From: Thermococcus barossii
GTDB taxonomy: Archaea; Methanobacteriota_B; Thermococci; Thermococcales; Thermococcaceae
DNA length: 64,000 bases
Assembly (NCBI RefSeq): GCF_002214465.1
Contig: NZ_CP015101.1
Coordinates: forward strand, 875,013 to 939,012
Direction of reading: 5' to 3'
A model generated the notes under the pieces. That model ran no database searches and was not told the DNA's origin. It saw nothing but the letters and a program-made list of their open reading frames with translations. Below are positions 1 through 64,000 of this stretch, one piece after another. Every line of letters starts with the position of its first letter. Positions within the stretch are counted from its first letter, which is position 1. The translations under genes were made by a program, and so were the position numbers.

Positions 1-104
1 TCCTGAATCTTTAGCTTGAGGAGTTCTTCTTCTATCTCGTCCAGGTTTCCTAATAAGCTGGATATCCCGAAGTATGTAAACCTTACGTGCTTTTCGACCG
101 CCAT
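1..104 (-). CDS. Partial gene, N-terminus only, unknown
   Basis: An open frame starts at the ATG ending at 104 on the minus strand and runs off the left edge, so only 34 residues are visible. They begin MAVEKHVRFTYFGISSLLG and end in an acidic, probably helical stretch. A TATA-like element lies about 15-20 bases upstream at 115-127, which would give a leaderless or very short-leader transcript. I do not recognise the family from this fragment. It diverges from the tldD gene. Confidence 0.5.
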   Translation of the reverse strand, partial: MAVEKHVRFTYFGISSLLGNLDEIEEELLKLKIQ

Positions 105-114
105 CTTAACGAAA

Positions 115-127
115 AGACTTTTATACT
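115..127. promoter_or_regulatory. TATA-like element between divergent genes
   Basis: The sequence GACTTTTATACTT reads as a TATA-like box on the plus strand (tldD) and as GTATAAAAG on the minus strand (partial gene). It is the only AT-rich box in the 64-base gap, so the two genes may share or closely overlap their promoters. Inferred from sequence and spacing only. Confidence 0.4.
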
Positions 128-168
128 TTCGAACGCACTATTCTATGCAGTAAACCGAGGTGATGTGC

Positions 169-1587
169 ATGGATGTTTTAGAGTTCGCGGTTGAGAAGGC
201 CCTCGAACTCGGCGCTTCCTACGCGGAGGCGAGGTTCGAGGAGAAGAACGGCACCTCCCTGGCGATGAAGAACGGCAACCCCGAAGGCCTTCAAGTACTC
301 GCGGACAGGGGGATGGGGATAAGGGTTCTCGTGGATGGAGGAATGGGCTTCGCCAGTACAAACGTCCTCACGAGGGAGAGCGTGGGCGAGGCCGTTAAAA
401 AGGCCGTCAAGCTGGCCAGGGCGGCATCGAAGGTGAGGAACGAGCCGATTCGTTTTTCCGAGGAGGACTTCCACCGCGTTTCCTACAAGGTCAAGATGAA
501 GAAGGACTTCCGCGACGTTTCTCCGGAGGAGAAGCTTGAGCTTTTGAAGAAAATCGAGGAGGAAGTCAAAGCCACCGGCGTGAACGTGCCCATGCGCTAC
601 CTCATGTACTCTGACCAGCTCTGGAAAAAGGAGATACTGACCAGCGAAGGGGCCTACGTGAAGAGCAAAATCCCGCGCGTTTCTGTGACCTACAACCTCG
701 TTGTCTTCGAGAATGGCCAGATGGAGCAGGCCCCCTTCGTCCAGAGGGCATTCTCCGGGGGATTGGAGCTCATCGAGAGGGACGAGCCCTGGAAGTGGGC
801 TGTCAAGGACGTTCAGGCACTAAAGAGGCTCATTTACGAGGGGAAGAGGCCCCCAGAGGGGAAGATCGACCTGGTCATAAGCCCTGAAGTGGCGGGCATA
901 GCCGTCCACGAGAGCGTCGGGCACCCCTACGAGGCCGACAGGATATTCGGAAGGGAAGCCGCTCAGGCCGGGGAGAGCTTCGTCAAGCCCGACATGCTCG
1001 GCGAGAGGATTGGAAGCGAGGTCGTTACGGTCATAGACGACCCGACGATACCGAACAGCTGGGGCTTCTACCTCTATGACGACGAGGGTGTCAAAGCCCG
1101 TCCAAGGTATCTCATCAGGGAGGGAATCATAACCGAATTCCTCACCAACAGAGAATATGCCCATAAGCTCGGCCAGCGCTCCAACGCCTCGGCGAGGGCG
1201 ATAAACTACAACCGCGAGCCGATTGTGAGAATGGCCAACACCTACTTAGCTCCCGGCGATTACTCCTTCGAGGAGCTGATTGAGGACGTCAAGCTCGGCG
1301 TCTACATGGTCTCGTTCAACGAGTGGAACATCGACGACAGGCGTTACCAGCAGAGGTACATCGGAAGGGAGGCCTACCTCATCGAGAACGGCGAGCTGAA
1401 GCACCCTGTTAGGAGGCCAATCCTTGAGATAACCACCAGAGCTTTGTGGAGCAGCGTCGATGCCGTTGGCAAAGAGGTCGAGTTCTATCCTGGAACCTGC
1501 GGAAAGGGTGAACCCGGCCAAGGCGTCCCGGTCTGGATGGGCGGAGCGCACGCGAGGCTCAGGGATATACCGCTTAGGAGGCCGTGA
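169..1587 (+). CDS. tldD: TldD, metalloprotease subunit
   Basis: TldD is the catalytic subunit of the heterodimeric TldD/TldE (PmbA) metallopeptidase, which degrades unfolded short peptides and in bacteria matures some modified peptides. The 472-residue product has the family zinc motif HExxxH (H247, E248, H252) within AVHESVGHPYEAD and a glycine-rich C-terminal half. Length is normal for the family. GTG 160 and ATG 163 are in frame, but GAGGTGA at 157-163 is spaced correctly only for ATG 169. The tldE gene follows after 10 bases, so the two subunits are probably co-translated. No obvious modified-peptide precursor lies beside it. Confidence 0.93.
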   Translation: MDVLEFAVEKALELGASYAEARFEEKNGTSLAMKNGNPEGLQVLADRGMGIRVLVDGGMGFASTNVLTRESVGEAVKKAVKLARAASKVRNEPIRFSEEDFHRVSYKVKMKKDFRDVSPEEKLELLKKIEEEVKATGVNVPMRYLMYSDQLWKKEILTSEGAYVKSKIPRVSVTYNLVVFENGQMEQAPFVQRAFSGGLELIERDEPWKWAVKDVQALKRLIYEGKRPPEGKIDLVISPEVAGIAVHESVGHPYEADRIFGREAAQAGESFVKPDMLGERIGSEVVTVIDDPTIPNSWGFYLYDDEGVKARPRYLIREGIITEFLTNREYAHKLGQRSNASARAINYNREPIVRMANTYLAPGDYSFEELIEDVKLGVYMVSFNEWNIDDRRYQQRYIGREAYLIENGELKHPVRRPILEITTRALWSSVDAVGKEVEFYPGTCGKGEPGQGVPVWMGGAHARLRDIPLRRP

Positions 1588-1597
1588 GGTGGTGGAG

Positions 1598-2920
1598 ATG
1601 TTCGACATTAATGAGTTCATCCTTAAGAAGGCCAAAGAGCTGGGCTTCGGTGACGTCGTGGTTCTGGGTTATGAGACCAACCGCAGACAGGTTCGCTTCG
1701 CCAATAACGAGATAACCGTGGCCAAAAACTGGCACGAGAGGAAGGTGGAGCTGTTCGTTGAGCTTGAGAAGCGCGTTGCCGGAACGAGCATCACCGAGCT
1801 GAGCGAAGAGAACATAGAGCGGACTTTGAAAACCCTGCTGGCGAACATGAAGGGCATGGCGCCGAAGGAGGACTACTATGGCATCGCCGAGGGACCCTTC
1901 GAGTACAAAGATATTCCGGAGACCTTCGATAGGGCCATAGTCGAGCTGGACGAGCCGAACGAGTACGTTGAGACCGCCATAAACGCGGCCCTTGAGGAAG
2001 GAGCGAAACGCGTCGCCGGTGTTCTCTACACCGACCATGACAGAATTTACCTAACCACCAGCAACGGTGTCGAGGCCTTTGACGAGGGAACGGGGATAGA
2101 GATAAGCGTTAGAGCTTTTGTGGGAGATCTTGAGAGCGGCCACGGAACGAACTCGGTGCGCGTTCTGAAAAAGTTCGACCCAGAATCAGCCGGAAGGAAG
2201 GCCGGCGAGATAGCTAAGATGGCGCAGAACCCGGAGCAGGGACCGGAGGGAAGGTTCGACGTCATCTTTGACCCGCTGGCCTTTGCAAACCTGCTGAGCT
2301 ACATGAGCTTCATGACCTCAGCCTACGCCGCCGAGGCGGGCTTCTCCTTCCTGGTGAACAAGCTCGGTCAGAAGGTCGCGAGCGAGCTGGTTACAATCAA
2401 GGACATCGGAAACCTGCCAAACGGCTACGGAAGCAGGAAGTTCGACGACGAGGGCGTTCCAACGAGGGAAACGACGATAATCGAGAAGGGAACCTTCAAG
2501 ACTTTCCTGCTCAACACGAGCCTGGCAAGGAAGTACGGAACCGAGACGACGGCTAACGCCGGCCTGATAATGCCCCACGCCTGGAACATCGTCCTTGAGC
2601 CGGGGGACTACTCGAAGGCCGAACTCTTCAGCGAGGTTAAAAGGGGCATATACATCACCAACGTCTGGTACACGAGATTCCAGAATTACGTCGCCGGCGA
2701 CTTCTCCACGATACCGCGTGACGGCATCTTCCTCGTCGAGAATGGCGAACTGAGGCCGATAAGGAACATCCGCGTGAGCGACAACTTCCAGAGGATCCTT
2801 GAAGGAATCAAGGCCCTCGGAAATGAGAGCCACCACATCCACTGGTGGGAAGTCAGCACGCCGGTTTCGACGCCCTACGTTCTCGTTGAGAGCGTCGGCA
2901 TAACGAGGGCAACGAAGTGA
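1598..2920 (+). CDS. tldE: TldE/PmbA, TldD partner subunit
   Basis: TldE (PmbA) is homologous to TldD but lacks the metal-binding HExxxH, and it forms the peptide channel with TldD. The 440-residue protein shows the family pattern, including a conserved DxLAFANLLSY-like segment and a C-terminal SVGITRA, and I find no HExxxH. The open frame extends back to 1460 inside tldD, but ATG 1598 is preceded by GGTGGAG and lies just after the tldD stop, so it is the likely start. Adjacent to tldD in one operon. Function assigned by family and neighbour. Confidence 0.92.
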   Translation: MFDINEFILKKAKELGFGDVVVLGYETNRRQVRFANNEITVAKNWHERKVELFVELEKRVAGTSITELSEENIERTLKTLLANMKGMAPKEDYYGIAEGPFEYKDIPETFDRAIVELDEPNEYVETAINAALEEGAKRVAGVLYTDHDRIYLTTSNGVEAFDEGTGIEISVRAFVGDLESGHGTNSVRVLKKFDPESAGRKAGEIAKMAQNPEQGPEGRFDVIFDPLAFANLLSYMSFMTSAYAAEAGFSFLVNKLGQKVASELVTIKDIGNLPNGYGSRKFDDEGVPTRETTIIEKGTFKTFLLNTSLARKYGTETTANAGLIMPHAWNIVLEPGDYSKAELFSEVKRGIYITNVWYTRFQNYVAGDFSTIPRDGIFLVENGELRPIRNIRVSDNFQRILEGIKALGNESHHIHWWEVSTPVSTPYVLVESVGITRATK

Positions 2921-2961
2921 GTCTTTCCTTTTATGCCTCTCTTTAACCTGTTAAGCTGGAG

Positions 2962-4152
2962 TCATGCCTCAAACCTCAGGTAATTCCTGAGGGGGCCAGC
3001 GCTCAGGAGCTTGAAAGTGCATCCCAGGGCAAGAAAACCTAGCGCGAAGAGAAGTCTCGCCCTTGAAAGGCCAAGGGAGTCCGTTGCAAAGCCATAAACT
3101 ACATAGAACGCAGAAGTTGCAAGGGCGAGAACCATGTTCCTCAGTGATATCACCGTCGCCCTCTTCTCGCTCGAAACCCTCTTCTGGAATTCGACCGAGA
3201 AGTTAAAGGTAAACGCAGACGCAAGGAGCGATGCGGCAACTCCAAGGAGGACTATAAGCAGGGGATTGGGGTAAAGAACCGAGAGAACGGTTGCCAGGGG
3301 TATGCCAACGGGGGCAAGCCCGTGAAGGAGGCGGCCGGCCCTCCCGCGGAGGGCGATCCCCATGTACCGGGGGACTGTTCTAACGAGCACCTCAACGAGT
3401 CCGAGTATTCCGAGGGTCCCCATTATCGTCGTCCCAAGGTAAGCTGCCAGGATGTCTCCCAGGTAGGGCTCGAAGAACTTCCTGAACTGCCCGAGGGCAA
3501 GCGTGACCGAGAGGAGGTAGGCGATGAGCCACGCGATTTCCGGCTTCCTGAGTTCACGCCACGAGCTCAGAAGGTGGAGGGTGTAGGAAAGTTCGGGTTT
3601 GGAAAAGCCCACCTCGGGGATGCTAAAGGCGAGGGGAATCAGGAACACCTGAAGGGCAGCCGTGAGGGCTATGGCCACCTCGAAGCCAAAGAACTGGGCT
3701 ATGAAGCCCCCGGCAACGGTTGTGGCAGAGCTGACTATCAGGGCAAGCTTTTGGATTGAGCGCCATATCTCCCTGAACTGACCTTCCATGCCCTCCGCTC
3801 TAAGGTTGTCAAAGAGCCACGCCTGGATGCTCCCGCTGACAAAGGAGGCCCCGAGGGTTCCGAGGAGTTCATGGAGCAGGAGAACCCAGAAGCTTCTCAG
3901 AAAGAGAAGGAGGGACGTTGAAAACGGCATTATAATGAAACCAATCAGCACGCTGGTTTTTCTGCTCACCTTGTCCCCGATAACCCCCGTTGGAACCTCA
4001 AACAGAAAGAAACCCAGCCCGGCAACGGCCGTCGCGAGACCTATCTCGCCGTAGCTCAGGCCCCGTGAAAGGTAGTATATAACGGCTATGTTGCCCAGAA
4101 ATCCGGCGTAGGTCAGGGCGAAGAGGAGCTTAAAGCGTCCAAGCCATTCCAT
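2962..4152 (-). CDS. MFS transporter, substrate unknown
   Basis: A 396-residue protein with about 12 predicted membrane segments and the loop 2-3 signature GDKVSRK of the major facilitator superfamily. The N-terminus MEWLGRFKLLFALTYAGFLG begins directly with TM1, as in drug/metabolite MFS exporters. It is a single-gene unit converging with tldE across a 41-base gap. The substrate cannot be read from the sequence. An efflux role is a guess from general similarity to the multidrug branch. Confidence 0.85.
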   Translation of the reverse strand: MEWLGRFKLLFALTYAGFLGNIAVIYYLSRGLSYGEIGLATAVAGLGFFLFEVPTGVIGDKVSRKTSVLIGFIIMPFSTSLLLFLRSFWVLLLHELLGTLGASFVSGSIQAWLFDNLRAEGMEGQFREIWRSIQKLALIVSSATTVAGGFIAQFFGFEVAIALTAALQVFLIPLAFSIPEVGFSKPELSYTLHLLSSWRELRKPEIAWLIAYLLSVTLALGQFRKFFEPYLGDILAAYLGTTIMGTLGILGLVEVLVRTVPRYMGIALRGRAGRLLHGLAPVGIPLATVLSVLYPNPLLIVLLGVAASLLASAFTFNFSVEFQKRVSSEKRATVISLRNMVLALATSAFYVVYGFATDSLGLSRARLLFALGFLALGCTFKLLSAGPLRNYLRFEA

Positions 4153-4314
4153 TTCACCACCCGGGGATGGAAAGTTGGTCGTTGGAAAGATTTAAGGTTT
4201 TTGAATGACGCAACGGGCATAACACCCGGCGTCGGAGAACACAGAGTCACGTTACTTTCCAGAATCTCCGGGAGATTGTCCAAATCTGCGTAACAAGACG
4301 GAATGGCCGAGAAA

Positions 4315-4326
4315 ACGCTTAAAAAC
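4315..4326 (+). promoter_or_regulatory. TATA box of MFS gene at 4359
   Basis: ACGCTTAAAAAC lies 33 bases before the GTG start of the downstream transporter. Composition and spacing fit an archaeal BRE/TATA element. Confidence 0.45.
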
Positions 4327-4358
4327 TTCTTCATTCAAATGAAAGCGGGTGGTGAGGA

Positions 4359-5639
4359 GTGGAGGTCATCGAGAACTCCAGGTTGAATAAGTTCCACTAC
4401 ACGCTTTTGGCTATCCTCGGGACGGTTTGGGCGTTCATAGCGGTGAACACCATCTCGGCGGGCTTCGTCATAGCACTCCTCAAGAACGACCCGGCCTTTC
4501 AGGGCAGTTTGGCAAAGCTCGGCTCTCTCGGCTCGGCGGCCCTCTTCGGCATGCTCTTCGGCGCGTGGCTCTTCGGCTACCTCTCGGACAGGATAGGCCG
4601 GAAGCGAACGCTCATCCTTGCGGTCGGGACCTTCTCCATCGGCTCGGTAATCAGCTCCTTCGCTTCAAATCTCAATCAACTCATAGCCCTGCGCTTCGTT
4701 GTGGGACTTGGTCTCGGCGGTTCATTGCCCGTTGCAAGCTCGTACTTCGCCGAGTTCATACCCCGTTCGGTAAGGGGTGCAATGATTTCAATCCTTGAGA
4801 GCTTCTGGGCGATAGGCACGATAATAATCGGCGTCGTGGCCATTCTCGTTGGGGCCGACTGGAGGGGCATCCTGCTCTTCGGCGGCGCGGTAATACTGCT
4901 CCTGCCCCTGCTCTTCACCCTCCCGGAGTCGCCCCGCTACCTGCTCATCAGGGGCAGGGTTAAGGAGGCCGAGGAAATCCTCAGAAGGATATTCGGCGTT
5001 GGAGTGAAGCTGGAAGTCCCGAAAGCTGGAGAGAAAGCCTCCGTGCTTGACCTCTGGCGGCGCTATGGCAAAACGACAATGATGCTCACAGGAGCATGGT
5101 TCAGCATAGCCTTCGCCTACTACGGCTTCTTCATCTGGCTCCCGAAGTTCCTCTCCGCTACGCTTGGAATCACAGTCTTCAAGAGCTTCCAGTACTTCAT
5201 CATCACGGCGATAGCTCAGCTGCCCGGCTACTGGAGTGCCGCTTACCTTCTCGAACGGATTGGGAGGAAGAAAACCCTCTCCTACTACCTGCTGCTTTCG
5301 GGAATAGCCGGCGTCGGCTTCTACTTCGCGGCGAACTCCGGCGATGAAACAGCGATAATCGCGAGCGCGGTAGCCTTCAGCTTCTTCAACCTCGGTGCCT
5401 GGGGGGCGATATACGCATACACGCCGGAGCTTTATCCAACAGCCGTCAGGGGCACCGGAACAGGCTGGGCTGGGGCAATGGCGAGAATAGGCGGTGGAAT
5501 AGCTCCGATACTGGCAGGGAAGGTGATGGAAGCCAGCGGGGCAGCGATGGCGGTTCTCATCATCGCGGCCATGGCAATAGCCGGAGCACTCGACGTTCTG
5601 GCACTGGGAGAGGAAACCATGGGGAAGGAGCTTTCATGA
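4359..5639 (+). CDS. MFS transporter, sugar-porter-like
   Basis: A 426-residue, 12-TM transporter. The first half carries DRIGRKR after TM2 and the second half repeats ERIGRKK, and a PESPRYL motif follows TM6. This combination is typical of the sugar porter/organic-solute branch of MFS, which also includes NiaP and benzoate-type carriers. The substrate is not determined. Start is GTG 4359, preceded by GGTGGTGA. It stands alone between convergent neighbours. Candidate substrates are sugars, aromatic acids or nucleobase-like compounds. Confidence 0.87.
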   Translation: MEVIENSRLNKFHYTLLAILGTVWAFIAVNTISAGFVIALLKNDPAFQGSLAKLGSLGSAALFGMLFGAWLFGYLSDRIGRKRTLILAVGTFSIGSVISSFASNLNQLIALRFVVGLGLGGSLPVASSYFAEFIPRSVRGAMISILESFWAIGTIIIGVVAILVGADWRGILLFGGAVILLLPLLFTLPESPRYLLIRGRVKEAEEILRRIFGVGVKLEVPKAGEKASVLDLWRRYGKTTMMLTGAWFSIAFAYYGFFIWLPKFLSATLGITVFKSFQYFIITAIAQLPGYWSAAYLLERIGRKKTLSYYLLLSGIAGVGFYFAANSGDETAIIASAVAFSFFNLGAWGAIYAYTPELYPTAVRGTGTGWAGAMARIGGGIAPILAGKVMEASGAAMAVLIIAAMAIAGALDVLALGEETMGKELS

Positions 5640-5647
5640 CTTTCCTT

Positions 5648-6109
5648 TTATCCAAAAAGCCCCAGCGCGGGGAGGAGCGTTATCGCCATGCTCAAAAGCC
5701 CGCCGAGGATCAACGCCGGAACCGTCTGCTTCTTTTCTATTCCGAGCAGGTAAGCGGCTAAAGCCCCGGTCCAGACGCCGGTTCCGGGGAGCGGGATTGC
5801 AACAAAAATCGTCAGCCCGATGAAGCCCCACTTCTCCACGTAGGGGTGGGCCTTCTTCCTGACCCGCTCGACGTAGTACAGGTAGAGGTGAGCGATTTTC
5901 CTGAGAAAGGTTCCCTCAAGCCAGAGCATCAGCCTGTCTATGTAGGGGAGCAGAGCGGGAAGGACGAGCGAGAGGAGCAGAACGCCGAGGGAAGCCGCCA
6001 AAAGCGTCTCCCACATGGGATAGCCCATGCCGATGCCGTAGACTATCGCGTAGCGCCCCTCAAAGGTTGGAATCAGCGAGAGCAGGAAGACCTCAAGGAA
6101 ACCGTTCAT
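5648..6109 (-). CDS. Small multidrug export family membrane protein
   Basis: A 153-residue membrane protein of the COG2426/PF06695 type, annotated as putative small multidrug export protein. It shows the typical early EGRYAIVYGIGMG segment in the first hydrophobic region and a PLPGTGVWTGAL loop near the second half. Four to five hydrophobic segments are visible. The transport role of the family is poorly established. It overlaps the PAP2 gene upstream by 4 bases (ATGA), so both are probably on one transcript. A role in lipid or envelope metabolism is as plausible as drug export. Confidence 0.75.
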   Translation of the reverse strand: MNGFLEVFLLSLIPTFEGRYAIVYGIGMGYPMWETLLAASLGVLLLSLVLPALLPYIDRLMLWLEGTFLRKIAHLYLYYVERVRKKAHPYVEKWGFIGLTIFVAIPLPGTGVWTGALAAYLLGIEKKQTVPALILGGLLSMAITLLPALGLFG

Positions 6110-6681
6110 TCAAACCTCCCCCCGAGGAGTGATTTCAGCAGGAGGTAGAGCCAGGGGGCGAAGAAAATGCTAAAGAGAACGTCGCCCAACCAGTGGACGT
6201 GGAGGAGGAGCCTGGTGAGGGCTATCCCGACAGCGTAGGCCCAGAACAGGGGGGCGTACTTCCTCCAGCGGTCCGAGCCGTAGGCCGCTATGATCGCGGC
6301 TCTAAAGGTGTGGCCGGAGGGAAAGGCGTAGCTCCCTATCCCAGAGCCGTAGGCGATGGGCCTCGGCTCGGCGAAGAGAACCTTCATTGCCCCGACGGTG
6401 GCGAGGCCAACGAAGATGGCCAAAAGAAACGAGGCCGTTTCCAGGGAGAGCCTTCCTTTCTCCCTCCAGTCGAGGTAGAGCGCGAGGGCGGCGAAGGAGA
6501 AGAGAAAGAGGTCCCCGCCGAAGGCAGTTAGAAAGTTCATCAGGGGAGTGTCGATGAGAGAAATCCTCGAATTGACCCATTCGTTGATTCCATTGAGCGC
6601 ACCGGCGGCCTGGAGAACCAGGAGGCCGAGAACCCCGATGGTGAGGATACCAAATCTGATGTCAAGTTTTATCCCCCTCAT
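6106..6681 (-). CDS. PAP2-family membrane phosphatase
   Basis: A 191-residue integral membrane phosphatase. All three PAP2 motifs are present: KVLFAEPRP (KX6RP), PSGHT, and RLLLHVHWLGD (RX5HX3D). These residues form the active site on the outer membrane face. Likely substrates are isoprenoid pyrophosphates or phosphatidate-like lipids, for example recycling the dolichyl pyrophosphate carrier of N-glycosylation, but the sequence does not decide. Five to six hydrophobic segments. Followed with a 4-base overlap by the small membrane protein gene. Confidence 0.88.
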   Translation of the reverse strand: MRGIKLDIRFGILTIGVLGLLVLQAAGALNGINEWVNSRISLIDTPLMNFLTAFGGDLFLFSFAALALYLDWREKGRLSLETASFLLAIFVGLATVGAMKVLFAEPRPIAYGSGIGSYAFPSGHTFRAAIIAAYGSDRWRKYAPLFWAYAVGIALTRLLLHVHWLGDVLFSIFFAPWLYLLLKSLLGGRFE

Positions 6682-6722
6682 GGCACTCTAAGAAGGGAAG
6701 ACCGATAAAAAAGCTTTTCCTC

Positions 6723-7307
6723 TCAGATAATCCCGGCAGAGTAGAGCGCGTGGTAGGTCTTGAGGAGCGCCCCCTGAACCCTCTTAGGCCCGAAGGTCCT
6801 GACGGCCCTCCCGAGGCCCTCGTTGTAAATCCTGCGCATTATGAAGTCGGTCTCGCGGTTGAGGTTGAGCTTTTCCCTGTTCTCCAGGTAAAGGCGCGCT
6901 ATCTCAGCCGGCTCGCGGTAGTTGAGACCCTTGAGCCACTTCAGAGGAATCCCGTCATCAAAGCGCTTGACCACTTCGAAGCCTATGATTGTGACCTCGT
7001 CGTCGCCGTGGAGCTCGCCGTAGATTTTGTTCAGCTCCCTGACGAGTTCCCTGACGTCGGAGAAGCCGTCGAGCTTGGCATCTTCGTTGGTGAGCTCTTT
7101 CACCTTCTTTTTCTCAACCTTTGTTATCCTGACCTTGGCTATGGCGGTGTCGCTCGGCGTTATCACAAGGTAGATTTCGCTCCCGAGCTTCGCCTTGTAG
7201 TCACCATAGCGTATCGTGGTCACCTTGTCGCCGCGGAGGATCCTCGACTTATAGGCGGAATCAATCAGCATGAACTTCCTAATCTGAACCCTTCCGCCTT
7301 TCCTCAC
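6723..7307 (-). CDS. ASCH-domain protein
   Basis: A 194-residue soluble protein whose N-terminal about 110 residues resemble the ASCH domain, a PUA-like fold that binds RNA or modified bases (note [20 protein letters not shown]). The C-terminal 80 residues are a helical extension without a match I recognise. The GTG 7307 start overlaps the HAD gene by 29 bases. ATG 7272 is an alternative that would remove the overlap, and the ribosome binding site is weak for both. Function is probably RNA-linked but unknown. Confidence 0.7.
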
Positions 7308-7992
7308 TGTTTAACCCCCGCACGATTTCAACAACCTCCTCAAGGGAACTCACGGTAAAGTCGGCGTATTCAAGGTATTCAAGCTCCCTGTTCGCGTATT
7401 TGCCGTACTTGAACCAGGCCGTCTTCATGCCGACCTGCTTCGCCCCGTATATGTCGGAGTAGAGCCTGTCGCCCACCATGAGCGCCTCGCCGGGCTCCAC
7501 CTCCATTTTCCTGAGGGCCTTCTGGAATATCTTCGGATGGGGCTTTTTCACGCCGAGATAGTCCGATATAAAGACCCCGTCGAAGTAAGCATCGAGCTCA
7601 AGCCTGAGAATCTTCTCCCACTGCTTTATCGGGTCCCCGTCGGTGATTATGCCAAGCCTGTAACCCGAACGCTGGAGGTCAAGGAGAACCCGCCTGACGC
7701 CCTTCACAGTACGCAGGTAGGCGAACTTGGTGTTGTGGTAGGCTATGACCCCGGCGGCTACCCACTTTGGATTGCTGGGGAGGTCGAGGCGCCTGAGGAG
7801 GTAGTCAAAGTGCCTGCCGAAGTTGCTCCCGTACTCGGATATCAGCTCAAGGAGTTCCTGATAAGCGGTGTCGAAGTCAACGGGAAGACCATGCCTCACC
7901 ATGTTCTCAATGGCGTTCCGCCTGGCCATCTCGGCAAGTCTGCTCGTGTCCACAAGCGTGTCATCCAGGTCGAAGAACACGACCTTTATCAT
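7279..7992 (-). CDS. HAD-family phosphatase (TIGR02253-like)
   Basis: A 237-residue haloacid dehalogenase superfamily hydrolase. Motif I is [10 protein letters not shown] near the N-terminus, motif II is IITDG, motif III is the lysine of KKPHPKIF and motif IV is [10 protein letters not shown]. The spacing matches the archaeal TIGR02253 group, some of whose members dephosphorylate small metabolites such as glyceraldehyde 3-phosphate. ATG 7992 (MIKVVFFD) is chosen over the upstream GTG 8004 because GGTGA sits at the right distance from it. Substrate not determined. Confidence 0.85.
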
Positions 7993-8027
7993 CCCTTCAC
8001 CCACCGGTTTCTACTCTTCCAAGGTAT

Positions 8028-8438
8028 TTAACCCTTCCCGAGATCGAGGAAAAGGTCCCTCCTCTTTTCGGCCTCCTCACGGGCCCAGCGCGCTGCCTTG
8101 AAGTATTCGTCCTCAGCCAAAAGCTCGTTGAGAAGGTCTTCGAGCCTCCAAGTCAGCGAGGTCTCGGTGGTCGTGGCGAAGATAATCCTGCCAAGGTTGA
8201 GAGATTTGACGGAGCGCATGATGTCCTTCAGCGTCTCGTTATCAACGTCGTGCATTATCACGAACTTCCTGAGGTGCCAGTAGCCGGAGCCGCTCAGCTT
8301 CTCGGCCTTTTCGACTATCTCACCCACCACCCAGTCCCGGCAGTACTCCGGAACCTCAAAGACCGGAACCGAGAGTGCCTTTCGAAGTCCCTCGACTTCC
8401 TCGGGCGGAAACCCCACAACCAGGACCTTTCCACTCAT
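8028..8438 (-). CDS. DUF3783 protein
   Basis: A 136-residue soluble protein resembling DUF3783 (PF12646). It has a Rossmann-like start ([15 protein letters not shown]), a central [17 protein letters not shown] segment characteristic of the family, and a helical C-terminus rich in Glu and Arg. No catalytic motif is evident. The start overlaps the stop of the sirtuin gene by 4 bases, so the two are translationally coupled. Function unknown. Confidence 0.7.
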
Positions 8439-9190
8439 TCTATCAGCCCCTTAATCCTGCTCATCAACATCTCCATTGCCTTACCCGCCGGACAGCGCAG
8501 GAAGACGTCTGCAATCGGCGTTATTCCGCTCTCCTCGGGGTTAATTTCGACAACCTTGCCCCCGGTTTCCTTGACTATCTGAGGAACGTAGGCGGCTGGA
8601 TAAACGACGCCACTCGTACCGATGACGAGAACAAGATCTGCCCTCTCAGCGAGCCTGAAGGCCTCGTCAAGGGCTTTTCTCGGGAGTGGCTCGCCGAACC
8701 ACACGACGTCCGGTCGGAGGAGCGAGTCGCAGCGGGGGCACTTCGGAAGTTTCTTCCCGGCCAGGAACTCCTCCAGCCTTCCACTCTCCTTGAGGTTCTC
8801 CCTGTAGCTGCACGAGGTACATCTAACGCGGAATATGTTGCCGTGAAGCTCGATGAGGTTTCTGGTTCCGGCCTCCCTGTGGAGGTCATCAACGTTCTGG
8901 GTTATCACCGCCTTCAAAATGCCCATTCTCTCAAGCTCGGCCAGGGCATAGTGGGCCCTGTTGGGCCTAGCTTTTCGTATCAGGTCCATGCGCCACCTGT
9001 AGAACTCCCAGACGAGGTGAGGGTCCCTTCTGAAGGCCTCGGGCGTCGCAAGCTCCTCGGGACGGTGCTTCTTCCATAGTCCATTGAATCCCCTGAACGT
9101 GGGAACACCGCTCTCTGCACTTATTCCGGCACCTGTAAAAGCAATCGCAAACCTTGAGCGGGCAAGGAGTTTGGCCGCCTCCTCTATCAT
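8435..9190 (-). CDS. Sirtuin NAD-dependent protein deacylase
   Basis: A 251-residue Sir2 enzyme that removes acyl groups from lysines using NAD. The NAD pocket motif [15 protein letters not shown], the catalytic [11 protein letters not shown] (His is the base), and the zinc-binding pair CTSC...CPRC are all intact. Size matches the bacterial/archaeal CobB/Sir2 class III. In archaea a known target is the chromatin protein Alba in Sulfolobus. Thermococcales mostly use histones and TrmBL2, so the target here is open. First gene of the minus-strand run 9190-5648. Confidence 0.93.
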
Positions 9191-9293
9191 ATTACCCCCT
9201 ACTCGGCCATCCTTAAAAATCCTGCCCGAGGTTGAGGGGTTTCTCCGTTTCCTGCCGAAGAATCTTTGAAACTGACTTCATGTTTTCGTGGGA

Positions 9294-9305
9294 GGGTTTA
9301 AATTG
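9294..9305 (+). promoter_or_regulatory. TATA box of amino acid transporter gene
   Basis: GGGTTTAAATTG lies 34-45 bases before ATG 9339, a suitable archaeal promoter distance. Confidence 0.45.
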
Positions 9306-9338
9306 TATCCATGAGCACATTTGCGAGGAGGTGAGGGG

Positions 9339-10535
9339 ATGCCAGTAACAGACGGGACTCCAAGGAGAAAGGTCACAACATCACACGGACGCTATTATGC
9401 GGAGAGGGGAGCACTTTCGAGGAGAAAAAAGCTGAGAAGAAAAGCTGCATTGATTCAGCTCATGAGGAAGCGCAAGGGCGTTGCGGCGATAAGGACGAGC
9501 ACTATAAGGGTGGAGAAAGCCCACATCTCAAAGAACGAGGCGCTGGCAATACTGGTCGGAACCCAGATAGGCGCCGGCGTTCTTGGCCTCCCCTATGCGG
9601 CCAGCAAGGTCGGTCTGATTCCAGCGCTGGGAGTCCTCACAGGGGTCATGCTCCTGATGCTCGCAACGGCCTTCATAGTGTTAAGGTTCAGCGCCGAGAT
9701 GAACGGGGCTCAGATGAGCACGATAGCCCAGAGAACCCTTGGAAAAGCCGGCGGCTGGCTGATGTACCTTAGCATATTCATAATGAGCTTTGGAGCACTT
9801 CTTGCATACATTGCCGGAATGGGGAGCGTCTTCGCAAGCCTCTTCGGGGTCAGCGATACCCTCGGTGCGGCCATATTCTGGGTGCTGGCTTCCTTCGTCG
9901 TCTATCGGGGCCTTGAGGCGAGCGGGAAGACCGAGCTGATAATGAGCTACGTAATGCTGGCCCTCTTCATCGGCGTAACGCTGATGCTCGTCCCCCACGC
10001 GGAGCTTGAGAACGGCCTCTACGCCGACCTATCCGGAATACTGAGCATAACCGGCGTCGCCATCTTCGCCCTCGGCTGCCACACCATAATTCCCGACGTC
10101 TACAAGGGGCTCGGAAGCTACGAGGAGACCAGAAGGGTCATCGTGCTGGCATTCCTTATCCCAACGGCCATCTATGCGGTCTTCATGGCGGCCTTCCTGC
10201 TGGTCTTTGGAATGGAGACCCCCGAGATAGCCACGCAGGGACTTGAGCTCCTCTACGGCCACCTCGGTAGAATCGTTGGCAACCTCATCCCACTCCTCGC
10301 AATAACAACGAGCTACATTGGCATAGCTCTCGCACAGCAGAGCAACAGCGAGGAGTTCGTGAAGCTGAACAGAAAAGTCGCGTGGGCTTTGACTGTGATC
10401 CCGCCGGCCCTCCTTTACTTCGCGGGCGTCAGGAACTTCGCTGACGTTTTAGCTTTCGCCGGAGACACGGGAGACATGCTGGCCTTCATAGTGCTCCCGG
10501 TACTGATGTGGCTCGCGGCGAAGCTCCGCCGCTGA
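9339..10535 (+). CDS. Aromatic/HAAAP-type amino acid permease
   Basis: A 398-residue transporter with 11 membrane segments starting around residue 65. The first TM contains LVGTQIGAGVLGLPYA, the signature of the hydroxy/aromatic amino acid permease (Trp/Tyr) branch of the APC superfamily. The unusual part is the N-terminus: about 60 cytoplasmic residues packed with Arg and Lys (for example RRKKLRRK), not expected in a permease of this family. ATG 9339 is supported by GAGGTGAG just upstream. Substrate specificity is inferred from family only. Confidence 0.82.
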   Translation: MPVTDGTPRRKVTTSHGRYYAERGALSRRKKLRRKAALIQLMRKRKGVAAIRTSTIRVEKAHISKNEALAILVGTQIGAGVLGLPYAASKVGLIPALGVLTGVMLLMLATAFIVLRFSAEMNGAQMSTIAQRTLGKAGGWLMYLSIFIMSFGALLAYIAGMGSVFASLFGVSDTLGAAIFWVLASFVVYRGLEASGKTELIMSYVMLALFIGVTLMLVPHAELENGLYADLSGILSITGVAIFALGCHTIIPDVYKGLGSYEETRRVIVLAFLIPTAIYAVFMAAFLLVFGMETPEIATQGLELLYGHLGRIVGNLIPLLAITTSYIGIALAQQSNSEEFVKLNRKVAWALTVIPPALLYFAGVRNFADVLAFAGDTGDMLAFIVLPVLMWLAAKLRR

Positions 10536-10558
10536 CTTCCAATTTTTCCTCCCTCGGT

Positions 10559-10570
10559 AAGGTTTATATT
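10559..10570 (+). promoter_or_regulatory. TATA box of glyA
   Basis: AAGGTTTATATT, a near-ideal archaeal BRE/TATA, ends 34 bases before the glyA ATG. Confidence 0.6.
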
Positions 10571-10603
10571 CCCCACGTTCAAATCTCCATCGAGGTGTTT
10601 CCC

Positions 10604-11893
10604 ATGGCTGAAGGATACAGGGACTATCGCGATAGGGTTCTGAATTTTGTTGAGGAGCATGAGAAGTGGAGGAGCCATACCATAAACCTCATCGCGAGTG
10701 AAAACATAACCTCCCCGAGCGTTACGAGGGCCGTTGCGAGCGGCTTCATGCACAAGTACGCCGAGGGCTGGCCGAGGCAGCGCTACTACCAGGGCTGCAA
10801 GTACGTCGATGAGGTCGAGCTCATCGGCGTCGAGCTGTTCACCAAGCTCTTCGGGAGCGATTTTGCCGATCTCAGGCCGATTTCCGGAACCAACGCCAAC
10901 CAGGCCGCTTTCTTCGGACTCACCAACGCGGGCGACAAGGCGATAGTTCTTCACACCAGCCACGGCGGCCATATAAGCCACATGCCCTTCGGTGCGGCGG
11001 GAATGAGAGGTTTAGAGGTCCACACCTGGCCCTTCGACAACGAGGAGTTCAACATCGACGTTGATAAGGCAGAGAAGCTCATCCGCGAACTCGAGCCCAA
11101 GATAGTCGTCTTCGGCGGCTCGCTCTTCCCGTTCCCGCATCCGGTCAAGGAGCTCGCTCCTGTTGCCAAGGAGGTTGGAGCCTACGTCATGTACGATGCC
11201 GCCCACGTCCTTGGCCTCATAGCCGGAAAGCAGTTCCAGGACCCGCTCCGCGAGGGCGCTGACATAATCACCGCTTCGACCCACAAGACCTTCCCCGGAC
11301 CGCAGGGCGGTGTCATAATCTACAAGCGCTTTGGAGAGACAGAGGAGATAGCCAGGCTCCAGTGGGCCATCTTCCCGGGAGTTCTGAGCAACCACCACCT
11401 CCACCACATGGCCGGAAAGGTCGTTACTGCTGCCGAGATGCTTGAGTACGGTGAGAAGTACGCCGCTCAGATCGTCAAGAACGCGAAGGCACTGGCCGAG
11501 GCCATGGCCGAGGAGGGCTTCAAGGTCATTGGCGAGGACAAGGGCTACACCGAGAGCCACCAGGTCATCGTCGATGTTTCAGACCTCCACCCCGCTGCCG
11601 GTGGCTGGGCGGCGCCACTCCTTGAGGAGGCCGGCATAATCCTCAACAAGAACCTCCTGCCCTGGGACCCGCTTGAGAAGGTCAACGAGCCGAGCGGTCT
11701 TCGCATAGGCGTCCAGGAGATGACCCGCGTTGGAATGATGGAGGACGACATGAAAGAGATTGCCAGGTTCATTCGCCGCGTCCTTATCGACAAGGAAGAC
11801 CCGAAGAAGGTCGAGCGCGATGTCTTCTACTTCAGGCAGAACTTCCAGAAGGTCTACTACTCCTTCGACTACGGACTTCCGCTCAGGGAGTGA
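10604..11893 (+). CDS. glyA: Serine hydroxymethyltransferase
   Basis: A PLP enzyme that interconverts serine and glycine while transferring the one-carbon unit to a pterin carrier. In Thermococcales it is the archaeal form that uses a modified (non-folate) pterin and participates in threonine/glycine metabolism. The 429-residue protein shows LIASENITSP near the start and the PLP-lysine motif STHKTFPGPQGG with K228. ATG 10604 has GAGGTG 7 bases upstream, and a strong TATA precedes it. Monocistronic: T-runs follow the stop. Confidence 0.96.
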   Translation: MAEGYRDYRDRVLNFVEEHEKWRSHTINLIASENITSPSVTRAVASGFMHKYAEGWPRQRYYQGCKYVDEVELIGVELFTKLFGSDFADLRPISGTNANQAAFFGLTNAGDKAIVLHTSHGGHISHMPFGAAGMRGLEVHTWPFDNEEFNIDVDKAEKLIRELEPKIVVFGGSLFPFPHPVKELAPVAKEVGAYVMYDAAHVLGLIAGKQFQDPLREGADIITASTHKTFPGPQGGVIIYKRFGETEEIARLQWAIFPGVLSNHHLHHMAGKVVTAAEMLEYGEKYAAQIVKNAKALAEAMAEEGFKVIGEDKGYTESHQVIVDVSDLHPAAGGWAAPLLEEAGIILNKNLLPWDPLEKVNEPSGLRIGVQEMTRVGMMEDDMKEIARFIRRVLIDKEDPKKVERDVFYFRQNFQKVYYSFDYGLPLRE

Positions 11894-11918
11894 TTTTTCC
11901 AACTCATTCTCTTTTTTG
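11894..11918 (+). terminator. T-rich transcription end after glyA
   Basis: Two T-runs (11894-11898 and 11912-11917) directly follow the glyA stop, the usual form of archaeal intrinsic termination. No hairpin is needed. Confidence 0.45.
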
Positions 11919-12020
11919 TGGATTACTTTGCAAGTTTAAACTTGAGATTATCGATTTTCGCCGAGGTGTTCCAATTCCTTCCCAGAATTGAAAGAAAGTC
12001 GCAGAGATGTATTTTAGAAA

Positions 12021-12140
12021 ACGTTATAAACGGCCGTTTCCAGGCAAATTAGGCGGTGTTACTTCTCCGTTCTCCGCCAATCTTATGGATAACACCGCCC
12101 GGGTAAAATCACCCGCTGAAATCAGCCTGCTAAAATCACT
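12021..12140 (+). ncRNA. Candidate structured RNA with own promoter
   Basis: Within a 313-base gap without a gene, the TATA-like ACGTTATAAACGG (12021-12033) is followed about 20 bases later by a 10-base perfect inverted repeat, GGCGGTGTTA at 12052-12061 pairing with TAACACCGCC at 12090-12099. Next come two short hairpins: CGGGT/ACCCG around a 6-base loop (12100-12115), and GCTG/CAGC (12115-12126). The first arm begins close to the predicted transcription start. No K-turn or ACA/CD box is certain. It could also be a 5' leader of the downstream Ig-like gene. Confidence 0.35.
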
Positions 12141-12206
12141 TCCACCCATTTTGAAGCATTGACAATCATTAAAAAGACGTATGCGTATTTCTATCGGTGG
12201 TGGCCA

Positions 12207-12677
12207 GTGAACAGAATAATCCCCGTCCTTCTGATAGTCCTACTGGTTCCGCTCGGGTACTACCTCACCTCGACTGAAAGAAGCATTGCAGACAGTGGAC
12301 AGGAGGGTGACGCTGGGATGGTTCCCATCGAGAGCAATGGAATAGTCCTCAAGCTTGACAGGACATCGTATTCCCCCAGAGACACGATGGTCCTGAGGGT
12401 AATAAACAAAGCCAACCTCAACGCTACCACCAGCTACCACTTCAAGCTCTACCGGCTCGAAAACGGGGAGTGGAAGGAAGTTCCTGTCAACCTAGTGTTC
12501 ATAGAGGTAGCCGTTGTCGTAGAACCTGGAAAGAGCTGGGAGCAGAGGGTGAAGCTCTCCAGCCTGAACCTCGGGCCGGGTCACTACAAGATAGTGAAGA
12601 AAGTCTCCCTGACGGGCCCTGAGACAGGAACCGCCACCAGTGTCGATGTCTGGGCTGAGTTCGATGTGAATGGTTGA
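12207..12677 (+). CDS. Exported/anchored Ig-like domain protein
   Basis: A 156-residue protein with an N-terminal hydrophobic segment (about residues 3-20, IIPVLLIVLLVPLGYYL) followed by one beta-sandwich domain resembling a bacterial Ig-like fold (Big_14 type; motifs DRTSYSPRDTMVLRVIN and LGPGHYKIVKKV). It is probably displayed outside the cell on its N-terminal anchor. GTG 12207 is preferred because GGTGGTGG lies just upstream. An in-frame TTG at 12159 would add 16 residues. A decayed second copy follows directly. Function unknown. Confidence 0.65.
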   Translation: MNRIIPVLLIVLLVPLGYYLTSTERSIADSGQEGDAGMVPIESNGIVLKLDRTSYSPRDTMVLRVINKANLNATTSYHFKLYRLENGEWKEVPVNLVFIEVAVVVEPGKSWEQRVKLSSLNLGPGHYKIVKKVSLTGPETGTATSVDVWAEFDVNG

Positions 12678-12689
12678 GGTGGGAGAAGC

Positions 12690-13073
12690 ACCGGAATAGT
12701 CCTTCTGATACTCCCTGGGGACTGACCGGACCCACTCCATGATGGGCCTCGATAAACGCGTATAGTCATCCGGAGAAGGTGTGGAGCCCACCGTATGGAA
12801 CGTCGGCCTAACGCCCACCTACTTGGGCGGGAAAACGGGAACTGGGCTAGGATGAAAACCCTATTTCTCTTTATCGCCATGCTCTATGACCTGCCTCCCT
12901 TTCATTCATAGAAGCAGAGAATTACCCTGAAATATCTGCCCGAAAATGAATCCCCGGGAACTCCCGGCACCTACCCGGACCTTCCTCCCGGGAGATATCG
13001 GCTCGTGAAGGAAATCTGCGGCTGGCCGATGGGCTGCAGGAACACAAGCGTGGAGTTTGAGGTGGCAGGTTAG
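12690..13073 (+). pseudogene. Decayed paralogue of the Ig-like protein
   Basis: The gap between the Ig-like gene and tfs holds protein-like pieces in several frames. A VLLIL membrane segment appears near 12702, an LSFIEAE-like piece near 12890 (compare LVFIEVA in the intact gene), and an open stretch from 12912 to the stop at 13073. That last stretch includes QRITLKYLP and LPPGRYRLVKE, parallel to QRVKLSSLNLGPGHYKIVKK in the intact neighbour. Stops and frameshifts separate the pieces. This is best read as a tandem duplicate that has been inactivated. Confidence 0.55.
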
Positions 13074-13078
13074 TTTTG

Positions 13079-13093
13079 GCAAAACTTTTTATT
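13079..13093 (+). promoter_or_regulatory. TATA box of the tfs-pcna-gins51 cluster
   Basis: GCAAAACTTTTTATT is AT-rich and about 45 bases before the tfs ATG, consistent with a promoter for the downstream replication/transcription genes. Confidence 0.4.
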
Positions 13094-13135
13094 CTCCTCC
13101 CACATACCGAACCCTCGGCTAAAGGGGTGAGAAAG

Positions 13136-13468
13136 ATGAAGTTCTGTCCAAAGTGCGGTAACCTCATGCTTCCGGACAGGAAACGGAAGGTCTGGGTCTG
13201 CCGCTCATGTGGTTACGAGGAACCCTTCGACGAGCAGAAGGACAGGGAGAAGACCGTGATAAAGCAGAAGGTCGAACACAAGCCGGATGAGGGAATTATC
13301 GTCGTCGAGCAGGACCTCAAGACCCTGCCGACGACCAAGGTGACCTGTCCGAAGTGCGGCAACGACACTGCCTACTGGTGGGAGCTCCAGACGAGGGCCG
13401 GCGACGAGCCAAGCACGATATTCTACAAGTGCACCAAGTGCGGCCACGTCTGGAGGTCTTACGAGTGA
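13136..13468 (+). CDS. tfs: Transcription elongation factor TFS
   Basis: A 110-residue TFIIS-like factor that stimulates RNA cleavage by backtracked archaeal RNA polymerase. It has an N-terminal zinc ribbon (C4, C7, C22, C25) and a C-terminal ribbon (CPKC...CTKC). The acidic hairpin GDEP contains the Asp-Glu pair needed for cleavage, which marks it as an active TFS and not an RPB9-like subunit. ATG 13136 follows GGGGTGA. The next gene overlaps its stop by 4 bases. Confidence 0.95.
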   Translation: MKFCPKCGNLMLPDRKRKVWVCRSCGYEEPFDEQKDREKTVIKQKVEHKPDEGIIVVEQDLKTLPTTKVTCPKCGNDTAYWWELQTRAGDEPSTIFYKCTKCGHVWRSYE

Positions 13469-13638
13469 GGGAGCTTTCGGAACTTGAACGAGAAACCCTC
13501 AGAAAGCTCGCGGAGAAGGCTCTGAAGGAGCTTGAGGAGGCCTACAGGAGGATACCCGACACCGACAACGGAAAAGCTTATTTATTCCGCGGCAAAGAAA
13601 GGGTTAGGCTGATGCTCGATATATTGAAGGAGGGGTAA
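13465..13638 (+). CDS. Small charged protein between tfs and pcna
   Basis: A 57-residue protein starting at GTG 13465 (VRELSELERETLRKLAEKAL), overlapping tfs by 4 bases and ending 2 bases before pcna. It is almost entirely charged helix with no cysteine. Tight coupling on both sides indicates a real gene, and a similar short open frame occupies this slot in other Thermococcales as far as I recall. Function unknown. The context suggests a replication or transcription accessory. Confidence 0.65.
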   Translation: MRELSELERETLRKLAEKALKELEEAYRRIPDTDNGKAYLFRGKERVRLMLDILKEG

Positions 13639-13640
13639 AG

Positions 13641-14390
13641 ATGCCGTTCGAGATAGTTTTTGATGGTGCCAAGGATTTCGCCGATCTTATAGCCACCGCA
13701 AGCAACCTCATTGATGAGGCTGCCTTCAAGATAACTGAGGAAGGCATAAGCATGCGTGCCATGGACCCGAGCAGGGTCGTTTTGATAGACCTCAACCTCC
13801 CGGAGAGCATCTTCTCCAAGTATGAGGTGGAGGAAGAAGAAACCATTGGAATCAACATGGACCACTTCAAGAAGATACTCAAGCGCGGCAAGAACAAGGA
13901 CACACTCATCCTCAGGAAGGGTGAGGAGAACTTTCTCGAAGTCACGTTTGAAGGCACGGCCAAAAGGACCTTCAAACTCCCGCTGATTGAAGTTGAGGAG
14001 CTTGAGCTCGACCTCCCAGAGCTTCCCTTCACCGCCAAGGTCGTCGTTCTCGGAGAGGTTCTCAAGGAAGCCGTTAAGGACGCTTCCCTCGTCAGCGATG
14101 CCATAAAGTTCATTGCCAGCGAGAGCGAGTTCGTCATGAAGGCGGAGGGCGAAACCAACGAGGTCGAGATAAGGCTCACCCTTGAGGACGAAGGCTTGCT
14201 CGACCTTGAGGTTGAGGAGGAAACCAAGAGCGCCTACGGAATCAGCTACCTTGCGGACATGATAAAGGGCATCGGCAAAGCCGATGAGGTTATAATCCGC
14301 TTCGGCAACGAGATGCCCCTCCAGATGGAGTACCCGATAAGGGACGAGGGCAAGCTGATATTCCTCCTCGCTCCGCGCGTTGAGGACTGA
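13641..14390 (+). CDS. pcn: PCNA sliding clamp
   Basis: The 249-residue archaeal proliferating cell nuclear antigen, a homotrimeric ring that tethers DNA polymerases, FEN1, ligase and RFC to DNA. It shows the conserved start MPFEIVFDGAKDF, the MRAMDPSRVVLIDLNL segment, the two-domain repeat, and the C-terminal LIFLLAPRVED that forms part of the PIP-box binding surface. Length is typical. It lies 2 bases after the small protein gene, and the gins51 gene follows after 41 bases. Confidence 0.97.
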   Translation: MPFEIVFDGAKDFADLIATASNLIDEAAFKITEEGISMRAMDPSRVVLIDLNLPESIFSKYEVEEEETIGINMDHFKKILKRGKNKDTLILRKGEENFLEVTFEGTAKRTFKLPLIEVEELELDLPELPFTAKVVVLGEVLKEAVKDASLVSDAIKFIASESEFVMKAEGETNEVEIRLTLEDEGLLDLEVEEETKSAYGISYLADMIKGIGKADEVIIRFGNEMPLQMEYPIRDEGKLIFLLAPRVED

Positions 14391-14431
14391 TTTCTTTTCC
14401 TTCTCTCGATTTCCTCTAGGCTGGTGGGAGC

Positions 14432-15001
14432 GTGGACATCGTTAAGCTCAGGGAGCTACTTGAGGCGGAGCTTTCCTCACCGGACCTTACGGAGTTAGAC
14501 GACGAGTTCTACGCTGAGTTCGACAGCCTCATTAAAGCGCTTAAGCTCAGCGCGGAGAGTTCCCGTGAGAGGGGCGAGGATGTTGAGGAGAGGCTCTATC
14601 TCGCCCAGCTGGGGATAGCCGAGAGGCTCATGCGCGAGATAATCAAAATCAGACTTCATAAAATCGTTGACCTCGCCGTTGAGGGCGTCCCCTACGGCCT
14701 GACATCCGAGGAGAGACGGATTTTCACGATACTCAGGACGTTCATAGAGCGCGAGGAGATTCCAGTCGAGATTCCCGAGGAAACCGTCGAGGTGAGTGAG
14801 GAGGCCCCGCAGAGAGAGGTTCCAAAGAAGAAGGTTCCGCGGGAGGCATATATAATCAAGATCGACCTGCCGAAGATACTCGATCCCGAGCTGAAGGAGT
14901 ACGGCCCGTTCAGGGCTGGGGACCTCGTCATAATCCCCCGGAGCCTCGGGAAGGTTCTCGTCGAGAGGGACGCGGCAGAGAGAATAAGGATTGCCCCGTG
15001 A
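14432..15001 (+). CDS. gins51: GINS complex subunit GINS51
   Basis: A 189-residue subunit of the archaeal GINS complex, which joins MCM and the GAN/Cdc45-like nuclease to form the replicative helicase. The N-terminal two thirds is helical A-domain (GLTSEERRIFTILRTFIERE), followed by an acidic linker and a small beta-rich B-domain (FRAGDLVIIPRSLGKVLVERD) at the C-terminus. The A-then-B order defines the GINS51 type, and location after pcna matches other Thermococcus genomes. Start is GTG 14432. The stop overlaps the following ATG (TGATG). Confidence 0.88.
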   Translation: MDIVKLRELLEAELSSPDLTELDDEFYAEFDSLIKALKLSAESSRERGEDVEERLYLAQLGIAERLMREIIKIRLHKIVDLAVEGVPYGLTSEERRIFTILRTFIEREEIPVEIPEETVEVSEEAPQREVPKKKVPREAYIIKIDLPKILDPELKEYGPFRAGDLVIIPRSLGKVLVERDAAERIRIAP

Positions 15002-16917
15002 TGTCCATGCCCTTCTCCGTCTGCATGAGGGACTGCTACGACACCTGCTCGATGGTGAGCGAGCTAAGGAACGGGAAGCTCAGGGTGAGGGGCAACCCGG
15101 AGCACCCTGTAACGGCCGGTTTCCTATGTCCAAAAGGTGCCCTTCTCCCAAAATGGTTCCACGCTGAGGACAGGCTCAAAATTCCGCTCATCAGAACCGG
15201 AGAGCGCGGGAGCGGAGAATTTAGAGAGGTTGGCTGGGATGAGGCAATAAAACTGGTAGCGGAAAAGTTAAGGGGGACCATCGATGAACACGGAAGCGAG
15301 AGTGTTCTGGTTTATCAATACGCCGGCGACAGGGGCGTTGTTAACTACGCCTTTCCGCTCAGGCTCTTCCACTACCTGAACGCATCAACCCTCGACTACG
15401 GAATCTGCGACAGGGCCGGGCAGGAAGCGCTGAGGGACGTTTACGGGACGGCAGTTGGTATGGATCCCGAAAAGCTCAGAGACCAGAGGCTTATCGTTTA
15501 CTGGGGTATCAACGCCTTCTGGACGAACCTTCACGGCTTTATGCTGGCGAAGCGGTACGGACTTGAAATCTGGACGGTTGATGTTGTAAGAACCGAAACC
15601 GCCAGGCGCTCACAGAGGTTTTATCAAATAAAGCCCGATACAGATGCTCTCTTTGCCCTCGCGGTTGCAAAGGTTATAATCGAGGAGGGGCTTTATGATA
15701 AGGCCTTTGTCCGCGGGAACGTTTACGGCTTTGAAGAATTCAAGAATTATGTAAAAACATTATCGCTTGAGTACGTGAGCCGGGAAACAGGCCTGAGCGT
15801 GGAGATGGTGGAGAGCTTTGCGAGAGACTTTGCCGAAAAGAGGGGCGTAATACACATAGGCTACGGCTTCCAGCGCTCCTTAGCTGGGGGAGAGGCCGTG
15901 AGGGCGATTTCGATTCTCCCCGCGCTGGTGGGGCACCGCTTCGGCTTCATCTACGACATGAAGACGATAGATAAAAGCTATGCCGAAGGCGCGTTCCTGA
16001 GGACGAAGCCCGCCGGGAGAATCCCCCAGATGAAGCTGGCCGAGTACATCGAGCGGGGCGAGATAAAGTTTCTGTACATCTACAACTCCAATCCCCTTGC
16101 GAGTTTGCCAAACCAGAACAGGCTGAGAAGGGCACTTGTTGAGAATGATGTTTTCGTAGTTACGCACGATATATTCTTAACAGATACGGCTCTCTACTCC
16201 GACGTCGTTCTTCCGGCGAACACATTCTTCGAGCGTCTTGATATAGCGGACAGCTACTACCACCGCTACGTGGCTTTGAATGAACCGGTTGCGAGACTCT
16301 ACGGGAAGAGTAACAGCGAGGTGACGAGGCTTCTGGCGAGGGAACTTGGGATTGAGAACCCCCATCTCTACGAGAGCGACGAGGATGTCATTAGAAAAGT
16401 CCTCGAAATCAACGGTCTGAGCTGGGAGGAGCTGAAGGCTAAGGGTTTCGTCAAAGTTCCAGAGAGGCCGAGAAAGTGGAAAACACCGAGCGGGAAGATC
16501 GAGTTCTACTCCCAGAGAGCGATGGAGAGGGGCTTAAGCCCGTTCCCCGAGTACAGGAAGTTCGAAGGAAAGTATCCGCTGAGACTCCTCACACCAACCC
16601 ACAGGATGACGATAACGAGCCAGTACCACAACACCTACAACATGATCGACCCGAACCTTTACATCAACCCATCCGATGCAAGGGAAAGGGGAATATGCGA
16701 CGGTGACGCCGTCGAGGTCTTCAACGACCACGGCAGGATAAAAACGAAGGCAAAGATAACGGAAGATGTTCCTCCAGGGGTGGTTCTCCTGTACAAAGCA
16801 TTCTGGGTAAGGCTCCTCGGCTGGAACGCGAACTTTCTGACGAGTGATAAAACCGTCGAAAAGTACGGAAACGGCTCGGCGTACCATTCAACATGGGTGG
16901 ACGTCAGGAAGATTTGA
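15001..16917 (+). CDS. Mo/W bis-pterin oxidoreductase, DMSO-reductase family
   Basis: A 638-residue catalytic subunit of the DMSO-reductase/formate-dehydrogenase superfamily (COG0243). An N-terminal 4Fe-4S binding pattern CMRDCYDTC plus a later LCPKG cysteine is present. A cysteine in YGICDRAG around residue 140 is at the position of the metal ligand in thiolate-ligated members. The C-terminal molydopterin dinucleotide-binding domain starts near residue 525 (LRLLTPTHRMTITSQYHNTYN). In Thermococcales the metal would probably be tungsten. No electron-transfer subunit is adjacent, which is unusual, and the substrate is unknown. It starts within the gins51 stop. Confidence 0.8.
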   Translation: MSMPFSVCMRDCYDTCSMVSELRNGKLRVRGNPEHPVTAGFLCPKGALLPKWFHAEDRLKIPLIRTGERGSGEFREVGWDEAIKLVAEKLRGTIDEHGSESVLVYQYAGDRGVVNYAFPLRLFHYLNASTLDYGICDRAGQEALRDVYGTAVGMDPEKLRDQRLIVYWGINAFWTNLHGFMLAKRYGLEIWTVDVVRTETARRSQRFYQIKPDTDALFALAVAKVIIEEGLYDKAFVRGNVYGFEEFKNYVKTLSLEYVSRETGLSVEMVESFARDFAEKRGVIHIGYGFQRSLAGGEAVRAISILPALVGHRFGFIYDMKTIDKSYAEGAFLRTKPAGRIPQMKLAEYIERGEIKFLYIYNSNPLASLPNQNRLRRALVENDVFVVTHDIFLTDTALYSDVVLPANTFFERLDIADSYYHRYVALNEPVARLYGKSNSEVTRLLARELGIENPHLYESDEDVIRKVLEINGLSWEELKAKGFVKVPERPRKWKTPSGKIEFYSQRAMERGLSPFPEYRKFEGKYPLRLLTPTHRMTITSQYHNTYNMIDPNLYINPSDARERGICDGDAVEVFNDHGRIKTKAKITEDVPPGVVLLYKAFWVRLLGWNANFLTSDKTVEKYGNGSAYHSTWVDVRKI

Positions 16918-16950
16918 GGCAAAAATAGACTTTCTTTTCGAGCTTTTTGA

Positions 16951-16993
16951 CAATGCATTGTACTACAGTCTCGCACTATGACAACCAATGTCA
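16951..16993. promoter_or_regulatory. Two palindromes upstream of peroxiredoxin
   Basis: CAATGCATTG (16951-16960) is a perfect 10-base palindrome and TGACAACCAATGTCA (16979-16993) has perfect 5-base arms around 5 bases. They lie 72-114 bases before the Prx promoters. They may be activator sites or chance. No known regulator of Thermococcales matches them to my knowledge. Confidence 0.25.
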
Positions 16994-17064
16994 AGCATTC
17001 TTTGCACGCCTGTCCTCCAATCCCCTAAACTTTTTGGATATTCGACAAAAAGTTGCCCGTTAGA

Positions 17065-17105
17065 CGAACCGAAAGGTTTATATATTCGAACCGATAAGGT
17101 TTATA
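17065..17105 (+). promoter_or_regulatory. Duplicated BRE/TATA promoter of peroxiredoxin
   Basis: The sequence CGAACCGAAAGGTTTATA at 17065-17082 is repeated almost exactly at 17087-17105 as CGAACCGATAAGGTTTATA. Each copy contains a purine-rich BRE and a TATA box, so two transcription starts about 22 bases apart are expected. The ATG at 17143 lies 38 bases after the second copy. Confidence 0.6.
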
Positions 17106-17142
17106 GTGAAGACGACACACAAAAAGGATGAGGTGATGTAAG

Positions 17143-17790
17143 ATGGTCGTCATAGGAGAAAAGTTCCCAGAGGTTGAGGTCAAGACCACCCACGGAGTGA
17201 TAAAGCTCCCGGACTACTTTGCCGAGAAGGGCAAGTGGTTCATACTCTTCAGCCACCCGGCTGACTTCACGCCGGTCTGCACCACCGAGTTCTACGCGAT
17301 GCAGAAGAGGGCAGAGGAGTTCCGGAAGCTCGGCGTCGAGCCGATAGGGCTGAGCGTTGATCAGGTCTTCAGCCACCTCAAGTGGATGGAGTGGATCAAA
17401 GAGAACCTCGGAGAGGAGATAACCTTCCCGGTCATAGCGGACGACCGCGGCGACCTCGCCGAGGCCCTCGGCATGATCCCGAGCGGAGCAACGATAACCG
17501 CCAGGGCGGTCTTCGTCGTCGACGACAAGGGCGTCATAAGGGCCATCGTCTACTACCCGGCCGAGGTCGGCAGGGACTGGGACGAGATACTCAGGCTCGT
17601 CAAGGCCCTCAAGACCAGCGACGAGAAGGGAGTCGCCCTGCCGCACAAGTGGCCCAACAACGAGCTCATCGGCGACCGTGCCATCGTCCCGCCCGCGGCC
17701 AGCGTTGAGGAGATCAAGGCCAGGGAAGAGGCCAAGGCCAAGGGCGAGATCGAGTGCTACGACTGGTGGTTCTGCCACAAGAAGATTTGA
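17143..17790 (+). CDS. Peroxiredoxin, archaeal Prx6-type
   Basis: A 215-residue thiol peroxidase that reduces hydrogen peroxide and organic peroxides. The peroxidatic cysteine is C46 in [12 protein letters not shown]205 and C211 near the end ([12 protein letters not shown]) match the resolving cysteines of the decameric Pyrococcus horikoshii and Aeropyrum enzymes. ATG 17143 follows GAGGTGATG. It has its own double promoter and a hairpin terminator, so it is a strong single-gene unit, fitting a highly expressed stress protein. Confidence 0.96.
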
Positions 17791-17812
17791 AGGGCTTCAG
17801 CCCTTTCTTCTT
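17790..17812 (+). terminator. Hairpin terminator after peroxiredoxin
   Basis: The perfect 7-base arms AAGGGCT and AGCCCTT (17790-17796, 17799-17805) surround a 2-base loop and are followed by a pyrimidine run TCTTCTT. This looks like a bacterial-type hairpin terminator, less common in archaea than plain T-runs. Confidence 0.55.
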
Positions 17813-17846
17813 AACTGTTCTCTGCGGTTCTTGAAAATTGAGGGAG

Positions 17847-18551
17847 TCAGAGCACCCTCCTCCTGAAGAGTACCACCAGCGGGACCAGCCAGGCCAGATG
17901 CACGAGCACCGCCATCGGGAAATCGCTGTAGTCGTTTAGGGCTATGCCCTCGAAGACTCTGTACGTCCAGTACGTCGGCAAAAACGCCGTGAGCTTGCTC
18001 CAGTCCGTTGAGAGATCCCTCCAGAGGACAACGAGCTTTACCGCCACCGGCAGGATCAGGAGCCAGCCAAGAATCTTGGAGACCGTCAGCGCCTGCATTC
18101 TGGATTCAGCGAAGATGGTTATCACCAGTCCATAGATCCAGACCTCCAGCAGGAAAAGAAGAACCAGCGCCAGAACACCCTTTTGGGAAATCTCCATGTC
18201 AAGAATATAGGGCGCTATCACCGTAAAGGCTACGGTCACCAGCGAAGCCCACGTGAGCCTGTAAACAAGGAACGCCTCGCTCGATATGGGAATCACCCGC
18301 AGTGCCTGTACCGTCTTCTCCTCCTTCTCGTCGGCCATCATAAAGCCGGGAATCATGCCGAATATCATGGGTATGAATATCAGCACGAAGAGAGCTATCC
18401 CGTAGTAAAGCTCGCCCATGCGATCCTTGAAGTAGCGGACGATGAAGAGGAGCACCAAAGTCATCCCCACGCTGTATAGTAGCATGGGGTCCCTGCGGAG
18501 CAGTTTGAGGTCGGTCCTGTATATGGCAGCGAATTTTCGTACAAAGCTCAT
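17847..18551 (-). CDS. ABC-2 type permease (second subunit)
   Basis: A 234-residue membrane protein with six hydrophobic segments of the ABC-2/CcmB type. The N-terminal cytoplasmic helix (YRTDLKLLRRDPMLLY) is typical of these exporters. ATG 18551 overlaps the preceding permease stop as ATGA, so an upstream open extension to 18728 is not used. With the permease at 18548-19249 and the ATPase at 19246-20097 it makes a three-gene exporter. Substrate unknown. Confidence 0.83.
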   Translation of the reverse strand: MSFVRKFAAIYRTDLKLLRRDPMLLYSVGMTLVLLFIVRYFKDRMGELYYGIALFVLIFIPMIFGMIPGFMMADEKEEKTVQALRVIPISSEAFLVYRLTWASLVTVAFTVIAPYILDMEISQKGVLALVLLFLLEVWIYGLVITIFAESRMQALTVSKILGWLLILPVAVKLVVLWRDLSTDWSKLTAFLPTYWTYRVFEGIALNDYSDFPMAVLVHLAWLVPLVVLFRRRVL

Positions 18552-19249
18552 CTCAACCCCTCCACCGCGTACCTGTAAAAGCGAACCCTTGCGAGGTAAT
18601 ACGCCACGATACCCCATACCATCAGACCAAGCGCCGACCACAGAAGGTTTTCCGCCGAAACCCCTCCGAAGGGGGCGCTGAAGAAGTAGATGGCAGGATA
18701 ACTGGGGACGGCATAGAGAACCTTCCATATCTCGCCCGTTAAATAGCTGTGGTAGTGGGCGAAGGGCAGGAGGGAGAGCACCATGACCCCGAGGAGGGGG
18801 ACGAAATAGTCGTCCAGGTCGCGGTATTTGGCGGAGACCGCGATTCCTAGGAGGGTATAAACGGCTGAAACCAGCAACGTGCCCGCTAAGACGTATGGCA
18901 GCCCATCGAGGGAGCGTGTGCCGAGGCAGAATATAAGCGCCCCCGCGAGGAGGGAAACCAGCGCCATGAGGAGTGTCTTTGCTAAAACGTAGCTCCTCCA
19001 GTCGAGCGGTGTAACTGCCAGAGCACCTATCGTCCCGTCCTTCTTCTCCGCGAAGATAGTCGTGCCAACGAACATAAAGCCAATCATGCCAGGCTCAAGG
19101 AGCAGGAAGATGGGAACTACCAGCGAGTGATACTCCCTCGGAAACGCCATGACCATGAGACCGTAGGCTAAAGCCACCAGCAGGTATATCGGGTAGACGT
19201 AGCCCCTCGTTCCGACCTTCAGGTCGAGCCTCACCAGCTCGCCTATCAT
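18548..19249 (-). CDS. ABC-2 type permease (first subunit)
   Basis: A 233-residue protein with six hydrophobic segments and the cytoplasmic FAEKKDGTIGALAVTPLDWRSY loop typical of ABC-2 permeases. The start overlaps the ATPase stop by 4 bases, and its own stop overlaps the next permease by 4, so all three are translationally coupled. The two permeases are distant homologues and presumably form a heterodimer. Confidence 0.83.
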   Translation of the reverse strand: MIGELVRLDLKVGTRGYVYPIYLLVALAYGLMVMAFPREYHSLVVPIFLLLEPGMIGFMFVGTTIFAEKKDGTIGALAVTPLDWRSYVLAKTLLMALVSLLAGALIFCLGTRSLDGLPYVLAGTLLVSAVYTLLGIAVSAKYRDLDDYFVPLLGVMVLSLLPFAHYHSYLTGEIWKVLYAVPSYPAIYFFSAPFGGVSAENLLWSALGLMVWGIVAYYLARVRFYRYAVEGLR

Positions 19250-20097
19250 ACGAGCCTCCTCCCCGTGACCTTCAGGAAGATGTCCTCGAGTGTCGGTTCT
19301 TCAGTGTTTATGCGCCTTATCTCATGCTCCCGCAGGATTCTCAGGAACTCCTCGTTTCCTCCAAGGTTCTCAAGCGGGAACTCGGCGGTTTTGACGCCCT
19401 CATTCGAAACGTATTCGACCTTTACGACCCTCTTTCCCATCTTCACCTTCAGTTCACTCGGGTTGTCGACGAGCCTCACCGAACCCTCCACGATGAAAGC
19501 CACCCTGTCGCAGAGCTCATCGGCGACGTACATGTTGTGGGTGGTCAGAAAGATCGTCTTCCCGTTTTCGCGCATCTCAAGGAGCAGGTCTTTTATCCTC
19601 CTCGCGCTCGCCGGGTCGAGGCCCTCTAAGGGTTCATCGAGGAACAGTATCTCCGGATCTGGAAGCAGTGCCCTGGCTAAATCGAGCTTCTTCTTCATGC
19701 CCTTTGAGAAGCCTGACACGAGCTGGTCGGCTTCCTTGTCGAGGCCCACCATCTTGAGGGTTTCAACCGGGTCGAGATGCCTTTTATAGAACGACGCAAA
19801 GAACTCAAGGTTTTCGAGGGCGGTAAGCCGGGAATAAACGGCAGGAAACTCGAAGGAGACGCCGATTCTGTTGTAGTACTCCTTCCCCCACTCACGGAGG
19901 TCCCTTCCAAGGATTTTGACGGTCCCTTCATAGTCCTTCAGGATTTTCACCAGAATTTTTACCGTTGTGGTTTTTCCCGCACCGTTCGGCCCAAGAAAGC
20001 CGTAGATTTCGCCCCTCTCGACGGAGAAGCTCAGATCATCAACGCCCCTGACCTCGCCGTAGTACTTCCTGACCTTCTCAACCTCAATAATGGGCAT
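19246..20097 (-). CDS. ABC transporter ATPase
   Basis: A 283-residue ATPase of the ABC-2 exporter class. Walker A is GPNGAGKTT, the signature is SGFSKGMKKKLDLARALL, and Walker B is ILFLDEPLEGLDP with the H-loop TTHNMY. The C-terminal 70-residue extension beyond the ABC core is typical of drug/NatA-like exporters. First gene of the exporter operon. A regulator gene lies just upstream at 20157-20801 in the same direction. Confidence 0.92.
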   Translation of the reverse strand: MPIIEVEKVRKYYGEVRGVDDLSFSVERGEIYGFLGPNGAGKTTTVKILVKILKDYEGTVKILGRDLREWGKEYYNRIGVSFEFPAVYSRLTALENLEFFASFYKRHLDPVETLKMVGLDKEADQLVSGFSKGMKKKLDLARALLPDPEILFLDEPLEGLDPASARRIKDLLLEMRENGKTIFLTTHNMYVADELCDRVAFIVEGSVRLVDNPSELKVKMGKRVVKVEYVSNEGVKTAEFPLENLGGNEEFLRILREHEIRRINTEEPTLEDIFLKVTGRRLV

Positions 20098-20156
20098 GGT
20101 TCCACCGGTTAAAAATAGGCGTTCGGGTAGTTATAGGTAACCCCGCACATGTGCGG

Positions 20157-20801
20157 TTATTTGAGGGTCTCGTCGAGGAGCCTCTTAAGCCCCTTCCGCA
20201 GGTGCTCTTTCACCGTTGAGGGGCTGAGGTTCAGCATCTCCGCCAGCTCCCGCAAAGTAACCTTCCGGGGCTCGTCGAAGTAGCCGCTCATGTAAGCCAA
20301 GAAGAGAACCTCGGCCTGCCTCTTCGTCAGCTTTGAGAGGGGACTGCTCTCCGGTTCCGCCTCCTCAACGCTGATCACCCTCGCACCGTAGGCTTCACGA
20401 AATGTTCTCACCACTTCCCCAAGGAGCTCTTCCTCGCAGAGAACCGAAAGAATGCTCTCACCCCCGACGAAGGTTCCGCTCTCAAAAATGACGAGGCCTT
20501 TCTTCTGAAGCTCGAAGAGCCTATCCGCCTGCTCCCTCTGGGGTTCAAGGGAGGCGCGGATGTAGAGCAGGTGCATACCATTCCTGGGAAAGGCCCTGAC
20601 GTCCCTCACCTGGTGGAGCGCCCGCAACCGCTCGATGACCTTCTCAGGGGATTCCCGGAACTTGACTTCCACCAGCTTGATGACATCGGTGTCTATGGTG
20701 AAGTAAGTGTCCCCGTAGGCCCACTCTATCGCTTCGAGGAGCCACTCAAGACCGGCAAAGAGATCCCCGTCGTAGGGTATCGCGATCTTCAGGCGCTTCA
20801 T
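20157..20801 (-). CDS. HTH_10 family transcription regulator
   Basis: A 214-residue regulator. The last 55 residues form the HTH_10 (bacterioopsin-activator type) DNA-binding domain, with LTKRQAEVLFLAYMSGYFD and the recognition region LRELAEMLNLSPSTVKEHLRKG. The first 150 residues have two similar beta/alpha halves and probably sense a ligand. It lies 59 bases before the ABC exporter ATPase and likely controls it, by analogy with other Thermococcales exporters next to such genes. The ligand is unknown. Confidence 0.82.
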   Translation of the reverse strand: MKRLKIAIPYDGDLFAGLEWLLEAIEWAYGDTYFTIDTDVIKLVEVKFRESPEKVIERLRALHQVRDVRAFPRNGMHLLYIRASLEPQREQADRLFELQKKGLVIFESGTFVGGESILSVLCEEELLGEVVRTFREAYGARVISVEEAEPESSPLSKLTKRQAEVLFLAYMSGYFDEPRKVTLRELAEMLNLSPSTVKEHLRKGLKRLLDETLK

Positions 20802-20980
20802 GACACTAGAACGACTATTCCCCTTATTGATTTATCGGAGGAACAAAGATCCGGACAACCACCGACATCTAGTTGCGAATGGTTTCAATAGCTGCAATCA
20901 TGCCAGCAAGTTGTTACAAGCATCCGTCAGAAACAGAGGACTTTTATAGTTTGACTGCCTAGTGAAAGTGGTGAAAATCC

Positions 20981-21046
20981 ATGAAACTCGATGCCCTCGA
21001 CCTGAAGCTTATCTACCTCCTAATGGACAACTCCAGGTTGAGCGTC
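20981..21046 (+). pseudogene. 5' remnant of an Lrp/AsnC-like regulator
   Basis: An ATG with a GGTGAAAAT ribosome binding site and an upstream TATA (near 20940-20948) starts a frame reading MKLDALDLKLIYLLMDNSRL, the classic N-terminus of an AsnC/Lrp-type helix-turn-helix. After about 20 codons similarity stops and the sequence becomes the antisense of the P-type ATPase fragment next door. A deletion has removed the rest. Copper-responsive CopR regulators of Thermococcus have this kind of N-terminus and sit beside copper ATPases, so that identity is likely but not proven. Confidence 0.55.
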
Positions 21047-21341
21047 TCTTCCTCAGCTCGTCAGCCATGCCCTTGAGAAAAGGCCAGCCGCCGTAGAAGT
21101 ACACCACCGCTGAGAGCGCAAACAGGACGTAGTGGTCGCCCGGAAAAGTCAGCTCAAAGCCGAAGAAGTTCTGTATCAGCGGCGAGAGGAAAAGTATCGG
21201 AACGGTGAGTATCGCAGAAACTATGAACCTCCTCTTGAAGTCCTCCATCATCATTTCATGGTGCTTTGCATGAGAATGTCCCCCGTTATGGGTGGAGTGC
21301 CCTTCATGGGGGTGTTTTTTATGGGTTTTCTCCTCAGTCAC
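21038..21341 (-). pseudogene. 5' remnant of a CopB-type copper ATPase
   Basis: GTG 21341 (RBS AGGTGA) opens a frame with a His-rich N-terminus (HKKHPHEGHSTHNGGHSHAKHH), followed by TM segments IVSAILTVPILFLSPLIQ and VLFALSAVVYFYGGWPFLKG. This is the N-terminus of a CopB-type P1B ATPase, about 90 of some 690 residues. After ELRKR the frame runs into sequence from the neighbouring regulator remnant and ends at 21009. All catalytic domains are missing. The junction lies near 21038-21048. Confidence 0.7.
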
Positions 21342-21546
21342 GGCATTCACCTGGGCCTGTCTAAGCGTGAAACGTTAATAGACTTCTTATTCCCAAAATG
21401 GAAAATTCTCCCGGATATGGCTTGGAAATGTAACAAGTCCATGCAAGGATCGTCCAACAACCCGGACCACCGAGTTTCAACAGGACGTTTCCGACCGATA
21501 AGGTTTTTACCCAATGGAAAGAACCCACCATATTGGAGTGAGAACA

Positions 21547-22179
21547 ATGGGCGACCTCATTGTTGGGCGAGTCAGGGGGACACCTAAAGAGGCGGAACAC
21601 TTCTCAGAGCTCATGGAAATGTCCGCCCCCGAGTATTTTCCCGATTTGCTCGGAAGAGAGTTTAAGGAGCTCTTCAGGGCACTTTTCCTCGAAAAAGAAA
21701 ACCTCTTCAGCCACGAGCACGTGATTTTTGCGGCCTATGAGAACCGAATAGCTGGAATGCTCTTGGGCTACGACTGGAAGGCCAAGGAAAGGGAGGAAAA
21801 GAGAACCGGCTGGCTGATGCTGAAAGCCCTCGGCTTCGACTTTTTAAGGCAGCTTCCAGCTTTCATAAGCGCCGCTTCCGGTTCAGGAAAGCTTGAGGAA
21901 GGGGACTATTACATTAGCAACGTCGCCGTTTACCCGGAATTCAGGGGAAAAGGCATCGGAAAGGTCCTCATGCTGAAGGCCGAAGAACTCGCCGAACAAA
22001 GCGGGGCGAGGAGAGTCGCACTGGACGTTGAAAAGGACAACGAGAACGCGATAAGGATATACAAACGGCTCGGCTACTCCATTGAGAGGGAACACTCCAT
22101 AGAGCTCGGTGGGAAGAAGTACAGGTTCTACAGAATGGTTAAAGAACTCCGAGCTACCTCAGAATCCTCATCGCGTTAA
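21547..22179 (+). CDS. GNAT acetyltransferase
   Basis: A 210-residue N-acetyltransferase. The acetyl-CoA pyrophosphate-binding motif is VAVYPEFRGKGIGKVLMLKAEE, preceded by the usual beta4 strand, followed by NENAIRIYKRLGYS of motif B. The first 100 residues are longer than in a minimal GNAT and contain the aromatic-rich insertion LGFDFLRQLPAFI. ATG 21547 follows GGAGTGA. Its 3' end overlaps the convergent cadA gene by 26 bases. Substrate unknown. Confidence 0.83.
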   Translation: MGDLIVGRVRGTPKEAEHFSELMEMSAPEYFPDLLGREFKELFRALFLEKENLFSHEHVIFAAYENRIAGMLLGYDWKAKEREEKRTGWLMLKALGFDFLRQLPAFISAASGSGKLEEGDYYISNVAVYPEFRGKGIGKVLMLKAEELAEQSGARRVALDVEKDNENAIRIYKRLGYSIEREHSIELGGKKYRFYRMVKELRATSESSSR

Positions 22180-24244
22180 AGACCGCTATCAAGGCCACGC
22201 CGACGTCGGCAAAGACCGCCTCCCACATCGTAGCCTCCCCGAGGATTCCAAGGCTTATGAAGGCCAGCTTAACGCCGAGGGCGAAGACGATGTTCTGCCA
22301 CACTATCCGCTGGGTCTTTCTGGCTATCCTGATGCCCCGGGGGAGCTTCGAGGGCTTGTCGTCCATTATGACGACGTCTGCCGTTTCTATGGCAGCATCG
22401 CTTCCGAGCGCACCCATGGCAACGCCAACGTCCGCCCTGGCCAGCACGGGAGCGTCGTTTATGCCGTCGCCGACGAAGACCACCTTTCCGTCCCCCTTCT
22501 CCTTCTCAAGCTCCTCTATGGCCCCCACCTTGTCCTCCGGCAGAAGCTCGGCGTAGAAACCGTCGAGGCCAAGCTGCTTCGCTATCTCCTCCGCGACTTC
22601 CCTGCTGTCACCGGTGACCATCACGACCTTCTTGACTCCAAGGCGCTTGAGTTCTTTCACGGCCTTCGGGGCGTCATCCTTTATCTCGTCCGAGATTATT
22701 ATGTACCCGGCGTACTTCCCGCCGATAACGACGTGTGCAACGGTGCCTCTAACCCTGCACGTATCGTGTTCGATGTTGAAGCGGTGTAACAGCCTGTCGT
22801 TGCCCACGAGAACCTCGATTCCGTCAATCCTCGCCCTGACGCCGTGGCCGGCTATCTCTTCGTACTCGACTGTCTCGGCCTCGTTGATTTCCTTGCCGTA
22901 TGCCCTGCGTATTGCCCTTGCTATCGGGTGGTTCGAGTGAGCCTCGGCAAGGGCCGCGAATCTGATGATCTCCTCCTCGCTAAATCCGTTCCTCGTTTCC
23001 ACCTTCGTGACCTTGAAAACGCCCTTTGTCAGCGTGCCGGTTTTGTCGAAGGCGACAATGCTTGCGTCCTTGAGTGCATCGAGGTAGTTGGAGCCCTTGA
23101 CGAGTATCCCCTCCCTGGCGGCCTTCCCAATGCCCCCGAAGTAGCCGAGCGGGATCGAGAGCACGAGGGCGCAGGGGCACGAAATCACGAGAAGGACCAG
23201 CGCCCTGTAAACCCACGTTGAAAACGGGTCTCCCGTAATCAGCGGCGGGACCGTGGCTATGAGCGCCGCTATGCCGACCACTGCTGGAGTGTAGTAGCGG
23301 GCAAAGCGGGTTATGAACTTCTCGGTCTTGGCCTTTCTGGCACTCGCGTTTTCGACCAGCTCAAGTATCCTTGAGACTGTGGAGTCGCCCAGCTCCCTGG
23401 TGACCCTCACCCTGAGAACTCCGGAGAGGTTGACCATGCCGGAGAGGATTTCCTCCCCTTCCCTTACCGTCCTGGGAACGCTTTCGCCCGTCAGGGCGGA
23501 GGTATCAACGGTTGATTCACCCTCTATGACAACGCCATCAACGGGAACCTTTTCGCCCGGCTTTACCAGGATTGTATCGCCGACCTTCAGCTCCTCCGGC
23601 TTCACCCTAACGACCTCGCCGTTCCTGAGCAGGTTAGCGTGCTCGGCCTTGAGGGCCAAGAGGGCCTTTATCGAGCGCCTTGACCTGTCAACGGCCATGT
23701 CCTGGAAGAACTCCCCTACAACGTAGAAGAGCATGACCGCCACTCCCTCCGGGTACTCCCTGATGGCGAAGGCTCCCAGCGTGGCCACCGCGATGAGGAA
23801 GTTCTCGTCGAAGACGTTGCCGTGCAGGGAGTTGATGATGGCACTTCTAAGAACCTTCCAGCCAACGAGGAGGTAGCTCGCAACAAAGACCCCAAAGACG
23901 AAGGCGTTGTCCATGCCGTAGTAATAGCGGAGTACCACCCCGATGCCAAAGAGCATGAGCGACGGGATTATGAAGTAGAGAGCCTTTTTGGGGTCCTCTT
24001 CACCGTGCTCGTGGTGGTGCCCGTGGTGTGAGTGACCGTGCTCGTCCTCTTCGATGACCTCGACGTCCGGCTCGACCTTCTTGATTATCTCCTTGGCCTT
24101 CTCAACGTCGCCCTCTATAACCGCCTCCTTGGTGGCGAAGTTGACCAGCGCGAACTCAAAGCCCTCCTTCTTGAGGGCCTCCTCTATCTCGTAGGCGCAG
24201 TTCGCACAGTCGAGGCCCTCGAGCTTGAGCTTTTTTGCCATCAC
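22154..24244 (-). CDS. cadA: P1B ATPase, Zn/Cd/Pb exporter type
   Basis: A 696-residue heavy-metal translocating ATPase. The N-terminal HMA domain has the GLDCANCAYEIE metal-binding site. A His-rich stretch (HGHSHHGHHHEHGEED) follows, then eight TM segments. The intramembrane motif is CPC (ISCPCALVLS), phosphorylation is at DKTGTLT, and the hinge is GDGINDAPVLARADVG. LDCANC plus the adjacent CadC-like repressor favours Zn, Cd or Pb as substrate over copper. The start overlaps the repressor stop (ATGA), so the two form one regulated unit. Confidence 0.88.
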   Translation of the reverse strand: MMAKKLKLEGLDCANCAYEIEEALKKEGFEFALVNFATKEAVIEGDVEKAKEIIKKVEPDVEVIEEDEHGHSHHGHHHEHGEEDPKKALYFIIPSLMLFGIGVVLRYYYGMDNAFVFGVFVASYLLVGWKVLRSAIINSLHGNVFDENFLIAVATLGAFAIREYPEGVAVMLFYVVGEFFQDMAVDRSRRSIKALLALKAEHANLLRNGEVVRVKPEELKVGDTILVKPGEKVPVDGVVIEGESTVDTSALTGESVPRTVREGEEILSGMVNLSGVLRVRVTRELGDSTVSRILELVENASARKAKTEKFITRFARYYTPAVVGIAALIATVPPLITGDPFSTWVYRALVLLVISCPCALVLSIPLGYFGGIGKAAREGILVKGSNYLDALKDASIVAFDKTGTLTKGVFKVTKVETRNGFSEEEIIRFAALAEAHSNHPIARAIRRAYGKEINEAETVEYEEIAGHGVRARIDGIEVLVGNDRLLHRFNIEHDTCRVRGTVAHVVIGGKYAGYIIISDEIKDDAPKAVKELKRLGVKKVVMVTGDSREVAEEIAKQLGLDGFYAELLPEDKVGAIEELEKEKGDGKVVFVGDGINDAPVLARADVGVAMGALGSDAAIETADVVIMDDKPSKLPRGIRIARKTQRIVWQNIVFALGVKLAFISLGILGEATMWEAVFADVGVALIAVFNAMRILR

Positions 24245-24597
24245 TTCACCTCCGAGAGATGCCCAATGGCCGTCCTCAGTATCTCCCTTATGTGCTCGTC
24301 ATCGAGGCGGTAGAAGACGTTCTTGCCGTCCTTGCGGTAGGCTACTATCTTCCTGTCCTTGAGAATCCTGAGCTGATGGGAAATTGCAGAAACCGAGAGC
24401 CCGGTTATCGCCGAGAGGTCGCATGTGCAGAGCTCCCCGGCCCCCATGAGAGCGAGGAGTATTTTGAGCCTGGTTGGGTTGCCCAATGCGTCGAAGAAGT
24501 CCGCCATTTCAAGTATGTGCTCCTCCCCGGGGAGTTTTGCCTGGGCCTCCAGGATTTTATCCAGATGCTCCTCATACACCTTACACACTTCAGTCAT
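24241..24597 (-). CDS. cadC: ArsR/CadC-type metal-sensing repressor
   Basis: A 118-residue winged-helix repressor. The DNA-recognition region is LSVSAISHQLRILKDRKIV followed by the wing RKDGKNVFYRL. Metal ligands resemble the CadC alpha3N site: a cysteine in the N-terminal arm (EVCKVYEE) and the LCTC pair in ELCTCDLSAI. Metal binding should release DNA and turn on the downstream exporter. ATG 24597 is preferred over GTG 24600 on spacing from AGGTGA. A palindrome at 24613-24634 is the likely operator. Confidence 0.9.
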   Translation of the reverse strand: MTEVCKVYEEHLDKILEAQAKLPGEEHILEMADFFDALGNPTRLKILLALMGAGELCTCDLSAITGLSVSAISHQLRILKDRKIVAYRKDGKNVFYRLDDEHIREILRTAIGHLSEVK

Positions 24598-24612
24598 CAC
24601 GAATCACCTCTA

Positions 24613-24634
24613 CATTTGAGCAATTGTGCAAATG
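24613..24634 (-). promoter_or_regulatory. Likely CadC operator
   Basis: A 22-base imperfect palindrome with outer arms CATTTG and CAAATG and central CAATTG. It lies between the TATA box (24635-24643, minus strand TTTATAAAA) and the cadC start, where bound repressor would block polymerase. 18 of 22 positions are symmetric. Confidence 0.6.
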
Positions 24635-24671
24635 TTTTATAAACCTTCCCATTTCGAAAACGATCGAAAAA

Positions 24672-25808
24672 TCAGAGCAGGATTATCAGAATCGAAACCC
24701 CGAGGGCGAGCAGGAAGTACGGAATCGAAAATCTGTGAAAGTCCCTCATGCCGATTCCCGCTATCCTCACGGCTATGAGGTTGGCGAGTGAGCCGACTAT
24801 AATCCCCGTTCCCCCGATGTTCACACCGAGGGCCAAGGGGAGCCAGTCGGGTCTGGAGGTCAGGAGGACCACAGTCGCGGGAACGTTGCTGATGAGCTGG
24901 CTAAGCCCCGCAGAGGCCAGGAAGAGACCCAATCCCCCCGTGGGCAGGGTTAGGCCTGAAAGCAGGCCGGCAATCTCGCTGAAGTCTATGAAAATGAACG
25001 CGAAGGTGAGAACCAGCGCCCAGTCAAAGCCGAGGAGGGCTTCCCTTCCAGCTATGAGGAGCACAACCAGGGTCAGAGGAAGCGTCCACAGCCCCCTGCC
25101 GGCCTCGGCGAGAATCACGTCCGAAACCAGAAGGCCGAGTGAAGCAACGAAGAGCCTCCTTTTAACCGCCACGGGAGGCAGCCCCCCAATGGATACAGGC
25201 CCTTCCCGTATCGTGAGTGTAAAGAGTAGCAGGATAGCGAGCCAGATGCCCACCGGGAGGAGCATCGCCCGGACAAATCCCAGAAAGGAGATGCCATAGG
25301 CGTTCCAGATTATGATGTTCTGGGGGTTGCCGATCGGAGTTAGAGCTGAGCCGACGTTCGCCGCTATGGCCGAAATCGTAACGGCGCGGGCGGTGTTTAT
25401 CCCGGCCAGACGGGCGGTGATGACGACGAGGGGGATGAACACGAGCATCGCGGTGTCGTTCATTATCACTGCGGAGGAGAGAGCTATGATGGGGATAAGG
25501 AGAAGCATCAGCTTCCTCTCCGAGCCGCCGGAGAGCGAGATGAGCCGTATGGAAAGGCGGGTGAAGACCCCCGACAGCTCAAGGCCCTTCGAGAGCAGTA
25601 TGAGCGACGTTATCAGGACCAGGCTCCTCCAGTCCACCAGCCCCGGGGTTCTGCCGGGAAGGGTGGGGTCGTGGAGAACCAGGACTAGGTAGAGCAGCAG
25701 TAGCGCTGTAAGGAACCACTCCCGCCTGGCGAAGTCCTTCAGTCTTTCAACCGCCGTGTCTCCTAACCTCCTCTGTAAGGCCGTAGTCCGGGATGAGCTC
25801 CCTGCCAT
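24672..25808 (-). CDS. Anion/arsenite-type permease, SLC13/ArsB/NhaD clan
   Basis: A roughly 378-residue ion-transporter-superfamily membrane protein with about 10-11 hydrophobic segments. Internal signature pieces are IMNDTAMLVFIPLVV and ANVGSALTPIGNPQNIIIW, the family hairpin motifs, and their C-terminal counterparts SNVPATVVLL and NIGGTGIIVGSLANLI. It resembles ArsB/CitM/SLC13 anion permeases. The exact substrate is open. No start codon has a good ribosome binding site: ATG 25808 and ATG 25826 both overlap the upstream gene by 60-80 bases. Confidence 0.82.
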   Translation of the reverse strand: MAGSSSRTTALQRRLGDTAVERLKDFARREWFLTALLLLYLVLVLHDPTLPGRTPGLVDWRSLVLITSLILLSKGLELSGVFTRLSIRLISLSGGSERKLMLLLIPIIALSSAVIMNDTAMLVFIPLVVITARLAGINTARAVTISAIAANVGSALTPIGNPQNIIIWNAYGISFLGFVRAMLLPVGIWLAILLLFTLTIREGPVSIGGLPPVAVKRRLFVASLGLLVSDVILAEAGRGLWTLPLTLVVLLIAGREALLGFDWALVLTFAFIFIDFSEIAGLLSGLTLPTGGLGLFLASAGLSQLISNVPATVVLLTSRPDWLPLALGVNIGGTGIIVGSLANLIAVRIAGIGMRDFHRFSIPYFLLALGVSILIILL

Positions 25809-26226
25809 CAGCCGAGACGCGGACATGCAGGATTATAAAGCTTTTCCAGGCCACCGGGACAACCCAGCAGTCCTCCGGCCCGCGGAACTCGCAGGCATCG
25901 AGAACGTGGATCTCCTTCAGGAGTTTCTGAGTCCTCTCCCTCACTCTGCCCGGGCTGACCTCCCCGCCCGAAGAAACCGCTGGCATTCCCTTGGGAGAGG
26001 GCATTCCCGTTTTGGGGTCGTAGTGAACCCTGTCAACGGCAAAGTTCAGGTACATCACAGGGACGTCCACGTGAACCTCGCCCCCGGGTGCGCGGTGAAT
26101 AATCGGCGTCCCCGCGGTGAAGAAGGGAAGGGCGTTTCTCACGGTCTCTATTGCCCTCTCTGCAAGTTCGGGGGTGAGTTCCCTTCGCTCGGGTCTTCCC
26201 CTTATGGGTGGCGGTACGGGTGACAT
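25747..26226 (-). CDS. Conserved-looking protein, unknown
   Basis: A 159-residue soluble protein (starts MSPVPPPIRGRPERRELTPEL). I do not recognise the family. A central beta-rich portion (GEVHVDVPVMYLNFAVDRVHYDP) is followed by a C-terminal domain with DACEFRGPEDCWVVPVAW, which resembles the end of small metabolite-binding or PepSY-like proteins but without clear motifs. Two cysteines occur in the C-terminal half. It shares its 3' end with the following anion permease, so the pair may be linked. ATG 26226 follows a GAGGGGG. Confidence 0.6.
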   Translation of the reverse strand: MSPVPPPIRGRPERRELTPELAERAIETVRNALPFFTAGTPIIHRAPGGEVHVDVPVMYLNFAVDRVHYDPKTGMPSPKGMPAVSSGGEVSPGRVRERTQKLLKEIHVLDACEFRGPEDCWVVPVAWKSFIILHVRVSADGRELIPDYGLTEEVRRHGG

Positions 26227-26363
26227 GGCGAGACCCCCTCAATGAATACCTGCTTACATATCGGGTGTGGAAAAAGGCCGTATAACTTTTTGGGCAGAAT
26301 TCGTTTGTGGAAACATCTCCATCAATCATTTTGAGCGATTTTTGGAGGAAAAATGGGAAAGAA

Positions 26364-26888
26364 TCACTGCCCGGGCTGCATCAGCAGTGACCTCAGCTTC
26401 GGGCCCCTCTGGCCGAGTTCCCTGTCGAGCATGAAGAGGCCGTTCGGATTGTCGCCTATAATCCTGAGCTTGTCCACGATTGCCTTGGCGGTGGCCTCCT
26501 CCTCGACCTGCTCCTCCACGAACCACTGGAGGAACTGGTATGTCGCGCGGTCCTTCTCCTCCTCCGCGATGTCCACGAGCCTGTAGATGGACTCGGTGAC
26601 GCCGACCTCATGCAGATAAACCGCCTCGAAGGCCTTCAGCGAACTCTCAAAGTCCTGCTTCGGCTTCTCAATCCTTCCCAGCTCGACCCTGCCTCCTCGG
26701 TCGAATATGTAATCGTATATTCTCATCGCATGCCCGAGTTCCTCTTCGGCCTGGGCCTCCATCCAGGTGGCAAAGCCGTCAAAGCCTTTCTCCTTGAAGT
26801 AGGCCGCTATGCCAAGGTAGAAGTAGGCCGAAAAGAGTTCCTTCGTCACCTGCTCATTGAGAGCCTTAAGCATCCTTTCACTCAGCAT
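26364..26888 (-). CDS. ftnA: Ferritin
   Basis: A 174-residue 24-mer-type iron-storage ferritin, close in length and sequence style to the Pyrococcus furiosus ferritin. Ferroxidase ligands are visible: E17 in [13 protein letters not shown], the [14 protein letters not shown] pair (E and H), and later glutamates in [11 protein letters not shown]. It oxidises Fe(II) and stores it as mineral, which limits Fenton chemistry. Monocistronic, with a Fur-like half-palindrome in its leader at 26900-26915. First of the ferritin-like genes of the island. Confidence 0.94.
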
Positions 26889-26899
26889 TGTTCATCACC

Positions 26900-26915
26900 A
26901 CTTCTATTTGAAAGT
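26900..26915 (-). promoter_or_regulatory. Possible Fur/PerR site of ferritin gene
   Basis: ACTTCTATTTGAAAGT has symmetric ends (ACTT/AAGT) and shares 10 of 12 positions with the TTCTATTTAGAA site at 36040-36051. It lies between the promoter and ATG of the ferritin gene. Confidence 0.35.
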
Positions 26916-27008
26916 CAAACCTTTTAAGTTTATCCTTTGAACCTGACTTTTCAAGTTGAGTTCCATTCCCGAATTGTTAGGAGCATGAAATATTGTTAGG
27001 AAAACCGA

Positions 27009-27022
27009 AAAAGTTTTATTCC
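27009..27022 (+). promoter_or_regulatory. TATA box of gene 27081
   Basis: AAAAGTTTTATTCC lies about 60 bases before ATG 27081. The region between contains GATATTCAGAATTGATA, which is partly palindromic. Confidence 0.35.
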
Positions 27023-27080
27023 GAACCTCGATATTCAGAATTGATAAAAAATCCGCAGAAGTGGGTAGGGAGGTGATGTT

Positions 27081-27692
27081 ATGGCCAAGACCACCTTTGA
27101 GGAGGAGATATACCTGAGGGCCCTGACCGGAAGGCTCGTCGGAAAGGCCCTTGCCGACCTCGGCCTCAACAAGGTGGCAGTCGTTGCCAGCAGGAACATA
27201 ATCTGCTCCAGCATAGCCACAGCGACCGAGGCTACCTTCCTGACACTGAGCGGGGGCGTTACCTACCACTTCCTCGCGGAGAAGGGCAAGGAGGCCGAGC
27301 TGGCGGAGCGTGTGAGGGCCTTCGCTCCACAGGTCACCGTCCTCCAGTTCGGTGGTGAAACGCCGATAGAGGAGACCAAGGAGGTATTCGTCGAGACCCT
27401 GAGACAGTTCGCCGAGAAGGACGTTCCTGGAGCATTCGTCGTTCATGTCAGGATATTCGCCGCCGGCGGTCTTGCCAAGGCTTTGGAGGACGAGAGGATA
27501 AGGGAGTACCTGGGCAAGAAGGACCTCTTCGTCTACACCGTCGGCTTCGACGAGGGTAAGGTCTACGTCAACAGAATACTCCTTGAGGACAGTGAGATAA
27601 AGCTGGAGAAACTCGCCGAGTACCAGGTTACCCTGGAGCACGCCGACCTGCTCAACCGCTCGCTGAAGGACAGGAGCGTTACCTTCGCCTGA
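27081..27692 (+). CDS. Unknown soluble protein in oxidative-stress island
   Basis: A 203-residue protein (MAKTTFEEEIYLRALTGRLV) that I do not recognise. One cysteine appears (NIICSS). The middle has an alternating beta/alpha pattern compatible with a Rossmann-like or flavodoxin-like fold, and the C-terminus is helical. It has a good GGGAGGTGATGTT ribosome binding site and its own TATA. It sits between ferritin and the flavodiiron protein, so a link to oxygen or iron response is plausible but unproven. Confidence 0.65.
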   Translation: MAKTTFEEEIYLRALTGRLVGKALADLGLNKVAVVASRNIICSSIATATEATFLTLSGGVTYHFLAEKGKEAELAERVRAFAPQVTVLQFGGETPIEETKEVFVETLRQFAEKDVPGAFVVHVRIFAAGGLAKALEDERIREYLGKKDLFVYTVGFDEGKVYVNRILLEDSEIKLEKLAEYQVTLEHADLLNRSLKDRSVTFA

Positions 27693-27743
27693 TCGTTCGA
27701 GCTTTTAATTTACCCATTTCCGTCCTTAACTTTTGGTCAAGAA

Positions 27744-27756
27744 AGGCTTTTTATCC
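27744..27756 (+). promoter_or_regulatory. TATA box of flavodiiron gene
   Basis: AGGCTTTTTATCC lies 30 bases before ATG 27786, archaeal promoter spacing. Confidence 0.45.
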
Positions 27757-27785
27757 TTCCGCACCAAATAGGTTCGGTGACAGGA

Positions 27786-29015
27786 ATGCCCGATGTGAAA
27801 GTTGAAAAGATTCTTGAGGATCCGGAGCTCTACATAATCCGGGTCGATGACGACAGGATAAAGTACTTCGAGGCCACCTGGGACATCCCGGAGGGGATAA
27901 CCTACAACGCCTATCTGATGAAGCTTGACGGTGCGACGGTTCTCTTCGACCTGAGCAAGAGGGAGTACACGGAGCTCTTCATGGAGGCCCTCGAAAAGCT
28001 CGTTGATCCTGAGGAAATCACCCACGTCGTGATCCACCATACCGAGCCCGACCACACAGGGGCCTTACCGACCTTCCTTGAGGCCAACGGCTACAAAGCC
28101 AAGCTCATAGGCACGAACTTTGCCAAGCGCTTTCTGGAGGGCTTCTACGGCGAGAAGGTCGTTGAGAACTTCCACATCATCAAGGACGGCGAGGAGATGA
28201 GGATTGGGGGTAAGACCTTCCGCTTCATAACCGTTCCCTGGCTTCACTGGCCGGACACGATGATAACATACGCTGTGGAGGACAGGTTGATATTCAGCTG
28301 CGACGCCGGCGGCGGCTACGGAATTCCAAAAACGATAGACGACAGCGACGAGGAGGTCGTGAGGGAGTACCTCCCGCACGTGACGAAGTACATCGTCACC
28401 GTCATCGGCCACTACCACAAGTACATCGTCCAGAACATCAAGAAGCTCAAGGGCCTCGGCATACTCAAGGAGGCCAGGATGATACTCCCCGGCCACGGAC
28501 TTATATGGAGGAAGAACCCGGCGAGGATATTCGAGCACTACGAGGCCGTTGGGGCGGGAAAGGTCACGAAGGGCAAGGTCTTGGTGCTCTACGACTCCAT
28601 GTACGGCTTCGTTGAGAGGAGGATGGAGATAGTCCTCAACGAGCTGAGGAAGCACGGACTGAAACCGGTTGTTTACCGCTTCACCGACAAGGAGGCACCA
28701 GCTGTCAGCGACATACTTGGTGAAGTCCCTGACAGTGAGGCGATAATCATCGGCGCCTCGACCTACGAGGCCGAGATACACCCGCGCATAAGGTACGCCC
28801 TCTACGAGATAGTGGACAAGGCCAACTATGAAAAGCCCGTCCTCATCGTCGGAGCCTTTGGATGGGCAGGAGTTGCCGGCAAGAAGATAGAGACACTGAT
28901 AACGCGCAGCAAGTTCGACCACGTTGACACCGTTGAGAGCAGGGGAATGCCCCGGCCGGAGGACGAGGAGAGGCTCAGGGAAGGGGTCAGGAAGCTCGTA
29001 GCATGGCTCTCCTGA
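27786..29015 (+). CDS. fprA: Flavodiiron protein (FprA)
   Basis: A 409-residue oxygen-reducing flavodiiron protein. The N-terminal metallo-beta-lactamase domain carries the diiron ligands: H85, E87, D89 and H90 in HTEPDH, later LHWPDTM, SCDAGGGYG and the GHGLIWR histidine. The C-terminal 150 residues are a flavodoxin domain (VLVLYDSMYGFVERRMEI). It reduces O2 to water with electrons from rubredoxin. The next gene encodes the matching NADH:rubredoxin oxidoreductase. ATG 27786 is preferred over GTG 27777 because GGTGAC precedes it at proper spacing. Confidence 0.93.
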   Translation: MPDVKVEKILEDPELYIIRVDDDRIKYFEATWDIPEGITYNAYLMKLDGATVLFDLSKREYTELFMEALEKLVDPEEITHVVIHHTEPDHTGALPTFLEANGYKAKLIGTNFAKRFLEGFYGEKVVENFHIIKDGEEMRIGGKTFRFITVPWLHWPDTMITYAVEDRLIFSCDAGGGYGIPKTIDDSDEEVVREYLPHVTKYIVTVIGHYHKYIVQNIKKLKGLGILKEARMILPGHGLIWRKNPARIFEHYEAVGAGKVTKGKVLVLYDSMYGFVERRMEIVLNELRKHGLKPVVYRFTDKEAPAVSDILGEVPDSEAIIIGASTYEAEIHPRIRYALYEIVDKANYEKPVLIVGAFGWAGVAGKKIETLITRSKFDHVDTVESRGMPRPEDEERLREGVRKLVAWLS

Positions 29016-29036
29016 GTATTTCTTGAAGGTGGAAGA

Positions 29037-30122
29037 ATGGAACTCGTCATAGTCGGCAACGGGCCGGGCGGGGTCGAGCTGGCCAAGCGCTTGGCCGGGG
29101 AGTTTGACGTAACAGTGGTGGAGAAGGAAAACATCCCCCACTATTCAAAGCCTCTCCTGAGCCACTACATAGCGGGCTTCATTCCCGAGGAGAAGCTCTT
29201 CCCATATTCCAGGGAGTGGTACGAGGAGAGAGGAATAAACCTTTTGCTCGGAACCGAGGCGAGGCTCATCGATAGGTCCCGGAAGGTTCTCGTGACAGGC
29301 AGGGGCAAGATACCCTACGACGCCCTCGTTATAGCGACCGGAGCGAGGGCCAGAGAACCTTCCATCCCGGGAAAGGAACACATCCTAACGCTTAGAACCC
29401 TCAACGATGCAAAGCTGATAAAAGAGCGCCTTGAGGAGGAAGGGGAAATAACGATCCTCGGTGGGGGCTTCATAGCACTTGAGCTTGCCGGAAACCTGGC
29501 CAAAGCGGGCTACACTGTGAGGGTAATTCACAGAGGAAAAACCCTGCTCGGCCTCGATGGAGATCTGAGCGAGCGTATCAGGGTAGAGTTAGAAGGAGCG
29601 GGCGTTGAGTTCCATCTGGAAACGAACGCTCTAGGGGCTGACGAGGAGGGTCTAAAAACCGATAAAGGTTACATCAAGGGCAGGCTGAAGGTCTGTGCCT
29701 TTGGCATAGTGCCGAACAGGGAGCTGGCAGTTAAGAGCGGCATCCACGCCGGCAGGGGGATACTCATAGACGACCGCTTTAGAACCTCCGCGCGGGATGT
29801 CTACGCGATAGGTGACTGTGCCGAGCACGGTGGCGTCGTTGGGGGAACAGCAAAGGCCGCCGTGGAGCAGGCAAAGGTTCTCGCCAATCTCCTGAGGGGC
29901 GCTGACGACCGCTACGACTTCTCCTTCCGTTCGGCATTTTTCAAGTTCGCCGACTTCAGTGTGGCGATTATCGGAAGAACTGGGAGTGCCGGGAGCTGGC
30001 TCGACGAAGATGTCAAGATTTTTTATGAGGGTGAACGGCCGGTTGGAGTCGTTGTCCTGGGTAATACGCAGAAAGCATTCCGGCTCGAAAAAGCCATCAA
30101 AGAGGGACTGCCTATTGACTAG
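29037..30122 (+). CDS. nrorA: NADH:rubredoxin oxidoreductase
   Basis: A 361-residue FAD flavoprotein of the pyridine nucleotide-disulfide family. Two nucleotide-binding Rossmann motifs are present: [13 protein letters not shown] for FAD (residues 7-19) and [19 protein letters not shown] for NAD(P)H. The third FAD motif is [11 protein letters not shown]. It lacks the redox-active disulfide pair of true disulfide reductases, as does the P. furiosus NROR, which passes electrons from NADH or NADPH to rubredoxin. Start 22 bases after fprA, a common operon. Supplies electrons for SOR, rubrerythrin and FprA. Confidence 0.9.
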
Positions 30123-30136
30123 AGTGTGGATCTCAT

Positions 30137-30151
30137 CAAACCTTTGGTTTG
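30137..30151 (+). promoter_or_regulatory. Inverted repeat upstream of rubrerythrin TATA
   Basis: CAAACCTTTGGTTTG has perfect 6-base arms around 3 bases and ends 9 bases before the TATA box TTATATACT (30160-30168). Such a site just upstream of BRE/TATA could bind an activator. The related core ACCTTTGGT appears again at 36992-37000. Confidence 0.35.
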
Positions 30152-30214
30152 GAAAATCGTTATATACTCCAACCCCGAAGATGTTCATGAAGCACTCTTT
30201 GTTGGTGATATCGT

Positions 30215-30730
30215 ATGGTAGTGGAAAGAAAAATGACCCGGAAGTTTCTGGAGGATGCCTTCGCCGGCGAAAGCATGGCCCACATGAAGTACCTGATTTT
30301 TGCGGAGCAGGCCGAGAAGGAAGGATTTCCCAACATAGCCAAGCTCTTTAGAGCTATAGCCCACGCCGAGTTTGTCCATGCCAAAAACCACTTTATCGCC
30401 CTTGGACACCTGGATAAAACCCCTGAGAACCTTCAGGCGGGAATAGACGGCGAGACCTACGAGGTTGAGGAGATGTACCCTGTCTTTAAGAACGCCGCCG
30501 AGTTCCAGGGCGAGAAGGACGCCGTCAGGACGACACACTACGCCCTGGAGGCCGAGAAGATACACGCCGAGCTGTACGTCAAGGCCAAAGAAAAGGCCGA
30601 GAGTGGGGAGGACATCGAGGTAAAGAAGGTCTACATCTGCCCGGTCTGCGGCTACACAGCGGTTGACGAAGCCCCCGAGTACTGCCCGGTGTGCGGTGCT
30701 CCTAGGGATAAGTTCGTGGTCTTTGAGTAA
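30215..30730 (+). CDS. rbr: Rubrerythrin
   Basis: A 171-residue rubrerythrin that reduces hydrogen peroxide to water using rubredoxin-type electrons. The N-terminal four-helix diiron domain has EDAFAGESMAHMKY and EFVHAKNHF. A C-terminal rubredoxin-like FeCys4 domain starts at residue 140 (CPVCGYTAV...CPVCGAP). Domain order and length match P. furiosus rubrerythrin. ATG 30215 follows GGTGATATCGT. Its own TATA precedes. Confidence 0.95.
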   Translation: MVVERKMTRKFLEDAFAGESMAHMKYLIFAEQAEKEGFPNIAKLFRAIAHAEFVHAKNHFIALGHLDKTPENLQAGIDGETYEVEEMYPVFKNAAEFQGEKDAVRTTHYALEAEKIHAELYVKAKEKAESGEDIEVKKVYICPVCGYTAVDEAPEYCPVCGAPRDKFVVFE

Positions 30731-30765
30731 ACGTTTCGCTTTCCCATTTCTCAAGTTTGAGGCGC

Positions 30766-30777
30766 AAACCTTATAAG
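30766..30777 (+). promoter_or_regulatory. TATA box of rubredoxin-SOR operon
   Basis: AAACCTTATAAG is an ideal BRE/TATA 33 bases before the rubredoxin ATG. Confidence 0.55.
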
Positions 30778-30809
30778 AGCAGACTAATAACATTAGGGTG
30801 GTGGAAAAA

Positions 30810-30971
30810 ATGGCAAAATGGAAGTGTATAGTCTGCGGCTACATATACGACGAGGATGAAGGTGACGAGGATGCCGGGATTGCCCCGGGAACCAAGTTTG
30901 AAGACCTCCCCGAGGACTGGGTCTGCCCGCTCTGCGGCGCTCCCAAGGACATGTTTGAAAAGATAGAGTGA
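30810..30971 (+). CDS. rd: Rubredoxin
   Basis: A 53-residue rubredoxin, too short for common ORF cut-offs but unmistakable. The two iron-binding knuckles are CIVCGY near the start and CPLCGAP near the end, with the family segment [16 protein letters not shown] between. It carries single electrons from NADH:rubredoxin oxidoreductase to superoxide reductase, rubrerythrin and FprA. ATG 30810 follows GGGTGGTGG, and the SOR gene starts 11 bases after its stop. Confidence 0.97.
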
Positions 30972-30981
30972 GGTGGTTGAG

Positions 30982-31329
30982 ATGCTTAGCGGAACCATAA
31001 AGAGTGGGGACTGGAGGGGAGAGAAGCACGTCCCCGTTATAGAGTACGAGAAGGACGGCGACCTCGTGAAGGTCGAGGTCAGCGTCGGAAAGGAGATACC
31101 GCACCCGAACACCCCGGAGCACCACATAGCATGGATAGAGCTCTACTTCCACCCCGAGGGGGAGAACTTCCCGGTTCTCGTCGGCAGGGTTGCCTTCACC
31201 AACCACAGCGACCCGCTGACCGAGCCGAGGGCGGTCTTCTTCTTCAGAACCCAGAAGAAGGGTAAACTTTACGCGCTCAGCTACTGCAACATCCACGGCC
31301 TCTGGGAGAACGAGGTCGCACTCGAGTGA
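30982..31329 (+). CDS. sorA: Superoxide reductase (neelaredoxin type)
   Basis: A 115-residue class II superoxide reductase that reduces superoxide to hydrogen peroxide without producing oxygen. Iron ligands are H16, H41, H47, C102 and H105, and K15 of GEKHVP is the catalytic lysine with E14. The loop between H75 and the C-terminal C-x2-H motif is about nine residues shorter than in P. furiosus SOR, for which I recall 124 residues. ATG 30982 follows GAGGTGG. In one operon with rubredoxin, the direct electron donor. Confidence 0.96.
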   Translation: MLSGTIKSGDWRGEKHVPVIEYEKDGDLVKVEVSVGKEIPHPNTPEHHIAWIELYFHPEGENFPVLVGRVAFTNHSDPLTEPRAVFFFRTQKKGKLYALSYCNIHGLWENEVALE

Positions 31330-31433
31330 TTCCCGTGCCCCAACCCCCTTCTTTTATATCTTACCACTTTTATCCGGAAGGTTTATCTATGCTGGGAGCA
31401 ATTTTAATGCATCACTGGATGGATGCCTAAAAG

Positions 31434-32078
31434 ATGAGGGAACCTTGGTATGATGTAATAATGAGCGTTAGTGGGGTCTTGATTCTCGCTGGTATTGTCC
31501 TTACATGGATGGTACGCCGGAAGATAGAGCGAGTGACCGGCGAATCGAAAACGTCCTCCCTCCTGTTGCTTATTGGGGGGCTGTTAACCTCGCTGGGCTT
31601 TTCACTCGGTGTGCTCAACGGTCGGAACATGAGCCAGGCAATGCTCACACTGATACTAATCGGTCCCGCCATGATAGGCTATGCCCTCTACGACATGGGC
31701 TTTAAAGGTGTGAGCGTGAGGTTGCTCCTCCAGAGCGTTGCCCTGATGCTCAGCCTACTCGGTGCAGGACATTACTCCACTGTGACTGTTGACATAGCCT
31801 ACGTGGGGCCGTTTCTGGCGGTTCTGCTTCTGATGAACGCCCAGATAATGGTAACCGAAGGGAACAGAAGACGGCTCCTGGTGGCCGCTTCCTGGATGAT
31901 CGTGATCTTCTCGTGGACCCGCTACTGGCTGGACGATACCTCCGGGCTGGTCAAAGCGCTTATAGTTGCCCCCTACTTCCTATCGGTCCTTATGTGGGTT
32001 GCCGTTCTGGTATCAATGTACATTTCAGTTTCTCCGGACTACCTTCCCATACCCAGAAGTGGCCAGGAAGGCTTATAA
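31434..32078 (+). CDS. Membrane protein, unknown
   Basis: A 214-residue protein with six to seven predicted membrane segments and short loops. No motif is recognised. Start is ATG 31434 with a weak ribosome binding site. It lies between SOR and a DUF59 gene in the oxidative-stress island, but a functional link is not visible in the sequence. The C-terminal tail (about 20 residues) is cytoplasmic or external and polar. Confidence 0.6.
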   Translation: MREPWYDVIMSVSGVLILAGIVLTWMVRRKIERVTGESKTSSLLLLIGGLLTSLGFSLGVLNGRNMSQAMLTLILIGPAMIGYALYDMGFKGVSVRLLLQSVALMLSLLGAGHYSTVTVDIAYVGPFLAVLLLMNAQIMVTEGNRRRLLVAASWMIVIFSWTRYWLDDTSGLVKALIVAPYFLSVLMWVAVLVSMYISVSPDYLPIPRSGQEGL

Positions 32079-32110
32079 CTGGACACGAGAAAGGCCTTTA
32101 GGTGAGAAAA

Positions 32111-32470
32111 ATGAAGGTTTACATGCCGGGCAGGGAATGGCCGGAGCACTACCGGGTGGTTCTGGACGAGCTGGCCAAGATAACCGACCCAGTTACCGGA
32201 GGCGATATTCTTGACTCCGGTGTCATCGCGGGACTGGAGGTTGGAGAAGACACCCTGAAGGTCTGGCTCAACTTCGAGAGCCACGCCGAGTACAACCTGA
32301 CGGGGGCGAGCGCGATAGCGTACTCCAAGATTATCGGCGATATCATCGAGCGCTTCGCCCTCGTGAAGTTCCAGAACGTCTACGTCTACGACCTCAAGAA
32401 CAACCCCGTTGGAGTGTTTGAGAACAAAAAGGGCTACACCATCGAAGACATAAGTCAGGAGAAGGTCTGA
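32111..32470 (+). CDS. DUF59/MIP18-family protein (first)
   Basis: A 119-residue protein resembling the FeS-assembly DUF59 (MIP18/SufT/PaaD) domain: DPVTGGDILDSGVIAGLEV is the family N-terminal motif, followed by a beta hairpin and helix. It lacks the cysteine that many DUF59 proteins carry near the middle (ESHAEYNLTGAS here). DUF59 proteins help Fe-S maturation. ATG 32111 follows GGTGAG. The second DUF59 gene follows after 3 bases, suggesting they act together. Confidence 0.7.
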   Translation: MKVYMPGREWPEHYRVVLDELAKITDPVTGGDILDSGVIAGLEVGEDTLKVWLNFESHAEYNLTGASAIAYSKIIGDIIERFALVKFQNVYVYDLKNNPVGVFENKKGYTIEDISQEKV

Positions 32471-32473
32471 GAG

Positions 32474-32821
32474 TTGAGCCTTTTTAACTTTCTCAGACCC
32501 CAAAAAACACCAAAACGAGGTCCGAGGAACCTTCCACCGGAGGTTTCCGAAGTTGTTAGGATCCTGGAAAAGGTAAAGGACCCCGAAACAGGGCTGAACA
32601 TCGTGGAAGAGGGTCTTCTCTACGGTTTAACGGTAAAAGAAAACACCGTTGAGGTTTTTCTTTTAATGGCCCGTGCAACACCGGAGTGCCATGCATGCCA
32701 GATGCTGGCCATCAACGTTCAAAGCAAGATTTTGGACGGCATAGTTTCCGTTCTAAGGCGGGAAGGGTTTAATAAGATAAAGGTCTACAATGAACTTGGA
32801 CTGTTGCTTGCGGAGGGATGA
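32474..32821 (+). CDS. DUF59/MIP18-family protein (second)
   Basis: A 115-residue DUF59-like protein with the motif KDPETGLNIVEEGLLYGLTV and a central ATPECHACQML containing two cysteines, in place of the usual single one. Those cysteines could bind iron or an Fe-S intermediate. The TTG 32474 start is used. The following ferritin-like gene begins 4 bases after its stop. Probably works with the first DUF59 protein in assembling or repairing iron centres in the island's enzymes. Confidence 0.7.
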   Translation: MSLFNFLRPQKTPKRGPRNLPPEVSEVVRILEKVKDPETGLNIVEEGLLYGLTVKENTVEVFLLMARATPECHACQMLAINVQSKILDGIVSVLRREGFNKIKVYNELGLLLAEG

Positions 32822-32824
32822 TGT

Positions 32825-33347
32825 ATGCTTCCAGAGCTTGAAGAGGGGCTCCCCCTCGAAAGGGTTAAGGAGTTCTCCCTTGAGGAGCTCCTCGGCATGG
32901 CCATAAAGGCTGAGATAGGCGCCAGAAAGTTCTACGAGAGCCTCGCGGAGAGGGTAGAAATTGAGGCCCTGAAAGAGAAGATAGAGTGGTTAGCAGGGGA
33001 GGAAGCCAAACACGAGACACTGCTCAGGAAGATGTACGAGACCATGTTCCCGGGAAAGGAGATTGTTTATCCAAAGGAGCACATAGGGCCCGAGCTGAAG
33101 CCGGTCGCGAGAGAGCTGAGCGGTGTCCAGGACATCATAGACCTGATACGATGGGCGATGAAGGCGGAGGAGATAGCGGCACGTTTCTACGAGGAACTTG
33201 AAGAAATGGTCGATTCGGAGGACAGGAAGAGGGCTTATGCGCTATCTCAGCGACATGGAGAAGGGCCACTACTACACTCTCAGAGCGGAGTACGAGCTTC
33301 TCCTTGACTGGGAGATGTACAGCCAGATGATGCACGTCGGTCCGTGA
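32825..33347 (+). pseudogene. Ferritin-like protein with a frameshift
   Basis: A ferritin-like diiron protein with EXXH-type repeats (for example EEAKHETLLRKMYE and the second half KAEEIAARFYEE). The frame from ATG 32825 runs to about residue 136 (EDRKR), then shifts: removing one G from the GGG at 33231-33233 restores the frame LMRYLSDMEKGHYYTL to the stop at 33347, about 173 residues. Unshifted translation ends in unrelated residues at 33307. Either a sequencing/assembly error or a genuine +1 mutation. The C-terminal part carries further conserved E and H residues. Confidence 0.75.
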
Positions 33348-33429
33348 TTTGGTCCCTTTTCTTCGTCCTGATTTTCAAATTCCTTCATGTTTCCACTATT
33401 CAAATGGAATGGAATACTTCGGACGTAAA

Positions 33430-33441
33430 ACTTATAAGTAT
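33430..33441 (+). promoter_or_regulatory. TATA box of DUF835 gene
   Basis: ACTTATAAGTAT at 33430-33441 lies about 35 bases before ATG 33476. Confidence 0.5.
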
Positions 33442-33475
33442 ACCACACAATGGCAGTAGAAAGCGAGGGATTCAA

Positions 33476-34525
33476 ATGACAACGAACCTCGAATTGTTTA
33501 TAGTGTTTGTCAAACTCGGCATGACCCTCGTATTTCTGAGAGCGTTTATCAAGAGTAAGAGAAGATCAGCCCTCCTTCTGTCCCTTGGGTGGCTGACGAG
33601 CGCCACGCTACCAGCGAGAATCCCCAGCTTTTACGGGATTCAGATAGCTCCGATTTTAATGGGCGTCGCCACATCCTTCACACTCCTTGGAATACTGCTT
33701 TTGGTCGAGGAGGAAACCGGAAGACGGTCACCCCTCGCTATGCATGTGACCTTACCCATCATACCTGCGGCATACGGTACACTCGAAGCCACAATGAGTA
33801 GGAGCTGTGCCAACACCTATGCGGTTTCAGGGGCCCTGCTCCTAATCGGAGGCGTTGTCCTCATAGAATTCCTCTCACGGTACTACCACGAGAGAGCCAA
33901 GCTCTTTGGGATGGTTATTGTTATATCGGGAATGGCGAGTATGGTGTATCCCCTGATATATTTTAACGGCTTCATCTCTGATGACATGGTGGTATACTCG
34001 GCAGCACTCTTGGCTGTTCTAACGGCATACGCATACTATGAGCTCATATACAGCAGACGGTTCTTAGCCGTGGACAAAATCAGGTCCGAGGATGGCCTCT
34101 CAAAAGTAGATATCCCAGCTGGGGTACGCATCATGTCTCTCAAAGAACTCAAGGAGGTCTCTCCAAGGCTGAAAGGATTCCCTGTGCTTGCGTTTTTGAG
34201 AGGTATTGAACCTGGGGAAGGATGGATAACGTATTGGATAAGGTCAATCGACGGGCCCAACACAATCCCGCCAACGTCCCTCTACAAGATAACTCAACTC
34301 ACGTCACAGTATTTCCACGAGATGAGGGCCGTTGGTAAGCAGGGAATCGTAATAGTTGAGGCCCCAGAATTCCTGAGACTTTACAATGACCTCAGGGGTG
34401 TTCTGAAGATGCTCTCAGCACTCAGGGACATGGCGCTTCTGTTCAACGGCACGTTAATCATCGTCACTGAGAAGGATGTCTGGAAAAAAGAAGAGTGGAG
34501 CCTGCTAACCAGGACGCTCCAGTGA
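33476..34525 (+). CDS. Seven-TM protein with C-terminal DUF835 domain
   Basis: A 349-residue protein. The first about 190 residues contain seven membrane segments. The C-terminal 140 residues match the archaeal DUF835 domain (EPGEGWITYWIRSIDGPNTIPPTSLYKITQL, and later LRLYNDLRGVLKMLSALRD), a RecA-like soluble domain common in Thermococcales and methanogens, of unknown role but often near signal transduction proteins. ATG 33476 is chosen because the longer upstream frame lies before the TATA box. Function unknown. Confidence 0.75.
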   Translation: MTTNLELFIVFVKLGMTLVFLRAFIKSKRRSALLLSLGWLTSATLPARIPSFYGIQIAPILMGVATSFTLLGILLLVEEETGRRSPLAMHVTLPIIPAAYGTLEATMSRSCANTYAVSGALLLIGGVVLIEFLSRYYHERAKLFGMVIVISGMASMVYPLIYFNGFISDDMVVYSAALLAVLTAYAYYELIYSRRFLAVDKIRSEDGLSKVDIPAGVRIMSLKELKEVSPRLKGFPVLAFLRGIEPGEGWITYWIRSIDGPNTIPPTSLYKITQLTSQYFHEMRAVGKQGIVIVEAPEFLRLYNDLRGVLKMLSALRDMALLFNGTLIIVTEKDVWKKEEWSLLTRTLQ

Positions 34526-34530
34526 CCGAT

Positions 34531-34974
34531 TTACTCCTTATATTTCGCTATGAGCTCTGCCAGAATTCTGTGGTGCTCTTTTTCGTTTTCGACCAGCGCC
34601 TCAGCAAGTCCCTTGAACAGGGGGTGAGTCATCTTCTCGGCCATCTTCTGATAGGTTTCTATCATGTCCTTCTCTATCTCAAGGTGCATCTCGGCAAAGC
34701 GCTTAACCAGTGCCCTCTGTTCAGGAGAAAGCTCTATCTCCTTAACTTCAGATATCGGCCCCTCTCCGACGAGCTTTTCCAGTTCCTTCTGAGCATCGAG
34801 GATGGCCTTCATAAGGTGTTTGTGGATTATCGTGTCAACGGCTATCCTGCCGACGACTTCCTCAACCTTGGTGTATCTTAATCCCTGGCCCCTCACAAGG
34901 GCGAGGCCATCGGTGTAGCTTGAGGCGGCCTTTTTTTCCGTCTCATATGCCTTCTTAACGAGTGGTTCAACCAT
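34531..34974 (-). CDS. Ferritin-like protein, 147 residues
   Basis: A 147-residue helical protein with the spacing of a four-helix ferritin-like bundle. Candidate ligands are the ENEKEHHRILAEL helix near the C-terminus (E-x2-H), the RFAEMHLEIEKDMIETY helix, and the first helix KAYETEKKAASSY. ATG 34974 (MVEPLVKKAYE) is preferred, with GGGTGATGTGC before it. Unnamed subfamily. Part of the ferritin-like island. Confidence 0.65.
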   Translation of the reverse strand: MVEPLVKKAYETEKKAASSYTDGLALVRGQGLRYTKVEEVVGRIAVDTIIHKHLMKAILDAQKELEKLVGEGPISEVKEIELSPEQRALVKRFAEMHLEIEKDMIETYQKMAEKMTHPLFKGLAEALVENEKEHHRILAELIAKYKE

Positions 34975-35100
34975 GCACATCACCCGAACTATATGGACAT
35001 CGAACCTTAATAACGGTTTTCATCGAGCATAACAGTGCATCAAACTACCGCTTAGTGCACGAGAATCGAAGGAAAGGGATGGAAAAGAGGAAGGAAACGG

Positions 35101-35403
35101 TCATAGTTCGACCTTTATTCCCGTCTCCTCTTCAACCTCGTCAAAACCTTCCTTCATGTACTTGCCGAGCTCTTCATCAACTTCAAGGAGCGCCGCGAAG
35201 AACTCCCCAACGTGCTCCTTCTCCTCGTTGGCGACGTCGTAGAAGATGTGCTTTATCCTCTCATCTTCAACAAGCTCGGCCAGCTGCTCGTAGAAGCTTA
35301 TGGCGTCGAGCTCGGCCTCAATTGCCCAGCGGAGGGCCTGAGAAATTTCCCTCTTTGAGAGGGGCTTCTCCCGTCCGATAAGGTAGGGTTTTTCGGCGAG
35401 CAT
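35101..35403 (-). CDS. Encapsulated-ferritin-like (EncFtn) protein
   Basis: A 100-residue protein strikingly similar in pattern to the N-terminal domain of P. furiosus encapsulin (ALRWAIEAELDAISFYEQLAELVEDERIKHIF, then ANEEKEHVGEFFAALL). The glutamates and E-x2-H build the ferroxidase site of EncFtn, which needs dimerisation across subunits. Here it is a stand-alone protein with no encapsulin shell domain fused and no encapsulin gene in view, and the tail (EEETGIKVEL) lacks a recognisable targeting peptide. It may oxidise iron in free form or load a shell encoded elsewhere. Confidence 0.8.
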   Translation of the reverse strand: MLAEKPYLIGREKPLSKREISQALRWAIEAELDAISFYEQLAELVEDERIKHIFYDVANEEKEHVGEFFAALLEVDEELGKYMKEGFDEVEEETGIKVEL

Positions 35404-35445
35404 GGTATCACCCCAGTACAGTACACCCGGAGGCTAATAACCTTT

Positions 35446-35997
35446 TCACCTCAGGAATTTCGACACAAAGGGGCTCTCCCCCGGTTTGGCCAGTCTGAAG
35501 TGGCCGCTCGGTTTGCCGGTGAGGAGCTCCTCAAACCAGGCCTCGTGCTCTATCTCCTCATGAAGGATTGCCAGGGCCAGGTCGTAGGTCCTCGGGTCTT
35601 TTCCGAAGGTGTATTTGCATATCTCGGTGTAAACACCGACCGCACAGCGTTCCGCCTCCAGGAGAACCTTCAGGATGTTTTCGACCGTTGGCTCCTCCGG
35701 CAGGTAGGCGTCACGGCACCATGCCATCTTTGAGAAATCGACGATATCCTTTGGAAGCTCCCCGCCGAGTTCGTATATCCTCGGAACGAGGGCCTCAAAA
35801 TGGTTCCTGTCCTCAAGGCGGGCATCCTCAACTATCTCCTTTATAGTCTCGCCCTCCATCCCAGCGGCGTGGTTTCTCAGGACAGTGTAGTAGTAATAGG
35901 TCGTAAACTCCGCGGCTGCAGCTTTCAGCAGCATGTTCAGGAGTTTCTCAACGTCTATTCCGGCCTTCTCAACGAGTCTTCGGTTGTGTTCAGACAT
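35446..35997 (-). CDS. dpsl: Dps-like (DPSL) thioferritin
   Basis: A 183-residue protein of the DPSL class, 12-mer cages that protect DNA by oxidising iron with peroxide and that carry a bacterioferritin-like diiron site plus a nearby cysteine pair. Recognisable are [62 protein letters not shown], the [11 protein letters not shown] region and [25 protein letters not shown] (cysteines of the thioferritin site). Very close to the P. furiosus protein. ATG 35997 (MSEHNRRL) is chosen on GGTGA spacing. Divergent from the fur-like gene. Confidence 0.92.
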
Positions 35998-36039
35998 AGT
36001 TTTCACCATAGACCGTTGGCATTTCTACTTAATAAAGCT

Positions 36040-36068
36040 TTCTATTTAGAAGTTGTTTCTAATTAGAA
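36040..36068. promoter_or_regulatory. Fur/PerR-like operators between dpsl and fur-like gene
   Basis: Two 12-base elements, TTCTATTTAGAA (36040-36051, one mismatch from symmetry) and the perfect palindrome TTCTAATTAGAA (36057-36068), lie back to back between the divergent dpsl and regulator genes. The first is next to the dpsl TATA (CTTTATTAAG, minus strand), the second touches the TATA of the regulator gene (ACTTATAAG, 36070-36078). A repressor binding here would control both genes. Confidence 0.7.
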
Positions 36069-36100
36069 AAACTTATAAGTTCATCCGCTTACGTTAAATC

Positions 36101-36478
36101 ATGTGGAAGGAAAAGGCCATCAGACGGCTCAAGGAGAGTGGCTACAAGCTCACGCCTCAGCGGCTCAAACTGGTGGAGATACTGGAGAGAATGGGTGATG
36201 AGCATCCCTCGCTCAAGGACGTTCTTGGTGAAATCAAGGTCGAATTCCCCACCATGAGCTTTTCCACCCTCTACTCCAACGTCCTGACGCTGAAAGAGCT
36301 CGGACTGCTCGAACTTTTCTCGCTGGACGGGGAGACAAGGTTGGAGCTCAACACTGAGCCGCATATCAACCTGATAAGCGGGGGCAAAGTTATCGACCTC
36401 AACGACCCGGAGATAATCGAAAGGATAAGGAAAAAGATCGGTCGGAATGTCAAGCTCGTCAACGTTATCCTCGATTAG
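36101..36478 (+). CDS. Fur/PerR-family regulator, short form
   Basis: A 125-residue winged-helix regulator with the Fur N-terminal domain (GYKLTPQRLKLVEILERMGDEHPSL, then TMSFSTLYSNVLTLKELGLL). The dimer/metal domain is short: it keeps EPHINLISGGKVIDLNDP, where a His corresponds to the regulatory metal site, but there is no cysteine, so the structural zinc site of classical Fur/PerR is absent. It likely senses iron or peroxide and represses dpsl and its own gene through the palindromes upstream. Confidence 0.85.
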   Translation: MWKEKAIRRLKESGYKLTPQRLKLVEILERMGDEHPSLKDVLGEIKVEFPTMSFSTLYSNVLTLKELGLLELFSLDGETRLELNTEPHINLISGGKVIDLNDPEIIERIRKKIGRNVKLVNVILD

Positions 36479-36954
36479 TCCACCTCCAGGCTGAAATCCT
36501 GGTAGTCCATCCAGATGCCGGTCTTCATGACGGAATCATACTGGGCCTTCAAAAGCTCGTAGTGGGCCTTCTCTATTCTTGCCAGCTCCTCAAACACGCG
36601 CTTAACGTCATCGTGCTCCGCCTCCCTAGCGGCCTTCTCGTAAAACTCCCATGTCTTTTTCTCCTGCCCCATACCTATTCTCACTGCGTCCACTTCACTC
36701 AGATTTCTTTCATCGGCCTTCACAAGAAGACTCTCAAGGGCAACCAAGTCAACTGCGGGGAGTTCGCATTTCTCTATGAGCTTCTCGACGAACTTTTCCT
36801 CGAACAGCTCCCAGTGGTCGGCCTCCTCCCTCGCGAGGAAGAGGAACATCCTCCTCGCCCTATTGTCCTCGGCCTTCTTGGCCAGCCTTATGTAGAACTT
36901 CAATTCGGCCTTCTCAACCTCAAGGGCCAAGGCCAAAGCCTCAAGCTCGTTCAT
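36475..36954 (-). CDS. Ferritin-like protein, 159 residues
   Basis: A 159-residue four-helix protein with two halves carrying E..E-x2-H motifs: EKAELKFYIRLAKKAE and EEADHWELFEEKF in the first, MGQEKKTWEFYEKAA and ARIEKAHYELLKAQYD in the second. This resembles a rubrerythrin lacking the rubredoxin domain (sulerythrin-like). ATG 36954 (MNELEALALA) follows GGTGATGTT; the frame extends further but past the promoter. It shares its promoter region with the divergent GNAT gene. Role likely peroxide or iron handling. Confidence 0.7.
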   Translation of the reverse strand: MNELEALALALEVEKAELKFYIRLAKKAEDNRARRMFLFLAREEADHWELFEEKFVEKLIEKCELPAVDLVALESLLVKADERNLSEVDAVRIGMGQEKKTWEFYEKAAREAEHDDVKRVFEELARIEKAHYELLKAQYDSVMKTGIWMDYQDFSLEVD

Positions 36955-37008
36955 AACATCACCAAAAAACTTTAGGAACTCGGGCATAATAACCTTTGGT
37001 GGACAGGG

Positions 37009-37536
37009 ATGGGTATCGAAAAGGTTCAAGAGCCCCTCTCGCTTAAGGACGAACTGCTCCACTTTGTTTTTCGGGTTTATCGGGGCACTGATGGGGCCTA
37101 TCCAGCTCTTGAATGGGTAGAGGAGAAGCCAAGCATCGATGACTTCGAAGGCTTCAGGGAAGTCTACGAGCCGTTCCTTGAGTTCAGGCTGGGGAAAGAG
37201 TTCGATGAGCTCTACATACTGAGGGACGAAGAGGGCAGAATAACCGGCACCGTGGCCTTGGTTTACGACCTCAAAGGCAAGGACGTCTGGTGGGTGCCGG
37301 ACGAAATCAAGGACGGAAAGACGGGACTCATCGAGTTCTTCATGGTTGAGCCAACATACAGGGGCAAGGGATACGGCTCAAAGCTCCTGGAGTTCGCTAT
37401 AGAGAGACTTAGGAAGCTTGGTAGAGAGGCGTACGTTATAACGTTCCCTGAGCTTGAGGCTTATTCATATTATATAAGAAAGGGCTTCGTCAAGGTGATG
37501 GACTACAGGGAGTTCGTGGTGCTGAAAAGGAAATGA
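37009..37536 (+). CDS. GNAT acetyltransferase
   Basis: A 175-residue acetyltransferase. The motif A MVEPTYRGKGYGSKLLEFAIE is complete and is followed by the motif B aromatic segment LEAYSYYIRKGFVKV. The substrate is unknown. Upstream sequence contains the ACCTTTGGT core also seen before rubrerythrin, and the gene diverges from the ferritin-like gene at 36475. Start ATG 37009 follows GACAGGG. Confidence 0.82.
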   Translation: MGIEKVQEPLSLKDELLHFVFRVYRGTDGAYPALEWVEEKPSIDDFEGFREVYEPFLEFRLGKEFDELYILRDEEGRITGTVALVYDLKGKDVWWVPDEIKDGKTGLIEFFMVEPTYRGKGYGSKLLEFAIERLRKLGREAYVITFPELEAYSYYIRKGFVKVMDYREFVVLKRK

Positions 37537-37598
37537 CTGGGCAGATGTGCCCAGGAATCCTTTTATATGTCCGCAGAGAAGCCAAATTAGTGAGGTTT

Positions 37599-38174
37599 AT
37601 GAAAAAAGAAATCTTTGCGGTTCTCGTCCTTCTTCTCCTAATCGGCGGCACCTACCTTCTGGCGGGAAAGGAAAGGGGAGGGCCGGTTGACGATTACACC
37701 GTCCAGACAGGGGGCGTCATCCAGGTCACCGGTCTGATCGAGAGGTCGTACAACATCACCTAAGATGAGCTATCCAGACTCCCGGCAAAGAATGTGGAAG
37801 CCCCCCTCTACTGCGTCGGCGAACCCGGAAAGGTAAGGAAGAACGGGACATGGAAGGGCGTCCCCCTGAAGACCGTTCTTGAACTCGCTGGCCCACAGGG
37901 CGGGGCGTACAAGGTGGCCCTCTACGCCAGTGACGGATTCACCACGGACTTCTACCTCAACACGGTGATGGGGGACGAGAACATCATCATAGCCTATGAG
38001 TTCAACGGCGAGCCAATAACACCCAGAATAGTCGCTCCCGGAAGGTGGGGCTACAAGTGGATAAAGTACCTTACGAAAATTGAACTTGTGAGCTATGACT
38101 TCAAGGGCACCTGGGAGAGCGCCGGCTATCCCGACGACGCTTACATAACCGACGGCTCATCCCCCGGCAGGTGA
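37599..38174 (+). pseudogene. YedY/SUOX-like Mo/W oxidoreductase broken by in-frame TAA
   Basis: The frame begins with ATG 37599 and a hydrophobic N-terminus (FAVLVLLLLIGGTYLLAG) serving as signal or anchor. It continues into a sulfite-oxidase-fold domain whose C (LYCVGEPGK) is the metal ligand position, with RIVAPGRWGYKWIKYL near the end. At 37761-37763, between SYNIT and DELSRLP, an in-frame TAA stops translation. The codon position is where a Leu is likely (one base from TTA). The rest is intact in the same frame for another 136 codons. Recent inactivation or a base-call error. Confidence 0.75.
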
Positions 38175-38178
38175 GGAG

Positions 38179-38526
38179 ATGAAGGCAAAAACCGCCCTAA
38201 CTCTGGTCGAGTGGACTTCCCTGCCCCTGCTCCTTCTGGCGGGGCTGCTTGTCATCAGTGGCTACGGGCTGACGAGTGAAGCCGCGAGAAACGCATCCCT
38301 GGGAGTTTTGACGTTTCCACTCTCGCAGACTATACACCTGAGCAGAGCGATCAAGCTCGGCTTTGTCTCCCTCCTTCTCCTCCACACCTACGCAGGAACG
38401 GGGATGCTGGCAAAGAAGGTGGAAAAGAGAGGCCATTCGAGGCTTGCGGCACTGCTGGAGTACGCCGTGCTGGCCTTCCTAATCTATGTCGGCTGGATAG
38501 CGGTGAACGGGGAGTTTGGAGGATAG
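38179..38526 (+). CDS. Small four-TM protein partnered with the Mo/W enzyme
   Basis: A 115-residue membrane protein with about three to four helices, starting at ATG 38179 only 4 bases after the YedY-like gene. H53 and H69 lie 16 residues apart on neighbouring or the same helices (TIHLSRAIKL...LLLLHTYAGTG), an arrangement like the heme histidines of b-type cytochromes such as MsrQ partners. Whether it binds heme here is unknown, and Thermococcales are usually considered poor in heme proteins. It may serve only as anchor. Confidence 0.6.
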   Translation: MKAKTALTLVEWTSLPLLLLAGLLVISGYGLTSEAARNASLGVLTFPLSQTIHLSRAIKLGFVSLLLLHTYAGTGMLAKKVEKRGHSRLAALLEYAVLAFLIYVGWIAVNGEFGG

Positions 38527-38531
38527 GCCCA

Positions 38532-39239
38532 TCACAAATCTCGACCCCTGTTATCTCCCACGGGCCGGAACATTTTCACTATGTCTTGAGTTATCTGCCC
38601 GAATTCCCCCTCCAGATAAACCTTTCCACCGCTGATGACCACCCCATAGTCGGCAAGCGCCTCAAAGGGCTCCCATATGTGGCTTATGATGACAAAACTC
38701 CTGCCCCGTTCTTTCCATCTTTTGATTATGCCGACGATCTCGGGGACGCTCTCAAAGTCAAGGTTGGCCAGCGGCTCGTCGAGGAACACAACCTCGGGTT
38801 CCCCCACGAAGGCCTGCGCGAGGGAGAGGCGCTTCAGCATTCCGGAGGAGTAGCCGTCTATCCTCCTGTCGAGGGCTTCCTCAATGCCGAAGAGCCTGGC
38901 CGCCTTTTCGACATCACCCGGATTCGCGCCCCGCGCTCGGGCTATGAACTCCAGCCACTCCCTCCCCGTGGTGAGCTTGGGAAACCTGCCGGGATCGAAG
39001 GCCACGCCGATGCTCTCCCTCGTCTCAGGGTGGCGCCAGGGATCCTTTCCGAGGAGCCTCACGGTTCCCTTCGTTGGCCTATATAGGCCGAGCGAGACCT
39101 TCATGAAGGTGCTCTTTCCGCCGCCGTTTGGGCCAAGTATCAGGGTCAGACCTTCCGGTATTTCCACCGTAATCCCCTGGAGGGCCTTTATCGGTCCGAA
39201 GTACTTGTGGAGGTTCTCAGCCTCGATTATCGCCTTCAT
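38532..39239 (-). CDS. ABC transporter ATPase
   Basis: A 235-residue ATPase. Walker A is GPNGGGKST, the signature SGMLKRLSLAQAFV, Walker B VVFLDEPLANLD, and the switch His SHIWEP. ATG 39239 overlaps the stop of the upstream accessory gene, so the frame extension to 39299 is not used. It powers the permease at 39670-40413. Order of the unit (minus strand): exported protein, permease, small exported protein, ATPase. Substrate unknown, with an export role assumed from the ABC-2 permease type. Confidence 0.9.
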   Translation of the reverse strand: MKAIIEAENLHKYFGPIKALQGITVEIPEGLTLILGPNGGGKSTFMKVSLGLYRPTKGTVRLLGKDPWRHPETRESIGVAFDPGRFPKLTTGREWLEFIARARGANPGDVEKAARLFGIEEALDRRIDGYSSGMLKRLSLAQAFVGEPEVVFLDEPLANLDFESVPEIVGIIKRWKERGRSFVIISHIWEPFEALADYGVVISGGKVYLEGEFGQITQDIVKMFRPVGDNRGRDL

Positions 39240-39673
39240 TTTCTGACACCTCCGATGAGCGTCAGTGCCAGAAGCCCGCCGAAGGCCGCCGAAGCCCATA
39301 GATGGGCCGACTTCTGCTCCCCGGGGAACCCAACATCGACGGGGGTTATCGTTATGGTGATGCCCTGAGTGGAGTTCCCGCTGAACTCGTAAAAGCCGGG
39401 GTGGGGAAAGACCAGCGTGAAGGCTCTGTTGCCGTTCACCTCCCCGGTGAATATTACCTCCCCAGTCTGGACGTCCCGTATCCTGAACTCACCAGTTCCA
39501 ACGGCGTAGAGCTTCACCGAGGCCATTGAAGATATGTATACAGCGCTTCTTTCCCGCCCTGCCACGAAGGCGGTTTTGTAGTGAACGTCGCTCGGCTTGA
39601 GGTTCGACTGCAGAACCAGGGAGACCAGGGAGAGAAGCATAAGGGCAAGGAGGAGCGCCCGAAGGAGCCTCAT
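39236..39673 (-). CDS. Exported accessory protein of ABC unit
   Basis: A 145-residue protein with an N-terminal signal or anchor (RALLLALMLLSLVSLVLQS), an exterior domain of about 95 residues rich in beta strands (GEFRIRDVQTGEVIFTGEV...YEFSGNSTQGITI), and a C-terminal hydrophobic segment (ASAAFGGLLALTLIGG). Both ends are membrane-bound, so it would form an outside loop next to the ABC permease. No family recognised. Start and stop overlap the neighbours by 4 bases. Confidence 0.65.
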   Translation of the reverse strand: MRLLRALLLALMLLSLVSLVLQSNLKPSDVHYKTAFVAGRERSAVYISSMASVKLYAVGTGEFRIRDVQTGEVIFTGEVNGNRAFTLVFPHPGFYEFSGNSTQGITITITPVDVGFPGEQKSAHLWASAAFGGLLALTLIGGVRK

Positions 39674-40413
39674 CTCACGTCCCTCCAGCGGCCGATGAGC
39701 AGATAGAGAGCCACCAGCACCAGCGCCGGAAGAAGGGTCAGTCTCAGAAAACCCCAGGAAAACACTGGATCGCTCAGGATCGAGATTGTGGCCGACTTGT
39801 AGTCCACGAGGAGGTTTCGCCACGGTACCGGCCCGTACCATGTTGTTCCCAGGAAGAGGGGAAGGTATAGTGCCACGAAGCCCCCAAAAATCGAGACGTA
39901 GGTGTTCGGTGATGCTATCGCTATCACCGCCGCAACCGAGGTCATAAAGAACAGCACCGCGAGGTAGAAGAACGCCATTGGGACGGTGTAGACCCTCAGA
40001 ACTCCGGTCACTGCATCGGGAGTGGCCGCGAAGTGGAGGGCAAAGACGAGAACGTGAACCGAGAGAAGGAAGAGAAAGAGAACCAGGAGCACCGCCAGAA
40101 ACTTAGCGAGGAGTATCTTAACCCTAGAAACGGGAAGGGAATAGACTGAGAGAGCTACGCCCTCGTCCCTCTCCAGCCTCACGGCCAGCGTTATGATGAA
40201 GGGAACCAGTATCGCCAGGAGCAGGTAAACGTCGCCGGTGAAGGCCTCCCTAAAGATTGAACCCAGTATCTCAACCCCGTACGGCCCCCCGTGGAAACCC
40301 GCGCTCCAGGTGAGATAGTACCTCTTCATCACGGTTCCAACGAGAACGGCCCCGGCGGAGGCGAGGGCCAGATTTAAAGGGGAGCGGAGCTCCCAGCGAA
40401 GGATTTCCTTCAC
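39670..40413 (-). CDS. ABC-2 type permease
   Basis: A 247-residue permease with six hydrophobic segments and an N-terminal cytoplasmic helix (KEILRWELRSPLNLAL). It has the loop LERDEGVALSVYSLPVSRVKIL typical of ABC-2/NosY-like permeases. GTG 40413 is preferred over GTG 40422 because GTGA overlaps the preceding stop and GGAGG lies at good spacing. Only one permease is present, so it probably forms a homodimer. Confidence 0.83.
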   Translation of the reverse strand: MKEILRWELRSPLNLALASAGAVLVGTVMKRYYLTWSAGFHGGPYGVEILGSIFREAFTGDVYLLLAILVPFIITLAVRLERDEGVALSVYSLPVSRVKILLAKFLAVLLVLFLFLLSVHVLVFALHFAATPDAVTGVLRVYTVPMAFFYLAVLFFMTSVAAVIAIASPNTYVSIFGGFVALYLPLFLGTTWYGPVPWRNLLVDYKSATISILSDPVFSWGFLRLTLLPALVLVALYLLIGRWRDVR

Positions 40414-41486
40414 CGCCCCCACCTCCAGAGGACAAGCACACCAAGGACGACAACGATTCCAGCCACGGCCATGATGGCCGTTTTCGAGGGGCCCTCCTCG
40501 GGGAGCTCCGCCGGTTGGGTGAAGTCTATGTTGGTCTCTGCCAGAGCGAGACCGAAGGGCGGCATCTTGCTGCCCTTCTTGATATCCTCCTCGTGTTCCC
40601 TCGCGAACTCAGTATCCTGGAGCACGGCGTTGCTTATGCCAAGGGCCTTCCACACGGGGCTGAAGGGCGTAAAGAAGGCTATCGCCAGGCCACTCGACCC
40701 GTCGTAGAGGATAACGTCCTTTCCGACGGTCCCGTTGAGGTTCATCATGTTCGTGTAGGCCATATAGACCGGGGCGTTGAAGTCGCCGTAGTAGGTCATC
40801 GCCGTCGAGTTTATCATCTTGACCGTCTCCACCTTCAGGCCGGGCAGTATCTCAAGCCCTGTAACGTTGGCCGGGCTTTCAGTCCAGAAGAAGTTCATTC
40901 CTTCGTAAATTCCGTTGACGTAGATATCGCCCGTTTTCAGGTCAAGCTCGAAAGTTCCGCTCCGGGTGAAGTTCTCGGGTATGTACGAGTCGTTGAAGAG
41001 GTTGCCCCTGCCCTCAACTACCACCAAACCCGCCCTGTAATGTTCAGTCTGCTCCGTGTAGCTATCCCCGCACACCGTAACGTTTCCGGTTTCGGAGGTT
41101 ATCCTTACACACTCCCCGCCGCTGAAGCTGTATTTCTCCTGATACTGCCGGAGAAGTTCCCTGGCGGTCTCTTCGTCCATAACCTTAACGACCTTCCTCG
41201 TGCAGTTAATCCCCTGAAGCAGAACACCAACCTGGGCTTTATCGCCGGTGACCTTGAGAACGCGCCACGTGAGCTCGACGTAGGGGCAGTAATAGCTGAT
41301 AGAGCCGTTTTGCTCCCGGGGAATCTGTATAACGTTCCCCCCTCCAATATTTGCCCCGGATCCTCTGTTTGCCAGGGAGCGGGAAACGTACTTGGCGTAG
41401 ATGCCCTCTTTGAACCAGTAGGGAGTTGCCGAAGTTAGAGGCGCCAGCAATAGAAGGAGAGCCAGAACCACCGCCAACCGTTTCAT
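40410..41486 (-). CDS. Large exported protein with C-terminal anchor, ABC unit
   Basis: A 358-residue protein with a signal peptide (MKRLAVVLALLLLLAPLTSA), a soluble exterior domain with several N-glycosylation sequons and four to six cysteines, and a C-terminal TM (TAIMAVAGIVVVLGVLVLWRWGR). The domain is mostly beta and has no match I recognise. As first gene of the ABC unit it may be the substrate-binding or processed substrate partner, but it does not look like a standard solute-binding protein. Confidence 0.65.
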   Translation of the reverse strand: MKRLAVVLALLLLLAPLTSATPYWFKEGIYAKYVSRSLANRGSGANIGGGNVIQIPREQNGSISYYCPYVELTWRVLKVTGDKAQVGVLLQGINCTRKVVKVMDEETARELLRQYQEKYSFSGGECVRITSETGNVTVCGDSYTEQTEHYRAGLVVVEGRGNLFNDSYIPENFTRSGTFELDLKTGDIYVNGIYEGMNFFWTESPANVTGLEILPGLKVETVKMINSTAMTYYGDFNAPVYMAYTNMMNLNGTVGKDVILYDGSSGLAIAFFTPFSPVWKALGISNAVLQDTEFAREHEEDIKKGSKMPPFGLALAETNIDFTQPAELPEEGPSKTAIMAVAGIVVVLGVLVLWRWGR

Positions 41487-41687
41487 GCTACCTCCCCCAA
41501 GGCACGAAAACTGCCCAAAATCCATCGCCCCCCCAAATGGGGTTCTGCACATGATGTTACGTTTTTACAATTTATTAGCCTTTCGGTGTTCGAGAGTTTT
41601 GATGAAACGATCACACAGCGCAGAAAATAAAGTCATATTCTCAAAACTAAGATGAATACAGAAAAAAGTAACGGGCGGACGGGAGCC

Positions 41688-42050
41688 TCAGAAGTTGAAG
41701 TTTATGTCCTTCATCAGCTGATCGTAGAACTCCTCCTTGTAGATGTCGGGATAGCGGGTTATGTAATCATACTGCTTCTTCAGGATGTTGTAGTGGTTGC
41801 GTTCCATGTCCGCGAGCATCTCGAGGATGAGCCTCGTCTTTTCGGTGGCGGCGTACCCGGCCAGCTCCCTATAAAGCTTCTCGCTGACCAGCTCCGCCTG
41901 CATGGCTATCTCGTAAATCTCGTCGATGTTTAGGTTCGGCCTCTTGATGACCTCTCCCATCTTCTCGGCGATGACTTTGAACTCATCCGTAGCTTCTCCA
42001 TTAACGTTGCTGAAGGTCAACGTTATCATTCCGTCATATACAAGCCACAT
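41688..42050 (-). CDS. Ferritin-like protein, 120 residues
   Basis: A 120-residue helical protein resembling the C-terminal half of the ferritin-like protein at 36475: YEIAMQAELVSEKLYRELAGYAATEKTRLILEMLADMERNHYNILKKQYD gives the E/E-x2-H pattern of one rubrerythrin-like helix pair. A half-bundle would need to dimerise to make a diiron site. The start is uncertain: ATG 42050 or ATG 42029, with no strong ribosome binding site. Outlying last member of the island. Confidence 0.6.
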   Translation of the reverse strand: MWLVYDGMITLTFSNVNGEATDEFKVIAEKMGEVIKRPNLNIDEIYEIAMQAELVSEKLYRELAGYAATEKTRLILEMLADMERNHYNILKKQYDYITRYPDIYKEEFYDQLMKDINFNF

Positions 42051-42117
42051 CTGCCTGCGGTGATTGAATATACGTCAGTAAAAAGGTTAAATTCTTACAA
42101 ATCTGACAGAAAATTTT

Positions 42118-42133
42118 CGAATAACGTTTTAAA
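42118..42133 (+). promoter_or_regulatory. Promoter of the his operon
   Basis: CGAATAACGTTTTAAA (42118-42133) is the only TATA-like element upstream of the small frame and hisZ. It is 38 bases before ATG 42171. Confidence 0.45.
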
Positions 42134-42170
42134 CATCCAACCAGAAGCGGGCATAATGGAGGTGACAGAG

Positions 42171-42269
42171 ATGACGGCAGAGAATTCGAAAAAAATTCGA
42201 AGGTTTGACCCATTGAGCGCAGAGATACCGCTCCTTCCGGTAAGTTACTGTCATCATCGTCTGTTCTGA
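42171..42269 (+). CDS. Small open frame ahead of the his operon
   Basis: A 32-codon frame from ATG 42171 with an excellent ribosome binding site (GGAGGTGA at 42158-42165, 5 bases before). It ends VSYCHHRLF and lies 63 bases before hisZ. I recognise no family. It has two adjacent His codons, so a leader-peptide role was considered, but two His codons are too few to be convincing and archaeal attenuation of this type is not established. Alternatively it is the remnant of a longer gene. Confidence 0.4.
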   Translation: MTAENSKKIRRFDPLSAEIPLLPVSYCHHRLF

Positions 42270-42332
42270 TGTCCTTTACAACCCAAAAGCCCCAGCAAAG
42301 GCTATTCTGGAAACCAAATTGGAGGGATTAGC

Positions 42333-43223
42333 GTGAGAAAGGGTTTACTTACAGAGTCCGAGAAGCTGTCGGAGGCCGGAAGGCTTCTGAGACGAACCTT
42401 TGAGCTGTGGGGCTACCGCGAGGTTTTCCTCCCGGCTATTGAGGAGTACAGCGAGAACCTGAGGAAGGGGACAAAGTTCGCCTACAACAACGGGTTCTAC
42501 GTCATAAAACCCGATATAACCTCGCAGATACTGGAGAACATCAAGGAGCCGCCCGAGAAGCTCAAGCTCTACTACATCAGCGAGGTTCTTGACGGAGGGA
42601 TTAGGGGACAGTGGCAGGCTGGAGTGGAGTACATCGGCGGGGACGTTACGAAGATGGCCGCGGAGGTGCTCCTCACGGTCATAACCTCCCTCGAAGCCCT
42701 GGGGATAGAGGAGTTCTACATAGACATCGGAAGTCTGAAGGTCTGGGAAAAGGCCACCGAAGACGTGAAGGAGTTCCGGAAGGAAATCTACAGGGCGCTC
42801 GTGAGGAGAAACTTTGAGATAATAGAGCGCCTCCCGATAAGCGTGGAAAAGAAGGAAGAGCTCTGGAGGCTCTTCAACTTCTGGGGAAAGGAGAGCGGCT
42901 ATAGAAAACTCGACAGAATAGTCGAGGCGGTTGATGACGAAAGGCTGTTCATAGACTTCGGCACAGTCAGGCCTCTCCCGTACTACCGCGACATACTCTT
43001 CGAGGTATACTCTCCGGAACTTGGGAAGCCCCTCGGAGGAGGGGGGGAGTACACCTTCAAGGGAAAGCCCGCCTTCGGCTTTGCCTTTGATATGGGGGCG
43101 CTTTCAAGGCTTTTCAGAAAGAGGGGGGACAGGAACCGGAAAAAGCTGAGAGGGGAACTCAGGGAAGTCTTTGCTGAGGCAAAAAGGCTCGTGAGAATGG
43201 GCATCCCGGTGGAGGTGGAGTGA
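42333..43223 (+). CDS. hisZ: HisZ, ATP phosphoribosyltransferase regulatory subunit
   Basis: A 296-residue HisRS-like paralogue needed as regulatory subunit for the short form of HisG, which catalyses the first histidine step. It keeps the class II synthetase fold segments (TKFAYNNGFYVIKPDITSQIL, later KPLGGGGEYTFKG) but lacks aminoacylation-specific residues. Its presence with a 213-residue HisG confirms the HisZG hetero-octamer type. Start is GTG 42333 with GGAGGG upstream; hisG begins immediately at the stop. Confidence 0.9.
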   Translation: MRKGLLTESEKLSEAGRLLRRTFELWGYREVFLPAIEEYSENLRKGTKFAYNNGFYVIKPDITSQILENIKEPPEKLKLYYISEVLDGGIRGQWQAGVEYIGGDVTKMAAEVLLTVITSLEALGIEEFYIDIGSLKVWEKATEDVKEFRKEIYRALVRRNFEIIERLPISVEKKEELWRLFNFWGKESGYRKLDRIVEAVDDERLFIDFGTVRPLPYYRDILFEVYSPELGKPLGGGGEYTFKGKPAFGFAFDMGALSRLFRKRGDRNRKKLRGELREVFAEAKRLVRMGIPVEVE

Positions 43224-43865
43224 ATGAAGCGTTCCAACGGCTCCCCAATAAGGTTCGCCCTCCCCAAGGGGCGGCTTCTTCCTGGCTCTCTCGAAATCCT
43301 CCAGAGGGCTGGAATCGAGCTGAGACCCCCAGCAGAGAGGAGGCTCATCGAAAGAATCGGCAGCTATGAGGTTCTCCTTGCAAGGGCCTTTGACGTTCCC
43401 GTTTACGTGGAGTACGGAATCGACGTCGGCATCTCCGGGAGCGATGTTGTAGAGGAGCGCGGAAGCGACGTCCTCGTACCCCTTGAACTGCCCTTCGGGA
43501 AGTGCAGGTTGAGCCTGGCCATGCCGGCTGAGAGCACCGTCAAGCCTGAGGATATGGACGGCTACCGGATAGCCACCAAGTATCCAAGGATAACGAGGCG
43601 GTTCTTTGAGGGGCTCGACGTTGAGGTGGAAATCCTGAAGCTCCACGGGAGCATCGAGCTGGCCCCAAAGATAGGGATAGCCGACGCCATCGTGGACATA
43701 GTCGAGACCGGAAACACGCTGAGGGCAAACGGTCTGGTCGAGGTGGAGAAGATAATGGACGTCTCCGCCCTGCTACTCGTCAACAGAATAGCCCAGAAAA
43801 CGAAGTTCGAGGAGATAAACGAACTCGTGTGGAAGGTTAAGGAGGTGATTAGGGATGGATTTTGA
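43224..43865 (+). CDS. hisG: HisG, ATP phosphoribosyltransferase, short form
   Basis: A 213-residue catalytic subunit condensing ATP and PRPP to phosphoribosyl-ATP, the first committed step. Motifs are [17 protein letters not shown] and [18 protein letters not shown] (PRPP-binding loop). The C-terminal ACT-like regulatory domain of long HisG is absent, so it depends on HisZ. ATG directly follows the hisZ stop. The 3' end overlaps hisD by 11 bases. Confidence 0.95.
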
Positions 43866-44988
43866 GCTTGAGAGATACGTCGCCGGAATACTGCGAGACA
43901 TCCGGGAGAGAGGTAATGATGCCGTAAAGGAGTACTCCCTCAGGTTCGACGGCTATGCAGGCCCGTTCCGTGTGACCGAGGATGAGTTCGAGGAGGCCGC
44001 GCGAAGCATTCCCAAGAGGGACAGGGAGATAATCCTCCGCACCGTTGAACGCCTGTGGGAGTACCACGAGAGGCAGATGGAAAGGGAACGGCTTTTCATC
44101 AAAAACGGCTCCATCTACGGGATAATCTACCGCCCGATAGGGAGGATAGGAATCTACGTACCCGGCGGAAAACCGCTACCCTCAACGCTGATGATGGTGG
44201 CAGTTCCGGCGAAGATAGCGGGCGTTAAGGAGATAGCGGTCACAATCCCACCAAAGGACGGAAAGGTGAACCCCTACGTCCTCTACGTTGCAAAACTGCT
44301 CGGCATCACCGAGGTCTACAAGCTCGGCGGCGTGCAGGCGATAGGCGCGATGGCCTACGGGGTCGGTATGAAGAAGGTGGACAAAATATTCGGCCCCGGA
44401 AACAGGTTCGTCAACGAGGCCAAGAGGCAGGTTTTCGGAATTGTTGGCATAGACAGCCTCGCCGGGCCGTCGGAGATAGCGGTGATAGCGGACGAAACGG
44501 CAGAGAAGGAGTACGTTCTGGCCGACCTTCTCAGCCAGCTGGAGCACGGAAAGGACAGCAAAGCCTGGCTCCTCACGACTTCGAGGGAACTCGCGGAGTT
44601 CTGCTCCCGTGACGGAATAGAGGTTGTCCTCTGCGAGAGCCTAGAGGAGTGCGTTAGGAGGGCCAACGAGATAGCGCCGGAGCACCTTGAGATAATCACT
44701 GAGAGACCGATGGAGCTCGTTGACCTCATCGAGAACGCCGGAGCGATTTACTTGGGCCCCTACACGCCGGTTCCAGCCGCTGATTACTTCCTCGGCGTCA
44801 ACCACGTCCTGCCAACCGGAGGGGCGGCAAAGTTCAGCGGCGTCCTAACTGTGAGGGACTTCCTCAAGCCGATAAGCCTCGCAAGCGTTAGCAGAGAGGA
44901 GTTCCTCGCGGAGAGGGAGCTGGGTCTTCGCTTGGCCGAGATAGAAGGTATGGAGGCCCACAGGAGGAGCATGGAGGCGAGGAGATGA
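43855..44988 (+). CDS. hisD: HisD, histidinol dehydrogenase
   Basis: A 377-residue zinc enzyme performing the last two oxidations, histidinol to histidine with two NAD. Conserved pieces are [30 protein letters not shown] and the catalytic AxxxEHxE-like region ([11 protein letters not shown]), with zinc ligands in SQLEHG. Slightly shorter than bacterial HisD (about 430). Overlaps hisG by 11 bases and hisB by 4. Confidence 0.95.
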
Positions 44989-45521
44989 GGCGCAAAACCA
45001 AAGAGACCGACGTAACGGTCGAGCTTGATTCGAAAGGGAGCATCAGGACGGGCGATAAGGTGCTCGACCACCTCCTCACCGCCCTCTTCTTCTACATGGG
45101 GCGGGAGGCGAAAGTAGAGGCCACCTACGACCTCAGGCACCACCTGTGGGAGGACGTCGGGATAACCCTCGGTGAAGAGCTGAGGGAGAAGATCCCCGAG
45201 AAGTTCACCCGCTTCGGGAACGCGGTAATGCCGATGGACGACGCGCTCGTGGTGGTGGCGGTGGACATCTCGGGGAGGCCCTACGTGAACCTTGAACTGT
45301 CCTTCGAGGAGGAAGAGGAGGGGTTTGAGAAAACACTTGTGAGGGAGTTCCTGTGGGGGCTGGCGCGGTCGCTGAAGGCAACAGTCCACGTGAAAACGCT
45401 GAGCGGGGTCAATGCCCACCACGTTATCGAGGCGGCATTCAAGGGACTCGGCGTCGCCCTCGGGAAGGCGATCCAAGAGAGCGGGAAGCTTGAGAGCACG
45501 AAGGGCCTGCTGGAGGTGTGA
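44985..45521 (+). CDS. hisB: HisB, imidazoleglycerol-phosphate dehydratase
   Basis: A 178-residue monofunctional dehydratase. Metal-binding motifs are HHLWED and [15 protein letters not shown] in the first half and [26 protein letters not shown] in the second. It lacks a phosphatase domain, so histidinol-phosphatase must be a separate gene (49197-49928 here). 4-base overlaps with hisD and hisH. Confidence 0.95.
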
Positions 45522-46111
45522 GGGTGATAGCGATAGTTGACCTCGGCATAGGAAACCTCGCCAACGTGAAGAAAGCTCTGGGAGGAACCATAACGAGCGA
45601 CCCCTACGAGATAGAGAGGGCCGAGAAGATAGTCCTGCCCGGCGTTGGAAACTTCGGGGCAGTGATGGACAGGCTTGAGCCCCTCAGGGGCGTCATACTC
45701 GATGCCATAAACGAGGGGAAGCCCTTCTTGGGGATATGCCTCGGCCTTCAGCTGCTCTTTGAGGGGAGCGAGGAAAGCCCGGGGAAGCCCGGTCTGGGGG
45801 TCTTCAGAGGGAACGTGGTGAGGTTTCGGGGCGTCAGAACGCCGCACATCGGCTGGAACCAGCTCTGGCTCAGAAAGGAGTGCCCCCTCTTTGAGGGAAT
45901 TAAAGATGGAGCGTACTTCTACTTCGTCCACTCCTACCACGCGGTTCCGGAGGAGGACATCGTTGCGGGCGTCACCGACTACGAGTCAAAGGGGCAGAGA
46001 GTCGTCTTCACCTCGGCGGTGTGTAGGGACAGCGTTTACGCCGTCCAGTTCCACCCGGAGAAGAGCGGGAAGAACGGTTTGAGGGTCATGAGGAACTTCA
46101 GGGGGCTTTAG
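45518..46111 (+). CDS. hisH: HisH, glutamine amidotransferase of IGP synthase
   Basis: A 197-residue class I glutaminase that supplies ammonia to HisF. Catalytic Cys is in GICLGLQLLFEGSEE, and the His-Glu pair in AVQFHPEKSG. Start is GTG 45518 overlapping hisB; GTG 45524 is possible. Followed by hisA with 1 base between. Confidence 0.95.
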   Translation: MRVIAIVDLGIGNLANVKKALGGTITSDPYEIERAEKIVLPGVGNFGAVMDRLEPLRGVILDAINEGKPFLGICLGLQLLFEGSEESPGKPGLGVFRGNVVRFRGVRTPHIGWNQLWLRKECPLFEGIKDGAYFYFVHSYHAVPEEDIVAGVTDYESKGQRVVFTSAVCRDSVYAVQFHPEKSGKNGLRVMRNFRGL

Positions 46112-46112
46112 A

Positions 46113-46811
46113 ATGGAGGTTTATCCCGCGATAGACCTGATGGGCGGAAAAGCGGTGAGGCTCTACAAGGGGAGGAGGGAGGAAGTCAGGGTCTACGGCG
46201 AACCGGTTGAGATAGCTGAGCGGTTCGCCGAGCTCGTGGACAAAATCCACATAGTTGACCTGGACGGGGCCTTTGAAGGCTTTCCCCGAAACCTTGACGT
46301 TGTCAGGGAGATAATCGAGGAGACCGGGCTGAGGGTCCAGTTCGGCGGCGGACTCAGGAGCTATGAAGCCATCGCCAAGGCCTACGAAATCGGCGTGGAG
46401 AACGCCATACTCGGAACGAAGGCCCTCGACTTGCGCTTCCTTGATAGGATAACCGAGGAGTTTGAAGGCATAACGGTCAGCCTCGACTCGCGGAACGGGA
46501 GGATAACCGTGAGGGGCTGGCTTGAAAGTGGAATGCCGGTTAGAGAAGCCTACGAAACGCTGAAACCCTACGTGAACCGCTTTATTTACACCTCCGTTGA
46601 GAGGGACGGCACACTGACGGGAATAGAGGAAATCAAGAGGTTCTGGCAAAGCGGGGAGTTCATCTACGCCGGGGGAGTGTCGAGCGCCGAAGACGTAGGA
46701 AAACTTGCGAAAGCCGGCTTCTCGGGGGTCGTGGTCGGAAAGGCCCTGTACGAGAGAAAGCTCGCCCTTGAGGAGCTTCTGGAGGTGGCGAAATGCTCGC
46801 CAAGCGAATAA
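46113..46811 (+). CDS. hisA: HisA, ProFAR isomerase
   Basis: A 232-residue TIM-barrel isomerase. Catalytic D in [14 protein letters not shown] and the second phosphate-binding half [16 protein letters not shown] with [10 protein letters not shown] are visible. HisA opens the ribose of ProFAR to give PRFAR, the substrate of HisFH. Overlaps hisF by 19 bases. Confidence 0.95.
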
Positions 46812-47551
46812 TAGCGGCCCTGGACATAAAGGCCGGAAGGGTCGTCAAGGGGATAAAGTTCAGGAACATACGCGACGCCGGCGACCCGATCGAGCTGGCC
46901 AAGCGCTACGAGGCGGAGGGAATAGACGAGATAGTTTTCCTCGACATAACGGCGTCGTACGAAAGGAGAAAAATCCTGCTCGGGCTGGTCGAGAGGATAG
47001 CCGGGGAGATATACGTCCCCTTCACGGTCGGCGGCGGCATAAGGACGGTTGAGGAGGCGAGGGAGATAATCAAGCGAGGGGCAGATAAGGTCTTCATCAA
47101 CACGGCGGCGGTTGAAAGGCCGGAACTGGTGAGGGAGATTGCCGAGATAGTTGGCACCGCCAACCTCGTGGTGGCAATCGACGCCAGGTGGAACGGCTCC
47201 TTCTGGGAGGTCTACACCCACGGCGGAAGGAAGCCGAGGGGAATTGATGCGGTCGAGTGGGCGAGAACCGTTGAAAGACTCGGTGCTGGAGAGATACTCC
47301 TGACGAGCATGGACACCGACGGAACGAAGGAGGGCTTCGACATAGCCCTGACGAGGGCCGTCGCGGAGGCGGTTGATATACCGGTCATAGCCTCTGGCGG
47401 AGCTGGAAAACCGGAGCACTTCTACGAGGCCTTTAAGGCTGGGGCTGAAGCGGCTCTTGCGGCTTCAATCTTCCACTACGGGGAATACACCGTCGGCGAG
47501 CTGAAGGGGTACCTGGCCAAGAGGGGAATCCCCGTGAGGCTGGACTACTGA
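46793..47551 (+). CDS. hisF: HisF, cyclase of IGP synthase
   Basis: A 252-residue TIM-barrel subunit that joins HisH to make imidazoleglycerol phosphate and AICAR. Motifs [19 protein letters not shown] and [15 protein letters not shown] (catalytic Asp pair) and [14 protein letters not shown] are all intact. Paralogous to hisA next to it. The hisIE gene starts 9 bases after. Confidence 0.96.
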
Positions 47552-47560
47552 GGTGGTAGC

Positions 47561-48190
47561 ATGAGAGTTGACAAGCTAATTGGGGAGGTAAATTGGGAAA
47601 AGAACGGTGGAATCGTTCCAGTCGTCGTTCAGGACACGAAGGGGGAAGTCTTAACGCTCGCGTACATGGACAGGGAAGCCCTCAGGAAAACCCTTGAGAC
47701 CGGCTACGCCCACTACTACTCCCGCTCGCAGGGAAGAATCCGCATGAAGGGCGAGGTGAGCGGGAACGTCCAGAGGGTGAAGGAAGTCCGGATAGACTGC
47801 GACAGCGATGCCCTGCTCCTGATAGTCGAGCAGAGAGGTGCCGCATGTCACACGGGAAACTACTCCTGCTTCTACCGTAAGCTCGGCGAGCCGGAGAGGG
47901 TTCTCCCGGTGGACTACTCCCTGACAATCCTGCGGGAGCTTGAGGAGCTGATAAGGGCGCGGAAGCAAAAGCCCGTCGAAGGCTCCTACACCTCAAGGCT
48001 GTTCGAGGAAGGACGGGAGAGGATATACAAGAAGTTCGGCGAGGAAGCTATTGAGGTTCTCGTTGCTGAAACAAGGGGTCGGCTGATCTACGAGACGGCC
48101 GACATGCTCTACCACCTGCTCGTTTTGCTGGTTTACAACGACGTTGCCCTCGGTGAGGTGATGGCAGAGCTGAGGAGGCGGAGGGGATGA
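47561..48190 (+). CDS. hisIE: HisIE, bifunctional cyclohydrolase/pyrophosphatase
   Basis: A 209-residue fusion. The N-terminal HisI (PR-AMP cyclohydrolase) has [13 protein letters not shown], the IDCDSDALL metal site and [12 protein letters not shown] zinc cysteines. The C-terminal 85 residues are HisE (PR-ATP pyrophosphatase) with [14 protein letters not shown] and [11 protein letters not shown]. The order is the usual one. Overlaps hisC by 4 bases. Confidence 0.95.
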
Positions 48191-49206
48191 GGGTTAGGGA
48201 ACTCGTGAAGTCGTTCGAGCCGTACCGCGTTGAAGAGGGGGACTACCCCGTAAGGCTCGACAAGAACGAGAGCCCCTACGACCTTCCCAACTGGGTGAAG
48301 GAGGAAATCTTTGAGGAGCTGAGAGAGCTTTCCTTCAACCGCTACCCGCACATAACCTCGATGCCTGCCAGGGAGGCCATAGCGGACTTTTACGGCCTCT
48401 CCCCGGAGAACGTTGCGGTCGGAAACGGGGGGGACGAGCTGATAAGCTATCTCGTCAGGCTCTTCGAGGGAGGCTATGTAGTCACGACACCGCCGACCTT
48501 CAGCATGTACTACTTCTACGCAAAGCTGAACGGAATTCCCGTCCTTGAGGTGCCCCTGAGGGAGGACTTCACAATAGACGGCGACGCCATAGCGGAAAAG
48601 GCCGGAAATGCGAGCGTTGTCTTCATAGCCTCGCCCAACAACCCCACAGGCAACCTCCAGCCGGAGGAGGAGATAGTGAAAGTCCTCGACACGGGGACGG
48701 CGATGGTTCTCGATGAGGCCTACGCGGAGTTCGCCGGAAAAACCCTCTGGAGGCTCATCGAGGAGTACCCCAACCTGATTGTGCTGAGAACCTTCTCCAA
48801 GGCCTTCAGCCTGGCCGGGGTGAGGGCGGGCTATCTTCTGGCGAACGGGGAAATCGTTGATGCCCTCTACCGGGTGAAGTCGCCCTTCAGCGTCGGGATA
48901 ATGACCACGGCGGCGGTGAAGGTCGTGCTCAGACACTACGACCTCGTTGAGAGGCGCGTGGCGAAGATAATCGAGGAGAGGGAGCGGATAAGGAGGGTCT
49001 TCCGGGAGTTCACGTATCCAAGCGACGCGAACTTCCTCCTGATGAGGCTGAACGCCTACGAGTTCCTTCTGGGGAAGGGCATAGCCGTCAGAAAGCTCGC
49101 GGGGAGGCTCGACGGCCACATACGGGTTACCGTCGGAAGGAAATGGGAGAACCGGAAGCTGATCGAAGCCCTCAGGGAGTTTCTGGAGGTGAGGGAATGT
49201 GGGTAG
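48187..49206 (+). CDS. hisC: HisC, histidinol-phosphate aminotransferase
   Basis: A 339-residue PLP aminotransferase of fold type I. Key pieces are [12 protein letters not shown] (PLP phosphate and ring), [19 protein letters not shown] (PLP Asp and Tyr), and the Schiff-base Lys in [18 protein letters not shown]. The conserved substrate Arg lies in the C-terminal domain ([15 protein letters not shown]). Stop overlaps the HAD gene start by 10 bases. Confidence 0.95.
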
Positions 49207-49928
49207 TTTTCGACGTTGACGGCGTGCTGATAGACGTGAGGGAAAGCTACGATGTCGCGACCAGGCTCACGGCGGAGTACTTCCTCAGGCTGTTCGGGGT
49301 CGAGAGGGAGATAAAACCCGAGTGGGTCCGGGAGCTCAGGAGGAAGGGCTCCTTCGGCGACGATTTCAAGGTCAGCGAGGCTCTGATACTCTTCGCCCTT
49401 TCAGGAAGGGCCGAAGAGCTCATCGAGGATTTCCCTGAGGGGGGAACGATAGAATGGGTTCGAGAGAGATTCGGGTTCCAGGTCTTTGGAGGGAGCATCG
49501 AGCGGGTCTTTAACACCTTCTACCTGGGGAGGGAGTATCCGGGGAGGCTCTTTGACTTTCCGGGGCTGTGGAAAAGGGAGAGGCCGATTGTGAGGAGAAA
49601 CCTCCTGGAGGAAGCGTCGGCCCGCTTCAAACTCGGGATCGTCACCGGAAGGAGTGCCCTTGAGATGAAGCTGGCGGAGCGGATAATCGGCTTCAGCTTT
49701 GAGAACGCGGTCACAAGGGAGAGCTATCTCAAACCGGACCCCCGGGCACTGTGGGAGCTCGTGAAGGGCGAAAGGGGAGTTTACGTGGGGGATACAATCA
49801 ACGACGGCCTTTTCATCGAGAACTACCGGAGGAGATACGGAAGAGAGTTCGGCTTCGTAATGGTGGGGCGGGAGGTGAGGGACGTGAACCAGTTCCTGGA
49901 GGAACTGCTGGAGGGGGAACAAACTTAA
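49197..49928 (+). CDS. HAD phosphatase, likely histidinol-phosphatase
   Basis: A 243-residue HAD enzyme (TIGR01548-like). D6 and D8 of [12 protein letters not shown] are the nucleophile and acid/base, motif II is VTGRS, motif III lies near ESYLKPDP, motif IV is VYVGDTINDGLF. It is the tenth gene of the his unit, starting at ATG 49197 inside hisC with GGAGGTGAGGG upstream. No other histidinol-phosphatase is in the operon, and to my knowledge a HAD histidinol-phosphatase has been described in Thermococcus onnurineus, so this role is likely. Its phosphatase substrate is not shown by sequence alone. Confidence 0.8.
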   Translation: MWVVFDVDGVLIDVRESYDVATRLTAEYFLRLFGVEREIKPEWVRELRRKGSFGDDFKVSEALILFALSGRAEELIEDFPEGGTIEWVRERFGFQVFGGSIERVFNTFYLGREYPGRLFDFPGLWKRERPIVRRNLLEEASARFKLGIVTGRSALEMKLAERIIGFSFENAVTRESYLKPDPRALWELVKGERGVYVGDTINDGLFIENYRRRYGREFGFVMVGREVRDVNQFLEELLEGEQT

Positions 49929-49952
49929 AAACTCCTCCGAAAAGCTCCAACC

Positions 49953-50945
49953 ATGCTCTACCTTGAGATACTCGGAAATCTGCCCGACATGGCAAAGGAC
50001 GAGGTAAAGGCCATGCTGGAGCTGGCCGGCGGAGAGATAGTTAATCAGGATTATCTTTTCCTCAAGATAAACGCCGATGAGAGGGCTTTTCCCTACCTTG
50101 ACCGCCTTGGCCTTGCCCATGAATACGGCATGCTTATAGTGGAGGCCGACTCGGTGGAGGAGCTCCTTGATAAGGCCAGGGAGGTCGAGTGGCCGATAAA
50201 AGGGACCTTCAAGGTGGACACCGAGACCATGGCCAACTGCCGGCACAACGTTTTAGACCTCCCCAGAAAGCTCGGCGCCGTCATACACGCCCAGGGGTTT
50301 AAAGTGAACCTCTCAAAGCCCGACACCCTTGTCCGCGTCTACTGCGGCGAGAGGCTCTACGCGGGAATAAGGCTCAGGTTTTTCGACCCCAAGGATTTTG
50401 AAAAGAGGAAGGCCCACCACAGGCCCTTCTTCAGGCCGATCTCGCTCCACCCGAGGGTTTCCAGGGCGCTGGTGAACCTCACTAAGGCGAGGAGGGAACT
50501 CCTCGACCCCATGATGGGCGCCGGTGGGATACTGATGGAGGCCGGCCTTCTCGGCCTGAGGGTCTACGGGGTCGATATAAGGCCGGAGATGGTGGAAGGC
50601 GCGGAGATGAACCTGCGGCACTACGGGATAAGGGACTACATCCTGAAGCTCGGGGATGCAACGAGGCTGGGGGAGCTGTTCGATAAGAAGTTTGAAGCCG
50701 TCGCCACAGACCCGCCATATGGAACGTCGGCGACCCTCGCGGGCAGGAAGAGGGACGAGCTGTACAGAAGGGTTTTGGAGAGCATCTACGAGGTCCTTGA
50801 AGACGGCGGAAGGCTGGCGATAGCGTTTCCAACGAGCTTCGACGGAAAGGCCGAGGCCGAGAGGATAGGCTTCAAAACGCTCGGCAGGTACTACCAGAGG
50901 GTGCACAAGAGCCTGGAGAGGTACTTCTACGTCTTCGAGAAGTGA
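49953..50945 (+). CDS. trmG10: tRNA G10 dimethyltransferase (archaeal Trm11)
   Basis: A 330-residue tRNA methyltransferase. The N-terminal 140 residues form a ferredoxin-like plus THUMP domain ([14 protein letters not shown] region), the C-terminal part is a Rossmann-fold methyltransferase with [13 protein letters not shown] (SAM loop), [16 protein letters not shown], and the amino-methylation motif DPPYGTSA. This layout matches the Pyrococcus abyssi enzyme that makes m2(2)G at position 10 of tRNA. Start ATG 49953. It follows the his operon after a 24-base gap. Confidence 0.88.
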
Positions 50946-51031
50946 GAAAACAACTGAGTAATCCCTCAATTAGCAAATCAACAAAACCTTTTTACAGTGA
51001 ACCGGTCTTCCTAAAAAAAGAGGGGATGAGC

Positions 51032-51697
51032 ATGACGAGGATTAATGACGAGTCACTGGTCGAATACTTCCGAAGTATCAAGCCCGGAAAGGACGTTCTA
51101 ATCGAATACACTTCCAAGGAACCCATCCATATGCTCTTCCACTTAATTCTGAAGTGCCTTCAAAAGAACGGGCTTCCGGTTGTTATCGTGGACGAACTGG
51201 ATCAGCTCCACGTTTTCAGGACGCAGCTCAGGCTGGCCGGCATGGATACGGAATCCATTGACACCGCCAACGTCATAAAGATAGGTGGACTGCTCAAGAC
51301 CGGAAACGTCCTTGGCAGGGTCGACCTCAGCAAGGAGTTTCCGATAAGGAAGAAGCATTACGAGGAAGCCATGCGGAAGGTGAAAGCGGACTACACTGTT
51401 AGGATCGTGCTCGGTTTCGACAAGGTTCTGGCAATGCATGAAGAGGAGAGAAGGGACCTGGAGTCTCTCTTCGGTTATATGATAAGGCCGTATCTGGGCG
51501 ATGAAAGGAGGACAACGGTCTACTTCATAAATACAGAGCTCTTCAGTGAGAGAACCCTTAAAGAGTTCAGGGAGCACGCCAGTCGGGTCTTCAGCGTCAG
51601 GTTCGAAGAGAACGCTGTTATCCTCAAGGTGATCAAATCTCCAAACATAACAGACTACGGGAAAGAAATGAAGGCTGAGATCAAAAATTGTGGTTAA
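51032..51697 (+). CDS. DUF257 protein, RecA-like
   Basis: A 221-residue soluble protein of the Thermococcales-specific DUF257 (PF03192): GKDVLIEYTSKEPIHMLFHLILKCLQKNGLPVVIVDELDQLHVF is a RecA-like ATPase-fold start without an intact Walker A. Later parts (RRTTVYFINTELFSER) resemble other DUF257/DUF835 modules. ATG 51032 has a better ribosome binding distance (GAGGGGA) than ATG 51026. Function unknown. A TATA-like CCTTTTTACAGTG lies about 40 bases upstream. Confidence 0.75.
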   Translation: MTRINDESLVEYFRSIKPGKDVLIEYTSKEPIHMLFHLILKCLQKNGLPVVIVDELDQLHVFRTQLRLAGMDTESIDTANVIKIGGLLKTGNVLGRVDLSKEFPIRKKHYEEAMRKVKADYTVRIVLGFDKVLAMHEEERRDLESLFGYMIRPYLGDERRTTVYFINTELFSERTLKEFREHASRVFSVRFEENAVILKVIKSPNITDYGKEMKAEIKNCG

Positions 51698-51698
51698 T

Positions 51699-52349
51699 TC
51701 AATCCCTCAGCCATATCTCCAGCCTCTGCTTTCCCTTCCCAAGGCTGGAGCGCTTGAACTTCTTGAGGTGGCCTATCTCCCTTATGTCCCTCACGTGGGT
51801 TCCGCCGCAGGGGATGACCTCGAAGTCCCTTATCTGGGTGTAGCGCGTTTCCCCTTCCCACCATATTCTTACCTCTCCGCCCTCGTCGACGAGCCTGTTG
51901 AAGGTCTCAATTATCTGCTCCTTCCACTGGTTCACGTTCTCCGGGTAGAGGATGTCGTAGCGGCCCTTCTCGACGCTCATTCCGCTGCCGTACAGCTCCC
52001 ATTCGCCGGGGAGTACAAGGTTCAGCACGTGCTCCAGCAGGTGCATGGCCGTGTGTATTCTCATGAGCCTGTACCTGTAGTCCCAGTCTATCTTCAACTC
52101 GACCTCATCCCCGACCTTGAACCTCTCGGGCTCCTCAACCACGTGCCAGACGTTGCCGGCATCGTCCTTGTAAACGTCGAGAACCTCAACGCCGTTTATC
52201 GTCCCCCTGTCGTGGGGCTGGCCGCCACCGGTCGGATAGAAAACCGTCTGGTCGAGGAGGAGGGCGTTGTCCTTCACCTCCAGAACCTTCGCCTTGGCCT
52301 CTTTGAGGTAGGCGTCCTCGTAGTAGAGCTTGCGGGTCACCTCTATCAC
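51699..52349 (-). CDS. alaX: AlaX, alanyl-tRNA editing protein
   Basis: A 216-residue trans-editing enzyme that deacylates Ser- or Gly-tRNA-Ala. The zinc site is formed by HxxxH in RIHTAMHLLEHV and the CxxxH of IPCGGTHVRD. N-terminal FYPTGGGQPHDRG is the conserved editing loop. This size matches AlaX-M of Pyrococcus. It ends 1 base from the convergent DUF257 gene. Confidence 0.93.
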   Translation of the reverse strand: MIEVTRKLYYEDAYLKEAKAKVLEVKDNALLLDQTVFYPTGGGQPHDRGTINGVEVLDVYKDDAGNVWHVVEEPERFKVGDEVELKIDWDYRYRLMRIHTAMHLLEHVLNLVLPGEWELYGSGMSVEKGRYDILYPENVNQWKEQIIETFNRLVDEGGEVRIWWEGETRYTQIRDFEVIPCGGTHVRDIREIGHLKKFKRSSLGKGKQRLEIWLRD

Positions 52350-52400
52350 CTCAGAAGTGTTGGGGTTCGAGGTTTAAATGGATATCGAAAAAGGAGAGGC

Positions 52401-53870
52401 TCAGCGCCTCTTCCAGAAGAACACCGCGAGGGCTATAAGAACAACCGCGGCCACAACCGCCGCCATCTGCTGGGTCTCTGTTAGGCCTCCGCTCTTCTCC
52501 CCTGGAATAGTGTACCTCACCGTGGCGGTGGTGTGGTTGGAGAGCATCTTGGTTACATCTTCAGCCGGTGCTCCGTAGCGGAGGAAAACGTGGGAGGTTA
52601 TCTTCAGGCTGTTGCCTTCCTTCACGACGGTCATTATCAGCCTGTTGCCGTTGAGTTCTTCGCTTATGTTGTCCGGAACCTCAAGGAACTCCCCGCCATC
52701 GGGAAGGTTTATCGTGAGGTAGAGCGTATGGTTAACCGCGTATTCCAGCCTGTCGGTGAGCCCGTTGCTGAGGCCGAGCGTCGGGTCGAACTGGTAAACG
52801 TAGGAACCGTTCTCGAAGGTCGTGAAGTTTCTGAGCATGTACTCGGCGTCTATTATCAGGGGAGCGTCGGTTTCGTTGAGGCCGAGTATCTTGACCTTTC
52901 CGTCGTCAACCAGGGCCCCCCTGTAGCCGAGCGCTATCGAGTACGTCCTGAGTATGTACTCCGTGACGTTCTCAACGCCGTAGGAGATTATCTCGGCCTT
53001 CCTAGCCTCGACCTCGGACTTGGGTTCTATGTACTCGTCCCTCATGTGAAGCCTGACGCTTCCGTTGTTGTATATATCCAGGGTGACGTACTCGTTCATT
53101 ACGCTGCTCTGGTATTGCTCCTCACCCTTGTAGGGCGCTTTGTAGCGGATGTAGTAGTCCTTGTAGCTTCCAAAGAGCGCGTTGTATCCATCAGGGGGCA
53201 GGAAGGGTTCGAGGTATATGTAAGACCTCACTATCACGGTGTCCCCCTCGACCTGGGACGTTACGAAGAATTTGCTCGCGTTGTACTGCTGGGCGAAGGC
53301 CTTCGGATACTCCAACAGGGTTGCGTTCTCGGGGAGCTTTATGATGAACGTGTTGTTTATGTCAACCGCAAACGGAAGTCCCGTATCGGGGACGTTTATC
53401 GTCGCGTACCCCCTGGTCGGATCGAGGTGAACCTCCCAGTAGTCACCGTAGGAGTAGTATCTGGAGAAGTTGAGGGCTATGGCGTTGAAGACTATCGTTA
53501 TGTTATCGCCCTCCTCGATACCGTAGGATTTCACGCTTTCGTTGGTGAGGCTCATGCCGGCCTGCGTAAGGCTCTGAATGTACCGCTGGAGCTGCTCCTC
53601 CTCGAACTTCGCTATGGCCTCCTCAAGGGTCATGTTGCCGTTCTGAGTCTCGTTGAGAATCTGCTCTATCTGCTTCTGTATCTCGTCCTTCGGCTCAAGC
53701 CATACCGTCTTCATGGTTATGTTGGCGTTCCCGTTGGGCATGACAACTATTGTAAAAACGAAGTCCTGCTTGTACGTTTTCGGTTGAAAATCCTCCGCAA
53801 GGCCCAGGTTCGGGCCGATGAGAGGTGTCAGTAGAATTGCGGCGAAAAGCACCGCAAGCAGTCTCTTCAT
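52401..53870 (-). CDS. Large exported protein with C-terminal anchor
   Basis: A 489-residue protein with signal peptide (KRLLAVLFAAILLTPLIG), a long exterior region with many N-glycosylation sequons, and a C-terminal TM segment with basic end (MAAVVAAVVLIALAVFFWKRR). The exterior includes two repeats of a similar beta-rich unit (ATINVPDTGLPFAVDINNTFII and TLYLTINLPDGGEFLEVPDN). I recognise no family. It stands alone next to the aspartate transporter gene. Confidence 0.65.
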   Translation of the reverse strand: MKRLLAVLFAAILLTPLIGPNLGLAEDFQPKTYKQDFVFTIVVMPNGNANITMKTVWLEPKDEIQKQIEQILNETQNGNMTLEEAIAKFEEEQLQRYIQSLTQAGMSLTNESVKSYGIEEGDNITIVFNAIALNFSRYYSYGDYWEVHLDPTRGYATINVPDTGLPFAVDINNTFIIKLPENATLLEYPKAFAQQYNASKFFVTSQVEGDTVIVRSYIYLEPFLPPDGYNALFGSYKDYYIRYKAPYKGEEQYQSSVMNEYVTLDIYNNGSVRLHMRDEYIEPKSEVEARKAEIISYGVENVTEYILRTYSIALGYRGALVDDGKVKILGLNETDAPLIIDAEYMLRNFTTFENGSYVYQFDPTLGLSNGLTDRLEYAVNHTLYLTINLPDGGEFLEVPDNISEELNGNRLIMTVVKEGNSLKITSHVFLRYGAPAEDVTKMLSNHTTATVRYTIPGEKSGGLTETQQMAAVVAAVVLIALAVFFWKRR

Positions 53871-53994
53871 TACACACTACCTCCATTCCATCTGTACTGG
53901 TAACTAGCGCCGCATCGGAGTATTTAACTTTATCCCAGAAGTAGGGAAAGAAAAACCTGGCAAAAGGCAAGAAAAGGGCAGAAAGAACCAAAAA

Positions 53995-55281
53995 TTACTG
54001 CTCCCACTTGGAGAGGTCTATCTCTCCCTCCGTCTTGGCCACGATGGTTGTTCCTGTCAGATCACCGGTGACGTTTACCATCGTCCTGCCCATGTCAAGG
54101 ATTGCATCGATTCCCAGTATCATGGCGTAGGCCAGGGCAACGGGGCTTCCCGCGGTGAGGTCGAGGCCAACGCTCTGGAGCACCATGGCAAGCATTATGG
54201 CTCCAGCTCCGGGCACACCGGCAGTTCCAATTGAGGCCAGAACGGCTGTTAGGACCACTATGAGCTGCTGGCTGGGCGTGAGCGGATGGCCGATGGCGTT
54301 GGCGACAAAGAGAACCGTGACACCCTGATAGAGGGCGGTTCCATCCATGTTTATCGTGGCACCGAGTGGGAGGGTAAACGAGAAGATTCCCCTGTCAATG
54401 CCCATTTCCTCCTCGGCAACGCGCATCGTAACTGGAAGGGTTCCGCTGGAACTCCTCGTAACGAAGGCCGTGAGCATGGCATCCTTGGCCTTCTTGAGGA
54501 ACTTGAGCGGGTCGATTCCGAATACCTTGAGGAGGACAAAGTACACCAGCAGTATCTGCACGGCGAGGCCGACGTAAACCGCCACGACGACCTTGGCGAG
54601 AGGACCGACCACCTTAAGTCCCTGGGATGCCATGACGTAGGCTATGAGGGCAAAGACACCTATCGGCGCGTACTGCATAACGCCAGCGACTATGATGTAC
54701 ATCGCCTCGGCCAGGCCATCGAATGCCCTGAGGAGCGTCGTTCCCGCGTTCTTGAGCCTTTCGTCATCCTTGTTTATAAGGTACGTCAGGGCTATGCCAA
54801 GGATTATGGCGAAGAATATCACCGGCAACACGTCACCGTTGGACAGGGAGGCGAAGGGGTTCGTTGGCACTATGTTGAGGAGCGTCTTTACGAGGGAAGG
54901 AGGCTGGGCTTCGATGGCCTTTCCCTCGCCGGTTCCCAGGCTTATGCCCGTTCCGACCCTGAAGAGGTTGCCCATCAGCAGGCCAAAGAACACTGCAAAG
55001 GCCGACGTGAGGAGGTAATAGAGTACTATCTTCACACCGACCCTTCCGAGCCTTGCCGGGCTGATGCTGGCGGCACCGACGACGAGTGACGCCAGAACTA
55101 TTGGCATTACTAACATCTTCAACAGGCGAACAAAGAGGTCACCCAGTGGCTTGATGTAGGTCTTGACGAACTCTGCGTAGCCCAGGTAGCCCATTATCAG
55201 TCCAAAAACTGCACCGAGAATTAAACCCCACAGTATCTTCCACAGAACAGGGTAGTCCAGGTATTTCCTCAGGAGCCCCAT
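53995..55281 (-). CDS. Aspartate/glutamate:sodium symporter (GltTk/GltPh type)
   Basis: A 428-residue symporter of the DAACS family, which in Thermococcus transports aspartate with three sodium ions. Hairpin HP1 contains the serine-rich [14 protein letters not shown]7 contains NMDGT, HP2 has [10 protein letters not shown] and TM8 has [12 protein letters not shown], all sites for substrate and sodium. ATG 55281 (MGLLRKYL) is preferred over GTG 55290 because GGAGGTG spacing fits. Single gene. Confidence 0.95.
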
Positions 55282-55381
55282 TTGGAGCACCTCCTCCGAA
55301 ATTCGAACGACAGCGATATAAGGCTACAGACTGTAAGTATATTAACTTTCCGGGCAAATTTGCGTCAAAATGTCAGAAAAA

Positions 55382-56104
55382 TTAGAAGAGCCTTAACGAA
55401 ACATCCCCGTACAAAATTCTCCTTAACTGTCCGTCAATGTCGAGTAAAAGCGACCCATCATCTAAAACGTCCACCGCACGACCTATTAGAACATTATAAT
55501 CCTGAATAATCTTCACAGTCCGCCCGAGGATAAACGTTCTCTCACGGACTTTGGCCATCATAAGCCCAGGACGTTCTTTAAAAACCCTGTACCAGGCGTT
55601 TAGATGGAAGAGAAGCCTCTCAAGGACCCTATCCAGAGGCAGTGGAGTCCCGATTAATTCCAGCATGGAGACAGCATCCCCCTGGAGCTCAGGGGGAATG
55701 GGATTGTTGACGTTTAAACCGATTCCCAGAACGGTGTATTCGCCGGCCCTCCCTTCGGTCAGAATTCCGGCTATTTTCCTTCCAGCAACCCAGACGTCGT
55801 TGGGCCACTTTATCCCGGGGGAGAGGCCAAACTCGGAAAGCGTGTCCACGACGGCCAGCGCCCCGACGAAGACCAGTCTGGAGTCTACCCGCTGGGGCTT
55901 CAGAATGACGCTCATCCAGAGACCGCCCTCGGGCGACTCCCATCTCCGCCCCTTTCTGCCCCGTCCAGCGGTCTGCCTCTTTGCAAGGACGACCGTGCCC
56001 TCGGGGACTTTCCGGGCTATCTTTTTCGCGTACTCGTTAGTTGAATCGACCTCATCAAGGCTGATAACCCTGATGCCCACACTGATTCCCCTGCCCTCGC
56101 CCAT
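55382..56104 (-). CDS. birA: Biotin protein ligase
   Basis: A 240-residue biotin-[acyl-carrier] ligase. The biotin/ATP loop is [19 protein letters not shown], the active region [18 protein letters not shown] and the C-terminal SH3-like domain [29 protein letters not shown]. No N-terminal DNA-binding domain, so it is not a repressor. ATG 56104 ([13 protein letters not shown]) follows GGTGGTTTG. Its substrate is probably the biotin domain of the carboxyltransferase at 57126. Confidence 0.94.
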
Positions 56105-56156
56105 CAAACCACCACCCGAAGCTCGCTCGAAGACCTTAAACAACTTTCCATCAAGG

Positions 56157-56169
56157 AAAACCTTAAATC
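56157..56169 (+). promoter_or_regulatory. TATA box of the aldolase gene
   Basis: AAAACCTTAAATC, BRE/TATA-like, 33 bases before ATG 56202. Lies 13 bases before the glycolytic motif. Confidence 0.5.
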
Positions 56170-56181
56170 TTCCAACTCATA

Positions 56182-56198
56182 TATCACTCCCGGTGATT
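56182..56198 (+). promoter_or_regulatory. Thermococcales glycolytic motif (TGM)
   Basis: TATCACTCCCGGTGATT fits the consensus TATCAC-N5-GTGATA of the regulator Tgr/TrmBL1, except for the final base. It lies downstream of the TATA box and overlaps the ribosome binding site (GGTGA), so bound Tgr should repress the aldolase gene when maltooligosaccharide is absent. Confidence 0.7.
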
Positions 56199-56201
56199 AG
56201 T

Positions 56202-57047
56202 ATGGACGCGTACCAGAACGTTGGGATTAGGAGGCGCCTGGGAAGGTTCTTCCGCAGGGACGGAAGGGCGCTCATCTTTGCGATGGACCACGGCTTTGAG
56301 CACGGGCCGACCGACTTCGAGGAGCACTGGGAGCACGTAAACCCAAGGATAATCATCAGAAAGGTCATGAGGGCGGGTGTTGATGGCGTCATGATGCTCC
56401 CGGGTCTTGCGAGGATAGCCGGAAACGATGTGAAGCCCGAGAGGGGCTTGATGATAAAGCTCACCAGCAAGACCAACCTCCGCCCAAAGGACGAGCAGCT
56501 CCTCCAGAGCCAGCTTGGCTATGTCGAGGACGCGATAAAGCTCGGCGCAGACGCGGTAGCGGCGACCGTTTACTGGGGTTCCCCACAGGAAGACGTCATG
56601 ATGCGCCAGTTCGCCGAGATAGCAAGCTACGCCCATGATTTGGGCTTCCCCGTTGTGCAGTTCGCCTACCCGCGCGGGCCCTACATAAACGAGAAGTACG
56701 GCAAAAAGGAGGACTACCGCGTCGTGATGTACGGTGCCAGGGCAGCGGTCGAGAGCGGGGCGGACATGATAAAGACCTACTGGACAGGCTCAAGAGAGAC
56801 CTTTGCCAAGGTCGTTGATGCGGCCGCCGGCGTTCCCGTTCTCCTCAGCGGCGGAGCAAAGGCCGAGAACCCCCTGGACTTCCTGAGGGTGGTCTACGAC
56901 GTCGTTGAGGCCGGCGGAGCAGGGGCAGTCGTTGGCAGAAATATCTTCCAGCGCGAGAACCCGGAGCCGCTGATAAAAGCCCTCATAAGGATAATACACC
57001 GCAACGAAGAACCGGAAGAGGCCGCAAAGGCGGAAGGGCTCATCTGA
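56202..57047 (+). CDS. fba: Class I fructose-bisphosphate aldolase, archaeal type
   Basis: A 281-residue DhnA-type class I aldolase that makes and splits fructose 1,6-bisphosphate. It starts [37 protein letters not shown]191 in [11 protein letters not shown] is the Schiff-base lysine, and [12 protein letters not shown] together with [14 protein letters not shown] forms the phosphate-binding loops. A related enzyme, ADH synthase of aromatic biosynthesis, has the same fold, but the sequence details and TGM regulation favour the glycolytic aldolase. The frame extends upstream, but ATG 56202 follows the promoter. Confidence 0.94.
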
Positions 57048-57125
57048 ACTTTTCTTCTTCCATCTTGTGTTCTGACCCCGCAACCTAAATATAATTCCTT
57101 CTCCAACTCGGATTTGGGTGAGAGG

Positions 57126-58931
57126 ATGGCAAAGGTCGAGATTATAGATACCACCTTTCGAGATGCTCATCAATCACTGATAGCAACCCGGCTCACAACG
57201 GACGATATGATTGCAATAGCCGAGAAGATGGACAGGATAGGCTTCTACTCGATGGAGGTCTGGGGAGGGGCAACCTTCGACGTCTGTATACGCTACCTGA
57301 ACGAAGACCCCTGGGAGAGGCTGAGGCTCCTGAGGGAGCATATAAGGAAGACAAAGCTTCAGATGCTCCTCAGAGGGCAGAACGTAGTCGGCTACCGCCA
57401 CTATCCAGACGACGTGGTTGAAAAGTTCGTCGAGCTGGCCCACAGGAACGGGATAGACATCTTCCGGGTGTTTGATGCACTCAACGACGTCAGGAACATG
57501 GAGGTCGCGATAAGAAAGGCGAAGGAGGTTGGGGCCGAAGTTCAGGGGGCGATAGCCTACACGACAGGGAAGGTCTTCACGCTGGACTACTACATGAAGA
57601 AGGTCGAGGAACTTCTCGCTCTAGACGTTGACGTCATAACGATAAAGGACATGGCAGCTTTGCTCACTCCCTGGAAGGCCTACGAGCTGGTGAGCGAGAT
57701 AAAAGAGGCCTACGGAGTCCCGGTCAACGTTCACACTCACTCCACAACTGGAATGGCCGTCGCAACGTACCTCAAGGCAGTCGAAGCTGGAGCGGACTAC
57801 ATAGACACCGCCATAAGCCCCCTCGCCTTCGGAACTGCCCAGCCGGGGATACAGACCATCTGGCACGCCCTTCCAGAGGCCGTTGGAAGCCACCTGGACA
57901 GGGAGCTTATCCATGAGGTTTCGCGCTACCTCAAGCGGCTTCTCGACGAGAAGTACTCGGGGCTTCTAAGAAAAGAGGCCCTCATGGTGAACCCCTACGT
58001 TCTGAAGTACCAGGTTCCGGGAGGGATGTACTCCAACCTGATAAACCAGCTCAGTGAGATGAAAGCTTTAGACCGGCTCCAAGAGGTTCTGGAGGAGATT
58101 CCGCGCGTCAGGGAGGATCTTGGCTGGCCGCCGCTGGTAACCCCGACAAGCCAGATAGTCGGCACTCAGGCAGTCTTGAACGTTCTCTTCGGGAGGTACG
58201 AGAGGATAACGGAGGAAGTCAAGAACTACATCAGGGGACTCTACGGTAGGCCGCCAGGAGAGATAAACCCCGAACTCAAGAGGCGCGTTCTCGGCGACGA
58301 GGAGCCAATAAAGGAAAGGCCCGGGAGCCTGCTAGAACCTGCGCTGGAGAAATGCAGGAAGGAGCTTGAGGAACTCGGCTATCTGGAGAAAGAGGAGGAC
58401 GTTCTTACGTACTGCCTCTTCCCACAGGTGGCCCTTGAGTTCTTCATGGCGAGGAAAGAGGGAAGGAGAGCACCCATGATGCCACCGACGGTCCAGAGGT
58501 TCAGGATTTACGTCGACGGCGTTGAGTTTGAGGTTGGCGTTGAGGGCATCGACCTGAGCGGTCTCAAATATCTGCCGCAGATAGTTGAAACCTCGGCTTC
58601 GTCCAGTGTTCCAAAACCAGCACCAGCTCCTGCGCCGGCTTCGGTTGCGGCTCCGAGTACTCCTTCCGCTCCCGTTCCAGTCCAATCTCCAGCATCCCCA
58701 ACTCCAGCTCCTGCTGGAGAGGGTGCCGTCACCGCCCCAATGCCGGGCAAGATTCTAAGAATCCTCGTTAAGGAAGGCGAGGAAGTAAAAACCGGCCAAG
58801 GATTACTCATCCTCGAAGCGATGAAGATGGAGAACGAGATTCCAGCACCAAAGGATGGAGTGGTCAAGAAAATCCTCGTCAAAGAAGGCGACACCGTCGA
58901 CACCGGACAAACACTAATAGAGCTTGAGTAA
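57126..58931 (+). CDS. pycB: Biotin-dependent carboxyltransferase fused to biotin carrier (PycB/OadA-like)
   Basis: A 601-residue fusion. Residues 1-450 form a conserved carboxyltransferase barrel (EIIDTTFRDAHQSLIATR, then GGATFDVCIRYLNEDPWERL, THSTTGMAVATYLKAVEAG with zinc-binding His pair). Residues 490-530 are a Pro/Ala-rich linker. The last 70 residues are a biotin carrier domain with EAMKMENE (biotin K567). This may be pyruvate carboxylase subunit B, oxaloacetate decarboxylase alpha or a relative. No biotin carboxylase subunit is adjacent, so a decarboxylase role fits. The nearby birA can biotinylate it. Confidence 0.87.
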   Translation: MAKVEIIDTTFRDAHQSLIATRLTTDDMIAIAEKMDRIGFYSMEVWGGATFDVCIRYLNEDPWERLRLLREHIRKTKLQMLLRGQNVVGYRHYPDDVVEKFVELAHRNGIDIFRVFDALNDVRNMEVAIRKAKEVGAEVQGAIAYTTGKVFTLDYYMKKVEELLALDVDVITIKDMAALLTPWKAYELVSEIKEAYGVPVNVHTHSTTGMAVATYLKAVEAGADYIDTAISPLAFGTAQPGIQTIWHALPEAVGSHLDRELIHEVSRYLKRLLDEKYSGLLRKEALMVNPYVLKYQVPGGMYSNLINQLSEMKALDRLQEVLEEIPRVREDLGWPPLVTPTSQIVGTQAVLNVLFGRYERITEEVKNYIRGLYGRPPGEINPELKRRVLGDEEPIKERPGSLLEPALEKCRKELEELGYLEKEEDVLTYCLFPQVALEFFMARKEGRRAPMMPPTVQRFRIYVDGVEFEVGVEGIDLSGLKYLPQIVETSASSSVPKPAPAPAPASVAAPSTPSAPVPVQSPASPTPAPAGEGAVTAPMPGKILRILVKEGEEVKTGQGLLILEAMKMENEIPAPKDGVVKKILVKEGDTVDTGQTLIELE

Positions 58932-58935
58932 AACC

Positions 58936-58959
58936 GCCTTTTTAGGCCCTCTTTTTTTC
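58936..58959 (+). terminator. Terminator after pycB
   Basis: GCCTTTTTAGGC forms a short hairpin, followed by a run of seven Ts (58952-58958). Typical archaeal termination by T-run. Confidence 0.5.
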
Positions 58960-59052
58960 AACTCCCTGCACAAAAAGTCTTCTCACCGGAGCACAACCAA
59001 GTTTCAAACATTAAGTTTAAAAACGAAAAAATTTCAGCTTTTTGCCGAAAAG

Positions 59053-59063
59053 CATTTATATGA
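59053..59063 (+). promoter_or_regulatory. TATA box of cstA
   Basis: CATTTATATGA, 45 bases before ATG 59108, with purines just upstream. Good archaeal TATA. Confidence 0.5.
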
Positions 59064-59107
59064 ACACAAATCTACATTAGGCCGAAAACCCGCATGGGGG
59101 TGCAACC

Positions 59108-60808
59108 ATGAACTCCGCTGTAATAATCCTGATAGCAGCGGCGATATACGTTGGACTGTATATGACCTACGGCAGAAGCCTTCAGAGCAAGGTCGTTAGG
59201 GCCGACCCCAACAGGCCCACCCCGGCACACAAGCTCTACGACGGCGTTGACTACGTTCCAGCGCACCCGATGGTTCTCTACGGACACCACTTCGCTTCAA
59301 TAGCAGGTGCAGGGCCAATAGTCGGCCCGGCCGTGGCAATGGCATGGGGATGGCTGCCCGGACTCCTGTGGGTCTGGTTCGGCAACGTCTTCATCGGTGC
59401 CGTCCACGACTATCTCGCACTGATGTCATCGGTTCGCTACGATGGTAAGTCCGTCCAGTGGATTGCAGGAAAGCTCATGAGCAAGAGAACGAGCATGGCC
59501 TTCGAGCTGTACGTCTGGTTCGCGCTGGTGCTCGTCATAGCGGCCTTTGCGGCAGTCATCGGTGGAATATTCGTCGGCACTCCTGAGGCTGCAACGGCCT
59601 CGCTGCTCTTCCTTGGTGTCGCCGTGATACTCGGATGGCTGCTCTACAAGGTGCAGATAGACTTCAAGCTGGGAACGATAATCGGCCTGGTGCTCCTCAT
59701 TATCGCCGTGTGGCTCGGATTCCAGTTCCCGATAGTGGCCAGCAAGCAGACCTGGTACATAGTCCTCGGACTCTACATCATCGTTGCCTCGTCCCTGCCG
59801 GTCTGGATTCTGCTACAGCCGAGGGACTACCTCAACGCCTACATCCTCTGGTTCGGCCTTATCCTCGGTGGCCTGGCCTTCATCGTGGTCGGCGTTAAGG
59901 GAATCGGAACCTTCACGGCCCCAGCGTTTACCACCTGGAGCGCCAACGTCGTCGGCGGGAAGCCATCACCCTTCTGGCCGACCATACCACTGGTCATCGC
60001 GTGCGGAGCACTGAGCGGCTTCCACTCCATCGTCGGCTCAGGAACGACCAGCAAGCAGCTTGACAACGAGCTTCACGGCCTCATGGTCGGCTACGGAGGT
60101 ATGTTCACCGAGGGCTTCCTCTCAACCATCGTCATCGCCTCGATAGCCATATACGGCCTCCAGGTCTTCCAGAGCATGAACATCCCCGTTGACTACAACA
60201 ACTGGGGACAGCAGTACGCCATCCAGGTCGTCAAGCACGGCATAAAGGTCGGAATCTTCGCCAAGAGCTACGCCTACGGTCTGCAGGATGCCTTCGGAAT
60301 ACCCTTCAAGACCGGTGCCGTCTTCGCCAGCCTCTGGGTCTCGGCATTCGCGCTGACAACCCTCGATACCGCGACGAGGCTCGGTCGCTTTGCCTGGCAG
60401 GAGATCATGGAGATGGTTCACGGGCCGGAGATACTCAAGAACAAGTGGATAGCTTCAATAATCCTCGTCGCCTTTGGTATCTACATGGCCTGGGGCGGAA
60501 GCTGGCTCATTATCTGGCCGGCCTTCAGCGGTATGAACCAGATGCTCGCGAGCATCGCAATGATGACGGCATCGCTGTGGGTGGCAAAGGTTCAGAGGCC
60601 AGCGGGCGCCTGGAAGTGGGCGGTCGTCATTCCAGCGCTGTTCCTGTGGATCACAGTTACAGCGGCCCTCGTCTGGTTCCTCGTCGTCATCAGGCCAGGG
60701 TTCTGGGTCAGCCTTATCACCGTCGTCGGCCTGCTCCTCAACCTGCTCCTGGTCTTTGACTGGTACGGAGCCTGGAAGAGACCGGCAGAGGAGTACGCGA
60801 CCGCGTGA
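59108..60808 (+). CDS. cstA: CstA-family peptide transporter
   Basis: A 566-residue protein of the carbon starvation CstA family, which takes up peptides or pyruvate in bacteria. About 16 membrane segments. The N-terminal PTPAHKLYDGVDYVPAHPMVLYGHHFASIAGAGPIVGPAVA signature is intact, and GALSGFHSIVGSGTTSKQL and the DTATRLGRFAWQEIM segment follow. In Thermococcales growing on peptides it probably imports peptides. Followed, 39 bases later, by a small operon (60848-63059). Confidence 0.93.
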   Translation: MNSAVIILIAAAIYVGLYMTYGRSLQSKVVRADPNRPTPAHKLYDGVDYVPAHPMVLYGHHFASIAGAGPIVGPAVAMAWGWLPGLLWVWFGNVFIGAVHDYLALMSSVRYDGKSVQWIAGKLMSKRTSMAFELYVWFALVLVIAAFAAVIGGIFVGTPEAATASLLFLGVAVILGWLLYKVQIDFKLGTIIGLVLLIIAVWLGFQFPIVASKQTWYIVLGLYIIVASSLPVWILLQPRDYLNAYILWFGLILGGLAFIVVGVKGIGTFTAPAFTTWSANVVGGKPSPFWPTIPLVIACGALSGFHSIVGSGTTSKQLDNELHGLMVGYGGMFTEGFLSTIVIASIAIYGLQVFQSMNIPVDYNNWGQQYAIQVVKHGIKVGIFAKSYAYGLQDAFGIPFKTGAVFASLWVSAFALTTLDTATRLGRFAWQEIMEMVHGPEILKNKWIASIILVAFGIYMAWGGSWLIIWPAFSGMNQMLASIAMMTASLWVAKVQRPAGAWKWAVVIPALFLWITVTAALVWFLVVIRPGFWVSLITVVGLLLNLLLVFDWYGAWKRPAEEYATA

Positions 60809-60847
60809 ACCCTTTCCTTCTTTCTTTCGCTTTTGGAGGTGGAAGCA

Positions 60848-61114
60848 TTGGAACCCGTGAAGCATTTTCTCAGGGGATTCATGGAATCGTTCAGGCATCA
60901 ATCCACGGAATATATTGAGTTCGAGCTGAGGGAGCTGGAAAACGTCTTCGCCCTCGTCCTGATGGGGGCCTTCGTCGGAATACCCTCTCCACCAACGACG
61001 CTCGTCATAAGGCTGATGCCCCACATGGTCCGGGAGATTAAGGTGATGAACCAGCGTGCGGTTGACCTGGACGATGTCTTCGCCGAGGTAGCGGGGATGT
61101 TTGACATAGACTGA
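60848..61114 (+). CDS. Small protein with hydrophobic centre, ArsA-operon
   Basis: An 88-residue protein starting at TTG 60848 (GGAGGTGG upstream). It has a single moderately hydrophobic segment (ENVFALVLMGAFVGIPSPPTTLVIRLMP) in the middle and charged ends. It may be peripheral or single-span. The gene is 10 bases before the ArsA-like ATPase. No family recognised. Conserved linkage with CstA and an ArsA-like ATPase in other Thermococcales seems likely, but I cannot verify it here. Confidence 0.6.
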   Translation: MEPVKHFLRGFMESFRHQSTEYIEFELRELENVFALVLMGAFVGIPSPPTTLVIRLMPHMVREIKVMNQRAVDLDDVFAEVAGMFDID

Positions 61115-61124
61115 GGTGAGAACA

Positions 61125-62117
61125 ATGAGGGAGTTCCTCATTCCGAAGAAAGGCTTCAGGACAGTGTTCGTTATAGGCAAGGGCGGGGTCGGAAAGACCA
61201 CCACGAGCGCCGCCCTGGCAGTGGCGCTATCAAAAAAAGGCTACAGGACGCTTATAGTGTCACTCGACCCAGCACACAACCTGGGCGACGTCTTCATGGT
61301 CAAGCTCAAGGACAAGCCAAAGAAGCTCGCCGATAACCTATACGCCAGCGAGCTGGATATGGAGAAGCTCATTAAGGACTACCTCAAGCACCTTGAGAAG
61401 AACCTCAAGCACATGTACCGGTACCTCACCGTCATAAACTTGGAGAAATACTTCGAGGTGCTCAGCTTCTCACCGGGCATAGAGGAGTACGCGACGCTGG
61501 AGGCGATAAGGGAAATACTGGCCGAAGGGGATGAATGGGACGTCATAGTCTTTGACACACCTCCCACCGGGTTAACGCTCCGTGTTCTCGCGCTGCCGAG
61601 GATTTCCCTCATCTGGGCCGACAAGCTCATCGAGATAAGGCGCAAAATACTCGAGAGAAGGCGTGCCATAGCGAAGATACAGGGCGACCAGAAGTTCGTC
61701 GTTGACGGCGAGGAGTTCACTCTGCCCAAGGACGAGGAAGAAGATGCGGTCATGAAGGAACTCAAGGCCTATCGGGAGGAAGTTGAGTTCGTCGAGAAGG
61801 TTCTAACCGACCCCGACAAGACGAGCGTCATAGCGGTGATGAATCCCGAGATGCTTCCCCTCTACGAGACGGAGAGGGCCCACGAGAGCCTGAGGAAGTT
61901 CAAGGTGCCCTTCAACCTGATAGTCGTCAACAAGGTCATAACGCTGAGGGAGGAGATTCCAGAGCTGAAAGTCAAGCTCGAAGCCCAGGAAAAGGTTCTG
62001 GAGGAGATAGGAAAGAAGTTCAAGGGCGTTGAAGTAATAAAGATACCCATGTTCGCCGAGGAGCCGAGGGGCATGGAATGGCTCGAAAGGCTTGGAGGTT
62101 TAATCCTTGAGGGCTGA
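61125..62117 (+). CDS. ArsA/Get3-family ATPase without cysteines
   Basis: A 330-residue ATPase with the deviant Walker A GKGGVGKTTTSAALA, switch I LDPAHNLGDVF and switch II VFDTPPTGLTLRVLALP typical of ArsA/Get3. In contrast to bacterial ArsA and eukaryotic Get3 it contains no cysteine at all, so neither arsenite binding nor the Get3 zinc CxxC is possible. A role as Get3-like membrane protein factor, or as metal/Fe-S carrier with the DUF59 partner, is open. ATG 61125 follows GAGGTGAG. Confidence 0.85.
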   Translation: MREFLIPKKGFRTVFVIGKGGVGKTTTSAALAVALSKKGYRTLIVSLDPAHNLGDVFMVKLKDKPKKLADNLYASELDMEKLIKDYLKHLEKNLKHMYRYLTVINLEKYFEVLSFSPGIEEYATLEAIREILAEGDEWDVIVFDTPPTGLTLRVLALPRISLIWADKLIEIRRKILERRRAIAKIQGDQKFVVDGEEFTLPKDEEEDAVMKELKAYREEVEFVEKVLTDPDKTSVIAVMNPEMLPLYETERAHESLRKFKVPFNLIVVNKVITLREEIPELKVKLEAQEKVLEEIGKKFKGVEVIKIPMFAEEPRGMEWLERLGGLILEG

Positions 62118-62400
62118 GGAGATACTGGAGCTGCTCCGGGAGGTGAAGAACCCCTTCACGGAGATGGACATAGTCAGCGAGGGCCTCGTGACCAAGGTCG
62201 TGGTTGAGGAGGAGACCACGATAATATACGTCGCCTTCGCGAGGAGCACCCCTCAGACTCCCTTTTCCATGGCCGTCAACTGGCCCCTGCAGGCGAGGAT
62301 AATCAGGGACATGGTAAAGGTTTTAGAGGACAAGCTGGGATACTTTGAGATAGTTGATGACATGACGTTGCAGCGGTACTACCCAATTGAGGAGGTCTAA
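62107..62400 (+). CDS. DUF59-like protein without cysteine, ArsA partner
   Basis: A 97-residue DUF59/MIP18-like protein. The family motifs VKNPFTEMDIVSEGLVTKVVV and STPQTPFSMAVN are present, but the catalytic cysteine and all others are missing. TTG 62107 overlaps the ArsA-like gene by 11 bases and GGAGG sits at 62095-62099. In Mrp/ApbC Fe-S proteins, DUF59 and a related ATPase are fused, so this pair may act as a two-protein analogue. Confidence 0.7.
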   Translation: MRAEEILELLREVKNPFTEMDIVSEGLVTKVVVEEETTIIYVAFARSTPQTPFSMAVNWPLQARIIRDMVKVLEDKLGYFEIVDDMTLQRYYPIEEV

Positions 62401-62402
62401 TC

Positions 62403-63059
62403 ATGGAGATAACGTCCGGATTTATCCTTGCGGTAATGGTGCTTGCAGCAATTTCATCGATTCAGTTCTTCAAGGGCAGACAGCTTAACCTCAGGATAAT
62501 GCAGCACTACCTCCGCTCGATAGAAGACATTGTCAAGCCCGAGGACAAGGAGTACGTGTGGCTCGGTGGCTACATCGGTTTCCGCGCCTACTACAAGGTG
62601 AACCGGGACAACATCAAGAAGTTCGAGTACACTCTCACCCTCCTGCCCAGGCAGAGCATTCTCTACTTTCCGATAGCCCTCATCACGAGCAGGCACGACA
62701 AGCTCTACATCGTTGTGAGGCCCTTCAACGATATAAAGCACGAGGCCCACCTCATTCAGAAGGGATACTACCGCATGAAGCCCAAGATAGAGAACGAGGA
62801 CTTCCTGAAGAAAGAAACGATCGAGATAGCCGGCAAAAAGTATGAGGCCCTCTACGAGAAGAGGCGCGACGTTGAGCTGCTCAAGTACCTAATCGAGGGC
62901 ATGTCCAAACCCCAAAACGTCAAGCACGTCTCCCTTACACCGAGCACCAACGTCTTCTACATCCTCATGAAGCCCGAGCCGGACACCATAGAGGAGGACA
63001 TCGAAAAGATAGTCCGCTTCGTCAATGAAAAGCTCAAGGAGAGCCCGTTCTCGTCTTAA
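62403..63059 (+). CDS. Membrane-tethered protein of ArsA operon, unknown
   Basis: A 218-residue protein with one N-terminal hydrophobic segment (FILAVMVLAAISSIQFF) and a large soluble domain rich in lysine and beta strands, without motifs that I recognise. ATG 62403 is 2 bases after the DUF59 stop, so it is the last gene of the CstA-ArsA unit. By context it may anchor the ArsA-like ATPase to the membrane, much as Get1/Get2 receive Get3, but this is only inference. Confidence 0.6.
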   Translation: MEITSGFILAVMVLAAISSIQFFKGRQLNLRIMQHYLRSIEDIVKPEDKEYVWLGGYIGFRAYYKVNRDNIKKFEYTLTLLPRQSILYFPIALITSRHDKLYIVVRPFNDIKHEAHLIQKGYYRMKPKIENEDFLKKETIEIAGKKYEALYEKRRDVELLKYLIEGMSKPQNVKHVSLTPSTNVFYILMKPEPDTIEEDIEKIVRFVNEKLKESPFSS

Positions 63060-63102
63060 CTCTTTTTCCGAAAGCCTTATTTTGTTGAACTCTGAGTTAT
63101 AC

Positions 63103-63387
63103 ATGGTGATACCCTTGGTGGGCATAAGGCTCAAGGTAGGACCAAAGGGACAGATAGTAATCCCCAAGGTCTTCCGAGAGGCCTATGGCATAAAGGAAGG
63201 AGGGGAAGTTATCATAGAACCAAAAGATGAGGGCCTCGTCATAAAAAGGACCCTAACCAGAGAAGAACTGTTGAAAAAACTTAGAGAATACCACAAAAAA
63301 AGGGAAGGAAAAACAGCGAGGCTCGGCGAACTAAAGGGGGTGAGCCTTGAGGACGAGTTCGACGAGGTATGGGGGATTGAGGAATGA
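63103..63387 (+). CDS. VapB-type antitoxin (AbrB/SpoVT fold)
   Basis: A 94-residue protein with an N-terminal swapped-hairpin AbrB domain (LKVGPKGQIVIPKVFREAYGIKEGGEVIIEP) and a charged C-terminal tail that would wrap the toxin. Start could be ATG 63103, or GTG 63118 with GGTGA upstream. It overlaps the PIN toxin gene by 4 bases. It neutralises the toxin and likely represses the pair. Confidence 0.85.
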   Translation: MVIPLVGIRLKVGPKGQIVIPKVFREAYGIKEGGEVIIEPKDEGLVIKRTLTREELLKKLREYHKKREGKTARLGELKGVSLEDEFDEVWGIEE

Positions 63388-63791
63388 AGCTCTTCATCGA
63401 CACCAACCTTTTTGTATACTTAAACTCTGGAATTCCAGAAGACGTCGCTCAAAAACTTGATACGTTCTATGCTGACCTCGCACAAAACCATGAACTCCAC
63501 ACGGACGTTCTAGTTCTTGATGAGTTGGTTCACGTTTCAAAAAGAAAATACGATGTGGCTTACAGGGATACCATCGAGTTCATAGAGGACGTTGTACTCC
63601 CGGTTGTTCAAGTTCTCCCACTGACGCTCTACGATTACCTCACCGCGAGGGAGATTATCCTGAAATACAACCTCCGCCCTTCCGATGCCCTCCACGTGGC
63701 CGCTGTAGAGAACAACGGCCTGCAGGCCATAGTCAGCGAGGACGAGGATTTTGACAGGCTCCCCCTCAAAAGGCTCTGGCTGGGTGGTTGA
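63384..63791 (+). CDS. VapC-type PIN-domain toxin
   Basis: A 135-residue PIN-domain endoribonuclease. The acidic Mg-binding residues are in FIDTNLF (D6), LDELVH (E), [10 protein letters not shown] (D) and SEDEDFD. It would cleave RNA, often tRNA or rRNA, when freed from VapB. The next gene begins 1 base after its stop. Confidence 0.88.
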
Positions 63792-63792
63792 G

Positions 63793-64000
63793 ATGGAAGT
63801 TTACAAAGCGAAGTTCGGGGAACCGAGGCTCGGCTGGGTGATTCTGGTTCACGGCCTCGGCGAGCACAGCGGAAGGTACGACAGGCTTATTTCAATGCTC
63901 AACGAGGCAGGCTTCGCCGTTTACACCTTCGACTGGCCCGGCCATGGAAAGAGCCCAGGCAAGAGGGGGCACACCAGCGTCGAGGAGGCCATGGAGATAA
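63793..64000 (+). CDS. Alpha/beta hydrolase, partial
   Basis: The first 69 residues of an alpha/beta hydrolase like monoacylglycerol lipase/lysophospholipase. The oxyanion-hole motif [14 protein letters not shown] and [15 protein letters not shown] are visible; the catalytic Ser, Asp and His lie beyond the window edge. ATG 63793 follows GGGTGGTTGAG, directly after vapC. Confidence 0.82.

Follow-up and report, generated by a model that had tools for sequence, protein, structure and literature searches.

A paired palindrome between the divergent dps and fur genes of Thermococcus barossii is a predicted operator of a cysteine-free Fur-family protein

Genes and promoters at the dps/fur locus

The window, which is the whole 64-kb stretch of Thermococcus barossii DNA that was analyzed, contains a pair of divergent genes separated by a 103-bp intergenic region. 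On the minus strand is a dps-like (DPSL) gene at 35446 to 35997, with a long open reading frame start at 36009. Its product matches NCBIfam Arch_DPS (E = 4.5e-89), and the closest structure is PDB 7stw, a solved DNA-protection protein (E = 3.1e-109). Translation most likely begins at 35997 (MSEHN...) and not at 36009, since the 7stw chain matches the long open reading frame only from its residue 5 onward and a GGTGA ribosome site lies upstream of 35997. On the plus strand, a fur-like gene at 36101 to 36478 encodes a 125-amino-acid protein of the Fur family (Pfam PF01475, E = 1.8e-22) that is the putative cognate regulator. Downstream of dps on the minus strand lies an EncB/EncFtn-like, encapsulin-cargo-like ferritin-fold gene at 35101 to 35403 (NCBIfam EncB_fam, E = 1.1e-17, which is below the curated cutoff of that model). 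This gene adjoins dps in nearly all of the loci, and it may be cotranscribed with dps or may have its own promoter. Converging on fur is a minus-strand gene of the ferritin/rubrerythrin fold at 36475 to 36957 (Pfam PF02915, E = 5.2e-14), the positional counterpart of archaeoferritin PF1196 in the Pyrococcus furiosus cluster of PF1193 (Dps), PF1195 (Fur), and PF1196 (PMC3401498). More generally, genes of the ferritin/rubrerythrin fold are densely clustered between 29037 and 42050 of the window (30215, 32825, 34531, 35101, 35446, 36475, and 41688), and a superoxide reductase gene (30973) and an FAD/NADH oxidoreductase gene (29037) lie within that cluster.

Promoter elements were placed from the sequence and from general knowledge of archaeal promoters. 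The dps promoter (36029 to 36044, minus strand) has a BRE (GAAAG) and a TATA box, TTTATTAAG, at about 36037 to 36029 with its center near 36034; columns 36030 to 36035 of the TATA box are invariant. The fur promoter (36064 to 36079, plus strand) has a BRE (GAAAAAC) and a TATA box (TTATAAG), seen as CTTATAAG at 36072 to 36079 with its center near 36075, and here columns 36073 to 36078 are invariant. The center of the TATA box is about 26 nucleotides from the fur ATG, and thus the fur transcript is probably leaderless.

Two palindromes overlap the two BREs

Between the divergent genes lie two 12-base palindromes, TTCTATTTAGAA at 36040 to 36051 and TTCTAATTAGAA at 36057 to 36068, to which no strand is assigned and which are 17 bases apart from start to start. 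The first-pass annotation had reported both, with one TATA box beside each, and all of these elements were found exactly in place. The GAAAG-like BREs directly upstream of each TATA box are the outer arms of the palindromes, with the left arm of palindrome 1 overlapping the dps BRE and the right arm of palindrome 2 overlapping the fur BRE. Because of this coincidence, the same half-sites can be read alternatively as one inverted repeat in the center of the element, TTAGAA-N5-TTCTAA at 36046 to 36062, flanked by two ordinary BREs. The exact sequence TTCTA-N2-TAGAA (TTCTANNTAGAA) occurs twice in the 1.92-Mb genome, and both copies are at the dps/fur promoter. When the 103-bp intergenic region was shuffled 100,000 times with dinucleotide composition preserved, 9 of the shuffled sequences contained two nonoverlapping 5-2-5 palindromes with an identical half-site, and the 64-kb window contains no second pair of this kind besides that at 36040 to 36068.

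Conservation of the element in Thermococcales

The comparison set consisted of 94 Thermococcales genomes, the relatives fetched by name being Thermococcus. The fur-like gene was matched in 42 genomes and dps in 41, every one of which also had a fur match. Both genes therefore co-occur in 41 genomes, a broken fur stands alone in 1, and dps stands alone in none. The order was divergent in all 30 of the loci first examined. Loss of the motif in front of the dps/fur pairs of relatives had been set beforehand as a result that would count against a shared operator, and the motif was found there in 40 of the 41 dps-bearing genomes, with the length and spacing of the two-site element identical throughout. 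The element was absent from all genomes among the 94 that lack dps.

A 31-bp core at 36039 to 36069 (TTTCTATTTAGAARTTATTTCTAATTAGRAA) had the same length in 40 of 40 aligned intergenic regions, which include several near-duplicate genomes and so do not represent 40 independent events. In all 40 genomes, site 1 differed from TTCTANNTAGAA by 0 or 1 mismatch, and site 2 carried 0 to 3 mismatches. Mean pairwise identity was 0.93 for palindrome 1 and 0.85 for palindrome 2, with 0.64 for the 5-bp linker between them and 0.67 and 0.42 for the leaders on either side. The conservation of the outer arms, which coincide with BRE sequence, may come partly from the promoters alone. An operator profile of 57 positions detected the element in 40 genomes at E < 1e-7, always at the dps/fur locus, and the best match elsewhere had an E value of 4e-4; the profile was trained on these same loci, and its informative part is the absence of the element elsewhere.

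The Fur-like protein and its putative metal site

Membership in the Fur superfamily is clear from a Pfam FUR score of 80.2 bits versus a gathering cutoff of 23.1. The best matches in the PDB were 6dk4, 2fe3, and 4i7h, in that order; the second and third are PerR chains, and the first, filed as a ferric uptake regulator, is presumably the PerR of Campylobacter jejuni. The PerR equivalog was the best-scoring NCBIfam model, yet at 53.7 bits it fell well short of its cutoff of 180, and the NCBIfam Irr models scored far below theirs. An AlphaFold model built from 3 sequences was set aside as evidence, since its mean pLDDT was 59.6 and its metal-binding half scored below 50.

The T. barossii protein was correctly described at the outset as cysteine-less, and 37 of 38 orthologs also have no cysteine, with a single Cys at position 34 in the remaining one. 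Having no cysteine, the protein lacks the two CXXC motifs of the PerR Zn(Cys)4 site, and the structural zinc site is missing. The first-pass annotation had argued from this that sensing must occur through His/Asp/Glu. The loss of the structural zinc site stands, but the argument itself does not follow, since the cysteines of Fur and PerR serve to bind the structural zinc, and the regulatory site is made of His/Asp/Glu in any case (PMC4866751).

The regulatory ligands of PerR are listed as His37, Asp85, His91, His93, and Asp104 (PMC4866751), and those of the Bacillus subtilis protein (PDB 2fe3) align with His35, Glu82, His88, Asn90, and Asp99 of the T. barossii protein. All five aligned residues are invariant in 38 of 38 orthologs, and this points to a functional metal site. 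Glutamate in place of Asp85 is tolerated in Bacillus licheniformis BL00950, and Asp104 in PerR has been linked to peroxide reactivity, with Fur having a Glu there (PMC4866751). By this measure, the invariant Asp99 is of the PerR type and not that of an iron-responsive Fur. The PerR set of five ligands is nonetheless incomplete, His93 being replaced by the invariant Asn90, and we know of no PerR ligand set with an Asn at that position. Both of the histidines known to be oxidized in B. subtilis PerR are retained. The earlier suggestion of a PerR acting by metal-catalyzed oxidation is thus compatible with the oxidizable histidines and the PerR-type Asp but not matched by the full ligand set, and PerR chemistry is possible for this protein. 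A DNA-contacting segment, FPT-SFSTLYSN, is likewise invariant in the 38 orthologs, matching the invariant operator, and the invariance of metal-ligand and DNA-contact positions together indicates that the fur gene is under selection.

Distant Fur homologs in another family of the same class contain cysteines and have a ZIP-type transporter gene as their neighbor, not dps. Read by eye, these are Zur/Fur-like and were rejected as members of the same system.

Comparison with known regulators

Bacterial PerR of the B. subtilis type, which controls peroxide-defense genes and itself, resembles the Thermococcus protein in its Fur fold, with PerR chains among the best PDB matches, in the conserved equivalents of His37, His91, and Asp104, in having a predicted dps-family target, and in probable autoregulation. 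The Thermococcus protein differs in lacking cysteines and the structural zinc site, in the changes of His93 to Asn and Asp85 to Glu, and in having a single promoter target. The operators differ as well, the Thermococcus one being an even 5-2-5 palindrome, TTCTA-N2-TAGAA, whereas the Per box is of the 7-1-7 type. The rhizobial Irr box, TTTAGAA-N3-TTCTAAA, belongs to a regulator that senses heme. Its half-site, TTAGAA/TTCTAA, is identical to that of the central reading of the Thermococcus element, but the spacer is 3 rather than 5, and the Irr model scores give no sequence evidence that the Thermococcus protein is an Irr.

With bacterial Fur, the protein shares the Pfam FUR domain, a Glu where PerR has Asp85, and a predicted local iron storage target. 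It differs in having Asp99 where Fur has a Glu at the Asp104 position (PMC4866751). The repeated operators of an iron-uptake regulon were also not seen, since the motif is exact at the dps/fur promoter only and has no other copy in the T. barossii genome. Iron uptake in Thermococcales has been attributed to DtxR (PMC12827226).

Decay of the module and the cryptic Fur of Thermococcus kodakarensis

The dps gene, the fur gene, and the operator decay together as a module. In the genome where a broken fur stands alone (G041), fur is a pseudogene and both dps and the operator are gone, and another genome (G080) retains only a fusion of the ends of the two genes. Two genomes with a broken dps (G069 and G077) have kept the operator. 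In G023 (locus L034), which we take to be probably T. kodakarensis, fur is frameshifted and split and the dps leader carries a deletion, and the operator is intact. The dps leader at this locus is about 25 bases shorter between TATA box and ribosome site than the leaders of relatives, and dps expression may also be altered by this. In T. kodakarensis, fur carries the annotation TK1057/TK1058 and lies next to TK1059, a Dps-family gene (PMC12827226). Its Fur was reported to be "cryptic" and to play no global part in the response to iron (Louvel 2009, as cited in PMC12827226). The frameshift in T. kodakarensis may be recent. The loci of T. kodakarensis and P. furiosus (PF1193/PF1195/PF1196) are instances of this gene cluster from within the same archaeal order, and, by contrast with TK1057/TK1058, fur is intact in T. 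barossii and 37 other genomes. No description of an operator was found in the accessible literature on the T. kodakarensis Fur and the PF1193-PF1196 cluster. The "cryptic" Fur of Thermococcales thus gains a concrete and conserved candidate target and a short list of species with an intact fur.

Proposed function and alternative readings

The best reading of an element that is kept before the dps/fur pairs of relatives is the one proposed by the first-pass annotation, an operator shared by the two genes and used by the neighboring Fur-family regulator. We assign a probability of about 0.6 to the palindromes being the operator of the divergent cysteine-free protein, which would corepress dps and its own gene by blocking the BREs. 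The anatomy of the element, its conservation, its exclusivity to the dps/fur promoter, and its co-occurrence with the two genes are all observed, and from them we infer that the 36101 protein binds there, that it represses and does not activate, and what it senses. A metal-loaded dimer would occupy each palindrome, or two dimers would cooperate on the four TTCTA half-sites. Because the outer arms are the BREs, a dimer on palindrome 1 would cover the dps BRE and block TFB there, and one on palindrome 2 would do the same at fur, such that TFB/TBP entry would be prevented and the two genes repressed together. Altered metal loading, or oxidation of the His/Glu/His/Asp site by peroxide, would then lead to release and to induction of dps for iron storage and DNA protection. 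The system is of an ordinary kind, local autoregulated control by a Fur-family protein, with unusual details. If true, it would represent a Fur-family regulator working without a structural zinc site, with a changed ligand set, and at very high temperature. A more far-reaching proposal is that a PerR-like His-Glu-His-Asn-Asp sensor free of cysteine and structural zinc is the iron/peroxide switch of these strictly anaerobic hyperthermophilic archaea, acting at the dps/fur promoter alone by way of a double operator that overlaps the BREs and would close both divergent promoters at once. We regard that proposal as tentative and rather doubtful.

A different reading of the same bases is one central operator, TTAGAA-N5-TTCTAA, with the outer TTTC/GAAA arms serving as BREs only and mimicking two palindromes. 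A GAAAG-type sequence directly before the TATA box is the usual BRE and is found in unrelated promoters of these genomes, the inner half-sites are conserved beyond what BRE and TATA box need, and the central repeat is also exact and unique in the T. barossii genome. Against this, the TA at 36043 to 36044 and at 36064 to 36065 is about 95% conserved though outside the BRE core. One divergent genome (L039) carries a paired change in palindrome 2, from TTTCT..AGAAA to TTTCG..CGAAA, that is symmetric about palindrome 2 and not about the center of the element, and palindrome 2 with a TATA box occurs in isolation before another gene in two genomes. The conserved TA and the paired change favor two dimer sites, and we consider a single central operator unlikely.

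Less probable still are two readings in which the Fur-like protein is not the repressor. Another, housekeeping transcription factor might bind the sites, with the Fur-like protein unrelated or vestigial, and the operators that persist beside the frameshifted fur of T. kodakarensis and the broken dps of G069 and G077 are in keeping with this. However, the element is restricted to genomes with the fur/dps pair and to that one promoter, and the selection seen on the metal-ligand and DNA-contact positions of 38 orthologs would not fit a vestigial protein. It is similarly improbable that the regulator is an activator that, from beside the BRE, recruits TFB/TBP to either promoter or to both. Activators in archaea may also have their sites adjacent to the BRE, and some, such as TFB-RF1, recruit TFB at promoters with a weak BRE (PMC5937170), but here the palindromes overlap the BREs rather than lying upstream, and both BREs (GAAAG and GAAAAAC) look strong. 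Repression is also the main mode of action of the Fur and PerR proteins characterized so far.

Search for further targets

The first-pass annotation had also suggested that the motif could be used to find a regulon, an expectation that failed, as neither the genome scan nor the profile search over relatives gave a target beyond the dps/fur promoter. Allowing one mismatch to TTCTAWTTAGAA in the genome scan added one site, around the TATA box of an unrelated gene, and a repeated match to TTATATTTAGAA was rejected as an extra target on proving to be the TATA region of a conserved but unrelated gene. Within the 64-kb window, no copy of the motif was present at the rubrerythrin (30215) or superoxide reductase (30973) gene. 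Exact patterns, one-mismatch patterns, and the 57-position profile revealed no other conserved target in the 94 genomes. A tRNA promoter match (L082) was judged to be due to chance.

A further site is a clean palindrome 2 with a TATA box, which in G074 and G081 (L118 and L119) precedes a gene encoding a small membrane protein, the promoter lying about 40 bases before the match. In G077 this copy is degraded and the membrane protein gene is broken too, and the copy is missing from other genus members, the fur-bearing G075 among them. If it is an additional target at all, it is one specific to that lineage. The regulator is best regarded as a switch that acts locally, on its own promoter and on dps and perhaps also on the downstream ferritin-like gene.

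A divergent peroxiredoxin/rubrerythrin promoter in one genome (L083, E = 0.003) was discarded, the match being unconserved in about 36 other peroxiredoxin promoters of relatives. Most of those promoters carry a different palindrome, TTAGG-N4-CCTAA, which is kept just downstream of the TATA box before L099 and about 30 other peroxiredoxin (BCP) genes (L089 to L117), in genomes with and without fur alike. It looks like a putative operator of some other regulator, and no exact copy is present in the 64-kb window. In several related genomes (L121 to L127), the gene for the small membrane protein has TTACTAT...ATAGTAA-like repeats on either side of its TATA box, possibly another operator.
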